Positions 1 through 44,511 of a stretch of 44,511 nt of DNA are shown here, piece by piece; position 1 is the first letter of the stretch; each line of letters opens with the position of its first letter. The stretch comes from a bacterium (GTDB taxonomy: Bacteria; Pseudomonadota; Alphaproteobacteria; Rickettsiales; RI-342), in NCBI GenBank assembly GCA_016124905.1, contig WGMV01000046.1:1-44511 (forward strand), read 5' to 3'. The translations under genes and the position numbers were made by a program. The notes under the pieces were generated by a model that was not told where the DNA came from, made no database searches, and saw nothing but the letters and a program-made list of their open reading frames with translations.

Positions 1-484
1 AGCTCGGCATGGAGCTGGCATCCGCCGGGGGAGGGGAGCTGGCCATCATGGGGCCGGCATCGCTGGTATATTCATCCGGGTAATAGAAGCGCACCACATA
101 GGCCAGGTCCCTGCTGCCGGCATTTTTCAGCGGCTTGGCGAAGAGGTCGAACTGGTAGCTGCGCTTGTCGGTGATGATGGTCATGTTGGTGTGCGCATCC
201 TCGCTGAGGGCGCGGATGAAGAGGTGCGTATCGGCCGGAATAATCTGCCAGGAAACCAGGTCGCCCACGGAAATGGTGAGGATGCGCTCGTTGCGGTCGA
301 ACTCGATGTTGGACTGGTAGCCATAATGCGTGGTGATGGCATAGACTTCGTTGGGGTCGTAAATGAGGGTTTTGATGCGGCTGTCCGTCGTCATGGACTG
401 GGCCTGCGCCCCCGAGGCAGCCATGGCCACGCCCGCTATCAGCAACCCTGTTCTCCCCATGCGCAGTATCGAACGGATCATCAT
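1..484 (-). CDS. virB9: VirB9-like T4SS outer-membrane core protein (3' end beyond window)
   Basis: VirB9 proteins are periplasmic and form the outer-membrane core complex of type IV secretion systems with VirB7 and VirB10. Read on the minus strand from an ATG at 484, the protein opens with a signal peptide (hydrophobic stretch about residues 12-26, ending GAQAQS). It continues with the typical VirB9 pattern: DSRIKTLIYDPNEVYAI, an IEFD segment, VGDLVSWQI, and TNMTIITDKRSYQFDLF. About 161 residues are visible and the rest lies left of base 1. The start codon overlaps the virB8 stop as ATGATGA, so translation is probably coupled. The order virB8-virB9 is the usual one, so virB10, virB11 and virD4 may follow outside the window. 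Family assignment is firm; the partner genes are not visible. Confidence 0.9.
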   Translation of the reverse strand, partial: MMIRSILRMGRTGLLIAGVAMAASGAQAQSMTTDSRIKTLIYDPNEVYAITTHYGYQSNIEFDRNERILTISVGDLVSWQIIPADTHLFIRALSEDAHTNMTIITDKRSYQFDLFAKPLKNAGSRDLAYVVRFYYPDEYTSDAGPMMASSPPPADASSMPS

Positions 485-1191
485 TGTGCCGCACCAAACT
501 CCTGATCGACCGTGTAGCTCGTGACCTTAAACCCGACAGGGTTAATATAACGTTGTTCCGCCGTCAGCTCCAGCGCCTGAAATTCATAGCTGACCCAGAC
601 GATGTAATCCACGGGGTCCTTGTTGATGACGGTGTCGCCTTCCAGCGTGACACGGATGCGAACCTGCGCGCTGTTGTCACCCGTGAACTGGAAGGAGCGC
701 ACGTTGATGACGCGCTTGATTTCCTGGCCGTAGAGATTGCTCGGGCTTTGGGGGTTGTTGCTGTTGAAGAGCTTCTTGTATTCCTCGGCGATCTTAGCCT
801 CGCTCATCAGGCGCACGGTTTTGTAGTTTTCCGTATAAAGCGCGGCGTCGTAGGCTTCGCGGGCGCGGACATATTTGATGACGAAATATTGCGCCAACTC
901 TTTCTGGCTTTCCAGTTCTTTGCGGGAAAGGGGCGTGACCACCTGGGTCATGCCGCTTTTCTCATCCACCTGAATCACGAACGGCTGAACCGATTTCAGC
1001 GGCGTGAGCAGGGAAACAGACAGGGCCGAAATCAATGTGGCGACCAGGCTGATGAGCGTGACAAGCGCCAGGATGTTTCGCTGAACCACCATGGCCTGAT
1101 AGCGGTCGGCATACCAGTTCTTCTGGTCGCTCAGGTGCTTGCCCGGCGCCAGCATGTCCTGCGATGTGGTTTTCTTTTTAAATAAGCTCAT
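481..1191 (-). CDS. virB8: VirB8-like T4SS inner-membrane protein
   Basis: VirB8 is a bitopic inner-membrane protein whose periplasmic NTF2-like domain helps assemble the T4SS channel. The product is 236 residues, the usual VirB8 size. It has a short cytoplasmic N-terminus (MSLFKKK), one membrane segment at about residues 40-62, then a soluble domain with VIQVDEKSG and RVTLEGDTVINKDPVDYIV, and it ends near NPVGFKVTSYTVDQEF, all in the VirB8 style. I chose the ATG at 1191; an upstream in-frame TTG at 1227 would add 12 residues but leaves no better ribosome site. The gene overlaps virB9 by 4 bases. A plausible promoter lies at 1233-1261. Confidence 0.93.
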   Translation of the reverse strand: MSLFKKKTTSQDMLAPGKHLSDQKNWYADRYQAMVVQRNILALVTLISLVATLISALSVSLLTPLKSVQPFVIQVDEKSGMTQVVTPLSRKELESQKELAQYFVIKYVRAREAYDAALYTENYKTVRLMSEAKIAEEYKKLFNSNNPQSPSNLYGQEIKRVINVRSFQFTGDNSAQVRIRVTLEGDTVINKDPVDYIVWVSYEFQALELTAEQRYINPVGFKVTSYTVDQEFGAAQ

Positions 1192-1232
1192 CGGTATGCC
1201 TGCAACGGCCGGTATCCACCCAGCCAAAACAC

Positions 1233-1261
1233 AAGATACTGCGTTCCACTATCCGATACAA
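1233..1261 (-). promoter_or_regulatory. Probable sigma70-type promoter of virB8-virB9
   Basis: On the minus strand, TTGTAT (1261-1256) and TATCTT (1238-1233) are separated by exactly 17 bases, about 40 bases upstream of the virB8 ATG. Both hexamers match the sigma70 consensus at four or more positions. No transcript data are available. Confidence 0.4.
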
Positions 1262-1283
1262 GCCTTTCATGACGGATGTATGA

Positions 1284-1305
1284 CACCATATGTTGTGTTA
1301 TGGTG
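1284..1305. promoter_or_regulatory. Inverted repeat upstream of virB8, possible operator
   Basis: CACCATA (1284-1290) and TATGGTG (1299-1305) form a perfect 7-base inverted repeat with an 8-base spacer. It sits 20-50 bases upstream of the predicted -35 box of virB8. It could bind a dimeric activator. It has no T-tract, so it is not a terminator. The binding protein is unknown. Confidence 0.3.
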
Positions 1306-1325
1306 ACCTAACCCGACCGCAGGAT

Positions 1326-1361
1326 GCAAAAAACCCCGCCTGGCCATGCCATGACGGGGTT
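1326..1361 (-). terminator. Rho-independent terminator after rpmE
   Basis: On the minus strand a 7-base stem (AACCCCG at 1332-1338 pairing with CGGGGTT at 1355-1361) is followed directly by a run of Ts, seen as six As at 1328-1333 on the plus strand. It lies 22 bases beyond the rpmE stop and separates rpmE from virB8. Confidence 0.8.
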
Positions 1362-1382
1362 GTGCGCCTGCCAGTAAATGAC

Positions 1383-1619
1383 TTAGGAAGAGGCTTTCTT
1401 GGCGGCGAAGTTGAAATTCCCGAAACGCTGGGAGAATTTCTCGACCTGGCCGGTTTTCTTGATGTTGAAGCCGCCGGTCCATGCGGAATGGGTTTTGGGG
1501 TCCACGTCCAGCTGCAGCGTGTCGCCTTCCTTGCCATAGGTGGAATGGGTATAATATTCAGTGCCATCGGTCATGATGACTTTGATCTTGTGGTAATCCG
1601 GATGGATGCCTTGTTTCAT
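1383..1619 (-). CDS. rpmE: 50S ribosomal protein L31
   Basis: This is bL31, a small protein of the large ribosomal subunit that bridges to the small subunit. The 78-residue product begins [19 protein letters not shown] and contains HSAWTGG, the conserved L31 pattern. It has no cysteines, so it is the form lacking the zinc-binding Cys set. I chose the ATG at 1619 because GGGGA lies just upstream; the longer reading would start at a TTG and add only four residues. It has its own terminator downstream (1326-1361), and the terminator of the preceding gene lies just upstream (1630-1662), so it is probably a single-gene transcript or read-through from upstream. Confidence 0.95.
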
Positions 1620-1629
1620 AACAGTCCCC

Positions 1630-1662
1630 AAAAAAAGAGCTTTGCTGCATAGCGCAAAGCCC
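1630..1662 (-). terminator. Rho-independent terminator after the 650-residue unknown gene
   Basis: GCTTTGC (1639-1645) and GCAAAGC (1654-1660) form a perfect 7-base stem with an 8-base loop. On the minus strand the stem is followed by seven Ts (As at 1630-1636). It sits 28 bases past the stop of the gene at 1690-3642 and just before the rpmE ribosome site. Confidence 0.8.
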
Positions 1663-1689
1663 TTTTACGTTCAAGTATTAATTAAGCTT

Positions 1690-3642
1690 TTAATGGATGG
1701 TGCGTTCGGCTTCCTGCTGAACCGGGTTGTAGGCGGCTGTAATGTTGTAGTTGCTGCCACCCAGTTCCACGCCCGGAATGGCTGCGCCATTGGCCTGGCT
1801 GATGGTGGAAATGGCCGTCACCAGGGCTTCCGAATGGGCCTGGGTGGAGAGTAACTGAAGGGTTTGCGGGTTGGCCGTGCGCAGAGAGGCGATGATCTCG
1901 TCGGTGCTCATAGCGCCGATGGCGGTCAGAATCTCCGTCTGGCGATCGCCGCCGACGGCGGTGAGGAAGCCATTGAGCTTTTCCGGTGCGAGGTTCAGCA
2001 CAACCTTGGCCAGCGTAGTGGCATCCGCATTGCTGGCGGCAAGGGTGCTTACCACGTCGGCGCTGTTGCTCTCGTTGATCAGCTCGGCGATGGCGAAGAA
2101 GCCTTTTTCCTGCGTCAGCGATTCGTTGATGAAGCTGGTTATCGCCTCTGCCGGGATGGTGATATCGTTAATGCGGTTGCTCTCCAGCATGGCGGAGATC
2201 ATGTAATTGGCGAATTGCTCGCCATTGGCCGCGCCGCGGGCTGTATCAAACACCTGTTGAAGCTGCTCGGCATTAAGCGGCGGTGTGTTGCCGCGGATGC
2301 TGCTGTCGATCATGGCGCCAAGCATGTAACCGGCAGCCTGCGGGCTGGTTTGCGATTGCTGGCGCATGAATTCCACCAGTTCGGCAATTTCATCCGGATC
2401 GATATCCTGCAGCATCTTGCGTGTGGCGCTGGTGATGAATTCGCCATTGGTCGGGTTGGCGGCAATCATGCTCTGGATTTCGGTATTGTTGAGTTGGTCG
2501 ATGGTCTTGGTTTCGTCCAGGCCATCTGGAATGGTGAGATGTTCATTGTCGCGCAGCGCGGACAGAGCCTCATTGTCGAGGTTCATGCCGGTGCTGGTGG
2601 CTCCCTGCGTGGCGGCTGCAGATGCGCCTTCGCCACCCAGAACGCCGCCGAGGATGCGGTTGATGAGGCCAAGAATCGCATCCATGATGCGGTTCATGAT
2701 GTTGCTCATCGTTTGCTGGTTGGTGGTAGCATTTTCGTTGTTTGTTTGCTCGGTACGAACTTGGGCTGCAATTTCAGGATCAATGTTGTTGGGCCAGTGA
2801 ACGCCGCTCGGGTCAAAGAGTTTGGCATCCTTGCCAACCAGATGTTCGGCAATATCCTGCCAGTTTGGCGTAATGCTGCTGACTGCGGAGAAGACCTTAG
2901 CCGCATTTGGAGAGTTCGGCCCCCCCAGCAGGCCGATAACGGCGTTGTATTCCGGACCTTGTTGGTTGGTGGTAGCTTCCTGGAAGAAGACCATGTTTTC
3001 CAGAAAGGTTATCTGGGCCAGGTTGGCAATTTGCGCTTCGTTCAGGTCGGGATGCGCGGCGCGAAGTTTTTCCGAGAGGAATTCAACGGCGCGTTCCTGC
3101 CCATGTTCCTGATCCTCTGCGAAACGAAGGAAGGTCTCAAGCCTGTCTTGTGGGCTTAATGGGGTTTCGGCATTGGCCGTGCCGTAAGCAACGGCCTGCA
3201 GGCCTTCAATGGCCGATTTCACAATTTCATAATTGAATTCAGGCGTGCCCGGCGCAATGCTGGTTTCATGCGGTGCGCCATCCTGCCCCGTAACTGTGTG
3301 CGTAATCGGTTGTTGCAGTTGGAACTGGTAGACCGCTTCTACATAGGGGCGTCCGCGAATAACAAGGGGATTGCTCGTGTTGGACCAGCTTGTCAAAATA
3401 CGGTTCAGTGCACTGCCGCCAAGGGTTTCTGAAGCTGCCGTGAGGTAACCCTTGTCTTGCTCGCTCATGCCATAGAGGTTTTCCAGGTTGCTGAATCCAT
3501 TGCGTACCTGTTGGTCGACCGGAAAGTTATTATTTGCCGCCGGAATAACCTTGGTTGCAACCGTCGCTGCGCCTGCTGCCACGGTGAGGCCGCCTACAAT
3601 CCAGGGAACTAAGGGAACCAAGGGAAGAAGGAAAGCTGGCAT
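1690..3642 (-). CDS. Unknown 650-residue Asn/Gln/Ala-rich protein with hydrophobic N-terminus
   Basis: I do not recognise a family. The product starts with a proline-broken hydrophobic stretch (residues 3-30) followed by Ala/Gly/Val, which could be a membrane anchor or uncleaved signal. The next 300 residues are soluble and rich in Asn and Gln. A short amphipathic/glycine segment (RIMDAILGLINRILGGVLGG, about residues 320-340) divides the protein. The second half is a series of Leu/Ala/Ile-rich helices of roughly 25-30 residues, reminiscent of an alpha-helical repeat fold. No cysteines or catalytic motif stand out. The start is supported by TAGGAG about 10 bases upstream. It has its own terminator and lies two genes from virB8-virB9. 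A T4SS substrate or surface protein is possible but unproven. Confidence 0.75.
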   Translation of the reverse strand: MPAFLLPLVPLVPWIVGGLTVAAGAATVATKVIPAANNNFPVDQQVRNGFSNLENLYGMSEQDKGYLTAASETLGGSALNRILTSWSNTSNPLVIRGRPYVEAVYQFQLQQPITHTVTGQDGAPHETSIAPGTPEFNYEIVKSAIEGLQAVAYGTANAETPLSPQDRLETFLRFAEDQEHGQERAVEFLSEKLRAAHPDLNEAQIANLAQITFLENMVFFQEATTNQQGPEYNAVIGLLGGPNSPNAAKVFSAVSSITPNWQDIAEHLVGKDAKLFDPSGVHWPNNIDPEIAAQVRTEQTNNENATTNQQTMSNIMNRIMDAILGLINRILGGVLGGEGASAAATQGATSTGMNLDNEALSALRDNEHLTIPDGLDETKTIDQLNNTEIQSMIAANPTNGEFITSATRKMLQDIDPDEIAELVEFMRQQSQTSPQAAGYMLGAMIDSSIRGNTPPLNAEQLQQVFDTARGAANGEQFANYMISAMLESNRINDITIPAEAITSFINESLTQEKGFFAIAELINESNSADVVSTLAASNADATTLAKVVLNLAPEKLNGFLTAVGGDRQTEILTAIGAMSTDEIIASLRTANPQTLQLLSTQAHSEALVTAISTISQANGAAIPGVELGGSNYNITAAYNPVQQEAERTIH

Positions 3643-3697
3643 AGCATGATGCTCCTAATTACACTTAATTGTAAGGTAACACGCCTATGTGAAGTAT

Positions 3698-4774
3698 TTA
3701 TGAACCCTTTAACTTGGTGCAAATCTCGAGCGCCCGCGCATATGCGCCGCTCATCTGCCCTGCCCAGGGAACGGAAAGGTAATCCCCTGCGAAATGGATG
3801 GGGCCGAAGGGTTTTTGGAGATGGCTAACCGAATCTGCCGGCATAGGCCAGAAATGGGTGCATCCCTGCCAGGGATCGGTCTGCCAGTTCATATATAAGG
3901 AGTGATCAACCGAAGGCTTGTAGCCCAGCCATTCAGCGAGGATGGCAATGCCATGCTCCTGCATAGTCTGGTGAGCGGGTGGAAGCTCATCCCCGAAATG
4001 ATGGTACAGCACCGTTATCGCCTGCAATTCCGGCGGGGCAAACAATATCCATTGAGGGTGATCCGCATGGATCAGGTAATGATTTCGCCAATGCGGGGGA
4101 AGCGGCTTTTCCAAAAGCAATACCAGTTTCTGAAGGGTGACTGGTATGAGGGATGCGAATATTTTCTGAGTGGTGTCGGGAAGCGTAGGTAAAAAGGTGA
4201 TTTTTTGCTGCCTGATCACATTGGCGTTAACCGCAAGCACGACATGCTTTGCCCGGCATGGACCCTGGGCGGTTTGAACCAAGGCCCCATCGGCGGACCA
4301 TTCAATATGCGACACGGGGCAATTCTGTTCGATCGCCAGGCCGTCCGCCCATCGGGTGATCAGTTTTTCCGCTCCGCCAGAAATATACTGTTCGTTATTG
4401 GTATCAATCTGGCCGGTGGTTGCCACGATGTCGCGCCGGGTCGCCTCGTAGGGGGTGATATAGCGCCTGTAGCCCTCCTCATCGAGCCATGCGCCATCCT
4501 GCCATACCATGAGGGTTGTATCGGTTGGTTCAAGCTTGCATCCGGCCTTTAGTGCATCTTCCCTGAGCGGGTTCACATCACCTGAGTGCAGCCAACTGGC
4601 TCCCAGATCGATTGGACAGTGATTGTGGTGGACGGTATGCACGCGTCCGCCGATTCGGCCGGTTGCTTCAAGCACGATGTAGGGGATGCCGGTGTCATGG
4701 CAATGGCGGGCTACAGTTAGGCCGGAAATTCCTGCGCCGATGATGGCGACATCGGTGATTGCCGGAAGCTTCAT
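3698..4774 (-). CDS. FAD-dependent amine oxidase-like protein
   Basis: The 358-residue product is a flavin amine oxidase/NAD(P)-binding Rossmann-like protein that would oxidise an amine or related substrate using FAD. The N-terminal dinucleotide-binding motif GAGISGLTVARH (residues 13-24), an acidic end to the second strand (VLEATGRIGGRV), and the C-terminal FAD motif GPIHFAGDYLSVPWAGQMSG are all present. At 358 residues it is shorter than typical monoamine oxidases (about 450), close to small bacterial family members. The start overlaps the stop of the upstream methyltransferase gene by ATGA, so the two probably act together. The substrate cannot be told from sequence. Confidence 0.88.
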   Translation of the reverse strand: MKLPAITDVAIIGAGISGLTVARHCHDTGIPYIVLEATGRIGGRVHTVHHNHCPIDLGASWLHSGDVNPLREDALKAGCKLEPTDTTLMVWQDGAWLDEEGYRRYITPYEATRRDIVATTGQIDTNNEQYISGGAEKLITRWADGLAIEQNCPVSHIEWSADGALVQTAQGPCRAKHVVLAVNANVIRQQKITFLPTLPDTTQKIFASLIPVTLQKLVLLLEKPLPPHWRNHYLIHADHPQWILFAPPELQAITVLYHHFGDELPPAHQTMQEHGIAILAEWLGYKPSVDHSLYMNWQTDPWQGCTHFWPMPADSVSHLQKPFGPIHFAGDYLSVPWAGQMSGAYARALEICTKLKGS

Positions 4775-5535
4775 GATGGTTTGCGCGCCATGAAGGTGAC
4801 GAAGTTCAGGCAGCTGAAGGGAAGGGTCACATCCACGAAGCCAGCCTGTTCGATCAACTGTTTGAGGGCGGATTCTTGGATGATGTGCATGTAGTCCTTG
4901 TATAGCTCGCTATGCAGGCCAAGGGAGGTAATGAGCAGGTCGTTGATGTTATGCGCCAGCTGATTGAGCTTTTCGTCGTCGCGCCAGGAGAATTCCTGCA
5001 CCAGCAAAATGCCGCCCGGCTTCAGTGATGCGAAAGCGGAGGCCAACATTCGACTTTTCTGATCATCCCGGTATCCGGAAAGGATGTAGCCGAAGCGCGC
5101 GGCATCAAACAGGTTGGGCTGCACAAATTCGCCCATATTGGCCTTGATGTAGCCAACGCGTTCGCCCATCTCGGCAAAGCGCAGGCGGCTGATATCCAGC
5201 ATGATATCGGACTGATCGATGAAGGTAATGGTAGAGTTTCTGATGCCATCCAGCAGGGATATGGAAGAAAAAGACGTAAGGCAGCCATATTCCACGACGT
5301 CGACAGTGCGTTGACTTTTTTCGCGTTTGACGAGTTCGCCCAGCAGCAATGCATTTTGCAGGGCGGGAGCGGGGACGAAGTTTTTCGCACGGACGTCATA
5401 AATGCTCATGAACTGCCGCAGGAAATTCAGCCTGGGTTCAAGCCCCTGTTTGCAGATTTCCTGATATGCCTGCTCATGCAGCGCATGAAGATCCTCGGCA
5501 TTGTCGATGGTTTTGGCTGCGCCGAATTCGGACAT
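4771..5535 (-). CDS. SAM-dependent methyltransferase-like protein, substrate unknown
   Basis: The 254-residue product has the layout of a class I methyltransferase. A strand-loop resembling motif I (VVEYGCLTSFSS, near residue 80) is followed by an acidic second strand (ITFIDQSDIMLDISRLRF). Later come a motif IV-like segment (FGYILSGYRDD) and a post-motif SLKPGGILLVQEFSW. Motif I is degenerate, since the usual GxGxG is YGCLTS, so SAM binding is inferred from overall pattern. A good ribosome site (AAGGAAGG) precedes the ATG at 5535. It is the first gene of a two-gene unit with the amine oxidase-like gene. Confidence 0.75.
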   Translation of the reverse strand: MSEFGAAKTIDNAEDLHALHEQAYQEICKQGLEPRLNFLRQFMSIYDVRAKNFVPAPALQNALLLGELVKREKSQRTVDVVEYGCLTSFSSISLLDGIRNSTITFIDQSDIMLDISRLRFAEMGERVGYIKANMGEFVQPNLFDAARFGYILSGYRDDQKSRMLASAFASLKPGGILLVQEFSWRDDEKLNQLAHNINDLLITSLGLHSELYKDYMHIIQESALKQLIEQAGFVDVTLPFSCLNFVTFMARKPS

Positions 5536-5653
5536 AATGGTTCACCTTCCTTGGCGCAGCTTACCGTTCACAAGGTAAAAATTCTCCAAAGATTTGCCGG
5601 TGCAACAAAAACTTCACTTTCGCTTTCGGGGCGGCTTACCTATTTCTGGTTGC

Positions 5654-6265
5654 ATGCATAAGTGTTCTTCCATTGTTGCAATGCTTGCCGCGCTGCTGGC
5701 GCTGGGCGGGTGCGCGCTGCCCGCGGGGCTGATGGGCAGCAGCGACAAGGGCAGTGCGAAGTCGCACGGGCCGACGATCCATGGGTATGGCGCCATTACG
5801 TTTGGGATGGATAAGAACCGGGCATTTGCCGCTATTGGCGGGCGGGGGCAGTTTCAGCGGGCCTCCAACGGCAAAAGCGATGTGCTGATTTACGATGATT
5901 ATGTGGATTACGTGCCGGTGCGCGTGGTACAGTATTTCGACGACAAGGGCAAGGCGGGCAAGGCGGAAGCCTATGCCGGCGACGGACAGCGACCCATGCC
6001 GCTTTCGGACTGCCAGGGGCTGTTTCAGGCCATCTACGTCAAACTTCAGCATAATTACCAGGCGCCGGACTGGGCCCCGCGTGAGGAGGGCCGCCGGTAC
6101 GGCCGCGGCGGCGTGCTGATGTACACGTTCGCCGACGGGTCGCACATTATTTTGAATTATGATTTCGTCACCCAAGGCATGTTTGCCGGTGAAACGGGGC
6201 TGTGCACGGTCAAGCTGGCGGTGTCGCCCTCCAGCGTGGGCGGCGGTGGCGGAGGCGACGACTAA
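5654..6265 (+). CDS. Predicted lipoprotein with Gly-rich tail, function unknown
   Basis: The 203-residue product begins MHKCSSIVAMLAALLALGGC, a clear lipoprotein signal with lipobox LGGC and mature Cys at residue 20. The ATG at 5654 was chosen because it places the signal at the N-terminus; a longer reading adds 20 unrelated residues. The mature part contains ITFGMDKNRAFAAIGGRG, which loosely recalls the BamE/OmlA-type 'G-M-x-x-x-V-x-x-x-L-G' opening, two further Cys (DCQG, GLCT), and a Gly-rich C-terminal tail ending GGGGGGDD. I cannot assign a family. It stands alone, 72 bases before xthA. Confidence 0.8.
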   Translation: MHKCSSIVAMLAALLALGGCALPAGLMGSSDKGSAKSHGPTIHGYGAITFGMDKNRAFAAIGGRGQFQRASNGKSDVLIYDDYVDYVPVRVVQYFDDKGKAGKAEAYAGDGQRPMPLSDCQGLFQAIYVKLQHNYQAPDWAPREEGRRYGRGGVLMYTFADGSHIILNYDFVTQGMFAGETGLCTVKLAVSPSSVGGGGGGDD

Positions 6266-6337
6266 GCCGCCCGCCGTTTTTCATGGCAAGCACTTTGTCT
6301 TCTTGTCACAAGATTGGGCGGGTTCTATGGTGCCGCC

Positions 6338-7120
6338 ATGCCCGTTTTCGCCACCTGGAACATCAACTCCATCCGCCCACGTCTGGAGCATCTGAGCGAC
6401 TGGCTGCGCCTGCGCCAGCCCGATGTGGTGATGCTGCAGGAAACCAAGGTGCTGAATGATGCATTCCCCCGGGAAGCGGTGGAGGATCTGGGCTATAATC
6501 TCGCCATTCATGGGCAGAAAACCTTCAACGGCGTGGCGATTCTTTCACGCGGGCCGCTGGAGGATGTGACGACGAGCCTTCCCGGAGAGCCGGAGGATGA
6601 ACAGGCGCGTTACATCGAGGCGGTCACCACCCTGAACGGGCAGGTCTATCGCGTGTCGTCGGTCTATGTGCCGAACGGGCAGGAAGTGGGGAGTGACAAA
6701 TTCGCCTACAAGCTCCGTTTCTTCGAGCGGCTTCGCCAGCATGCGGAGCGTGTGCTGCCGCAGAATGAGGCCTGGATCATGGGCGGCGATTACAATGTGG
6801 CGCCCGAACCCATCGATGTCTACGACCCGAAAGGCCTGGACGGCACGGTTTGCTTTCACCCGAGCGAGCGGGCGGGCTTTCGCGCGCTGCTTTATGGCGG
6901 CATGCGCAATGCTGTGCGTTGCATCCATGAAGAGGAGAGGATATATTCCTGGTGGGATTATCGTGAACGCGCATGGGAGCGAAACCACGGCCTGAACATC
7001 GACCATCTTCTTTTAAGCCCCGCTGCCGCCGACAGGCTGCGCGACGCCGGGGTGGACAAGGATGAACGGGCGAAGGACAAGCCTTCGGACCATGTGCCTG
7101 TATGGTGTGATGTGGCATGA
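6338..7120 (+). CDS. xthA: Exodeoxyribonuclease III
   Basis: Exonuclease III is an AP endonuclease and 3'-exonuclease in base-excision repair. The 260-residue product has the family's full set of motifs: WNINSIRPR at the N-terminus, LQETK with metal-binding Glu35, a GGDYNVAP catalytic Asp/Asn segment near residue 150, GLNIDHLLLSP, and a C-terminal SDHVPVW with the catalytic Asp-His pair. The ATG at 6338 fits the conserved N-terminus (MPVFATWNINS); the reading frame extends upstream without support. The stop overlaps the next start as ATGA, suggesting a transcript with the DUF2914 and VanX-like genes. Confidence 0.95.
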   Translation: MPVFATWNINSIRPRLEHLSDWLRLRQPDVVMLQETKVLNDAFPREAVEDLGYNLAIHGQKTFNGVAILSRGPLEDVTTSLPGEPEDEQARYIEAVTTLNGQVYRVSSVYVPNGQEVGSDKFAYKLRFFERLRQHAERVLPQNEAWIMGGDYNVAPEPIDVYDPKGLDGTVCFHPSERAGFRALLYGGMRNAVRCIHEEERIYSWWDYRERAWERNHGLNIDHLLLSPAAADRLRDAGVDKDERAKDKPSDHVPVWCDVA

Positions 7121-8301
7121 AACTACCGCGGATGATGGCATTGGCAGTTGCGGTATGCTGGCCGGGGATAGCCCTGGCCGCGGGGGAATATGTGAACCCG
7201 TCTCTCGCCGCGCAGGTGGGAAATGCCAAGGCCGCCCGAATTCTGGAATTTCTCAACGAAGGGAAAGGCGATGCGCCACGCGTGAAAACGGTGGCGATAC
7301 CGGTGGCCAAGCCTTCCCTTAATCCGTTGCCTTCCATTACCACGCCGGCTGCCAAGCCTGTTGTGCCTGCTCAGGCGGCGGCGGTAGAAGATGCACCCCC
7401 GATGAAACTTGCATCCCTGCCGGTTCCTGCAAAAAAACCCACCGCTCCCAAACGGGATAACAGCTACATCGCGTTTGATCCGGCCAAGGAGGCGCGCAAT
7501 GCAAAAAAAGGCCCGCGTTTCGAGCTTTCCAGCGTTGCGCCCCGCATGCCCAAACCCGGCACGGTGAACGAGGCCAAGGTCATGCCGGTGCGGGTGGCGG
7601 CCTTGCCCGCACCCGTGGCCAAGCCGGAGCGCAGCGTGAAGACGGCGAATGACCTGCCCCCCGCGCTGCCGGTTATTCCGGATAATGCGGCGAAGAAAGA
7701 GGTTGCCTCGAAAAGCAAAGTGGAACAGGCGTTTGATAATGTGGAGCCGGTGCTGGCCAATGCCACGCTGGTGCCGGTGCAGGGAGGCTCCGCCCTTATG
7801 CCGCCGTCGCTGCCGGTGAAGGAAGCGCGCGCGGCCATGCCGGATGTGAAGGATGTGCCGAATCAACAACTGGCTTCCAACGCGCCGGATGCGGAAATTC
7901 AGCAACTAGCCGCTATCGCGCCTGCCGCCGGTGTGGCCGAGCGCGATGCGCCCATGCAGATGGCATCGGTGGCCAAGCCGAGCATGCCGGTTCAGGTGGC
8001 CGGGCAATTCACCCGTAACGTGGTGGACCGCAGCCCGGTGGATCGTCAAAGCTCCGCTGTGATTGCCGATGGCAAGCTGATGTTTTTCAGCGAGGTGCAG
8101 GGCATGGGCGGCAAAAGCCTGCTGCATCGCTGGAAAGTGAACGGCAAGGTGGTGGAAGAGCGCCGCTTCCCCGTGGCCTCGAATGAATGGCGCACCTGGT
8201 CGCAGCTTTGGCTCAAGCCGAATTATGTGGGCACCATCACGGTGGAAATGCTGAGCGACGGCAAGGTGGTCGGGTCCGAGTCCATCGAGGTGAAATCCTA
8301 G
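7117..8301 (+). CDS. Exported Pro/Ala/Lys-rich protein with C-terminal DUF2914 domain
   Basis: The 394-residue product has a signal peptide (MKLPRMMALAVAVCWPGIALA). About 280 low-complexity residues follow, rich in Ala, Pro, Val and Lys (repeated VAKP, LPVPAKKP, LPAPVAKP-like segments), probably a flexible periplasmic linker. The last 100 residues match the DUF2914 pattern: RSPVDR, LMFFSEVQGMGGKSLLHRWKVNG, WRTWSQLWLKPNYVGTITVEM. DUF2914 has no well-defined biochemical role that I know of; it often occurs at the end of envelope proteins. The start overlaps xthA by 4 bases, and the VanX-like gene begins 3 bases after its stop. Confidence 0.85.
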   Translation: MKLPRMMALAVAVCWPGIALAAGEYVNPSLAAQVGNAKAARILEFLNEGKGDAPRVKTVAIPVAKPSLNPLPSITTPAAKPVVPAQAAAVEDAPPMKLASLPVPAKKPTAPKRDNSYIAFDPAKEARNAKKGPRFELSSVAPRMPKPGTVNEAKVMPVRVAALPAPVAKPERSVKTANDLPPALPVIPDNAAKKEVASKSKVEQAFDNVEPVLANATLVPVQGGSALMPPSLPVKEARAAMPDVKDVPNQQLASNAPDAEIQQLAAIAPAAGVAERDAPMQMASVAKPSMPVQVAGQFTRNVVDRSPVDRQSSAVIADGKLMFFSEVQGMGGKSLLHRWKVNGKVVEERRFPVASNEWRTWSQLWLKPNYVGTITVEMLSDGKVVGSESIEVKS

Positions 8302-8304
8302 ACC

Positions 8305-8868
8305 ATGGCGGATGTCACCCTTGTCGATATCGCCAGTGCGCTGCCGGATGCCATCATTGATATACGTTATGCGACAGATGATAATTTCACCGGCAAGCCT
8401 GTTTATGCGAAGCCGCGCGCATTGCTGCATCCGGCGGCGATGGAAAAGCTCGTCACGGCGGCGGAAATCGCGCGGCGTTTGGGCTATCGCTTAAGGATTT
8501 TCGACGCGTTCCGCCCGGCGGAAGCGCAGCAAAAACTGTGGAACCACACGCCCGACCCGGATTTTCTCTGTCCGCCGGATATCGGCTCGCCGCATTCGCG
8601 CGGGGTGGCGGTGGACCTGACGCTGGTGGACGGGCAGGGTAACGACCTGGATATGGGCACGGGGTTCGATGCCTTCACCCCGCTTTCACACCATGGCAAT
8701 GACGGGGTGAGCCTGGAAGCGCAGAAAAACCGTCTGCTGTTGATGGGAATGATGACCACGGCGGGCTGGGATTTTTACCGGAACGAGTGGTGGCATTATC
8801 AGTTGTTCAACAGCCGCCGGGATTATGTGGTGCTGAGCGATGCGGACGCCCAGACGGGTATGATGTGA
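8305..8868 (+). CDS. D-alanyl-D-alanine dipeptidase (VanX/DdpX family)
   Basis: VanX/DdpX enzymes are zinc dipeptidases that split D-Ala-D-Ala. The 187-residue product carries the full active site: Arg70 in FDAFRPAEAQ, the SxHxxGxAxD motif SPHSRGVAVD (His97 and Asp104 as zinc ligands), and EWWHYQ with catalytic Glu161 and His164. No signal peptide is visible, so it is likely cytoplasmic and would recycle peptidoglycan dipeptide rather than confer vancomycin resistance. No vanA/vanH/vanS genes are nearby. It is the third gene of the xthA-DUF2914-VanX unit. Confidence 0.92.
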   Translation: MADVTLVDIASALPDAIIDIRYATDDNFTGKPVYAKPRALLHPAAMEKLVTAAEIARRLGYRLRIFDAFRPAEAQQKLWNHTPDPDFLCPPDIGSPHSRGVAVDLTLVDGQGNDLDMGTGFDAFTPLSHHGNDGVSLEAQKNRLLLMGMMTTAGWDFYRNEWWHYQLFNSRRDYVVLSDADAQTGMM

Positions 8869-8873
8869 TATTT

Positions 8874-8891
8874 TTAACGATTGTTAACCAT
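8874..8891 (+). promoter_or_regulatory. Possible CtrA box upstream of the FlgC-like gene
   Basis: TTAA-N6-TTAACCAT occurs at 8874-8891, about 85 bases upstream of the FlgC-like start. TTAACCAT is a known CtrA half-site variant in Caulobacter, and many alphaproteobacterial flagellar genes are under CtrA. The N6 rather than N7 spacing weakens the match for a full site. Confidence 0.4.
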
Positions 8892-8921
8892 TTGGGCGTA
8901 GCGTGGGGAGATAAGGTGGGC

Positions 8922-8954
8922 CCATGCTGTGCATGGTGAACCGCCGCGAGCGGC
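8922..8954 (+). promoter_or_regulatory. Two short hairpins in the leader of the FlgC-like gene
   Basis: CCATGC-TGT-GCATGG (8922-8936) and GCCG-CGAG-CGGC (8943-8954) are perfect stem-loops just before the ribosome site GGAGGG. Neither has a T-tract. They could affect translation or mRNA stability; no riboswitch family is recognised. Confidence 0.3.
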
Positions 8955-8972
8955 TATCGCCGGAGGGAATGA

Positions 8973-9371
8973 ATGTCGGTCATCAATAATGCACTTTCAG
9001 GGCTGGATGTTTCGCAGACTCGCCTGAATGTCAGCGCCAATAACACAGCCAATGCGCTTTCCACCTATGGTGAGGATGATGCGGGCAAACCCGTGAATGC
9101 GCCCTATCAGCCGCAGGATGTGTTGAGCCAGTCGCTTCAGCAGGGCGGTGCGCGCCCGGTGACGCTGCTTTCCGAACCGGCCTCGGTTCAGCTTTATGAC
9201 CCTAGCAGCAGCGTGGCGGATGAAAACGGCCTCGTGAATTACCCCAATGTGAGCCAGGAAGACGAGGTGGTGAACCGCCTGCTGGCCGCACAGGCCTATA
9301 AGGCCAATCTGTCGGTCATCAAAACCGATCAGGATACGTCCAAGGCATTGCTGGATATTTCCGTTTCCTAA
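8973..9371 (+). CDS. Small FlgC-like flagellar rod protein, isolated
   Basis: The 132-residue product has both ends of flagellar axial proteins. The N-terminal rod motif reads SVINNALSGLDVSQTRLNVSANNTANALSTYG (compare 'AnNiANa.T'), shown here as residues 2-33. The C-terminal motif covers NVSQEDEVVNRLLAAQAYKANLS followed by VIKT and ALLDI, which is very close to FlgC. It assembles, if functional, into the periplasmic rod. A strong GGAGG lies before the ATG. No other flagellar genes are in the window, so it is an isolated paralog, or the flagellar genes are scattered. It converges on the Nudix gene with 17 bases between stops. Confidence 0.82.
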   Translation: MSVINNALSGLDVSQTRLNVSANNTANALSTYGEDDAGKPVNAPYQPQDVLSQSLQQGGARPVTLLSEPASVQLYDPSSSVADENGLVNYPNVSQEDEVVNRLLAAQAYKANLSVIKTDQDTSKALLDISVS

Positions 9372-9388
9372 CAACCTATCGATATGTT

Positions 9389-9997
9389 CTACGCGGCCTT
9401 TGCGCGTGCTTTCAGCCAGGTTTCAAACCGGTCGAGCGCCTTGGCATGGTTCGGGCGCATCAGCGTTTCGTGCTCGGGCAGGGTAAGCCAGCGGCATTCC
9501 TGGGTTTTACCGTGGGTGGCATCGGGCGCTGAAAAGCGGTGCCCGGCATGCAGTTCGGTGAAGAAAAGGGCCATGTCCTTGGGCTCGCGCGTGGTGGCGG
9601 AAAAGAAACGGTGCACACCAAAGGCGTAGATAGGGTTGGTGACGGATTCCGGCTTGAGGCCCAGTTCCTCTTCTGCCTCGCGCAGGGCGGTGACGTAGAG
9701 GGCCTCGGCATCGTCGCTTTCCTTGAGCGGCAGGTCCTCCTGCCGGATGTCGCGCCATTGCCCGTTATCCAGCATCATGCGCGTGCCCTTGCCTATCTGG
9801 AAGTCAGGCGGAGGGAGGTCCGGCTTGCGGGCCTGCGGGCGGGCGACGTAAAATTGCATGGCGCCGTTTTTTGCATAGTTGAAAGGCACCAGGCCCGCCA
9901 GGTAGCTCTGACGTTCGGGGATTTCCATCAAATCTCCCGGAATGGCTAAAAACCGGGGGATATGAATACGGTAACGCGGGTCGTTCGGTTCGGTCAT
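9389..9997 (-). CDS. Nudix family hydrolase
   Basis: Nudix hydrolases cleave nucleoside diphosphates linked to another group. The 202-residue product contains a Nudix box core, REAEEELGL (about residues 106-114), where the Glu residues bind the metal. The spacing upstream fits the box except that the first Gly region is less clear. No substrate-specific signature is seen. Its ATG overlaps the stop of ubiA (ATGA), so it is likely co-transcribed with ubiA. Its stop lies 17 bases from that of the FlgC-like gene on the other strand. Confidence 0.85.
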   Translation of the reverse strand: MTEPNDPRYRIHIPRFLAIPGDLMEIPERQSYLAGLVPFNYAKNGAMQFYVARPQARKPDLPPPDFQIGKGTRMMLDNGQWRDIRQEDLPLKESDDAEALYVTALREAEEELGLKPESVTNPIYAFGVHRFFSATTREPKDMALFFTELHAGHRFSAPDATHGKTQECRWLTLPEHETLMRPNHAKALDRFETWLKARAKAA

Positions 9998-10908
9998 AAA
10001 AACATGTTGGCAAGAACACCGGCTAACAGCCCGACTGCAGGAAACATGCCAGTCAGGCCGTTCTGGCGAAAGAGCATAGCGCAGAGATAGGATTTGTCCT
10101 CATCCAGATTTTCCATCTGCCACAGGAGGTGCGCGGCAAACCCGGCAGCCCCCGTGAGGCCGCAAAGCATGATGTTGCCCTGAGTGCCGATGGAGATGCC
10201 CGCAAACAGCCCGATGACCGCCAGGCAATAGCCGAAGGCCACAAGGATGCGCACACGGCGTTTGGCCCACAGCGCGGTGGAATGGATGCCGACCTTGGCA
10301 TCGTCCTTTTTATCCTGACACGCGTAGATGGTATCGTATCCCAGGGTCCAGAATGTGTTGGCCAGATAGAGCATCCAGACGCCAAAGCCCGCCTCGCCAT
10401 GCCCCGCCAGCGCCCCAATGGGCACGGCCATGCTGAAGGTGAGGCCGAGCCATAGCTGAGGCCAGGCGAAAAACCGTTTCATATAGGGATAGATGGCGGC
10501 CATGCAGGCGGCCAGCGCGCAGAAGATCCAGGTCTGCCAGGGCAATAACAGCATCAGAACGGCCGCTACGCTACCCAGAAAATACATAAGCCTGCGGGCC
10601 GCGGCCGGGGTGATTTCACCACTGGCCAGGGGGCGATCCCTGGTGCGTTCCACACGCATGTCGATTTCGCGGTCGGCCAGGTCGTTCATGATGCACCCGG
10701 CGCTGCGCGCCAGAAAGGCGCCCACCATCATGATGGCGGTGGTGATGCCGAGCTGGGCGGCGTTGATGCCCTGCGGCGCAAGGTAAAGCCCCCAGAGGCC
10801 CGGCCACATGGCGAGCAGGGCACCCACAGGCTGATGCAGCCGCATGAGTCGCGCATAAGGGTGCCAGCGCATAGGCAAAAACAATATCCAGCTATTCTGC
10901 TCCGCCAT
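9994..10908 (-). CDS. ubiA: 4-hydroxybenzoate polyprenyltransferase
   Basis: UbiA attaches a polyprenyl chain to 4-hydroxybenzoate in ubiquinone synthesis at the inner membrane. The 304-residue product is a multi-span membrane protein. The first prenyl-diphosphate/Mg motif is NDLADREID (Asn75, Asp76, Asp79, Asp83) followed by RTRDRPLASG. The second is the DTIYACQDKKDD segment near residue 200. LHQPVGALLAMWPGLWGL near residue 25 is typical of proteobacterial UbiA. I chose the ATG at 10908 (MAEQNSW), preceded by AGGG; the longer frame from 10995 has no support. It is divergent from rsmE and overlaps the Nudix gene by 4 bases. Confidence 0.94.
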   Translation of the reverse strand: MAEQNSWILFLPMRWHPYARLMRLHQPVGALLAMWPGLWGLYLAPQGINAAQLGITTAIMMVGAFLARSAGCIMNDLADREIDMRVERTRDRPLASGEITPAAARRLMYFLGSVAAVLMLLLPWQTWIFCALAACMAAIYPYMKRFFAWPQLWLGLTFSMAVPIGALAGHGEAGFGVWMLYLANTFWTLGYDTIYACQDKKDDAKVGIHSTALWAKRRVRILVAFGYCLAVIGLFAGISIGTQGNIMLCGLTGAAGFAAHLLWQMENLDEDKSYLCAMLFRQNGLTGMFPAVGLLAGVLANMFL

Positions 10909-10975
10909 ATCGCTACCCTGCCGGGGGACTGTTTTCTTACTGTCCCCGCATGATAAAATGGTTATAAAACCCCCT

Positions 10976-11767
10976 ATGCAAACTGCAACTGACAATAGCG
11001 ATGTTCCGCTTCATCAACTACCCAGATTGTTCGTGGCGAATGATCTGCTAGAGGGAGAGACGGTTGCGCTGGAAGAGGCCCAGGCGCATTACCTGATCCG
11101 TGTGATGCGGCGCACGGTGGGTGAGAAGCTCGTGATGTTCAACGGGCACGACGGCGAATGGCTGGCTCGCATCGCCGAGGTCGGCAAGCGCGATGCGCGG
11201 GTGGAGCTACTGCAGCGGCTGCGCGCGCAGCAGGCGGGGCCGGATATCTGGCTGATGTTTGCCCCCCTCAAGCACGGGCATATGGACTTTCTGGTGGAAA
11301 AAGCGACCGAACTGGGCGCAGCGCGGCTGATGCCGGTGCTGACGCGGCGGAGTATCGTCAACCGCGTGAATGATGAAAAAATGCGCAAGCATGCCGTGGA
11401 GGCCGCCGAGCAGTCCGAACGGCTGGATGTGCCGGATATTGAGGCGTTGCAGCCGCTGGAGCATTACCTGGCCAACTGGCCGCAGGAACGGCTGCTGGTG
11501 TTTGCCGACGAAGGCGGCGGCACGCCGATTGCCGCCCTGGCGGGCAGCATCGCCAGCGCGGTGCCGCTGGCCCTGCTGATCGGGCCGGAAGGGGGATTCA
11601 CGCAGGAGGAGCGCACGCGGCTGCATGGATTGCCGCAGGTGAAACCGGCAGCGCTCGGCCCGCGCATCCTGCGGGCGGACACGGCAGCGCTGGCGGCGCT
11701 GGCCTGCCTTCAGGCCATCTGGGGAGATGGCGCCGGGGTGCCGGAGCTTCGGTCGGTTGCGCCTTAG
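10976..11767 (+). CDS. rsmE: 16S rRNA (uracil1498-N3)-methyltransferase
   Basis: RsmE is a SPOUT-class enzyme that methylates U1498 of 16S rRNA. The 263-residue product has an N-terminal PUA-like part beginning PRLFV and HYLIRVMR. The C-terminal trefoil-knot SAM site has LLIGPEGGFTQEE and LGPRILRADTAALAAL. KATELGAARLMPV also matches the family. Start choice is uncertain: ATG at 10976 or at 10958, neither with a good ribosome site. A 9-base tandem repeat (GCCTTAGAA twice, 11761-11778) overlaps the stop codon. It is divergent from ubiA, with 67 bases between them. Confidence 0.93.
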   Translation: MQTATDNSDVPLHQLPRLFVANDLLEGETVALEEAQAHYLIRVMRRTVGEKLVMFNGHDGEWLARIAEVGKRDARVELLQRLRAQQAGPDIWLMFAPLKHGHMDFLVEKATELGAARLMPVLTRRSIVNRVNDEKMRKHAVEAAEQSERLDVPDIEALQPLEHYLANWPQERLLVFADEGGGTPIAALAGSIASAVPLALLIGPEGGFTQEERTRLHGLPQVKPAALGPRILRADTAALAALACLQAIWGDGAGVPELRSVAP

Positions 11768-11801
11768 AAGCCTTAGAAATGGGCATAGCGTGATGAACAT
11801 C

Positions 11802-11830
11802 TTGTAAGCTGGCGCGAAGCCACCTATTTT
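11802..11830 (+). promoter_or_regulatory. Probable promoter of gshA
   Basis: TTGTAA (11802-11807) and TATTTT (11825-11830) are 17 bases apart, about 43 bases upstream of the gshA ATG, in the short gap after rsmE. The spacing is ideal and each hexamer matches the consensus at four positions or more. Confidence 0.45.
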
Positions 11831-11872
11831 CCACCTCCGTGCCGCAAGGCCACCACGATAAGGGACCGCCCG

Positions 11873-13135
11873 ATGACCACACGCACCCTGATGCAGCAGA
11901 TTCGCCAGCTGGTGGATGAACGCGGCGAGGAACTGGAGGGCTGGTTTGCCGAGCGGGCCAAGGAAACCCCCTATCTCTTCACCAATTCCGTGGATGTGCG
12001 TTACAGCGGGGATAAGCTGGTGCCGGTGGATACCAACCTGTATCCGGCGGGGTTCAACAACCTGACCGGCCGTTCACGCCTGAAGGCGGTGGAGGCGATT
12101 GCCAGGCAGTTTCCCACACCTCAAAAACTGCTGATTCTGCCGGAAGAGCATACTCGCAACCTTAAGTATCTGGATTCACTGGCGATTCTTGCCGATTTGC
12201 TGAGCAAGGCCGGGCATGAGGTGGTGATTGGCCAGCTGGACCTGGAAAGCCGGGAATCCATGGCGCTGGAATCGGCCTCGGGCATGGAGATTATGCAGCA
12301 GCCGCTGAAGCTGGAGCATAAGAAGCTGCAGACGCTGGACGGGTTCGTGCCGGACCAGATCATCCTCAATAATGATTTCACCTCGCCGCCGCCGAACTGG
12401 ATCATCTGCCTGGCGCAGCCGGTGCTGCCACCCGCCACGCTTGGGTGGTATCGCCGCCGCAAGTCGGAGCATTTCCGCGCTTATAACCTGCTGGCTGAGC
12501 AGTTCTCCAGTGCCTTCGGCATGCATGCCGCACGGCTGACCTCGCTTTACAGCGTGGCCGAAGGTGTGGACTTCATGGAAATGACGGGGCTTGAGCCGTT
12601 GGCGTTGCAGGTGGAAGCGCTGATTCAGAAGCTGAAGGAACAATACAAGGCCGAGGGCATTGCAGGTGATCCGTTCGTGTTCATCAAATCCGACAACGGG
12701 ACCTACGGCATGGGCATCATGACCGCGCGATCGGGCGAGGAGGTGATGAGCATGAACCGCAAGGTGCGCAAGAAAATGCATGCCATCAAGGGCGGTGTGG
12801 TGAACAGCACCGTGGTGATTCAGGAAGGCATTCCGACGATTGACCGCATCAACAACCATGTGGCGGAGCCGATGGTCTATGTGCTGGGCGGCGTGCCGGT
12901 GGGCGGCGCCTACCGCGTGCATGAGGATAAGGACGACAGGGACAGCCTGAATGCGGTGGGCATGCGCTTCGTGCCGCTTTGCTGCGAGCCGGGGCAGCGG
13001 GATATTCCGGAACATTGCGATTTCAAAGTGCTTGGCGTCATTTCGCGGCTGGCGGCACTGGCCGTTGCGCGCGAGGAATATGTGCATACGGAAGTAGCCT
13101 GCGCGGCTAACGAATCCGTCGCTTTATCCCTCTAA
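11873..13135 (+). CDS. gshA: Glutamate-cysteine ligase (420-residue proteobacterial type)
   Basis: This enzyme joins glutamate and cysteine, the first step of glutathione synthesis. The 420-residue product resembles the separate GshA type found in various proteobacteria (TIGR02049-like) rather than the E. coli GshA fold. Recognisable segments are VDVRYSGDKLVPVDTNLYPAGFNNL near the N-terminus (residues 41-65), FIKSDNGTYGMGIM in an ATP-grasp-like region near residue 275, and VYVLGGVPVGGAYRVH near 340. AAGGGA precedes the ATG. Its 3' end overlaps pncC on the opposite strand by 12 bases. gshB is not in the window. Confidence 0.88.
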   Translation: MTTRTLMQQIRQLVDERGEELEGWFAERAKETPYLFTNSVDVRYSGDKLVPVDTNLYPAGFNNLTGRSRLKAVEAIARQFPTPQKLLILPEEHTRNLKYLDSLAILADLLSKAGHEVVIGQLDLESRESMALESASGMEIMQQPLKLEHKKLQTLDGFVPDQIILNNDFTSPPPNWIICLAQPVLPPATLGWYRRRKSEHFRAYNLLAEQFSSAFGMHAARLTSLYSVAEGVDFMEMTGLEPLALQVEALIQKLKEQYKAEGIAGDPFVFIKSDNGTYGMGIMTARSGEEVMSMNRKVRKKMHAIKGGVVNSTVVIQEGIPTIDRINNHVAEPMVYVLGGVPVGGAYRVHEDKDDRDSLNAVGMRFVPLCCEPGQRDIPEHCDFKVLGVISRLAALAVAREEYVHTEVACAANESVALSL

Positions 13136-13627
13136 ATAGGAATTCAGGCAGCTGTTGAGCGCATCCAGCGCCGCATGTACTGCGGCCATGCGGATGATGT
13201 GGCGCGTGCCGGTGAAGAGGAAACGCCCTGCCTCGCTGTGTTTGCCGCGAATGGCCACGCCGATATAGACCAGGCCGACGGGCTTCAATTCGCTGCCGCC
13301 GCTTGGGCCGGCGATGCCGGTGACGGACAGGGCGATATCCGCCGGGGAATGTTTCAGCACGCCTTCGGCCATGGCCAGCGCCGTGGCCTCGCTGACCGCG
13401 CCGCTGGTCTGCAGCGTGAGTTCCTGCACGCCGAGCAGTTGCTGCTTGGCCAGGTTGCTGTAGGTGATGAAGCCGCGCTCAAACACGTCCGACGAGCCGG
13501 GGATCTCGGTCATGAGGGCGGAGAGAAGCCCGCCGGTGCAGGATTCCGCCAGGCCAAGCTTGAGGTGATGGCGGCGGAAACGGTCCTGAAGATCGGCCGT
13601 TTTCTGGATGTAAAGTCTATCCCACAT
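13124..13627 (-). CDS. pncC: CinA-like C-terminal domain protein (nicotinamide-nucleotide amidase)
   Basis: PncC deamidates nicotinamide mononucleotide in the pyridine nucleotide cycle. The 167-residue product is the stand-alone CinA C-terminal domain. It has LGLAESCTGGLLSALMTEIPGSS with the nucleophile Ser of ESCTGG, FITYSNLAKQQLLGV, and SVTGIAGPSGG. The start at 13627 (MWDRLYIQ) overlaps the end of pgpA by 11 bases; the frame runs further upstream through pgpA but that part is a shadow. It is the last gene of the ispDF-pgpA-pncC unit. Confidence 0.92.
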   Translation of the reverse strand: MWDRLYIQKTADLQDRFRRHHLKLGLAESCTGGLLSALMTEIPGSSDVFERGFITYSNLAKQQLLGVQELTLQTSGAVSEATALAMAEGVLKHSPADIALSVTGIAGPSGGSELKPVGLVYIGVAIRGKHSEAGRFLFTGTRHIIRMAAVHAALDALNSCLNSYLEG

Positions 13628-14198
13628 AGCCGATGATACCCCCTGTAAAAAGCTGGTGGCCATGCCAGGCCAGCCAGATGAATTGCAGCAGCGCCAATGT
13701 CACGATGCCCATGATGGCGGCGACGATGTCGTCGAACATCACGCCCCATGCGCCCTTGATGTGCCGGTCGGCCCAGCCTACAGGGCCGGGCTTGGTGATG
13801 TCAAACAGGCGAAAGAGGATGAAGGCCGTTACCATGCCGAGCACGGTTGGCGGTACGAAGGCCAGCAGGAGCCATTGGCCCGCTACTTCGTCGATGACGA
13901 TTTCGGAAGGGTCGGTATCCTCGCCCTGGCCGATTCTTTTTTTAGCATTCAGGTAGATATGAGAAGCCCAGGTGCCGGATGCGGTGGCCTTGGCGCTGGC
14001 GGCCAGCAACACGATGGCACCGCCCAATGGGCCTGCAATCTCATGGCCGAGCAGCAGCATGGCCATGCCGGGGATAAGGGCGGCGAGAGAGGCAATGGTG
14101 CCCTGGCCTTTGCCCAGCAAACCCAGCCCCAGTACGGTGCCGATAAGGGTGGCGGGATGGCGGAAGGGCAGGGCGGGAGTCATGCATCCACTCATCAT
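13617..14198 (-). CDS. pgpA: Phosphatidylglycerophosphatase A
   Basis: PgpA removes the phosphate from phosphatidylglycerophosphate to give phosphatidylglycerol at the inner membrane. The 193-residue product shows GKGQGTIASLAAL near the N-terminus, DPSEIVIDEVAGQW, and the diagnostic FRLFDITKPGP...GAWGVMFDDIVAA with acidic metal-binding residues. Several hydrophobic segments follow the family topology. The start was set at 14198 because it overlaps the ispDF stop as ATGA; an internal ATG at 14183 (MTPALPF) is an alternative. A long reading frame extends upstream into ispDF but is an out-of-frame shadow. Confidence 0.93.
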   Translation of the reverse strand: MMSGCMTPALPFRHPATLIGTVLGLGLLGKGQGTIASLAALIPGMAMLLLGHEIAGPLGGAIVLLAASAKATASGTWASHIYLNAKKRIGQGEDTDPSEIVIDEVAGQWLLLAFVPPTVLGMVTAFILFRLFDITKPGPVGWADRHIKGAWGVMFDDIVAAIMGIVTLALLQFIWLAWHGHQLFTGGIIGYVG

Positions 14199-15412
14199 GC
14201 ATCTACCTGGGCAGGCAGGGCAATGGTGACGGTGGCCATGGCCATGGCGCCTTCGCCACGGCCAAGGAAGCCGAGCTTTTCCGTGGTGGTGGCTTTCAGA
14301 CCGATGCGGGTTTGCGGCAGGCCGGTGATGCGGGAGAGGCTTTCGAGAATCGGCTGGCGATGGGGCGATAGGCGCGGGGCTTCGCCCATCAGGGTGATGT
14401 CGATGTGGGTGAGTTTGCCGCCGCGGGCTTTCAGCAGGTGCAGCGCATGTTCGACGAACTGGGCGGAGGCGGCGTTTTTCCATTTGGCGTCCGACGGGGG
14501 GAAATGCATGCCGATATCGCCTTCGCCCAAGGCGCCGAGCAGGGCATCGGTCAAGGCGTGCAACAGCACGTCGGCATCCGAATGGCCTGCGAGCGCGAGG
14601 GGGGAGGGGATTTCCGCGCCGCCAAGCATGAGGGGGCGGGTTGCGTCCTCCACCAGCGGATGCACATCCACGCCGTGGCCCGTACGGTATTCCAGGGGGC
14701 GGTATTCCCATTGGGGAGAAAGCCATTGTTCGGCCTGCATCCTGTCCTCCGGCACGGTGATTTTGATGTTGCGGGCGTCGCCTTCCACCAGGGCGGTGTC
14801 CACGCCGATTTTTTCCATCAGGGCGGCGTCGTCGCTGAGGTTCTGCCCGGCTAGGCGGGTGTGGGCGTCGTAAATAGCGGAAAAGGCGAAGCCCTGCGGG
14901 GTCTGGGCGCGGTAGAGGCCTTCGCGGGCTACGGCTCCGGTGACCAGGCCGCCTTTGCCCTGTTTCAGGCTGTCGGCCACGGCGATGGCGGGGATGACGG
15001 ACAGGTTCTCGCCCAATGCTCCCAGCACACGGTCGAACAGGGCTGGGCTGGCCAGTGGGCGGGCGGCGTCATGCACCAGCACGTGGGTGGGGTTCAGTGG
15101 GACGAGGGCTTCCAGCCCGGCTTTGACGGAGGCCTGGCGGGTGTCGCCACCTTCCGCCCAGAGGATGTTGATGCCGGTTTCTTTCGCTATTTCAATGGTT
15201 TTTTGTTTCCATTCGGCGTGGGTGACGACCATGATCTGCGAGGCTTTGCCCCAACGGTGGACGCTTTCCAGCGTTTGCTGGAGCATGGGTTTGCCCGCAA
15301 GCGGCTGAAATTGCTTGGGGATGTTGCCGCCCATGCGCTCGCCGCTGCCGCCAGCTACCAGGATGACGGCTGCCGATGACGGATATGTGTCATGCTTGTT
15401 TGAGGGACGCAT
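14195..15412 (-). CDS. ispDF: Bifunctional IspD/IspF enzyme of the MEP isoprenoid pathway
   Basis: The fusion carries 2-C-methyl-D-erythritol 4-phosphate cytidylyltransferase (IspD) and 2-C-methyl-D-erythritol 2,4-cyclodiphosphate synthase (IspF). The 405-residue product has IspD motifs (AVILVAGGSGERMGG at residues 15-29, PKQFQPLAGKPM, VLVHDAARPL) over about residues 1-240. IspF follows from about 245, with HGVDVHPL, GHSDADVLLHALTDALLGA and GDIGMHFPPSD carrying the zinc ligands Asp and His. Fused ispDF is typical of alphaproteobacteria. It leads a tightly overlapping unit with pgpA and pncC, and is divergent from dusB with a 72-base shared promoter region. Confidence 0.96.
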   Translation of the reverse strand: MRPSNKHDTYPSSAAVILVAGGSGERMGGNIPKQFQPLAGKPMLQQTLESVHRWGKASQIMVVTHAEWKQKTIEIAKETGINILWAEGGDTRQASVKAGLEALVPLNPTHVLVHDAARPLASPALFDRVLGALGENLSVIPAIAVADSLKQGKGGLVTGAVAREGLYRAQTPQGFAFSAIYDAHTRLAGQNLSDDAALMEKIGVDTALVEGDARNIKITVPEDRMQAEQWLSPQWEYRPLEYRTGHGVDVHPLVEDATRPLMLGGAEIPSPLALAGHSDADVLLHALTDALLGALGEGDIGMHFPPSDAKWKNAASAQFVEHALHLLKARGGKLTHIDITLMGEAPRLSPHRQPILESLSRITGLPQTRIGLKATTTEKLGFLGRGEGAMAMATVTIALPAQVDA

Positions 15413-15484
15413 TTGATCTATATGGCGCTGAAACTATCCTGCCGCTTTTATCACGCTTTGCCTTGGCGGCAATGAGGAAACCAA

Positions 15485-16555
15485 ATGTCCGGCTACGATG
15501 AATCCATGCCCGCAAGGGTGCAGCATGAGGGGCCGCTGCCTTCGCCGGTGGCGCTGAAGCCGTTGCGCATTGCGCATATCGACGTGCCAAACCCGGTGCT
15601 GCTGGCCCCGATGACGGGGGTGAGCGACCTGCCGTTTCGCAAGCTGGCCAAACGCTTTGGCGTGGGCATGGTGGTGTCGGAAATGATTGCCAGCCGCGCG
15701 ATGGTGATGGAAGCGCGCAACGCCATGCAAAAGGCGATGAATGTACCGGCGGAATACCCGATGTCCGTCCAGCTGGCGGGTTGCGACCCCGAGGTGATGG
15801 CCGAGGCGGCCAAGCTGAACGAGGATATGGGGGCCACGCTGATCGACATCAATTTCGGTTGCCCGGTGAAGAAGGTGGTGAATGGCGATGCGGGCTCCGC
15901 CCTGATGCGCAACGAACCGCTGGCGGCGGCCATTCTGGAAGCAGTGACGAAGGCTGTGAAGATTCCCGTGACGCTGAAGATGCGCATGGGGTGGGACGAA
16001 AAATCCCTCAATGCACCTAAGCTGGCGAAAATCGCCGAGGATACGGGCATCCAGATGCTGACCATTCACGGGCGCACGCGTTGCCAGTTCTATAAAGGGC
16101 AGGCGGACTGGGGTTTTATCCGCAAGGTGAAGGATGCGGTGAATATTCCGGTGATCGCCAATGGCGACATCACGACCGTGCAGGATGTGGCGAATGCGGT
16201 GGCGCTTTCCGGCGCGGACGGGGTGATGATCGGCCGTGGCTCCTACGGGCGGCCCTGGTTCCCCGGGCAGATGGCCGAGTGGCTGCAGACAGGGAGCATC
16301 CCCGCCGAGCCGACGCTGGAAGAGCAGATGGGCATCGTGCTCGGCCATTATCAGGAAATGATCGATTTTTACGGGGAAGAAGCGGGCATCCGCATCGCCC
16401 GCAAGCATGTGGGCTGGTACACGTCGGGCCTGCATTCCTCGGCGGAATTCCGTCATCGTTTCAATGCGTTGATCAAGGCATCCGATGCGCTGGATGCCAT
16501 ACGCGGCTTTTACAGCCCCCTTGTTGAAGCTGGTATTGTCCGCAATATTCACTAG
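15485..16555 (+). CDS. dusB: tRNA-dihydrouridine synthase (NifR3/DusB type)
   Basis: DusB reduces specific uridines in tRNA to dihydrouridine with FMN and NAD(P)H. The 356-residue product has the TIM-barrel FMN-binding motifs [52 protein letters not shown] with the catalytic Cys in [24 protein letters not shown], and [20 protein letters not shown] precedes the ATG. In many alphaproteobacteria dusB (nifR3) heads an ntrB-ntrC-ntrY-ntrX locus; here ntrY is the next gene but ntrB and ntrC are absent. A repeat array begins 6 bases after its stop. Confidence 0.95.
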
Positions 16556-16561
16556 TTATAT

Positions 16562-16868
16562 TGGCTCGCTCTGCTCGCTATTACGCGCCCATTAGGGCGC
16601 GGGCCCTCAATGGGCCAGTCGCTTCGCTCCGCCTTTTGCTGGCTCGCTCTGCTCGCTATTACGCGCCCATTAGGGCGCGGGCCCTCAATGGGCCAGTCGC
16701 TTCGCTCCGTCTTTTGCTGGCTCGCTCTGCTCGCTATTACGCGCCCATTAGGGCACGGGCCCTCAATGGGCCAGTCGCTTCGCTCCGCCTTTTGCTGGCT
16801 CGCTCTGCTCGCTATTACGCGCCAATAAGGCGCGGGGCGCGGTCGCGCCCAGTCGCTTCGCTCCGTTT
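16562..16868 (+). repeat. Array of four 78-bp two-hairpin repeats between dusB and ntrY
   Basis: Three nearly identical 78-base units lie head to tail (16562-16639, 16640-16717, 16718-16795), and a fourth divergent unit follows (16796-16868). Each reads TGGCTCGCTCTGCTCGCTATTACG, hairpin 1, hairpin 2, then AGTCGCTTCGCTCCG and a short T-rich end. Hairpin 1 is GCGCCC-ATTA-GGGCGC in units 1-2, has one broken pair in unit 3, and is GCGCC-AATAA-GGCGC in unit 4. Hairpin 2 is GGCCC-TCAAT-GGGCC in units 1-3 and GGGCGC-GGTC-GCGCCC in unit 4. The array fills almost all of the 355-base gap between dusB and ntrY. A related array lies at 44373-44511. Confidence 0.95.
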
Positions 16869-16910
16869 ATCGTGCTTGCTCAAGGTCGTAGCGCGCCGTA
16901 GTGTGGCCCC

Positions 16911-19070
16911 ATGAAAAGCCTGACCCTGCTCAATTCCGACCTGCCCTGGCAAAAGCGGGGCTGGAACGTGCTGCTGGCGCTGATGTCGCTGGTGGCATCG
17001 GCCATGGGGTTTATGCTGCTGGCTCGTCAGCAGCAGAACGCGGCTGAACATCACGGATTGCTGATCGGCATGGTGACGCTGAATGCGGTGCTGCTGCTCA
17101 GCCTGTGCGCGCTGGTGACCAAGCAGGCGCTCGGCATGCTTCGCGCGGTGCGTGAAGCGGGGGTGGGGCTGCGGCTGCACCGCAAGGTTTCGCTGGCATT
17201 CGCGCTGGTAGCCGTACTGCCGAGCGTCGTGGTGCTGATTTTCGCGGGCTATCTCTTTTATTTCGGCGTGCAAGGCTGGTTTGCGCCACGTGTGGCGGAT
17301 GCGGTGAACGAATCCATGGAAGTGGCGGAAGCCTACCTGGTGGAACACCGGCAGATCATCCGTGCCGATATCCTCGGCATGGCCAATGATCTCAAGCGTG
17401 AATCGCCGCTGCTGGTGGGCAACACGCCCATGTTCAACCGGTTTTTGACGGCGCAGGCGAGCATGCGCTCGCTTTCGGAAGCCGTGGTGTTTCAGCCGGA
17501 CAAGATGATCGCCCGGTCGGTGCTGACCTTCAGCTTTACCTTCGACCGGCTGTCCATGGATGTGCTGCGCCGCGCGGATGCAGGTGAGGTGGTGCTGCTG
17601 GACGACGAGGATAACGACCAGGTGCGGGCGCTGGTGCGGCTGGATATGCCGATTAACGCCTATCTGCTGGTGGGGCGGTTTATCGACCCCAAGGTCATCG
17701 GCCACGTGGAGCGCACGCGGGATGCGGTGTCGGGCTATAAGGAACTGCAGGAACAGGCGGGCACGCTGCAATGGCGGCTGTTCGGGCTGTTCATGCTGGT
17801 GGCGGTGGTGATGCTGGTGATGTCCCTCTGGTTCGGGATGGGGTTTGCGACCGACTTGATCACCTCCGTCAGCGCCTTGGCCGATGCGGCCGAGCGGGTG
17901 AGGGCGGGGGACCTGACCGCCCGGGTGCCGACCCGGCCCAACGAGGATGAATTGGCGATGCTCGGCCATGCGTTCAACCGCATGACGGAGCAGCTCAAGC
18001 AGCAGCGCGAGGCCATTCTGGAGGCCAACCAGCAGCTCGATGCCCGGCGACGCTTTATTGAGGCCGTGCTGGCGGGGGTATCCTCCAGCGTGGTGGCACT
18101 GGACGCCGAACGGCGCATCACCCTGCATAACCGCGCAGCAGGGCAGCTTCTGGGGCAGGAAGAGCAGGACATGAGCGGCCATCATATCGTGGAACTCATG
18201 CCCATGCTGGCCCCCCTGCTCGAAAAGGCCATACAGGACCCCGAAACCATTGCCGACGGCCAGGTGGATTACTCCCGGGATGATAAATTGCTGGTACTGC
18301 TGGTGCGGGTGGCGGCGGAATGGCAGAACGGGGAGATCACGGGCTTTGTGGTGACGTTTGACGACATCACCGAGCTGCAGACGGCCCAGCGCCGGGCCGC
18401 CTGGGCCAATGTGGCGCGGCGCATCGCCCATGAGATCAAAAACCCGCTCACTCCCATCCAGCTTGCCGCCGAGCGTCTGAAGCGCAAATGGGGCCGCCAT
18501 ATGGAAGGTGAAGATAAGGATCTGTTTGAAAAATATACGGAAACCATCGTCCGCCATGTGGGGGATATTGGCCGTATGGTGGAAGAGTTCGTCTCCTTCG
18601 CCCGCATGCCCGCGCCGCAGCCGGTGATGACGGATATGGGCAAGCTCATCCGCGATACGGTGTTTTCTGAAGAAGTACGCCATGAGCAGGTGGCCTATGT
18701 GCTGAAACTGCCTCAGCAGCCGGTGGAGGCGATGGTGGACCCCAGCCAGCTGCGCCGGGCGCTTTCCAACATCATCAAAAACGCCATTGAAGCGCTGGAA
18801 GGCACGGCGCAACCCAGCATCACGGTGCAGATGCGCCAGACCAAGGGTAACCTTTTCATCGTGGTGCAGGATAACGGCCCCGGATTCCCGCGGGAGCTGA
18901 TGTCGCAGCTGACGGAACCCTACATCACCACCCGGCAGAAAGGCACGGGGCTGGGCCTGGCCATCGTCAAAAAGATCATCGAGGACCACAAAGGCAGGCT
19001 GGAACTGGCCAACAGCACGAAAGGCGCCAAAGTAACCATCGTGTTGCCGGTGCCGGCGACCGCCGTTTAG
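16911..19070 (+). CDS. ntrY: NtrY-like sensor histidine kinase
   Basis: NtrY is a membrane sensor kinase that works with the response regulator NtrX in nitrogen and redox control. The 719-residue product has N-terminal membrane segments at about residues 18-40, 48-70 and 90-118, and one near 290-315. Between the third and fourth is a periplasmic sensor region. A HAMP domain (about 315-370) and a PAS-like domain (about 385-480) follow. The kinase core has the H-box RRIAHEIKNPLTP with His507, the N-box NIIKNAIEAL near 620, and G boxes DNGPGFP (654) and GTGLGLAIVKK. No response regulator follows: virB3 is the next gene, so ntrX is missing or elsewhere. The ribosome site is poor; the ATG at 16911 fits the family N-terminus. 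Confidence 0.93.
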   Translation: MKSLTLLNSDLPWQKRGWNVLLALMSLVASAMGFMLLARQQQNAAEHHGLLIGMVTLNAVLLLSLCALVTKQALGMLRAVREAGVGLRLHRKVSLAFALVAVLPSVVVLIFAGYLFYFGVQGWFAPRVADAVNESMEVAEAYLVEHRQIIRADILGMANDLKRESPLLVGNTPMFNRFLTAQASMRSLSEAVVFQPDKMIARSVLTFSFTFDRLSMDVLRRADAGEVVLLDDEDNDQVRALVRLDMPINAYLLVGRFIDPKVIGHVERTRDAVSGYKELQEQAGTLQWRLFGLFMLVAVVMLVMSLWFGMGFATDLITSVSALADAAERVRAGDLTARVPTRPNEDELAMLGHAFNRMTEQLKQQREAILEANQQLDARRRFIEAVLAGVSSSVVALDAERRITLHNRAAGQLLGQEEQDMSGHHIVELMPMLAPLLEKAIQDPETIADGQVDYSRDDKLLVLLVRVAAEWQNGEITGFVVTFDDITELQTAQRRAAWANVARRIAHEIKNPLTPIQLAAERLKRKWGRHMEGEDKDLFEKYTETIVRHVGDIGRMVEEFVSFARMPAPQPVMTDMGKLIRDTVFSEEVRHEQVAYVLKLPQQPVEAMVDPSQLRRALSNIIKNAIEALEGTAQPSITVQMRQTKGNLFIVVQDNGPGFPRELMSQLTEPYITTRQKGTGLGLAIVKKIIEDHKGRLELANSTKGAKVTIVLPVPATAV

Positions 19071-19090
19071 GATGCTTGAAATCGTAAGGA

Positions 19091-19136
19091 TTGCGCAAGG
19101 AATGGCACCTATATTATAGTTCCTACGGAACTATAA
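19091..19136 (+). promoter_or_regulatory. Palindrome (possible operator) with candidate promoter before virB3
   Basis: A perfect 10-base inverted repeat with a 3-base centre, TTATAGTTCC-TAC-GGAACTATAA, lies at 19114-19136. It overlaps a possible -10 box TATAGT (19115-19120) that sits 18 bases after a weak -35 TTGCGC (19091-19096). A repressor site over the start of the virB3 operon is one reading; a terminator for ntrY is less likely because no T-tract follows. The promoter call is weak, the palindrome is certain. Confidence 0.45.
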
Positions 19137-19150
19137 CCTTGCCTAACCAT

Positions 19151-19227
19151 CGCTGCGCGAGGGGTTACGCCTGCATTAGCAGGCGGGGTCTCCCATAAAA
19201 AGCATGGGGCCCAACTCGCGGCGCTCG
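19151..19227 (+). repeat. Diverged single copy of the two-hairpin repeat before virB3
   Basis: This 77-base element has the same layout as the arrays at 16562 and 44373: a CGCTGCGCG opening, TTACG, hairpin 1 with an ATTA loop (GCCTGC-ATTA-GCAGGC, 19169-19184), GGGG, hairpin 2 (CCCAT...ATGGG, 19192-19208), then CCCAACTCGCGGCGCTCG. The arm sequences of both hairpins differ from the arrays, but the order, length and loop are kept. It ends 34 bases before the virB3 ATG. Relationship to the arrays is inferred from layout and short conserved blocks. Confidence 0.6.
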
Positions 19228-19261
19228 TAAAGGCTTGTAATCAAGGCATGAAGGATGATGC

Positions 19262-19561
19262 ATGGCAGGCGGTAAACTCAAGGCAGACCAATTGTTCCAG
19301 GGCCTCACGCGCCCGCCCATGATGCTGGGCGTCAGCTACATGTATTTCATCATCAATTTCTCGATCTGCATGTGCTTTTTCATCAACATGGAAGATCTGC
19401 GCGTGCTGTTTGTGATTTTCCCGATGGTGCACGGCATCGGTTACATGATCTGTCTGCGCGAACCACGCGCCATTGAGCTGTTCGCCATACGCGGGGCCAA
19501 AACCATGCGATGCAAGAACCGCCGGTTTCATGGCCATACCAATTCCTATGACCCGTATTGA
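19262..19561 (+). CDS. virB3: VirB3-like T4SS inner-membrane protein
   Basis: VirB3 is a small inner-membrane subunit that works with VirB4 at the base of the T4SS channel. The 99-residue product has the family opening DQLFQGLTRPPMMLGVSY, two adjacent membrane segments (about residues 22-42 and 45-65), and a C-terminal KTMRCKNRRFHGHTNSYDPY, close to alphaproteobacterial VirB3. AAGGATGATGC precedes the ATG. virB4 begins 12 bases after its stop. Confidence 0.93.
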   Translation: MAGGKLKADQLFQGLTRPPMMLGVSYMYFIINFSICMCFFINMEDLRVLFVIFPMVHGIGYMICLREPRAIELFAIRGAKTMRCKNRRFHGHTNSYDPY

Positions 19562-19573
19562 GGCGACAGTTAG

Positions 19574-21979
19574 GTGCTAAACTTAAAACTCCAGCGACGG
19601 GCGACCAGCAAAGCCGAAGTGAGCCGCAAGGAAATCTCGACGGCGGATTACATCCCCTACTACTGCCACTGGGACAAAAACACGATTATCACCAAAAAGC
19701 GTGAGATGATTCAGGTCATCAAGGTGGACGGGTTTGCGTTCGAGACGGCCGATGATGAAGATGTGGACATGAAAAAGGCCGTCCGCAATTCCATGCTGAA
19801 AGGCCTGGCGGCGGGCAAGTTCGCGTTGTGGTTCCATACGGTGCGGCGGCGGCAGTCGGCCTTTCCGAACGGGGATTTCAACCCGGGCTATGCCAATTAC
19901 ATCAACGAGCAGTGGAAATCCAAGCATCATACGAAGGACACATACGTCAACGAGCATTACATCACGGTGATCCGCAAGGCGGATACGGAAGGCGCGGCGA
20001 AGATCGAGCACGTGCTGATGCAGCTGCTGGAGGCGGCCGACAAGGAATCCCGCGAGGCGGCAATGCGCGATGCGCATAAGGAGCTGTGTGAGGCAACCTA
20101 CCGCGTGATGGCCAGTTTGCGGGAATATAACCCGCGCCAGCTCACGGTGGTGCAGACGGAGGCTGGCGCTTTCTCCGAACCGCTTGAATTTTTAGGAAGA
20201 ATAGTCAATTGCGGTGAAAGCCAGCCCATGCTGGTGCCGCTGATCGACCTGTCGCATTACCTGCCCACCGCGCGGCTTTATTTCGGCCCGCGCGCCATTG
20301 AGGTGCGCTCTCCCACGCGGCGGCGGTTTGCCGCGCTGGTGACGATTCAGGAATATGCCTCCGCCACGGCGGCGAGCATGATGGATGCGTTTTTGCAGTT
20401 GCCGTTCGAATTCATTATTTCGCAATCCTATGTATTCATCAACCGCCAGACGGCGATTGAGAAAATGCAGCTGCAGCAGCGGCGCATGATGAACACCGAA
20501 GACGTGGCCGTGAGCCAGGTGGCCGAGATTTCCGACGCGCTCGACATGGCCATGAGCGGGCATGTGGCCTTCGGCAACCATCACCTGACGCTGCTGGTGC
20601 TGGAGGATGATTTGAAATCGCTTGAGGATTCCACCTCCATGGCGATTGCGGAATTCACCAATCTCGGCATCAAGGCCGTGCGGGAGACCTTCTTCCAGGA
20701 GCAGGCCTATTGGGCGCAGCTGCCCTGCAATTTCGACTATGTGGGCCGCCTGGCGAAAATCAACACGCTGAACCTGGCCAGTTTCGCCTCGCTTCACAAT
20801 TACCCCGTCGGGCGGTTCGACCGCAACCACTGGGGCAATGCGGTGACGGTGTTCGACACCACCTCGGGCACGCCCTATTTTTTCAATTTCCACCTGCGGG
20901 ATGTGGGGCATACCACCATCATCGGGCCGACGGGCGCCGGTAAAACGGTGCTGATGAACTTCCTCTGCGCGCAGGCGCAGAAATTCCGCTGCCGCATGTT
21001 CTTTTTCGACAAGGACCGCGGCGCGGAGATTTTCATCCGTGCGCTGGCGGGCAGTTACACGGTCATTCATCCGGGCGGGCATTGCGGGTTCAACCCCCTT
21101 CAGCTGCCGGATACGCACGAAAACCGAACCTTCATCTCGGAATGGCTGGCGACCCTGGTGACGATCCATGGCGAGCAGCTGACGGCCGAGGATGTGGCCT
21201 ATATCCAGGAAGCGGTGCGTGGGAATTACAAATTAGCTAAGGAAGACAGGCAATTACGAAATATTGCACCCTTCTTCGGGCTAGAAGGGCCGGGCAAGAT
21301 TGCGTCGCGTCTGAAGCCGTGGCACACAAACGGGCAATATGCCGGAGTCTTTGATAATCCTGAAGATTCCATGGACTTTACCAAAAATAACGTGTTTGGC
21401 TTCGAGATGGGCGAGGTACTTTCCGACAAGAACACGCTTTCGCCCGTGCTTCTGTACCTTTTCCACCGCATTCAACTATCGCTGGACGGCACGCCGACCA
21501 TGATCGTGCTGGATGAGGCCTGGGCGCTGATTGATAACCAGGTATTCGCCCCAAAAATCAAGGACTGGCTGAAAACCTTGAGGAAACTCAATGCCATGGT
21601 GGTGTTCGCTACCCAGAGCGTGGAGGATGCCAGCAAATCCAACATCAGTGACACCCTGGTGCAGCAGACGGCCACCCAGATCTTCCTTCCCAACCCCAAG
21701 GCGACCGAGGAATACCGCAAAACCTTCATGCTTTCGGAGCGGGAATTCAACCTGCTCAAGACCACGGACCCGGGGTCCCGCTATTTCCTGTTGAAGCAGG
21801 GAAGCGACGTGGTGGTGGCCCGGATCGACCTTTCCGGAATGGAGGATGTGATCACCATCCTGTCCGGCCGGGCGGAGACCGTGGCCGTGCTTGACGTCAT
21901 ACGGTCACAATTCGGTGATAATCCTGATATGTGGATACCGCATTTCCTCGAAGAGGTTCAACGGCGCAAAAATGCCTAA
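19574..21979 (+). CDS. virB4: VirB4-like T4SS ATPase
   Basis: VirB4 is the conserved ATPase that powers T4SS assembly and transport at the inner membrane. The 801-residue product has an N-terminal CagE/TrbE/VirB part and a C-terminal RecA-like ATPase. Walker A is GPTGAGKT (residues 451-458), Walker B is MIVLDEAW (643-650), and FATQSVEDASKS downstream matches the VirB4 sensor region. The start is a GTG at 19574, 12 bases after virB3, with GTTAGG just before it; no in-frame ATG gives a comparable N-terminus. Length is usual for VirB4. It overlaps virB6a by 8 bases. Confidence 0.96.
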   Translation: MLNLKLQRRATSKAEVSRKEISTADYIPYYCHWDKNTIITKKREMIQVIKVDGFAFETADDEDVDMKKAVRNSMLKGLAAGKFALWFHTVRRRQSAFPNGDFNPGYANYINEQWKSKHHTKDTYVNEHYITVIRKADTEGAAKIEHVLMQLLEAADKESREAAMRDAHKELCEATYRVMASLREYNPRQLTVVQTEAGAFSEPLEFLGRIVNCGESQPMLVPLIDLSHYLPTARLYFGPRAIEVRSPTRRRFAALVTIQEYASATAASMMDAFLQLPFEFIISQSYVFINRQTAIEKMQLQQRRMMNTEDVAVSQVAEISDALDMAMSGHVAFGNHHLTLLVLEDDLKSLEDSTSMAIAEFTNLGIKAVRETFFQEQAYWAQLPCNFDYVGRLAKINTLNLASFASLHNYPVGRFDRNHWGNAVTVFDTTSGTPYFFNFHLRDVGHTTIIGPTGAGKTVLMNFLCAQAQKFRCRMFFFDKDRGAEIFIRALAGSYTVIHPGGHCGFNPLQLPDTHENRTFISEWLATLVTIHGEQLTAEDVAYIQEAVRGNYKLAKEDRQLRNIAPFFGLEGPGKIASRLKPWHTNGQYAGVFDNPEDSMDFTKNNVFGFEMGEVLSDKNTLSPVLLYLFHRIQLSLDGTPTMIVLDEAWALIDNQVFAPKIKDWLKTLRKLNAMVVFATQSVEDASKSNISDTLVQQTATQIFLPNPKATEEYRKTFMLSEREFNLLKTTDPGSRYFLLKQGSDVVVARIDLSGMEDVITILSGRAETVAVLDVIRSQFGDNPDMWIPHFLEEVQRRKNA

Positions 21980-23675
21980 ACACACCCATTTGCTGGTGCG
22001 ATGCTGGGTAATGATGATTACCCTGATGGGGGTGTTTATACCGGTTAAGGCCATGGCGCAGACAGACGGCGCATTTCTGCCGGGTTCCGATATCTCGCTC
22101 GACAGCCTTTTCGATCAATTGGACAAGGGGCTTATCACCAAGCTGATCGTGGTCATTAAGGCCGGGCTGGAGCATATCGTTCTCGATACGATGCTGGATA
22201 AGGTCTACACCATGTGGGAGCCCGTGATCGGCATGATCCTGCTGTTTGCGGTCATTTTGTTCGGCATCAAGCTGATTTCCGGCGCCGTGAGTAGCCCCTG
22301 GGCGGAGATTCCCGTTACCGTCATCAAGATCATGTTCGTGATGGAGTTCACGCGCAACATGCATGAATGGGTGCCGCTGTTCTTCGATATTACCGAAGAC
22401 CTGATGGGGGTCGTTTCCCAGGCGTTTGAAGGGATGATGGACATTGATTGCAGTGAATTCATGGCGGGGGTCGATGTCTCCGGTTTCGGGGTGAACCCGG
22501 AAATGGCGCGACCGTGGCTGATCATCGACTGTCTGTTCATTCAGTTTCTGGCGCTTGCGCTGGGCGGCAGCGCCATCAGCGCGCTGATCGGGTTCCTTGT
22601 TTCCACGGCGGTGAGCGGGCATTTCGGCATCGTCATCACCTTTGCCGGCATCAGCGCCATGACGGGGCTGCTTTTCTCGGTTCTGCGCGTGGGTTACATG
22701 TTTGCCGCCTCCATGATGAGCCTGGCATTCGCCTTTGTCATTTCTCCGTTCTTTGTGCCGCTGCTGTTGTTCGATGCAACCCAGCAATATTTCGATAAAT
22801 GGCTGAAACTGACCATCTCTTTCATTCTGCAGCCGGTGCTGCTGATGGCGTTTGTGATTTTCATGGCGATTTTCATGAACGAAATCCTCTATCGCGGTGA
22901 TTTCTCCATCTGCCAGGCCCTGAGCGCGGACCCTACCCAGAAATGCACGCCCAGCAGTTTTCAGCATAATCTTGATGAGCTGGTCAGCCGCTGCTCGGGC
23001 GAGCAGTTCGGCGCGCAAATCACCAGCGACCAGACCGTGCGCGACCAGACCGATATCGCCAATGCACCCGCCCAAAGCGAAACGGTCAACCTGTTCGGAC
23101 GCACGGCGAAATCCTTTCTCGGCATATTCCTGCAGGGCATTGATGCACAGAATTGCTTTGCCAATTCCAACCTCAACCCCGCCAGCGCAAGCATGGATAC
23201 GACCTTCTTTCTCAATCGTGTCATGATGTCGCTTTTTGCCTTGATGATCGGCATTATGCTCATCAACTCGCTTCTGGATGTGTTCGACCAGATTCTGCCA
23301 ATGCTGGTGGAGCAGAGCTTCCGCCTGAAGCTGTCCTACCAGCTGCCGGGTGAGCAACGCTTCTCCGATGCGTTGGACAGGGCTAAAGCCACTGCCATGG
23401 GTAACAAGGATATGGGGCTGTTGCCAGGCATTGTGAGCGGGGGCGATGTGAGCGCAGTGACGCGTGCGTATATCGGTGGTTATGATGCGCAGGGCAATAA
23501 GGTTCAAGGCGCGGCCACGGCATTTGCCGATACGCTGTTTGCCGTGGACAGCAACGTGCAGGGCAGCCTGCCGCTGGGTGTGGGCGATGCGATGCGCGAC
23601 CTGTTATGGACGCGCCCGAACCCTAATACGAGCAATCGTGGCGGGAATAACGGGGGGGGAGGGACCGGTGGTTAA
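21972..23675 (+). CDS. virB6: VirB6-like T4SS polytopic membrane protein, copy a
   Basis: VirB6 proteins are polytopic inner-membrane parts of the T4SS channel. The 567-residue product has a signal-like N-terminus (hydrophobic residues 8-25, ending VKAMAQ) and then at least five membrane segments. Segments shared with the next two proteins are IKLISGAVSSPWAEIPVTVIKIMFVMEF (residues about 97-124, quoted in part elsewhere), and a block with FFVPLLLFDATQQYFDKW and LQPVLLMAF. A long loop with scattered Cys (about 310-400) separates the last membrane segments. The C-terminus is Asn/Gly-rich (NRGGNNGGGGTGG). The ATG at 21972 lies inside the end of virB4 (8-base overlap); a longer frame from 21891 lies wholly in virB4. 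Confidence 0.88.
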   Translation: MPKHTHLLVRCWVMMITLMGVFIPVKAMAQTDGAFLPGSDISLDSLFDQLDKGLITKLIVVIKAGLEHIVLDTMLDKVYTMWEPVIGMILLFAVILFGIKLISGAVSSPWAEIPVTVIKIMFVMEFTRNMHEWVPLFFDITEDLMGVVSQAFEGMMDIDCSEFMAGVDVSGFGVNPEMARPWLIIDCLFIQFLALALGGSAISALIGFLVSTAVSGHFGIVITFAGISAMTGLLFSVLRVGYMFAASMMSLAFAFVISPFFVPLLLFDATQQYFDKWLKLTISFILQPVLLMAFVIFMAIFMNEILYRGDFSICQALSADPTQKCTPSSFQHNLDELVSRCSGEQFGAQITSDQTVRDQTDIANAPAQSETVNLFGRTAKSFLGIFLQGIDAQNCFANSNLNPASASMDTTFFLNRVMMSLFALMIGIMLINSLLDVFDQILPMLVEQSFRLKLSYQLPGEQRFSDALDRAKATAMGNKDMGLLPGIVSGGDVSAVTRAYIGGYDAQGNKVQGAATAFADTLFAVDSNVQGSLPLGVGDAMRDLLWTRPNPNTSNRGGNNGGGGTGG

Positions 23676-25113
23676 GCGTCTCCTTTCCCTTTTTATCTGT
23701 GTGTTTATTTCGTTGGTTTCCATGCCTGCAATGGCCGGTGTGGATACGGGGATCGGCATGCCGCTGCCGCCACCTGTTACACCGGTTGGGCCGACGGTAT
23801 GCAATCTGGGCGAAGGCTTTGTCGGGCCGATCGTCAATTGCATCACCGCGCCGCTGCAACAGGCTGCCACGGCCCTGTTCATCCAGATGTACACGGCATT
23901 GCAGCCCGCCATTGCCAGCTTCATCATGCTGGCGGTTATCGGGTTCGGGTTGAAGCTAACATCCGGCGCGGTGCGCCGCCCATTTGCCGAAATCGGTATC
24001 ACGGTCGCCAAGATGGCGGCGGTGGTTTATGTGATGGAAGCGTTTCCCACCTGGTATCCCGATGTGCTGGCCGCCATTGACGACCTGATACGCATCGTCA
24101 CCGAGCCTTTATTGACCGGTGTTATCGCCTGCCCAGCAGCCACCGCCACCACCAGTGGCATCAGCAATGGGGCGGATATCTGGGCGCGGGTGGATTGCAT
24201 TCTCGGCACCATGTTCGGCTTTGGGGTGATGACCTCGGGTGTGGCCGCCGTGGGAGGGCTTTTTACTACATTTCTTGGTAACATGGTCAACATGACCGAT
24301 ATCGGGGTGATGATTGCCACGGCGGGCATCGGCATGGCCTTGACGCTGTTCCTGGCCGTGGGGCGGGCGGTGATCGGCTATATCTGCGCCAAGATCGTGA
24401 TCGCCTTTTTGTTCGGGTTGGCGCCCATTTTCATGCCCTTCATCATGCTGCGGGGGACTTATACTTATTTCAACAAATGGGCGATGGGGATTCTCTCCTA
24501 CATGGTGCAGCCACTGGTGCTGTTTGCCTATCTTTCCATGTTCATCGTGATGCTGGATTATTCGGTGTTTCGCGGGGATTATTCCATCGCCACCGTGCTG
24601 ATGGGCCGGCCCGCCACCAGCCTGGCGGATTTCCAGAACGGCATTGCCGACCATCTTAGCGGCAGCACCTGCACCGAATTTCATGATATTGGGCTGGTGG
24701 AGAATATCCCCGACCTCAGCAACTGCCGCCGCATTCTTCAGCAGGTTGGCGATGGCGCGGGCACCGCCATGCTGAGCGAGACCATGACGAATATGTGCGA
24801 CCAGATGGGGGATGTGGTGTTCGGCGCCATGCGCCCGCTGGAAGGGGCGGCAAATGTCGGCGTGGCCATCAGCCATAAATTATGCGACGACCAGCTTGGA
24901 CCGTTTTTGCTGATTCAGCTGATGGTGGTGGGCATGATGTGCATGCTCATGTTCATGCTGGCCGACGTGGTGCCCGACATGGCGCGCGAGCTTGTCTTCT
25001 CGCCGCGCGTCTCACGCCTTGGCACCATGGAAGTACCGGGTGAAAGCGTGGCGGGGCAATTTGTGAATCCGGAAAACTTCTCGAATATATTCAATGCATT
25101 GGGGATGAAGTGA
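23668..25113 (+). CDS. virB6: VirB6-like T4SS polytopic membrane protein, copy b
   Basis: The 481-residue product is a second VirB6-family membrane protein. It has a signal peptide (MVKRLLSLFICVFISLVSMP, then AMAG) and several membrane segments. The family block LKLTSGAVRRPFAEIG and the block LAPIFMPFIMLRGTYTYFNKW followed by MVQPLVLFAYL match copy a. The start is a GTG at 23668, 3-4 bases after a strong GGGGAGGGA in the end of copy a, and the two genes overlap by 8 bases. The usual reading frame extends back to 23464 but that part lies inside copy a. Several Cys pairs in the periplasmic loops (CNLGEG, IVNC, CPAA) may form disulfides. Confidence 0.88.
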   Translation: MVKRLLSLFICVFISLVSMPAMAGVDTGIGMPLPPPVTPVGPTVCNLGEGFVGPIVNCITAPLQQAATALFIQMYTALQPAIASFIMLAVIGFGLKLTSGAVRRPFAEIGITVAKMAAVVYVMEAFPTWYPDVLAAIDDLIRIVTEPLLTGVIACPAATATTSGISNGADIWARVDCILGTMFGFGVMTSGVAAVGGLFTTFLGNMVNMTDIGVMIATAGIGMALTLFLAVGRAVIGYICAKIVIAFLFGLAPIFMPFIMLRGTYTYFNKWAMGILSYMVQPLVLFAYLSMFIVMLDYSVFRGDYSIATVLMGRPATSLADFQNGIADHLSGSTCTEFHDIGLVENIPDLSNCRRILQQVGDGAGTAMLSETMTNMCDQMGDVVFGAMRPLEGAANVGVAISHKLCDDQLGPFLLIQLMVVGMMCMLMFMLADVVPDMARELVFSPRVSRLGTMEVPGESVAGQFVNPENFSNIFNALGMK

Positions 25114-26552
25114 TGAAGCGGCTTTTTTTCATGCTCGCGCTGGCGATAATGTTGATGGGGGTTAACGGTTCGGCATGGGCCCAATCTCCCATTAGCGGTG
25201 GCATGCCGGGGAGCTGCAGCGATCAATATACCCTGCAGTCGCAGATCGATCACCTCAACCAGATGGGGCAGGCCAAACTTGCCACGGACCCAGCAGGCGG
25301 CCAGAAAATGCTCGACCAGGCAAAGATGCTGACCGACATGCAATCCGGCAACGGGTTTGTTTCCAAAACCGCCAAGCAGATTAACGACACGATCAGCGAT
25401 GCCGCGCAGAAGCTTTATGAAGGCATTATCGGCGGCGGATTTGCCAGCCTGGTTGCCAGTGTGCTGGTGCTGTACGTCCTGATTTTCGCCGCCATGTTCA
25501 CGCTTGGCATGGTGCAGGCGCCATTGAATGAGATGCTGGTGCGTATCGTGAAGATGCTGGTGGTGGCCTCCGTTGTGGGGCCGGGTGGCTGGACCTTCTT
25601 CAACGATTACGTGATCCAGCTTTTCACATCGGGCCGGGATTATATTATCGGGCAGATGCTGCAGACCATGGCCTCCTATACCGGCGGGGCCGTGGGGACG
25701 ACGGTGGATATGCAGAATGCCGATGTGCCTGTGTTCGCTCCAATTGATACGCTCTTTGCGCAGATCATCCAGCCCAGCACGCTGATGACGCTTCAAGCCG
25801 CCATCGATACGCCGCCTTATGGGGTGATTTATGTGCTGATTCTGGTGGTGGGCGGTATTTTTCTTATTGGTGCGGTGGCGCGCGCCTTGTGGGTATATCT
25901 GGTATCCGTGCTGGCAATGTCTTTCCTGTTCGGCCTGGCGCCGCTGTTCGTGGTGACCTTGCTGTTTGAACGCACCAAGGGCATGTTTCAGCAGTGGCTG
26001 GCGCAGATCGTCAACTTTACTTTGCAGCCCATTCTGATGTTCACCTTCATCACCTTTTTTGTGGTGCTGCTGGATTATTCGGTGAAAAACATGCTGAAAT
26101 TCGAAGCCTGCTTCGGGGAGCTGTTCTCCATTGCCGAAGCGCAGGGCGGCAGCTCCACGAGCTATGGCCTTCAATTCAAGGTCAATGACCAGGTGATGGT
26201 GGCCACCTGCGAAGCCAGCGGCTGCCGCTGCGTGACCGAGCAGGGCGGTGTGGAAACGACTTGCCCCGGGCTGGAAGGCGGCTTTCCCCTTAACCTGATG
26301 GATGTGCTCAGCTTCCTGCTGCTGTGCTATGTGGCGTTCCAGTTTTATAATAACGTGGTGGATATCGCCAACGACATATCCGGTGGTTTTGTGAATATCG
26401 ACAGTTCCTCCACCAGCCCCATCCGAGATATGATGGACAAGGCAGGAAGTGGCGTGCAGGGGGCCGCGGTGCAGATGCTGAAAGGCAACTCGACCGGGGC
26501 ATTGCAGGAGGTCGGCCTGGGCGGGCTGGACAAGTTCTTCAACCGGAAATGA
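25110..26552 (+). CDS. virB6: VirB6-like T4SS polytopic membrane protein, copy c
   Basis: The 480-residue product is a third VirB6-family member, overlapping copy b as ATGATG at the stop. It has a signal peptide (MMKRLFFMLALAIMLMG, then SAWAQ), an N-terminal soluble part with a possible helix (residues 40-100), then membrane segments. The channel block LAPLFVVTLLFERTKGMFQQW and LQPILMFTF matches copies a and b. A Cys-rich loop (CEASGCRCVTEQG, near 365) precedes the last membrane segment. Three successive VirB6 genes after virB4 are the rvh arrangement of Rickettsiales; each copy here is much smaller than many rickettsial ones. Confidence 0.88.
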   Translation: MMKRLFFMLALAIMLMGVNGSAWAQSPISGGMPGSCSDQYTLQSQIDHLNQMGQAKLATDPAGGQKMLDQAKMLTDMQSGNGFVSKTAKQINDTISDAAQKLYEGIIGGGFASLVASVLVLYVLIFAAMFTLGMVQAPLNEMLVRIVKMLVVASVVGPGGWTFFNDYVIQLFTSGRDYIIGQMLQTMASYTGGAVGTTVDMQNADVPVFAPIDTLFAQIIQPSTLMTLQAAIDTPPYGVIYVLILVVGGIFLIGAVARALWVYLVSVLAMSFLFGLAPLFVVTLLFERTKGMFQQWLAQIVNFTLQPILMFTFITFFVVLLDYSVKNMLKFEACFGELFSIAEAQGGSSTSYGLQFKVNDQVMVATCEASGCRCVTEQGGVETTCPGLEGGFPLNLMDVLSFLLLCYVAFQFYNNVVDIANDISGGFVNIDSSSTSPIRDMMDKAGSGVQGAAVQMLKGNSTGALQEVGLGGLDKFFNRK

Positions 26553-26622
26553 CGGCTGAAAAATCTGGTGCAGCCGGAATGGATTGGGCTATAGTGACCT
26601 AAATGCTACCGGAGGGATGGAT

Positions 26623-26775
26623 ATGCTGGTTCGTTTGGTGATGTGCGCGGCACTTGTATGCGGTCTGCCTGCCTGCACAAATTTAAAAAAAGACACCGAG
26701 CTGAAAAGCCCGTGCGTGGGTGCCGAAGGTTCACCCTGCGTGCGCCGTCCAGTCAATGGTCCGCTGAACGTCTAG
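26623..26775 (+). CDS. Short lipoprotein, possible VirB7
   Basis: The 50-residue product has a lipoprotein signal (MLVRLVMCAALVCGLPAC, lipobox LPAC) and a 33-residue mature part with SPCVGAEGSPCVRRPVN and the ending GPLNV. VirB7 is a lipoprotein of about this size next to VirB9 in the outer-membrane complex, and many VirB7s end in a similar 'P-L-N-V' pattern. Position right after the virB6 copies supports the idea. I chose the ATG at 26623 because GGAGG lies 7 bases upstream; an ATG at 26617 is too close to it. A TATAGT at 26590-26595 could be a -10 box. Its stop overlaps that of sufA on the other strand by 2 bases. Confidence 0.65.
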   Translation: MLVRLVMCAALVCGLPACTNLKKDTELKSPCVGAEGSPCVRRPVNGPLNV

Positions 26776-27149
26776 TTCGCTTCCGGCTTCATCTGCGAAA
26801 GTTTGTCGCGGTCGACATAAAAGGATTCGCCGCAGCCGCAGCGGCCTGATTCATTCGGGTTGTTGAATTCAAAACCCGATTTGACGCGCGTTTCCACATA
26901 GTCCATTTCCGTGCCGATGAGGAACATCACGGCAGCGGGGTCCACCATGACGGTGACGCCTTTGTCGTTGATGACTTCGTCTCCGGTTTTGGCGGCATCG
27001 GCATATTCCACTTTGTAAGATAAGCCGGAGCAGCCCTTGGTGGTGACGGAGATGCGCAGGCCTGCCACGGGGGCTTCCGCTTTCGCCAGCAGCGCCTGGA
27101 TGCGCTCTGCCGCCTTGTCGCTGATGCTCATGAGTTGACGTTTGGCCAT
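26772..27149 (-). CDS. sufA: SufA/IscA-type Fe-S carrier protein
   Basis: A-type carriers hold and pass on Fe-S clusters. The 125-residue product has the three conserved ligands Cys40 (TTKGCSGLSY), Cys104 and Cys106 (GRCGCGES). The start at 27149 (MAKRQLMS) was preferred because AGGAG sits 8 bases upstream; an ATG at 27155 is alternative. It is the last gene of the suf operon and lies 10 bases after the SufT-like gene. Confidence 0.94.
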   Translation of the reverse strand: MAKRQLMSISDKAAERIQALLAKAEAPVAGLRISVTTKGCSGLSYKVEYADAAKTGDEVINDKGVTVMVDPAAVMFLIGTEMDYVETRVKSGFEFNNPNESGRCGCGESFYVDRDKLSQMKPEAN

Positions 27150-27159
27150 GCTCATTCTC

Positions 27160-27528
27160 CTAAAATAATCCGAGTTCAAGGCGTGCTTCGTCGGTCATGC
27201 GGTCCTGCGTCCAGGCAGGTTCCCAGACGAGTTCCACGTTCACGTCCTTCACGCCGGGGATTTGTAATATGCGCGTCTGCACTTCGCCGGGCATGGTGCC
27301 GGCCACGGGGCAGGCGGGGGCGGTGAGGGTCATGTCGATTTCGACCTTGCCGTCTTCCAGCACTTCGGCCCGGTAGATGAGGCCGAGTTCCCAGATATTG
27401 ACGGGGATCTCGGGGTCGTAGACGGTTTTCAGTATGGCGACGACCTTGTCGTGCAGGCCGGTGCCCTCAGCGGTTTTGATAGTGTTGAGGGTGGTTTCGT
27501 CCAGCGGTTTGATTTGCAAGTCGTGCAT
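27160..27528 (-). CDS. sufT: SufT-like DUF59/MIP18 protein of the suf operon
   Basis: DUF59 proteins help mature Fe-S proteins. The 122-residue product has VYDPEIPVNIWELGLIY and LTAPACPVAGTMPGEV with the conserved Cys, and ends with the WEPAWTQDRMTDEAR segment typical of the Suf-linked group. The start at 27528 (MHDLQIKP) is one base after the sufS stop, so translation may be coupled. It sits between sufS and sufA, as in many alphaproteobacteria. Confidence 0.92.
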   Translation of the reverse strand: MHDLQIKPLDETTLNTIKTAEGTGLHDKVVAILKTVYDPEIPVNIWELGLIYRAEVLEDGKVEIDMTLTAPACPVAGTMPGEVQTRILQIPGVKDVNVELVWEPAWTQDRMTDEARLELGLF

Positions 27529-27529
27529 C

Positions 27530-28798
27530 TTACGCCCCCAGCAGCTTGGCGGTTTTGTGCAGGGCGGCGGCGAAGGCGTCGATGTCACCGTGGCTGGTGT
27601 AAATACCGAAGGAGGCGCGTGCGGTGGCGGGCACGCCGAAGCGTTCCATCACCGGCATGGCGCAATGGTGGCCGGTGCGGATAGCGATGCCCTGCTGGTC
27701 CAGCAATGCACCGATGTCGGAGGCATGGCCGCCATCCATGATGAAGGGCACGATGCTGGCGCGTGCGCCGCTATAAATACTATCGGGGGGGGCGATGATA
27801 TGCAGGCCGGGGATGGTGCTCATGGCTTCCAGCGCGTGGGCGGTGATGGCGGCTTCGTGCGCGTGGATGGCATCCATGCCGATGCCGGTGACGTAATCAA
27901 TCGCAGCACCCAGGCCGATGTTGGCTTCGATGGCAGGGGTGCCTGCCTCGAAACGGAAAGGGGCGTCGTTGTAGGTGGTTTTTTCGAAGCGTACTTCCTT
28001 GATCATCTCGCCACCGCCTTGCCAGGGGGGCATTTGGTCAAGCAGCGCCTTGCGACCATAGAGCACGCCGATGCCGGAGGGGCCGTAGAGCTTGTGGCCG
28101 GAGAAGACGTAAAAATCTGTGCCGAGCTGTTGCACGTCCACCTGCATGTGGGTGGCGGCCTGGCAGCCGTCGATGAGGGTGATGATGCCGCGCTGTTTGG
28201 CTTCAGCAATATAATCTGCCACTGGCACCACGGTGCCGAGGCTGTTGGAGACCTGCGTCAGCGCCAGTAGTTTCACTTCCGGCGTGAGCAGCGTTTTGAA
28301 TGCGGCGAAATCCAGCTCGCCATTATCCAGCACCGGGATGATGCGCAGTTCGATATTTTTCTCATCGCGCAGCATTTGCCAGGGCACAATGTTGGCGTGA
28401 TGCTCGATGGCGGAGATGATGACGGCGTCACCCGTTTTCAGGTGGGTGCGGCCCCATGTCTGCGCGACCAGGTTGATGCCCTCGGTCGCGCCGCGCACGA
28501 GGATGATTTCCTCATGTTGTTTGGCATTAATGAAGGCGCGAATTTTCTCGCGGGCGGCTTCGAATGCGTCGGTCGCATTCTGGCTCAGGTAATAGAGGCC
28601 GCGATGGATATTGGCGTAGCCGCTTTCGTAGGTTTTCGTAATGCTGTCGATCACAGCGCGTGGTTTCTGCGCGCTGGCGGCAGTATCTAAAAACACGAGC
28701 GGCTTGCCGCGCACGGTGGTGGAAAGGATCGGGAAATCCGCGCGGATTTTTTCGATGGGATAAGTTGCTGGCTGCATGGCTTTAGCGGCGGCTGGCAT
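27530..28798 (-). CDS. sufS: SufS-type cysteine desulfurase
   Basis: SufS takes sulfur from cysteine for Fe-S cluster building, using PLP. The 422-residue product has HHANIVPWQ, DGCQAATH, the PLP lysine in FSGHKLYGPSG, and the class II active-site segment RTGHHCAMPVM with catalytic Cys near residue 379. It overlaps the end of sufD by 17 bases; an internal ATG (MQPATYP) is a possible alternative start. In the operon it follows sufD and precedes sufT. Confidence 0.95.
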   Translation of the reverse strand: MPAAAKAMQPATYPIEKIRADFPILSTTVRGKPLVFLDTAASAQKPRAVIDSITKTYESGYANIHRGLYYLSQNATDAFEAAREKIRAFINAKQHEEIILVRGATEGINLVAQTWGRTHLKTGDAVIISAIEHHANIVPWQMLRDEKNIELRIIPVLDNGELDFAAFKTLLTPEVKLLALTQVSNSLGTVVPVADYIAEAKQRGIITLIDGCQAATHMQVDVQQLGTDFYVFSGHKLYGPSGIGVLYGRKALLDQMPPWQGGGEMIKEVRFEKTTYNDAPFRFEAGTPAIEANIGLGAAIDYVTGIGMDAIHAHEAAITAHALEAMSTIPGLHIIAPPDSIYSGARASIVPFIMDGGHASDIGALLDQQGIAIRTGHHCAMPVMERFGVPATARASFGIYTSHGDIDAFAAALHKTAKLLGA

Positions 28799-30074
28799 GG
28801 CGGCTCACTTTCTCCAGCAGCGCAAGGCTGTGGTTCATCAGCCAATCACGTGCCGGGCTTTCCGGCAATTGTTCCAGCAGGGCAGCGGCAAAACCGCCAA
28901 CCATCAGCTGCATGGCTTCGGCTTTTTCAATGCCGCGTGCCTGCAGGTAATAGAGCGCCTCTTCATCCAGGCTGCCGATGGCGGAGCCGTGGGAGCATTC
29001 CACCTGGTCGTTTAAGATGGTGAGTTCCGGGCGGTTGCTGGCCTCGGATTCCGGCGAGAGGAGCAGCACCTTGCTCTGCTGGTGCGCGGCGCAGTTGGTC
29101 ACCTGTTCCGGCACGGTGATGCTGCCGTAGAAAATGCCGTGGCTTTTGCCGGAAAGCAACCCGCGCACATGCTGGTTGCTGCGGGTGTTTTTTGCATCAT
29201 GGTGCAGGTGCAGGCTTTGTTCCAGCTGCTGATTCTCCGCACCCATGTACAAGGCATGGCAATGGGCCTGCGCCTGTTCGCCGCTCAGGTGAAGGTCGGT
29301 GGCGAAACGTGCCACGCCCGCGCCATTGGCCACGAGTATCTGCTGATAATGGGCATGTTGGCCGATATCGCCCAGCAGATCAGTGTGGTGCCAACTGGCG
29401 TCGCTTTCGTTCTGCAGGCGGTAGTGGGTGAGGGCGGCGGCTTCATCCAGGCGGACAAACAGGCGCTGGCTGCGCCAGTAGTTTTCGTTGCCGCTCAGGT
29501 GTTCCATCAGGGCCATGCCGCTGCGGCTGCCCATGCGGATGATGATAACGCTGTGCTCGGCCTGGCCGTGACCTTGGCACAGGTGATCAATGAAAAGCGG
29601 CTGGTCGATGATGGCGCCGGGGGCGACTTCCACCAGCAGGAACTGCTGTGCGAAGGCGAGCGAAAGGGCAGCGAGACCGTCGCGGCTTTGTTCCAGCAGT
29701 TTCTGACATTCCGCAGGTAGTGTGCCGTCTGTTTTGAGTTGGGCAACCGTGATGCCGGCGGGCATGTGGGATTGATGCACGACATGAGCATTTCCCAGTG
29801 TCAGGCGCAGCCATTCCATCGGCGTTGTGACCACCACGGCGGTATCGGCCGGGGCGGGTTTGGGCAGGAAGCGGCCTTCGCTGATCATGCTCAGGCGGGC
29901 ATATTTCCAGCGTTCATCCTTGCGGGTGGGCAGGCCGAGCTGAAGGTAGCGGCTGAAGGCCTGCTGACGCCACTGGCGCCAGGCAATGCCTTCCCCGGCG
30001 GCTTCGCGCGAGGCAAGCCAGGTTTCGAAAGGCTCCTGATAATTGTTTGCCGTTTGCATTGCCACGATACTCAT
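28782..30074 (-). CDS. sufD: Fe-S assembly scaffold subunit SufD
   Basis: SufD pairs with SufB in the SufBC2D scaffold complex. The 430-residue product has the SufB/D beta-helix family pattern, with DEAAALTHYRLQNE, the LLSPESEASNRPELTILNDQVECSHGSAIGSLDEEALYYLQARG block (about residues 335-380), and a C-terminal NHSLALLEK. This C-terminal block with Cys, His and Asp/Glu is the conserved part. It lies 3 bases after sufC. The ATG at 30074 is used; the one at 30059 is possible. Confidence 0.93.
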   Translation of the reverse strand: MSIVAMQTANNYQEPFETWLASREAAGEGIAWRQWRQQAFSRYLQLGLPTRKDERWKYARLSMISEGRFLPKPAPADTAVVVTTPMEWLRLTLGNAHVVHQSHMPAGITVAQLKTDGTLPAECQKLLEQSRDGLAALSLAFAQQFLLVEVAPGAIIDQPLFIDHLCQGHGQAEHSVIIIRMGSRSGMALMEHLSGNENYWRSQRLFVRLDEAAALTHYRLQNESDASWHHTDLLGDIGQHAHYQQILVANGAGVARFATDLHLSGEQAQAHCHALYMGAENQQLEQSLHLHHDAKNTRSNQHVRGLLSGKSHGIFYGSITVPEQVTNCAAHQQSKVLLLSPESEASNRPELTILNDQVECSHGSAIGSLDEEALYYLQARGIEKAEAMQLMVGGFAAALLEQLPESPARDWLMNHSLALLEKVSRHASRR

Positions 30075-30077
30075 TGC

Positions 30078-30836
30078 CTATGCTGCTGCTTCACCGGTGA
30101 TGCCGAACATGCGGTAGCCTTTTTCCTCAATCTCCAGCGCGAGGTTTTTGTCGCCGCTGGCGATGATCTGCCCACCCGCCAGCACATGCACCTGGTCGGG
30201 CACGATGAGGCTGAGCAGGCGCTGATAATGGGTAATGACCACGAAGGCACGCTCCGGGCTGCGCAGGCGATTAACGCCTTCGCTGACGGTGCGCAGCGCA
30301 TCCACGTCCAGGCCGGAATCGGTTTCATCCAGAATGGCGAGGGTGGGCTGGAGGAGTGCCATCTGCAAAATGTCGAAACGTTTTTTCTCACCGCCGGAGA
30401 AGCCGACATTCACGGCGCGTTTCAGCATGGCTTCGTCCATGCCGAGATCTTTTGCGGCTTGCTTGACGAGCTTCATGAAGGCGAATGCGTCGAGCTCTTC
30501 TTCCTCGCGGGCGCGCTTCACTGCATTGACGGCAGATTTCAGGAAGGTCATGGAGGTGACACCGGGGATTTCCACCGGGTATTGGAAGGCGAGGAACACG
30601 CCTTCGTGCGCGCGCTCGGCGACGTTCTTCTCCAGCAGGCTTTCACCGTTCCAGAGGATGTCGCCTTCGGTCACCTTATAGCCATCGCGCCCGGCGATGA
30701 CATGGCTGAGCGTGCTTTTGCCGGAGCCGTTGGGGCCCATGATGGCATGGGTTTCACCGGGTTTTACGGTGAGGTTGATGCCTTTTAGAATGTCTTTGCC
30801 ATGCACGGTGGCGTGGAGGTTTTTGATCTCTAACAT
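30078..30836 (-). CDS. sufC: Fe-S assembly ATPase SufC
   Basis: SufC is an ABC-type ATPase that drives the SufBCD scaffold. The 252-residue product has Walker A GPNGSGKST (near residue 36), the Q-loop, the signature FSGGEKKRFD, and Walker B LAILDETDSGLD. It has no membrane domain, as expected. AAGGAAAAAG precedes the ATG at 30836, which begins MLEIKNLH; the frame before it overlaps sufB and is not needed. Confidence 0.96.
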   Translation of the reverse strand: MLEIKNLHATVHGKDILKGINLTVKPGETHAIMGPNGSGKSTLSHVIAGRDGYKVTEGDILWNGESLLEKNVAERAHEGVFLAFQYPVEIPGVTSMTFLKSAVNAVKRAREEEELDAFAFMKLVKQAAKDLGMDEAMLKRAVNVGFSGGEKKRFDILQMALLQPTLAILDETDSGLDVDALRTVSEGVNRLRSPERAFVVITHYQRLLSLIVPDQVHVLAGGQIIASGDKNLALEIEEKGYRMFGITGEAAA

Positions 30837-30849
30837 GTCTTTTTCCTTA

Positions 30850-32298
30850 TTATCCGACGGCGCCTTCAAGGCTGACGCTTAAAAGATTTTGCGCTTCCAC
30901 GGCGAATTCCATGGGGAGTTTCTGCAACACGGATTTGCAGAAGCCGTTGACGATGGTCGTCACGGCGTCTTCCTGCGTGAGGCCGCGCTGCATGCAATAG
31001 TAAAGCTGGTCTTCGCTGATTTTGGAGGTGGTGGCTTCGTGTTCCACCTGCGCGCCGTTGTTCTTCACCTCGATATAGGGCACGGTGTTGGCGCTGCAAT
31101 CGCTGCCGATGAGCAGCGAATCGCACTGGGTGAAGTTGCGCGCGCCTTCGGCCTTGGGCAGGATGCGTACAAGGCCGCGGTAGGTGCTGTCCGAATGACC
31201 GGCGGAGATGCCTTTGGCGATGATGGTGGAACGCGTGCGTTTGCCAATATGGATCATTTTGGTGCCGGTGTCGGCCTGCTGGCGGTGGTTGGTGACGGCA
31301 ACGGAATAGAACTCGCCCACCGAATCATCGCCCTGCAAAATGCAGCTCGGGTATTTCCAGGTGATGGCGGAGCCGGTTTCGACCTGCGTCCATGATATCT
31401 TGGAGCGGTCGCCACGGCAGGCGCCGCGTTTGGTAACGAAATTATAGATGCCGCCTTTGCCGTTCTCGTCGCCGGGGTACCAGTTCTGCACAGTCGAATA
31501 TTTGATTTCGGCATCATCAAGCGTCACCAGTGCCACCACGGCGGCGTGGAGCTGGTTTTCGTCGCGGCGCGGGGCGGTGCAGCCTTCGAGGTAGCTGACA
31601 TAGCTGCCCTTGTCGGCAACAATCAGCGTGCGCTCGAACTGACCGGTTTCGGCGGCGTTGATGCGGAAATAGGTGGAAAGCTCCATCGGGCAGCGCACGC
31701 CGGGTGGGATGTAGACGAAGGAGCCATCGCTGAAGACGGCGGAGTTGAGTGCGGCGAAGAAGTTATCGCCGACCGGCACGACGGAGCCGAGATATTTCTT
31801 GATGAGCTCGGGATGTTCCTGCACGGCTTCGGAGAAGGAGCAGAAGATAATGCCGAGTTCGCCGAGTTTTTCTTTGTAAGAGGTGCCGATGGAGACGCTG
31901 TCGAACACGGCATCGACGGCGACTTTGGGCATTTCCACGCCCGCGAGGCGTTCATATTCCTTCAAGGGGACGCCGAGCTTGGCGAAGGTTTTCAGCAGCT
32001 CGGGATCCACTTCGTCCAGGCTTTTGGGCTTGTTGCCTTTCGGTGCGGCGTAATAGCAGATGTCCTGATAGTCGATATTCTCATAGCAGACCTTGGCCCA
32101 TGCTTGCGGGTCTTGCATGCTTTGCCAGGTGCGGAGCGCCTTCAGGCGCCATTCCAGCAGCCATTCGGGCTCGTTCTTCTTGGCGGAGATATAGCGGATC
32201 GTATCCTCACCCAGGCCTTTCGGCGCGGTTTCCATGGCGATATCGGTCACGAAGCCGTGCTGATATTCCCGTTGGGTGATGGCGTGAATCTGATCCAT
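30850..32298 (-). CDS. sufB: Fe-S assembly scaffold subunit SufB
   Basis: SufB is the core scaffold on which Suf Fe-S clusters form. The 482-residue product has the SufB hallmarks [50 protein letters not shown], and the C-terminal [21 protein letters not shown] with the conserved Cys. It starts 11 bases after the regulator gene stop and ends 13 bases before sufC. It is the first structural gene of the operon. Confidence 0.97.
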
Positions 32299-32309
32299 GT
32301 GTTTGCTTT

Positions 32310-32777
32310 CTAGGCCACGCTGAGGGCGGTTGTTCTGGATGCGGGCAGGGGGAATTGCTCCCAGGGTTCCATCATCATGTCCGCCAGGGTGACGGTGGCG
32401 AGGGCCTGTTTAACGGCATGATTGAGCTTTTTCCAGCCTTTGCTGGTGGGGCAGAGTTTTTCGATGTCGCAGGATGTGCTGTGGTGGTCGCTGCAATCGG
32501 TGAGGGCGATGGGGCCGTCCACGGCCTCGATGATATCCGCCACGGTGATGGCGGTGGGTAGGCGGGCCAGCAAGTGGCCGCCCTGGCTGCCACGCGCGGA
32601 AGTGGCGATGCCCGCTTTCACCAGATGTTTCAGTATTTTGCTGACGGTCGGCTGGCTGAGCCCGGTGGCATCGCTGAGTTGAAGCGCGCTCTGCGGCACA
32701 GGCGCATCGGTACCATCCATGGCCAGGCGGCTCATGATGACGACGGCATAATCGGCCATGCGGCTGAGGCGAATCAT
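32310..32777 (-). CDS. Rrf2-family Fe-S regulator of the suf operon (SufR/IscR-like)
   Basis: Rrf2 regulators sense Fe-S cluster status. The 155-residue product has the winged helix-turn-helix with [19 protein letters not shown] as the recognition region (residues 34-52) and three conserved Cys at 95, 103 and 109 ([19 protein letters not shown]), the cluster-binding set. I chose the ATG at 32777 ([13 protein letters not shown]) over a TTG at 32789. It leads the suf operon, and a palindrome overlapping its promoter (32788-32812) suggests autoregulation. Confidence 0.93.
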
Positions 32778-32787
32778 TGCGTTGCTC

Positions 32788-32812
32788 AAATAGGACTAAT
32801 TTCGTCCTATTT
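32788..32812 (-). promoter_or_regulatory. Rrf2/IscR-type operator of the suf operon
   Basis: AAATAGGAC (32788-32796) and GTCCTATTT (32804-32812) form a perfect 9-base inverted repeat around a 7-base AT-rich centre. The GAC-N7-GTC core has the same spacing as E. coli IscR type-1 sites. It overlaps the predicted -10 and lies 11 bases upstream of the regulator's ATG, a position suited to repression. Confidence 0.8.
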
Positions 32813-32837
32813 AGCGCCGGTAGGCATCAACTGTCAA
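32808..32837 (-). promoter_or_regulatory. Probable suf operon promoter
   Basis: On the minus strand a perfect -35 box TTGACA (32837-32832) is followed after 18 bases by TAAATA (32813-32808). The -10 is weak, as often seen at regulated promoters, and is covered by the operator. Confidence 0.55.
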
Positions 32838-32852
32838 GAAAACCCAGCATTT

Positions 32853-34163
32853 CTAGGATTTGGGAGTGGAGGACAGCGCTGTCGCAACATCTGGTTTATT
32901 GCACTTGTTGGCGAATTCCTTCAGGCCCATGCCGTTGGGGTGCTTGATGGCCGGGTCAACTCCCGCTTTCAGCAATGACTGTGTGACCGGCAGGTTGCCG
33001 TTACAAACCGCATAAAAAATGATCGGCACTTGTTTGTAGGTTTTGTTGGGGGCGGCCTGTTTGCCGAGCAGGGCCTCCACCACGCCAACATCGCGGTTAA
33101 GCGTGACGGCGGCAACCAGGGGATCGATAAAGGGTTTATCGGTGCCGATGATATTGCCGTTTACGTCGCTTGGCAGAATATTTAGCCCGGCGATGGGGAA
33201 AAGGGTGCTTTTGATGTCAGCCAGCGGCTTGTTGGCAACAATCTGGCTGGAAAGGGTGTAAAGCTGTTCCTGCGCTTCCTGCGAGAGGGAGGACTTGCTG
33301 GTGGCATGGCCTGTCTGGCCGAGGGCGTTTTGCACCACGCAGGTTTTTTTCATATCCTCGATGGTTTTACCGTCGTCGCTTTTCTCTTTCACGTTTGCGC
33401 CCGCAGCGGTGATGAGTTTCAGCGTTTCATCATCGCAGGCGGCATAGAAAGCCAGCGGCTTGCTGTTGTATTTTATTTTCGGGTCGGCTCCTTTGGCGAG
33501 CAGGGCTTTGACATATTCCGGGTTTGCATGGTTGACCACGGCCCAGGTGAGCGGTGGCAGCATGCCTGCCGGCCATACTTTTTGAAGCGTGCCGTCAAAG
33601 GGCGAAATGCTCACATCTTTCAGAGTATCAATGGAATCCAGCACGGGCTTGATTTTTTCCATCGGCTCCTGCCGGGCCATCATGTTGGTGACGACCTGGG
33701 CGCGGATTTCCACACGCGGCTTGGGCGGGAAGGGAATGCTGCCCTTGGGCAGCAGGCCGGGGTTGGGTTCGCCCGGGCAGCGGGTATAAAATTTCTGTTC
33801 CACAAATCCGGGAGGATCGGGCAGGTATTCGCCGAAATAGGTCAGGCCCACATGGTAGATGCGGTTGTTTTTGACCATGTAATAATGCTGGAAAATATCA
33901 GAAGCCTTGTAAACCAGGCTTGGGTATTTTGTGGTGCCATCGAGCAGGGTGCTTACCTCCGCCTTGCTTTTCAGCGGCAGCATGGCGCGTGAATAAAGCG
34001 CATCCGGCGTGGTCACCATGTGAATATCGTCATTGTCGCATTTGCCGGTATCCCCCCAGTTTCCCCAGGTGGAGGCGTCTTTATCCTCCGCCATAAGGGG
34101 AGAGGTGATCGCAAGCGCGCCAAAGAGCGGGGCCATCATAAGCCCGATGAGCGTTTTCTTCAT
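32853..34163 (-). CDS. Exported ankyrin-repeat protein
   Basis: The 436-residue product has a signal peptide (MKKTLIGLMMAPLFGALAIT, cut near PLMAED). The N-terminal 190 residues are unfamiliar, with Cys in GKCDND and YTRCPGE. Two ankyrin-like regions follow: LPPLTWAVVNHANPEYVKALLAKGADP (about residues 203-229, shown in part by LLAKGADPKIKYNSKPLAFYA) and a second pair from about 340, with VVEALLGKQAAPN and VTQSLLKAGVDPAIK. Ankyrin repeats bind other proteins; in T4SS bacteria they often occur in effectors, but this one carries a Sec signal, so it is more likely periplasmic or surface-exposed. It lies 13 bases after the prepilin fusion gene, probably in one transcript. Confidence 0.85.
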   Translation of the reverse strand: MKKTLIGLMMAPLFGALAITSPLMAEDKDASTWGNWGDTGKCDNDDIHMVTTPDALYSRAMLPLKSKAEVSTLLDGTTKYPSLVYKASDIFQHYYMVKNNRIYHVGLTYFGEYLPDPPGFVEQKFYTRCPGEPNPGLLPKGSIPFPPKPRVEIRAQVVTNMMARQEPMEKIKPVLDSIDTLKDVSISPFDGTLQKVWPAGMLPPLTWAVVNHANPEYVKALLAKGADPKIKYNSKPLAFYAACDDETLKLITAAGANVKEKSDDGKTIEDMKKTCVVQNALGQTGHATSKSSLSQEAQEQLYTLSSQIVANKPLADIKSTLFPIAGLNILPSDVNGNIIGTDKPFIDPLVAAVTLNRDVGVVEALLGKQAAPNKTYKQVPIIFYAVCNGNLPVTQSLLKAGVDPAIKHPNGMGLKEFANKCNKPDVATALSSTPKS

Positions 34164-34176
34164 ACGATGCCCTATG

Positions 34177-36570
34177 TTAGTCCAGACGTTTGAACTTTAC
34201 ACCAATCACATCGTAATTGACACTCATATATCCGCCGCAATGCGCTGAGGCCGGGTTCACGGCGCCGGGGATGTAAGACACATCCTGGGCCATCACACCC
34301 TCATACATGGCGTGGCTCGGGTCATTGATGTAGCGGAAGTGATAGAGCGGGATGCCATGCTGCATGCCAGCAAAGCGGATGTCGGTCTTCAGGCGCTGGT
34401 CAGAGCAGCAATCCGTGCTCTGGCACCAGCTGCTGGAGGGCGAGCAGGTGCCGCCGCCGCCATAGACCTGGCAGCAGCAGTTGGCAATCGCACCGCAACC
34501 GCAGCAATGGCCGCCGCATTCGCAACCGCCGCCGCCGCCGCCGCAGCTGTTGCAGCTGCCGCCGGAACAGCCGCCCCATGAGCCGTCATTGCAGGTTTGC
34601 GAACCCTGGCTGCTGACGCCGCAGCCACAGCCGCCCGGGTTACAGCTTTGCGTGCCGCCATGGCGGGTGCCGCCGCATTTGCGGTAGCATGCCGGCAATG
34701 GAATGCTCCAGGTGCCATCATTGCAGATTGCCGTGGTGGAGGGATTAGGATTGCTTTGCGAGCCAAAATAATTCGAGTTGTTACAGGTAATGGCCTGTGT
34801 AGTGTTGTGTAGCGCTGTGCCAGGCGCTGCGCCGCCGGGCATAGTCATAGGCGAGTAGAAGTTATTTGCCGATGTGGCCACGGTTATACAGTTTTTGTAG
34901 CAGTAGGGCAGGCTTGCAGGGAAGGTATCCGTATTGGTCGTATTGTTGTGAACCTTGATGGTTTTTGCGCCGCTATTGCAGCTTACCGTCACGGTCTGAT
35001 CCACGCCAAGGCCGTAGGAGTAACCGGTTGCACAGCTCACCGTAACCGTAGAGCCATGGCGGACATTGCCCAGGCCGGTGCCGACAGGGCCCGGAGGAAC
35101 AGGCATGGGAGCGCTGTCTGTTATAACCATGCGGGTTGCATTGTAACCGCCCATGGTGGTTACAGGGCTGCAATCCGCCTTACAATCCAGGCTTGAGCTG
35201 GTGTAGCCTGCGCCTGCAGTGGGGTTGCAGGTAATGGCGTTGGATTCACCGCTTACTTCGGCGGTGGTTTCTGCGCGGCCTGAATCACTGAAGCCGGCTT
35301 TACAGGTGATGACTACCTGGTTGTCGCGCGCGGTGAAGCCTTTGGAATCCAGCCAGCTATCCATCGGTTTGGGATCGATGTCGATATTGGCATTGGGAAT
35401 TTGAGCATACCGGCAAATCGTATCGCAATAGCCGCTCATATGCTGAAGGTTATCGGCGTAATGCCAGCCTTCATCCGCTCCGGGGCTTAAGCATTTAAGA
35501 GCCGGGTTGGTGTAGGTGTCCTGCTTGATGATATTGCCGCCGTCATCAAAGCCCCAGCGGTAAGTGGCTTGCGATGTGCTGCCTGTTGCGGTTGCACAGA
35601 TGCCTGAAGACGTGGTGCCAACGGCTACACCGGCAAAATAAACAGGATTGCCTTTGCGGTCATTGAACCAGATTGCATTACAGGCGGGGTATTGACAGCC
35701 GTAACCATTCGGGTCGACTTCAAAGATGCCGCCTTTGCGGCAAATTTTAAAATATTTTTGCGCGGCATTATCGGGGCAGTCAAACTGGATGCGCCCGCCC
35801 ACCGCCACACCACCCGCGCATTTCAGCACAGAGGTGCTGGTATCGGTCGGGTTGATGTTGGCGTTGTCGGTGGCGGCAACGGTGATGTTGTTCTGATCCA
35901 GCGCGTTGGCGGCCATGCGCAGGTAGCAGTCGCGGCCTTTACGCGTCAGATCGAAATTGGTGCCGTTCAGGCAGGTGCCACCGGTGCCGTCGGCTGCGCG
36001 GATGCGGCCGGTGGTGGGGTTGCCGTCGTCGTATTTCTGGTCGATGCGGCGGGCTTCTTCGGCGGTCAGGAAGCCGTAATCACCGGCGCCGCCCTGAAAG
36101 CGGGAATATTCAATCATGACCTGGCTGGAAACCGGTTCAATATAGACCTGCATGCCGACATCGCGGCCGAATTTGCTGGTTTTCAGGCTCGTGCCGGGAG
36201 CTGCTGCGACTGTCGGGTTATATTGGCCTTTGATAAGACCGGCCAGAGCAAGGTGCTGCCACAGGGCCTGGCGCTCGTTGTTGTTGTCGATCTCGCCATT
36301 GCCATTCCCGTTGAACGTGGCGGTGCCATCGGGGGAAACGCCGAGGCGTGTGCTGGCATTGGCCATGTCGCCGGGAAGGGCGCCGTAGGTCTTGACAAAC
36401 TGGGCGACCGCTCGCTGAACTTCTTCGGTGTCGGTGACCACGGATGTGGCCTTGCCGGAATCCATCAGCTGCCTTCCGGCCATCACCCCTGCGATCAATA
36501 AACCCGCGACCGCAATCGCTACTGCCAGCTCAAGAAGGGAAAAACCCGAAGGTGCGCGCAGCTTTTTCAT
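34177..36570 (-). CDS. Type IV prepilin fusion: prepilin N-terminus, sushi-like Cys modules, Gly/Cys-rich region, S74-like C-terminus
   Basis: The 797-residue product starts with a type IV prepilin leader, MKKLRAPSG|FSLLELAV, with Glu at +5 and a hydrophobic helix, so it should be cut and methylated by a prepilin peptidase and join a pilus-like fibre. Residues about 35-340 are a pilin-like body (KTYGALPGDM, GNGNGEIDNNNE, WQHLALAGLI). From about 385 to 660 come Cys modules of the form C...G..V...C..GYS...TVTC, resembling sushi/CCP repeats. Residues about 660-720 are Gly/Cys-rich. The last 75 residues read CSDQRLKTDI...YHFRY...YEGVMAQDVSYIPGAV, the peptidase S74 (intramolecular chaperone) pattern, with the catalytic Ser-Asp and Lys in place. 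That domain is best known from phage tail spikes. A possible CtrA box lies upstream. Confidence 0.85.
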   Translation of the reverse strand: MKKLRAPSGFSLLELAVAIAVAGLLIAGVMAGRQLMDSGKATSVVTDTEEVQRAVAQFVKTYGALPGDMANASTRLGVSPDGTATFNGNGNGEIDNNNERQALWQHLALAGLIKGQYNPTVAAAPGTSLKTSKFGRDVGMQVYIEPVSSQVMIEYSRFQGGAGDYGFLTAEEARRIDQKYDDGNPTTGRIRAADGTGGTCLNGTNFDLTRKGRDCYLRMAANALDQNNITVAATDNANINPTDTSTSVLKCAGGVAVGGRIQFDCPDNAAQKYFKICRKGGIFEVDPNGYGCQYPACNAIWFNDRKGNPVYFAGVAVGTTSSGICATATGSTSQATYRWGFDDGGNIIKQDTYTNPALKCLSPGADEGWHYADNLQHMSGYCDTICRYAQIPNANIDIDPKPMDSWLDSKGFTARDNQVVITCKAGFSDSGRAETTAEVSGESNAITCNPTAGAGYTSSSLDCKADCSPVTTMGGYNATRMVITDSAPMPVPPGPVGTGLGNVRHGSTVTVSCATGYSYGLGVDQTVTVSCNSGAKTIKVHNNTTNTDTFPASLPYCYKNCITVATSANNFYSPMTMPGGAAPGTALHNTTQAITCNNSNYFGSQSNPNPSTTAICNDGTWSIPLPACYRKCGGTRHGGTQSCNPGGCGCGVSSQGSQTCNDGSWGGCSGGSCNSCGGGGGGCECGGHCCGCGAIANCCCQVYGGGGTCSPSSSWCQSTDCCSDQRLKTDIRFAGMQHGIPLYHFRYINDPSHAMYEGVMAQDVSYIPGAVNPASAHCGGYMSVNYDVIGVKFKRLD

Positions 36571-36630
36571 AATAACTCCCCGAGGGCATAGAATGTGCCC
36601 AGTGTATTTGAAAACTTTATGGCACTTGTC

Positions 36631-36645
36631 TTAAGCAAGGCTTAA
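36631..36645. promoter_or_regulatory. Possible CtrA box between the prepilin fusion and sirtuin genes
   Basis: TTAA-GCAAGGC-TTAA is a perfect TTAA-N7-TTAA, the CtrA consensus spacing, and is a palindrome readable on both strands. It lies 61 bases upstream of the prepilin fusion start and 42 bases upstream of the sirtuin. CtrA controls pilin genes in Caulobacter. On the plus strand four Ts follow it, so a weak terminator is an alternative reading, but no gene ends here. Confidence 0.45.
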
Positions 36646-36686
36646 TTTTACCTAAAATGCAAGATACCTGAAAACCGGAAAAATGC

Positions 36687-37421
36687 ATGAATATTGTGAT
36701 TCTTACAGGGGCGGGGATTTCCGCCGAGTCCGGCGTGCCAACTTTTCGCGCGCAGGATGGATTGTGGTGCGGCCACCGGGTGGAGGATGTGGCCACGCCG
36801 GAAGCCTATGAACGAAACCCCGTGCTGGTCCAGTCATTCTACAACACGCGGCGGGCGCAGCTGCGGGAGGTGCAGCCCAATGACGCGCACCACGCGCTTG
36901 CGCGGCTGGAGCGGGACTGGGATGGGGATTACCTGCTGGTGACGCAGAATGTGGATGACCTGCATGACCGGGCCCGGGATGCCTATCCGGAACTGGGGCG
37001 GCGGGATGCGTTCGCCGGGCGTCCGGGCCTTATTCATATGCATGGCGAATTGCTGAAGGCCCGCTGCACCGAATGCGAACAGGTGTGCCACTGGAGGGCG
37101 GATCTGGAGGTGCACAGCGCCTGCGTGTGCCAAAATGGCGTGCTGCGGCCGCATATCGTCTGGTTCGGCGAAATGCCGCTGATGATGCATGCGATTGAGC
37201 GGGCGGTGGCGCAATGCGACCTGTTTGTTTCCATCGGCACATCGGGCGCGGTGTATCCGGCGGCAGGGTTTGTGCAGCTGGCACGCGCGGCTGGGGCGGA
37301 GACGGTTGAAATCAACCTGGAGCCCACCGTGCAGCGAGGATTATTCGACCGTGGCTATTATGGCCTGGCCGGGGCGCAGGTGCCCTTATTCGTGGAGGAG
37401 CTGCTTTCTACAGGCCTCTGA
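36687..37421 (+). CDS. cobB: NAD-dependent protein deacylase (Sir2/CobB family)
   Basis: Sirtuins remove acyl groups from lysines using NAD. The 244-residue product has TGAGISAESGVPTFR (residues 7-21), the NAD/catalytic segments TQNVDDLH (86-93) and HMHGE with catalytic His119, and RPHIVWFGEMP. The YxxR pair (Tyr52, Arg55) marks the class III, SIRT5-like type that prefers succinyl or malonyl groups. The zinc site has Cys127, Cys130, Cys146 and Cys148; the last pair is CVC, one residue shorter than usual. It converges on bcp with no gap between stops. Confidence 0.93.
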   Translation: MNIVILTGAGISAESGVPTFRAQDGLWCGHRVEDVATPEAYERNPVLVQSFYNTRRAQLREVQPNDAHHALARLERDWDGDYLLVTQNVDDLHDRARDAYPELGRRDAFAGRPGLIHMHGELLKARCTECEQVCHWRADLEVHSACVCQNGVLRPHIVWFGEMPLMMHAIERAVAQCDLFVSIGTSGAVYPAAGFVQLARAAGAETVEINLEPTVQRGLFDRGYYGLAGAQVPLFVEELLSTGL

Positions 37422-37919
37422 TTAAAGGCCTCTGACAGCGGCCAGCACATCCTGCACATGCCCGGGCACTTTTACGCTGCGCCACACCTGGCGGACGATG
37501 CCCTGTTCATCAATCAGGAACGTGGCGCGTTCGATGCCCATGTATTTTTTGCCATACATGGATTTTTCCACCCAGACGCCGTAGGCCTCGCACAGGCTGC
37601 CGCTCTCGTCGGAAACCAGATCGATGGTGAGGCTGTGTTTCTGGCAGAATTTATCATGGCTCTTGGGGCTGTCCTTGGATGCGCCTAGGATGACGGCGCC
37701 CAGCTTTTCGAATTCATGCTTGGCATGGCTGAAGTCGATGCCTTCGGTGGTGCAGCCAGGCGTGTCGTCCTTTGGGTAAAAATAAAGCACCAGTTTTTTG
37801 CCTGCATAATCCTTCAGGCTTAATGTCTGTCCGCCGCTGGCGGGAAGCGCGTTAAAGGCGGGCGCCTTGTCGCCGGCCTGAGGGCCGTTGTTGGAAAGGG
37901 CGCTGGCGGTGCCTGGCAT
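37422..37919 (-). CDS. bcp: Thioredoxin-dependent peroxiredoxin, Bcp type
   Basis: Bcp reduces peroxides with thioredoxin. The 165-residue product has the peroxidatic Cys56 in YPKDDTPGCTTEG, and Arg in GIERATFLID. The resolving Cys found five residues later in E. coli Bcp is absent; Cys92 (KFCQKH) may serve instead, or the enzyme may act as a 1-Cys type. It starts 36 bases after the glnE stop and may be transcribed with it. The two converging stops at 37421/37422 lie within a direct repeat (AGGCCTCTGA, twice). Confidence 0.93.
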   Translation of the reverse strand: MPGTASALSNNGPQAGDKAPAFNALPASGGQTLSLKDYAGKKLVLYFYPKDDTPGCTTEGIDFSHAKHEFEKLGAVILGASKDSPKSHDKFCQKHSLTIDLVSDESGSLCEAYGVWVEKSMYGKKYMGIERATFLIDEQGIVRQVWRSVKVPGHVQDVLAAVRGL

Positions 37920-37955
37920 GGATTTGCTCCATCCTGAATGTGAGGGGAGCTATCT

Positions 37956-40919
37956 TTAGCCCTTTTCCAGCCAGCCCTCAATCGCCTTGTTGCCCTCCGC
38001 ATAGATGGCGAGCAGGCTTTGCTTCAGGCTTTCCGGCGTTTCCAGGCCGAGCAGGTGCGCCATGCGCAGGCTGGCATGGGGGGTGAGCTCGTGCTCGCCG
38101 CCGGTATCCTCGCTGGGGTCGTGATAACACAGGCGCACCAGCTGCTGAATGGCGGAGAGGCGTTGCAGCCTGGCGCCCATTGCCCTGGCTTCGGCGCGGG
38201 GGATGGCGCCGGTCTCCGTCAGCCGATGCAGGGCGGTGAGGATGTTGGGGTGCCAGGCGTCGGGGTATTTCGGCAAATGGGTGAGCAGCAGCCACTGGAT
38301 GAGCAATTCATGATCCAGCAGGCCCCCCGCGTGGTGCTTGACGTCCCACCAGGCCTTGGGTGGGAGATTCTGACGAATTTTGGCGCGCAGCTCGCGCAGG
38401 TCGGCCAGGTAATCCTTTCCTTTGGCATGATGACTAAGCATGCCGCGCAGCCATTCTTCCGTCTGCTGTTGAAGTAACTCCGGGCCGATGGCGAGGCGCG
38501 CGCGCGTCATGGCCAGTTTTTCGTAGGTCCATGCGGGGCCGCCTTCGGCGTAATATTCCTTGAGCGCGGCGAAGGAGCAGGCGGTGGCGCCGTCCTTGCC
38601 ATAGGGGCGCAGGCGCAGGTCCAGGCTGTAAAGCTGGCCGTACTGCATGCGGGCGCTGATAGCGGTGACAAGACGCTGCGCCAGGCGGTTGTAATAGATT
38701 TCGGGCGAGAGTTTGCAGTCGCCCTGTTCGGCGGCATCGAAGAGGATGATGATGTCGAGATCGGAGGCGAGCGTCAGCTGCTGGCCGCCCCATTTGCCCA
38801 GCGCCAGAATGCCTGCCGCGCCGCCTTGGGGCGTGCCGTATTGTTCTGCCATGTCCTGGCTGACCTGCTGCCAGACCTGCTCCACCACCACGTCGGCAAG
38901 GTCGGAGAAGCGCTGCCCGGCTTCTTCCAGCGGCATTTCCTGCATCAGCAGGCGCGTGCCAATCACAAAGCCGTATTCATGGTTGAACTGGCGGCAGAGG
39001 TGGAGGGCGGCCTCGCGGTCGGTGGTATTGGCGAGCATGGAGGAGAGCTCGCGCGCCAGGCTTTCCCTGCCGGGCCATTCGCGCAGGCGGCGCAGCGCCA
39101 GGTAGCGGTCAAGCACGAAGGGGAAATGGCTAAGAATGTCGGCCAGCCTGGGTGAGCTGTCGAGGATGGCGGCCACAAGGCGGATCATCTCGCTCTGGTG
39201 ATAGAGGAGCGAGAGGAATTGCACGCCCGCGGGCAGGGCGAAGAGGAGGCTGTTGAAATCGCGGAAGCAGCGGTCGGGCTGGCTGGTGGCGGCCAGGGCG
39301 GTGAGAATGTCGGGGATGAGCTCGGTCATCAGCTCCCGCGCCTTGGCGCTGCGCATGGCGCGGCAGGTGCCGGAATGCCACTGGCGAATGAGCTGGGCCA
39401 CAATGCTTGGGTCCTGATAACCGAGCGCGGTAAGGGTGCGGGTGGTTTCGGGGTCTTCGTCGTTGCCGGTGAAGACGAGGTTGGCGCGGCCGGAGTGATC
39501 GTTCTCCGGTCCGGTCTGGACGTTCAGCGGTTTGTGCTCGGCGAATAGCGGGCGGCAATGTTTCATCACCGTAGCCAGAACGTGATGCACGGCCTGGCGG
39601 AACTGGTTCGTATCGGCAAAGCCCATGAGGGCGGCCACACGCCTGAGGCCGGTCTCGTCATCGGGGATGCGGTGCTCCTGCTGGTCATCAATCATCTGGA
39701 TGGCGTGTTCCAGCTGGCGCAGCGCGTGGTAGGCATCGGTCAGCTCATCGCGCGTGTCCTCGCCAATCAGGGTTTTGGCCGCCAGCGCATGCAGCGTCTG
39801 CACCGTGCCGCGCAGGCGGAATTCCGGTACGCGGCCACCCCAGATGAGCTGCATGGTCTGCACGAAGAGTTCGATATCGCGAATGCCCCCCGCGCTGAGT
39901 TTGATGTTGTGCCCGCCGAGATGTTCCGGCGCGATGCCGTGCTGGCTGTCGATCTGCCGTTTGATGGACTGGATATCGGCGATGGCGGCGAAATCCAGGT
40001 GCTTGCGCCAGACATAGGGCACGAGGGATTTGAGGAATGCATCCGCCGCCGTACGGTCACCCGCGACATAACTCGCTTTGATATAGCAGGCGCGTTCCCA
40101 GTTCTGCCCTACGGTTTCGTAATAGGTCAGCGCGGCGTGGGTGGACATGATGATGGGGGTGGAAAAGGGGTCCGGCCGCAGGCGGAGATCGACCCGGTGG
40201 ACATAGCCGTCGGCGGTGCGTTCGTTCAGCAGGGTGACGAATTCCTGCGTGGCGCGCACCAGCGCCTGACGGGGGGCGTCGTCGCCGGTGGAGGGCAGGC
40301 GCTCGGGGTCGAAATAAAGGATCAGGTCCACATCGCTGGAATAGTTGAGCTCGCTGGCACCGAGCTTACCCATGGCGAGCACGAAAATGCCGCTGTCATC
40401 GGGGATGCAGGGTTTCAGATGGCCCTTGGCGATGAGGTTTTTCAATATTTGCGCGTAGGCCGCCTCAATGGCCATGGTGGCCACGCGCGAAAGGGCGAGG
40501 GTGACCTGTTCCGGCTGCCACCAGCCGCCCAGATCGGCCAGGGCGATGATGATGGCGGAGCGCGATTTCAGGATGCGGAGCGCCGCCATGAGCGCATCGG
40601 TGGAGCTGTCGTCCAGCGGTTCGGCCAGCCAGCTTTCCAGCACCTGGTCGGGCCCGCTTTCAAAGAGGTTCAGCACCGTGCGCGGGTGGCGGCCGATCAG
40701 CTTGGTCAGGTAGGGGCTTGCCGCACCAACGGCTTTCAGCAATGTGGCGGCCTGCGGATTTTCAAGCAGGGCGGCGAAGGCCGGTTCCAGCCCGGCCTCG
40801 GCATAAAGCTGACGCCAGGTTTCAACAGCCTCGGCCGCGGCGTTTTCATCCATCACCACCGGCATGGGGCCGGAAGCGGGTGCATTCAGCAGAATATTGG
40901 TGAGGGCGGCCATAATCAT
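37956..40919 (-). CDS. glnE: Bifunctional glutamine synthetase adenylyltransferase/deadenylylase
   Basis: GlnE adds and removes AMP on glutamine synthetase according to PII state. The 987-residue product has two nucleotidyltransferase domains. The N-terminal one has GKLGASELNYSSDVDLILYF (about residues 180-200) and the C-terminal one has GKWGGQQLTLASDLDIIILF (about 705-730), each with the paired Asp of the active site. Length matches the family. The start could be the ATG at 40919 or 40913 (MAALTN). It is divergent from the AsmA-like gene with 111 bases between. Confidence 0.96.
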   Translation of the reverse strand: MIMAALTNILLNAPASGPMPVVMDENAAAEAVETWRQLYAEAGLEPAFAALLENPQAATLLKAVGAASPYLTKLIGRHPRTVLNLFESGPDQVLESWLAEPLDDSSTDALMAALRILKSRSAIIIALADLGGWWQPEQVTLALSRVATMAIEAAYAQILKNLIAKGHLKPCIPDDSGIFVLAMGKLGASELNYSSDVDLILYFDPERLPSTGDDAPRQALVRATQEFVTLLNERTADGYVHRVDLRLRPDPFSTPIIMSTHAALTYYETVGQNWERACYIKASYVAGDRTAADAFLKSLVPYVWRKHLDFAAIADIQSIKRQIDSQHGIAPEHLGGHNIKLSAGGIRDIELFVQTMQLIWGGRVPEFRLRGTVQTLHALAAKTLIGEDTRDELTDAYHALRQLEHAIQMIDDQQEHRIPDDETGLRRVAALMGFADTNQFRQAVHHVLATVMKHCRPLFAEHKPLNVQTGPENDHSGRANLVFTGNDEDPETTRTLTALGYQDPSIVAQLIRQWHSGTCRAMRSAKARELMTELIPDILTALAATSQPDRCFRDFNSLLFALPAGVQFLSLLYHQSEMIRLVAAILDSSPRLADILSHFPFVLDRYLALRRLREWPGRESLARELSSMLANTTDREAALHLCRQFNHEYGFVIGTRLLMQEMPLEEAGQRFSDLADVVVEQVWQQVSQDMAEQYGTPQGGAAGILALGKWGGQQLTLASDLDIIILFDAAEQGDCKLSPEIYYNRLAQRLVTAISARMQYGQLYSLDLRLRPYGKDGATACSFAALKEYYAEGGPAWTYEKLAMTRARLAIGPELLQQQTEEWLRGMLSHHAKGKDYLADLRELRAKIRQNLPPKAWWDVKHHAGGLLDHELLIQWLLLTHLPKYPDAWHPNILTALHRLTETGAIPRAEARAMGARLQRLSAIQQLVRLCYHDPSEDTGGEHELTPHASLRMAHLLGLETPESLKQSLLAIYAEGNKAIEGWLEKG

Positions 40920-41030
40920 GTTTTAAGAATTCATGCGCTATTTACTAGCTCTTTTTGGTCTTAACTGGCATGGGTGAGAAGGAAAGCCCATGCTCCATCG
41001 TTTAACAGTTGGTTTTAAAGCAGGAACAGG

Positions 41031-44000
41031 ATGCGACGGACGCGTCAATGGCTGATCTATGGAATGGCGGGCATGGCCGGGGCTGTGTTCGGCGTGCTGC
41101 TATGGCTGTTTGCCAGCCCGTCCCCGCAACAGGTGGGGTGGGTACTCAGGATCGTCCATGTGCTGAACGGGTCGTTCGATTCAAACCTCACCAGCCAGCA
41201 GGCCGTTTTTACGCGCAACGGCTGGAGTGGCGAATACCGGCTGGATGTGGACGGGCTGAAGATCGAGGATCGCCAGCATAGCTGGGTGATCAAAGCGCCA
41301 AGGCTGACGTTGGAAATTTCCCTTCCCGGCTTGATGAACGGCCGTCCTGTCACGTCGCTGCGGTCGCCCTATATCCGCACCGCGATTATCTCACGCGTGG
41401 GGGTGGTGACATCCAAAACCCAGCAGGCCAAAAGCCAGTCATGGGATATTGTGAGGATGGCCAATCACTTTTTTACCAGCACGCATGTGCCGGAAGTCTA
41501 TCTGGAGAAGATCGACATCACCTATCGTCAGCCCGCGCAAGATATCCACTGGGAGATGGTGGGCGCGAGCATCACCACCGCGCCAGATGCGAATGGCGGC
41601 ATGAGCGGGAAACTGGATGCCGGCTTTACCTACCAGCTGCCGGTGCTTGAAGTGATGACCGCCGATGAAAAAACGGGAGAGCTAACCGTCAAGCCGGTGA
41701 CGGCTGCCAATGCAAGGCCCAAGGATTTATACGGCCCCTTTGTGCCGGATGAGGGCGATAAACCGCTGGTGACCAGCGGCGAGGCGCAGCTGCATGTGGA
41801 TGCTCAATGGCCCGGTGTAGGGTCCGGTGTAGGGTCTGGCGCTTCCGCCAAAACAGCGCGTCAGCAGGGCAAGGCGCATATGGAAGCCAGGAACATACCG
41901 CTGGCAATCGCCGCATTGCTGGATTCTCAACTCGCGCCGGTGGCGGGGTTGCGCGGCACCGTCAACGCCACGCTCGACGCTGTGCTCAACCCCTGGGGCG
42001 GACTTACCAGCGCCAACCTCACACTCACCAGCGAACATGGCGCCTATGTGCAGCATGAATGGTATGATCAGCCGGTCGATTACCGCGATTTTCAGGCGCA
42101 TGTCACCATGGGCGGTAAGCCCGGCGTGTGGCTGCTGAAGGATGCATCGGTCAAAACCATGCAGGCCACTGCCTCTGCTGAGGGAATGCTCGATGTTTCA
42201 GGCCCCAGGCCCGTGTTTGACGTGACCACGCGGGTGGAGAATTTTCCTGCCTCCGCCTTGGGAGGCTACTGGCCGAAAACCGCCGGGGCCGATCCGCGCG
42301 AATGGGTGCTGACGCACATTACCGAAGGCACGGTGAGCAAGGCGGTGGGACGCTTCCGCATGAGCGCGGCGGACTATGCGGCCAAGCGCACGTTCGGCCA
42401 GACGCTTTTTGCGCAGCTCGAACTCGAGAATGCCACCATCGGCTATTACGATGACATGACGCCGGTGACCGGTGTGAACGGCTTTGTGCAGTTTACCGGG
42501 CGTGGGTTGAAGGCGCGGCTTGCGGAAGGGCGCATCGGCGAAGCGAAGGTGACCGACGCGGCGCTGGATATGGAGGATTTTCTCATTCCCATCACCAATT
42601 TGCATTTACGCGCGCATGTGGAAGGGCCCGCCTCGGCGGTTGCTTCGTATCTCTCGCACCCCGTGCTGGAGGTATCACAGCTGGTGGGGCTTGATGCCGC
42701 ACATGCCGGTGGGCGCGTGAGCGGTGAATATACCATGCATCTGGAAATCGGCACGGCAGGCAAGGTGACAATGCATTACGGCGTGGATGCGGATTTGCAC
42801 GATGTGAGCAACCCGAATCTGCTTGACCGGTATGACGTCTCCGCGGCGAATGGGAAACTGAAGATCGTTAATGACAGGCTCACGCTGCAGGGCAGCGCCA
42901 GGCTGAACGACGTACCCGCGAAACTGAACGTGAGCTATGCTATCGGCTCGGCCGATGAGGCGGTGGATTACACGGCGGAAGTGGACACGGACGGCGCAGG
43001 GCTGACGCGCCTTGGCTTTGGCGTGCCGAACGGGCCGATGGGCACGCTCGGCGGCACCAGCCAGATCAAGGTGGAGGCCAATGTCCGCAAGGGGCGTGAA
43101 ATCACCAAGGTGCAGGCGGACCTGAAGAACGCCACGCTGGACGTACCGGTGCTGGGTTACAGCAAGCCGGCCGGAAAACCCGCCAGCGCCAGCCTGACGG
43201 CAACCTATGACGATACCACCAAAATCACCGGCATTCCGGACCTCAAGCTGACGGGCGAGGGGCTGAACCTTCAGGGCAGCATCGTGGTGGATGGCAGCAA
43301 TGGGGATGGCGGCTGGCGCGAAGTGAAACTGCCCGTGCTGCGCATGGGCAAAAGCGATGTGCAGCTGGAGATGACCCGTAAAGGCGGGGTGGTGAATGTG
43401 AAGCTGAGAGGCGATGTGCTCGATGCATCCTCATTGCTGGACCAGAGCGATGAGCTGATGGATGACGGCGCCAAGAATTCCTCGCCGATGGAAGTGGATG
43501 CAAGCGTGTCACGCATGCTTTTCGGCGATAAGCGCGAGCTGAAGAATGTCAGCTTCACCATGAGCTGTAATGCGGATTTATGCAGCAAGGCCGAGGGCAA
43601 AGGCTCCTTTGGTAGCGGAGAAATCGTTACCTATAAGCTGGAAAAGAACGCCGAGGGTAAACGCAGCGTGAGCATGGGGACGGAAAATGCCGGGGAGTTT
43701 TTCCGCGTGCTGGATATCAGCGACAATGTGATGGGCGGCAAGCTCGACCTCAAAGGCTATTATGACGACACCAAACCGGGGCATCCGCTGGTGGGCAGGC
43801 TGAACGTGACCAAGTTCAAAACCTCACGCGCCAATGCGCTGGCCAAGCTGCTGAACGTGGCATCCCTCACCGGCATTACCGAATTGCTGGAAGGCGGCGG
43901 CATCGGGTTTGAGAAATTGCATGCGCCGTTTGTGTTCGGGCATGGCATTCTGGAAGTGAAGGATGCCTATTCCATCGGGCCGTCGCTCGGCATCACCTTC

Positions 44001-44354
44001 ACCGGCAAGGTGGATACGAAACAGGAGATCATTGATGCCGACGGCGCGGTGATTCCGTCCTACATGGTCAACGGCATTCTCGGCAGCATTCCCATTCTGG
44101 GCAAATTGCTGACAGGCGGGGATTCCAAGGGCGGCTTGTTCGCGGTGAATTACAGCATGAAAGGATCGTTGAAAGACCCGGACGTGACGGTGAACCCACT
44201 TTCCATTCTTACACCTGGATTTCTGCGCAAGATTTTCGATATTCCCGCCGCCATGGCGGACAGCGCCAGCGGCGCACCGCAGATTGGCGATGCGATTGAA
44301 AAGGACAGCAAGCCTGCCGCTGGTAAGCCGATGGGGTCTCCTAACAGGAAGTAG
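41031..44354 (+). CDS. AsmA/YhdP-like large envelope protein
   Basis: AsmA-like proteins span the envelope as beta-rich bridges and are linked to lipid movement to the outer membrane. The 1107-residue product has one N-terminal membrane segment (about residues 8-28, LIYGMAGMAGAVFGVLLWLF), then a long beta-rich periplasmic part with DUF3971-like character. The C-terminal AsmA-like region has VMGGKLDLKGYYDD, LNVTKFKTSRANALAKLLNVAS, GIGFEKLHAPFVFGHGILEV and YSMKGSLKDPDVTVNPLS, the family's usual ending. An in-frame 12-base tandem duplication at 41812-41835 gives GVGSGVGSG. GGAACAGG precedes the ATG. It stands alone, followed after 18 bases by a repeat array. Confidence 0.9.
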   Translation: MRRTRQWLIYGMAGMAGAVFGVLLWLFASPSPQQVGWVLRIVHVLNGSFDSNLTSQQAVFTRNGWSGEYRLDVDGLKIEDRQHSWVIKAPRLTLEISLPGLMNGRPVTSLRSPYIRTAIISRVGVVTSKTQQAKSQSWDIVRMANHFFTSTHVPEVYLEKIDITYRQPAQDIHWEMVGASITTAPDANGGMSGKLDAGFTYQLPVLEVMTADEKTGELTVKPVTAANARPKDLYGPFVPDEGDKPLVTSGEAQLHVDAQWPGVGSGVGSGASAKTARQQGKAHMEARNIPLAIAALLDSQLAPVAGLRGTVNATLDAVLNPWGGLTSANLTLTSEHGAYVQHEWYDQPVDYRDFQAHVTMGGKPGVWLLKDASVKTMQATASAEGMLDVSGPRPVFDVTTRVENFPASALGGYWPKTAGADPREWVLTHITEGTVSKAVGRFRMSAADYAAKRTFGQTLFAQLELENATIGYYDDMTPVTGVNGFVQFTGRGLKARLAEGRIGEAKVTDAALDMEDFLIPITNLHLRAHVEGPASAVASYLSHPVLEVSQLVGLDAAHAGGRVSGEYTMHLEIGTAGKVTMHYGVDADLHDVSNPNLLDRYDVSAANGKLKIVNDRLTLQGSARLNDVPAKLNVSYAIGSADEAVDYTAEVDTDGAGLTRLGFGVPNGPMGTLGGTSQIKVEANVRKGREITKVQADLKNATLDVPVLGYSKPAGKPASASLTATYDDTTKITGIPDLKLTGEGLNLQGSIVVDGSNGDGGWREVKLPVLRMGKSDVQLEMTRKGGVVNVKLRGDVLDASSLLDQSDELMDDGAKNSSPMEVDASVSRMLFGDKRELKNVSFTMSCNADLCSKAEGKGSFGSGEIVTYKLEKNAEGKRSVSMGTENAGEFFRVLDISDNVMGGKLDLKGYYDDTKPGHPLVGRLNVTKFKTSRANALAKLLNVASLTGITELLEGGGIGFEKLHAPFVFGHGILEVKDAYSIGPSLGITFTGKVDTKQEIIDADGAVIPSYMVNGILGSIPILGKLLTGGDSKGGLFAVNYSMKGSLKDPDVTVNPLSILTPGFLRKIFDIPAAMADSASGAPQIGDAIEKDSKPAAGKPMGSPNRK

Positions 44355-44372
44355 CGTGGCTCTGGTTTTTAT

Positions 44373-44511
44373 TGGCTCGCGCTGCTCGCTGTTACGCGCC
44401 AATAAGGCGCGGGGCACGGTCGTGCCCAGTCGCTTCGCTCCGGCTTTTTGTTGGCTCGCGCTGCTCGCTGTTACGCGCCAATAAGGCGCGGGGCACGGTC
44501 GTGCCCAGTCG
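44373..44511 (+). repeat. Second array of the two-hairpin repeat after the AsmA-like gene, running off the window
   Basis: Two 79-base units, identical over the visible part, occur head to tail (44373-44451 and 44452-44511, the second cut by the window end). They share the TGGCTCGC...CTGCTCGCT opening, TTACGCGCC-AATAA-GGCGC hairpin 1, and AGTCGCTTCGCTCCG with the array at 16562. Hairpin 2 is GGGCAC-GGTC-GTGCCC, where the unit at 16796 has GGGCGC-GGTC-GCGCCC: the inner G-C pair is replaced by A-T on both sides. The array may continue beyond the window. Confidence 0.93.

Follow-up and report, generated by a model that had tools for sequence, protein, structure and literature searches.

One open reading frame (ORF) of the 44,511-nucleotide window (the whole stretch of Rickettsiales DNA that was analysed) is on balance best read as a large modular minor pilin, with a stalk of CCP-like Cys modules and a compact S74-like cap (Table 1). 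Judged from alignments and profiles, its C-terminus is a compact variant of S74, shorter than the canonical domain. The pairing of a prepilin with compact S74 appears to be a new combination, seen once, in this ORF only, and the portable compact cap is a better lead than the pilin itself.

Table 1. Features of the modular prepilin and of the adjoining gene (window coordinates; residues are those of the predicted protein)
Feature	Position	Strand	Basis
Whole ORF, 797-aa modular prepilin	34177..36570	-	ORF list and translation
Class III leader MKKLRAPSG / FSLLELAV and hydrophobic N-terminal helix, residues 1-30	36481..36570	-	TIGR02532, N_methyl, hydropathy
Pilin domain common to paralogs, residues 10-230	35881..36543	-	Genome search and paralog alignment
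CCP-like Cys module 1, residues 386-463	35182..35415	-	Cys spacing
CCP-like Cys module 2, residues 467-557	34900..35172	-	Cys spacing
CCP-like Cys module 3, residues 561-628, with the module's Trp	34687..34890	-	Cys spacing
Gly/Cys-rich linker, residues 633-722, GC 0.70	34405..34674	-	Paralog alignment
Compact S74-like domain, residues 723-797, Ser723/Asp724/Lys728; a cut, should there be one, is predicted before Ser723	34180..34404	-	Alignment, profiles, model, PHROG
Exported-looking (by eye) ankyrin-repeat protein gene	32853..34163	-	Next gene, start 14 bases past the pilin stop

A modular prepilin and its paralogs

The 797 codons hold no internal stop, and the N-terminus (MKKLRAPSG, then FSLLELAVAIAVAGLLIAGVMAG) has the features of a class III leader of the type IV pilin superfamily: a G9/F10 junction with Gly at -1, Glu at +5 and a hydrophobic helix (hydropathy of residues 12-30, 2.48). 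TIGR02532 scores above its cut-off (19.3 vs. 16.3 bits) and Pfam N_methyl slightly below its own (20.5 vs. 21.2 bits), which bears out the prepilin leader proposed in an earlier, sequence-only reading of this DNA. A prepilin peptidase, which that reading had named as something to look for, is encoded in the same genome as a Peptidase_A24 protein with an N-terminal domain, and an assembly ATPase gene (T2SSE/MshEN) adjoins the gene for a T2SSF platform protein; three further ORFs beside the ATPase in this cluster had no Pfam match. T2SSF and A24 genes occur a second time, as a set of shorter ones that looks Tad-like, judging from gene sizes.

The pilin part (approximately residues 1-230) has matches in 39 of 55 genomes, its own included, with 15-20 in each of several genomes, and could be aligned to all 11 paralogs compared (27-37% identity). 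Paralogs in the same genome include a 1246-aa prepilin with a fibrinogen-like domain (locus L033, 3425-7162; GGGWT_bact, 66.1 bits) and a protein of 240 aa (L035), while the counterparts in related genomes carry LamG, FG-GAP or sushi domains after this pilin part. Because the pilin part of the paralogs carries such varied domains, the ORF appears to be one of a group of modular pilins with a swapped C-terminal module. By its predicted domains it is a modular pilin as defined by Raynaud 2021, namely a pilin module joined to a functional module that is not pilus-specific. Animal-like adhesive modules (CCP-like, fibrinogen-like, C1q, LamG) recur on pilins in this order. A plasmid search with the full-length pilin returned one weak prepilin match.

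The stalk comprises three tandem four-Cys units linked by C-x3-C. Pfam Sushi had no match listed for the pilin in the protein scan, and it does match a paralog of the same family (L036, 29.1 bits; cut-off 20.7). With a profile of 12 paralog modules that excluded the query, the whole pilin scored 29.4 bits, a value reached by none of 1000 fixed-Cys shuffles (best of all 2000 controls, 20.9) and holding for the whole protein only, as no single query module was significant. A profile of 14 modules (2 query, 12 paralog) matched solved complement modules at E 2e-50, which is partly selection because the modules were chosen by their Cys spacing; the structure model of module 3 was poor (pLDDT 54). 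The sushi-like modules of the sequence-only reading are thus kept in part: ‘CCP-like’ seems a fair label for the Cys modules, and ‘sushi domain’ is unproven.

The compact domain and its carriers

The last 75 residues begin SDQRLKTDI and end GGYMSVNYDVIGVKFKRLD. Pfam S74 gave 15.2 bits in the protein scan (cut-off 22); in the genome scan it gave 19.6 bits alone and 22 with frame neighbours, the latter counted as above the cut-off. A profile of 35 compact domains, query excluded, scored 65 bits on the pilin (E 2.6e-19, Z 1000) vs. 13 bits for one made from the C-termini of 11 canonical pilin-S74 proteins, and the best of 1000 shuffles reached 4.9 bits, which rules out chance similarity. The S74-like end with Ser, Asp and Lys in place, as first proposed, therefore stands as to the three residues and the relationship, but the form is not the canonical one. 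With canonical S74 (endoNF 3GW6, MyRF 7DC3 and the neck appendage of phage GA-1, 3GUD) the domain shares the SDxxxK start, the Ser-Lys pair and the GVMAQDV and GYxxVxYD blocks; it differs in lacking the C-terminal trimer helix and in its length, 75 residues where members of the canonical pilin set have at least about 94.

The profile was drawn from genome-contig loci picked by the patterns SD[QR]RLKTD[IV] and [HK]A[MV][YF]EGVM, and conservation of the first motif among them means little because they were selected by it. The scan gave 50 loci, 43 with a compact domain (compact and canonical forms being sorted by hand, from tail length and alignment), and 35 of the 43 were used after exclusion of near-duplicates and one long repeat protein. 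The pilin C-terminus is 36-52% identical to these 35 aligned domains, and in all 43 proteins the compact domain forms the last 61-118 residues. Against solved S74 domains the compact profile matches weakly (3gud, E 0.0011; 6f45, 0.0014; 7dc3, 0.013). AlphaFold2 modelled the compact domain alone as a single confident domain (pLDDT 90.9, pTM 0.78); Foldseek with this model had no match at E ≤ 0.001 (mostly kinase domains), VIA-align gave Z up to 3.3, and no S74 structure was among the matches listed by either.

Cellular carriers of the compact domain include a DotA/TraY protein (L201, 3089-6337; DotA/TraY, 256.8 bits) that ends in a Gly-rich linker and compact S74, a polysaccharide export protein (L107), a DUF3300 protein (L202), a VWA protein (L108) and, by eye, small lipoprotein-like proteins of Rhizobium (L110 of R. 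leguminosarum among them) and of Labrys. Phage virion proteins of PHROG 6121 (L105, L114, L128) carry it as well. The pilin C-terminus matches the ends of PHROG 6121 (virion structural; 43.9 bits, E 4.2e-11) and PHROG 4287 (DNA ejection; 24.7 bits, E 2.4e-5), phage proteins that have the same compact domain at the C-terminus on carriers other than a pilin. Six of 50,697 phage records match the pilin's end, all at <60% identity, under the names S74-domain structural protein, endosialidase chaperone or internal virion protein. Descent of the cap from a tail spike was considered and set aside, the only PHROG matches being to virion and ejection families, yet one compact phage protein (L114) also matches several tail fibre families. 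In a rough tree, whose columns are few for the number of rows, the query lies in a 24-row half with the cellular carriers (split 96/93) that also holds three loci virion-like by eye (L109, L117, L146); the query's nearest fork is weak (90/68).

Apart from the query, a prepilin leader was found on none of the 43 compact genome-contig loci (none of all 50), on none of the nine other compact domains of the class (one, L175, possibly cut at its 5' end) and on none of 17 parsed phylum loci, with L226, a canonical prepilin-S74, set apart and 5 of 23 unparsed, several ORFs running off the end of the locus. Leaders were tested for with a regular expression, which odd ones can escape. A common pattern of prepilin plus compact S74 was rejected, as no compact carrier besides the query bore the leader in the scanned sets. 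Within the order, the compact profile ranks the query first (78 bits), followed by a phage-like ORF (48 bits). Two small proteins (L219, L220) also end in a compact S74 domain; by eye, their N-terminus looks like a lasso-peptide leader.

Possible roles of the cap

As a modular minor pilin, the protein would lose its 9-residue leader to the prepilin peptidase, and its N-terminal helix would place it in a type IV pilus or pseudopilus. The filament would display the three CCP-like modules as a stalk, which to judge from the modules most likely binds a surface or cell. The cap, predicted to fold as a small separate domain, would have been gained by domain fusion at the place where paralogs have LamG or fibrinogen-like domains; it probably protects the Cys-rich stalk or helps it fold, after which it may detach itself by a cut before Ser723. 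Weak matches to the GspG, GspJ and GspH profiles would also suit a secreted or surface protein of pseudopilin type that has nothing to do with adhesion, a reading which we consider unlikely given the size of the ORF, its CCP-like modules and the adhesive domains of its paralogs. The sequence-only reading had gone further than a minor pilin with a cap, and saw a self-cleaving, trimer-making chaperone that gives the pilus a trimeric spike tip. Ser, Asp and Lys are in place as that would require, the compact profile is related to 3gud, 6f45 and MyRF 7dc3, the order also has canonical prepilin-S74 proteins (C1q is present in one of them and a phage Collar domain in another), and a trimeric minor pilin, CofB, is known (PMC8179133). 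However, the pilin ends 10 residues after the ‘NYD’ of the last conserved block, whereas canonical pilin-S74 C-termini (n = 11) continue for about 30 residues or more beyond that point, with helix-like segments such as LIAPLVLAVQQL; by sequence and by alignment with these 11, the C-terminal helix of the trimeric coiled coil is absent from the pilin. The Cys modules, moreover, do not seem beta-helix-like. The other compact carriers include DotA/TraY, polysaccharide export, DUF3300 and VWA proteins, for which we know of no link to trimeric spikes. Because the compact form lacks the trimer-making helix, it is unlikely that the cap makes the pilus tip trimeric in the canonical S74 manner; with its relatives among virion structural and DNA ejection PHROGs and at the C-termini of diverse envelope proteins, the trimerising spike-like tip is not supported, and we rate it the most improbable of the readings considered.

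Whether the cap cuts is a separate matter. In MyRF, where the Ser-Lys pair S587/K592 corresponds to S911/K916 of endoNF, the trimer is made by the C-terminal helix and cleavage occurs in trimers only (PMC8326128), which argues against self-clipping in the pilin. A search of 385 genomes of the class with a compact profile stripped of the SDxxxK stretch listed 35 matches in 24 genomes. Among 30 class loci read, 10 were sorted as compact, query included (L193, 14.7 bits and without the motif, was dropped as a chance match). In all ten, positions 1, 2 and 6 of the motif are Ser, Asp and Lys and positions 3 to 5 vary, although the profile was drawn from pattern-picked loci and the ten include the query and L171, which nearly duplicates one of the training rows. 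A functional pair should be conserved in this way, though conservation for structural reasons would look the same. Because the three residues are kept in all ten domains, self-clipping can still be entertained, and we regard a cut before Ser723 through the Ser-Lys pair as a real possibility, though not the probable outcome. The predicted fragment, 8421 Da, agrees with the C-terminal product of about 8 kDa foreseen in the sequence-only reading. That the compact domain never cuts, and stays on the pilin for good as an end cap or a binding domain, is likewise a less than even possibility: the trimer helix required for cleavage in MyRF (PMC8326128) is missing from the pilin, and many proteins that are otherwise unrelated have the domain at their very C-terminus, but Ser and Lys are present in all ten domains found without using them, while the positions between are free to vary.

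A wider and decidedly tentative proposal, which we think rather doubtful as it stands, is that compact S74 is a portable self-clipping C-terminal cap that needs no trimeric coiled coil. Fused to diverse exported or membrane proteins of bacteria (pilin, polysaccharide exporter, DotA/TraY, DUF3300, VWA, lipoproteins) and to phage virion and ejection proteins, it would shield a new C-terminus until assembly and then remove itself, the pilin being one case. Two things under the S74 name are set apart here, the canonical trimer-making chaperone and the compact form with the Ser-Lys pair and without the trimer helix. Should the compact form cut, many envelope proteins would carry a minimal self-removing tag; should it not, labels like ‘chaperone of endosialidase’ mislead for the whole group.

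Prepilins with canonical S74 and other known systems

The architecture IPR012902-IPR030392 (prepilin plus S74) is among the 15 most frequent of modular pilins in Raynaud 2021 (PMC8179133), where S74 is called a predicted peptidase; a literature search for pilins that carry S74 brought up no further paper of relevance. Since it is in print there and present in other genomes, this fusion type is already known, and of the unusual pilus-anchored design first suggested, what persists is an unusual modular pilin with a compact cap seen only here. The pilins of Raynaud 2021 share with the query a prepilin leader and an S74-related domain, but S74 is read there as ‘peptidase activity’ and the query has the compact, helix-less form together with CCP-like modules.

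S74 matches at E ≤ 0.05 occur in 11 of 174 genomes of the order (10 above the cut-off) and are fused to a prepilin-type leader in seven (G048, G104, G137, G015, G096, G067 and G000, own genome included), so that six other genomes of the 174 have a prepilin with canonical S74. Two G048 genes and that of G015 fall under the Pfam N_methyl cut-off; G015 lies right at the TIGR02532 cut-off, and for the two G048 genes the leader was called by motif only. As for the other four genomes, G059 and G112 are truncated by contig ends, G010 is by eye without a leader, and G075 has an S74 match under the cut-off, a quick scan showing no leader motif. Across the wider class, 30 of 385 genomes have S74; 30 loci were fetched and 17 parsed, with a prepilin leader in at least three (L074, L078, L079), a lower bound because some ORFs extend past the fetched flank.

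Several of these proteins have features of their own. G048 has three tandem prepilin-S74 genes (L062, 3989-10330), and other prepilins combine S74 with three C1q stretches (L066, 4706-9691) or with a phage Tail Collar domain (L065, 3281-6613). A hydrophobic segment follows S74 in three of eight prepilin-S74 proteins of the order (L063, L065 and L066, from G104, G015 and G096; hydropathy 1.96, 2.89 and 2.29), and the precursor may therefore have an anchor at each terminus before S74 cuts, as in MyRF. S74 is followed by comparable segments in L071, L077, L082, L137, L141, L142 and L151, for which either the 5' end is out of view or no leader was seen.

The mosaic adhesive trimers of Bdellovibrio are, like the query, read as bacterial surface adhesins, and 13 of 21 end in S74; unlike the query, they are long trimeric beta-helical fibres with demonstrated self-cleavage (Caulton et al. 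2024, PMC10769870), and the word ‘pilin’ is absent from the text of that paper. CofB and TcpB are, like the query, large minor pilins, located at the pilus tip, but the source passages on them mention no S74.

Within the window, the ankyrin-repeat gene next to the pilin had no relative in the fetched loci. Further away, positions 19574-26552 hold, by eye, a gene for a VirB4-like ATPase followed by three genes for VirB6-like membrane proteins.
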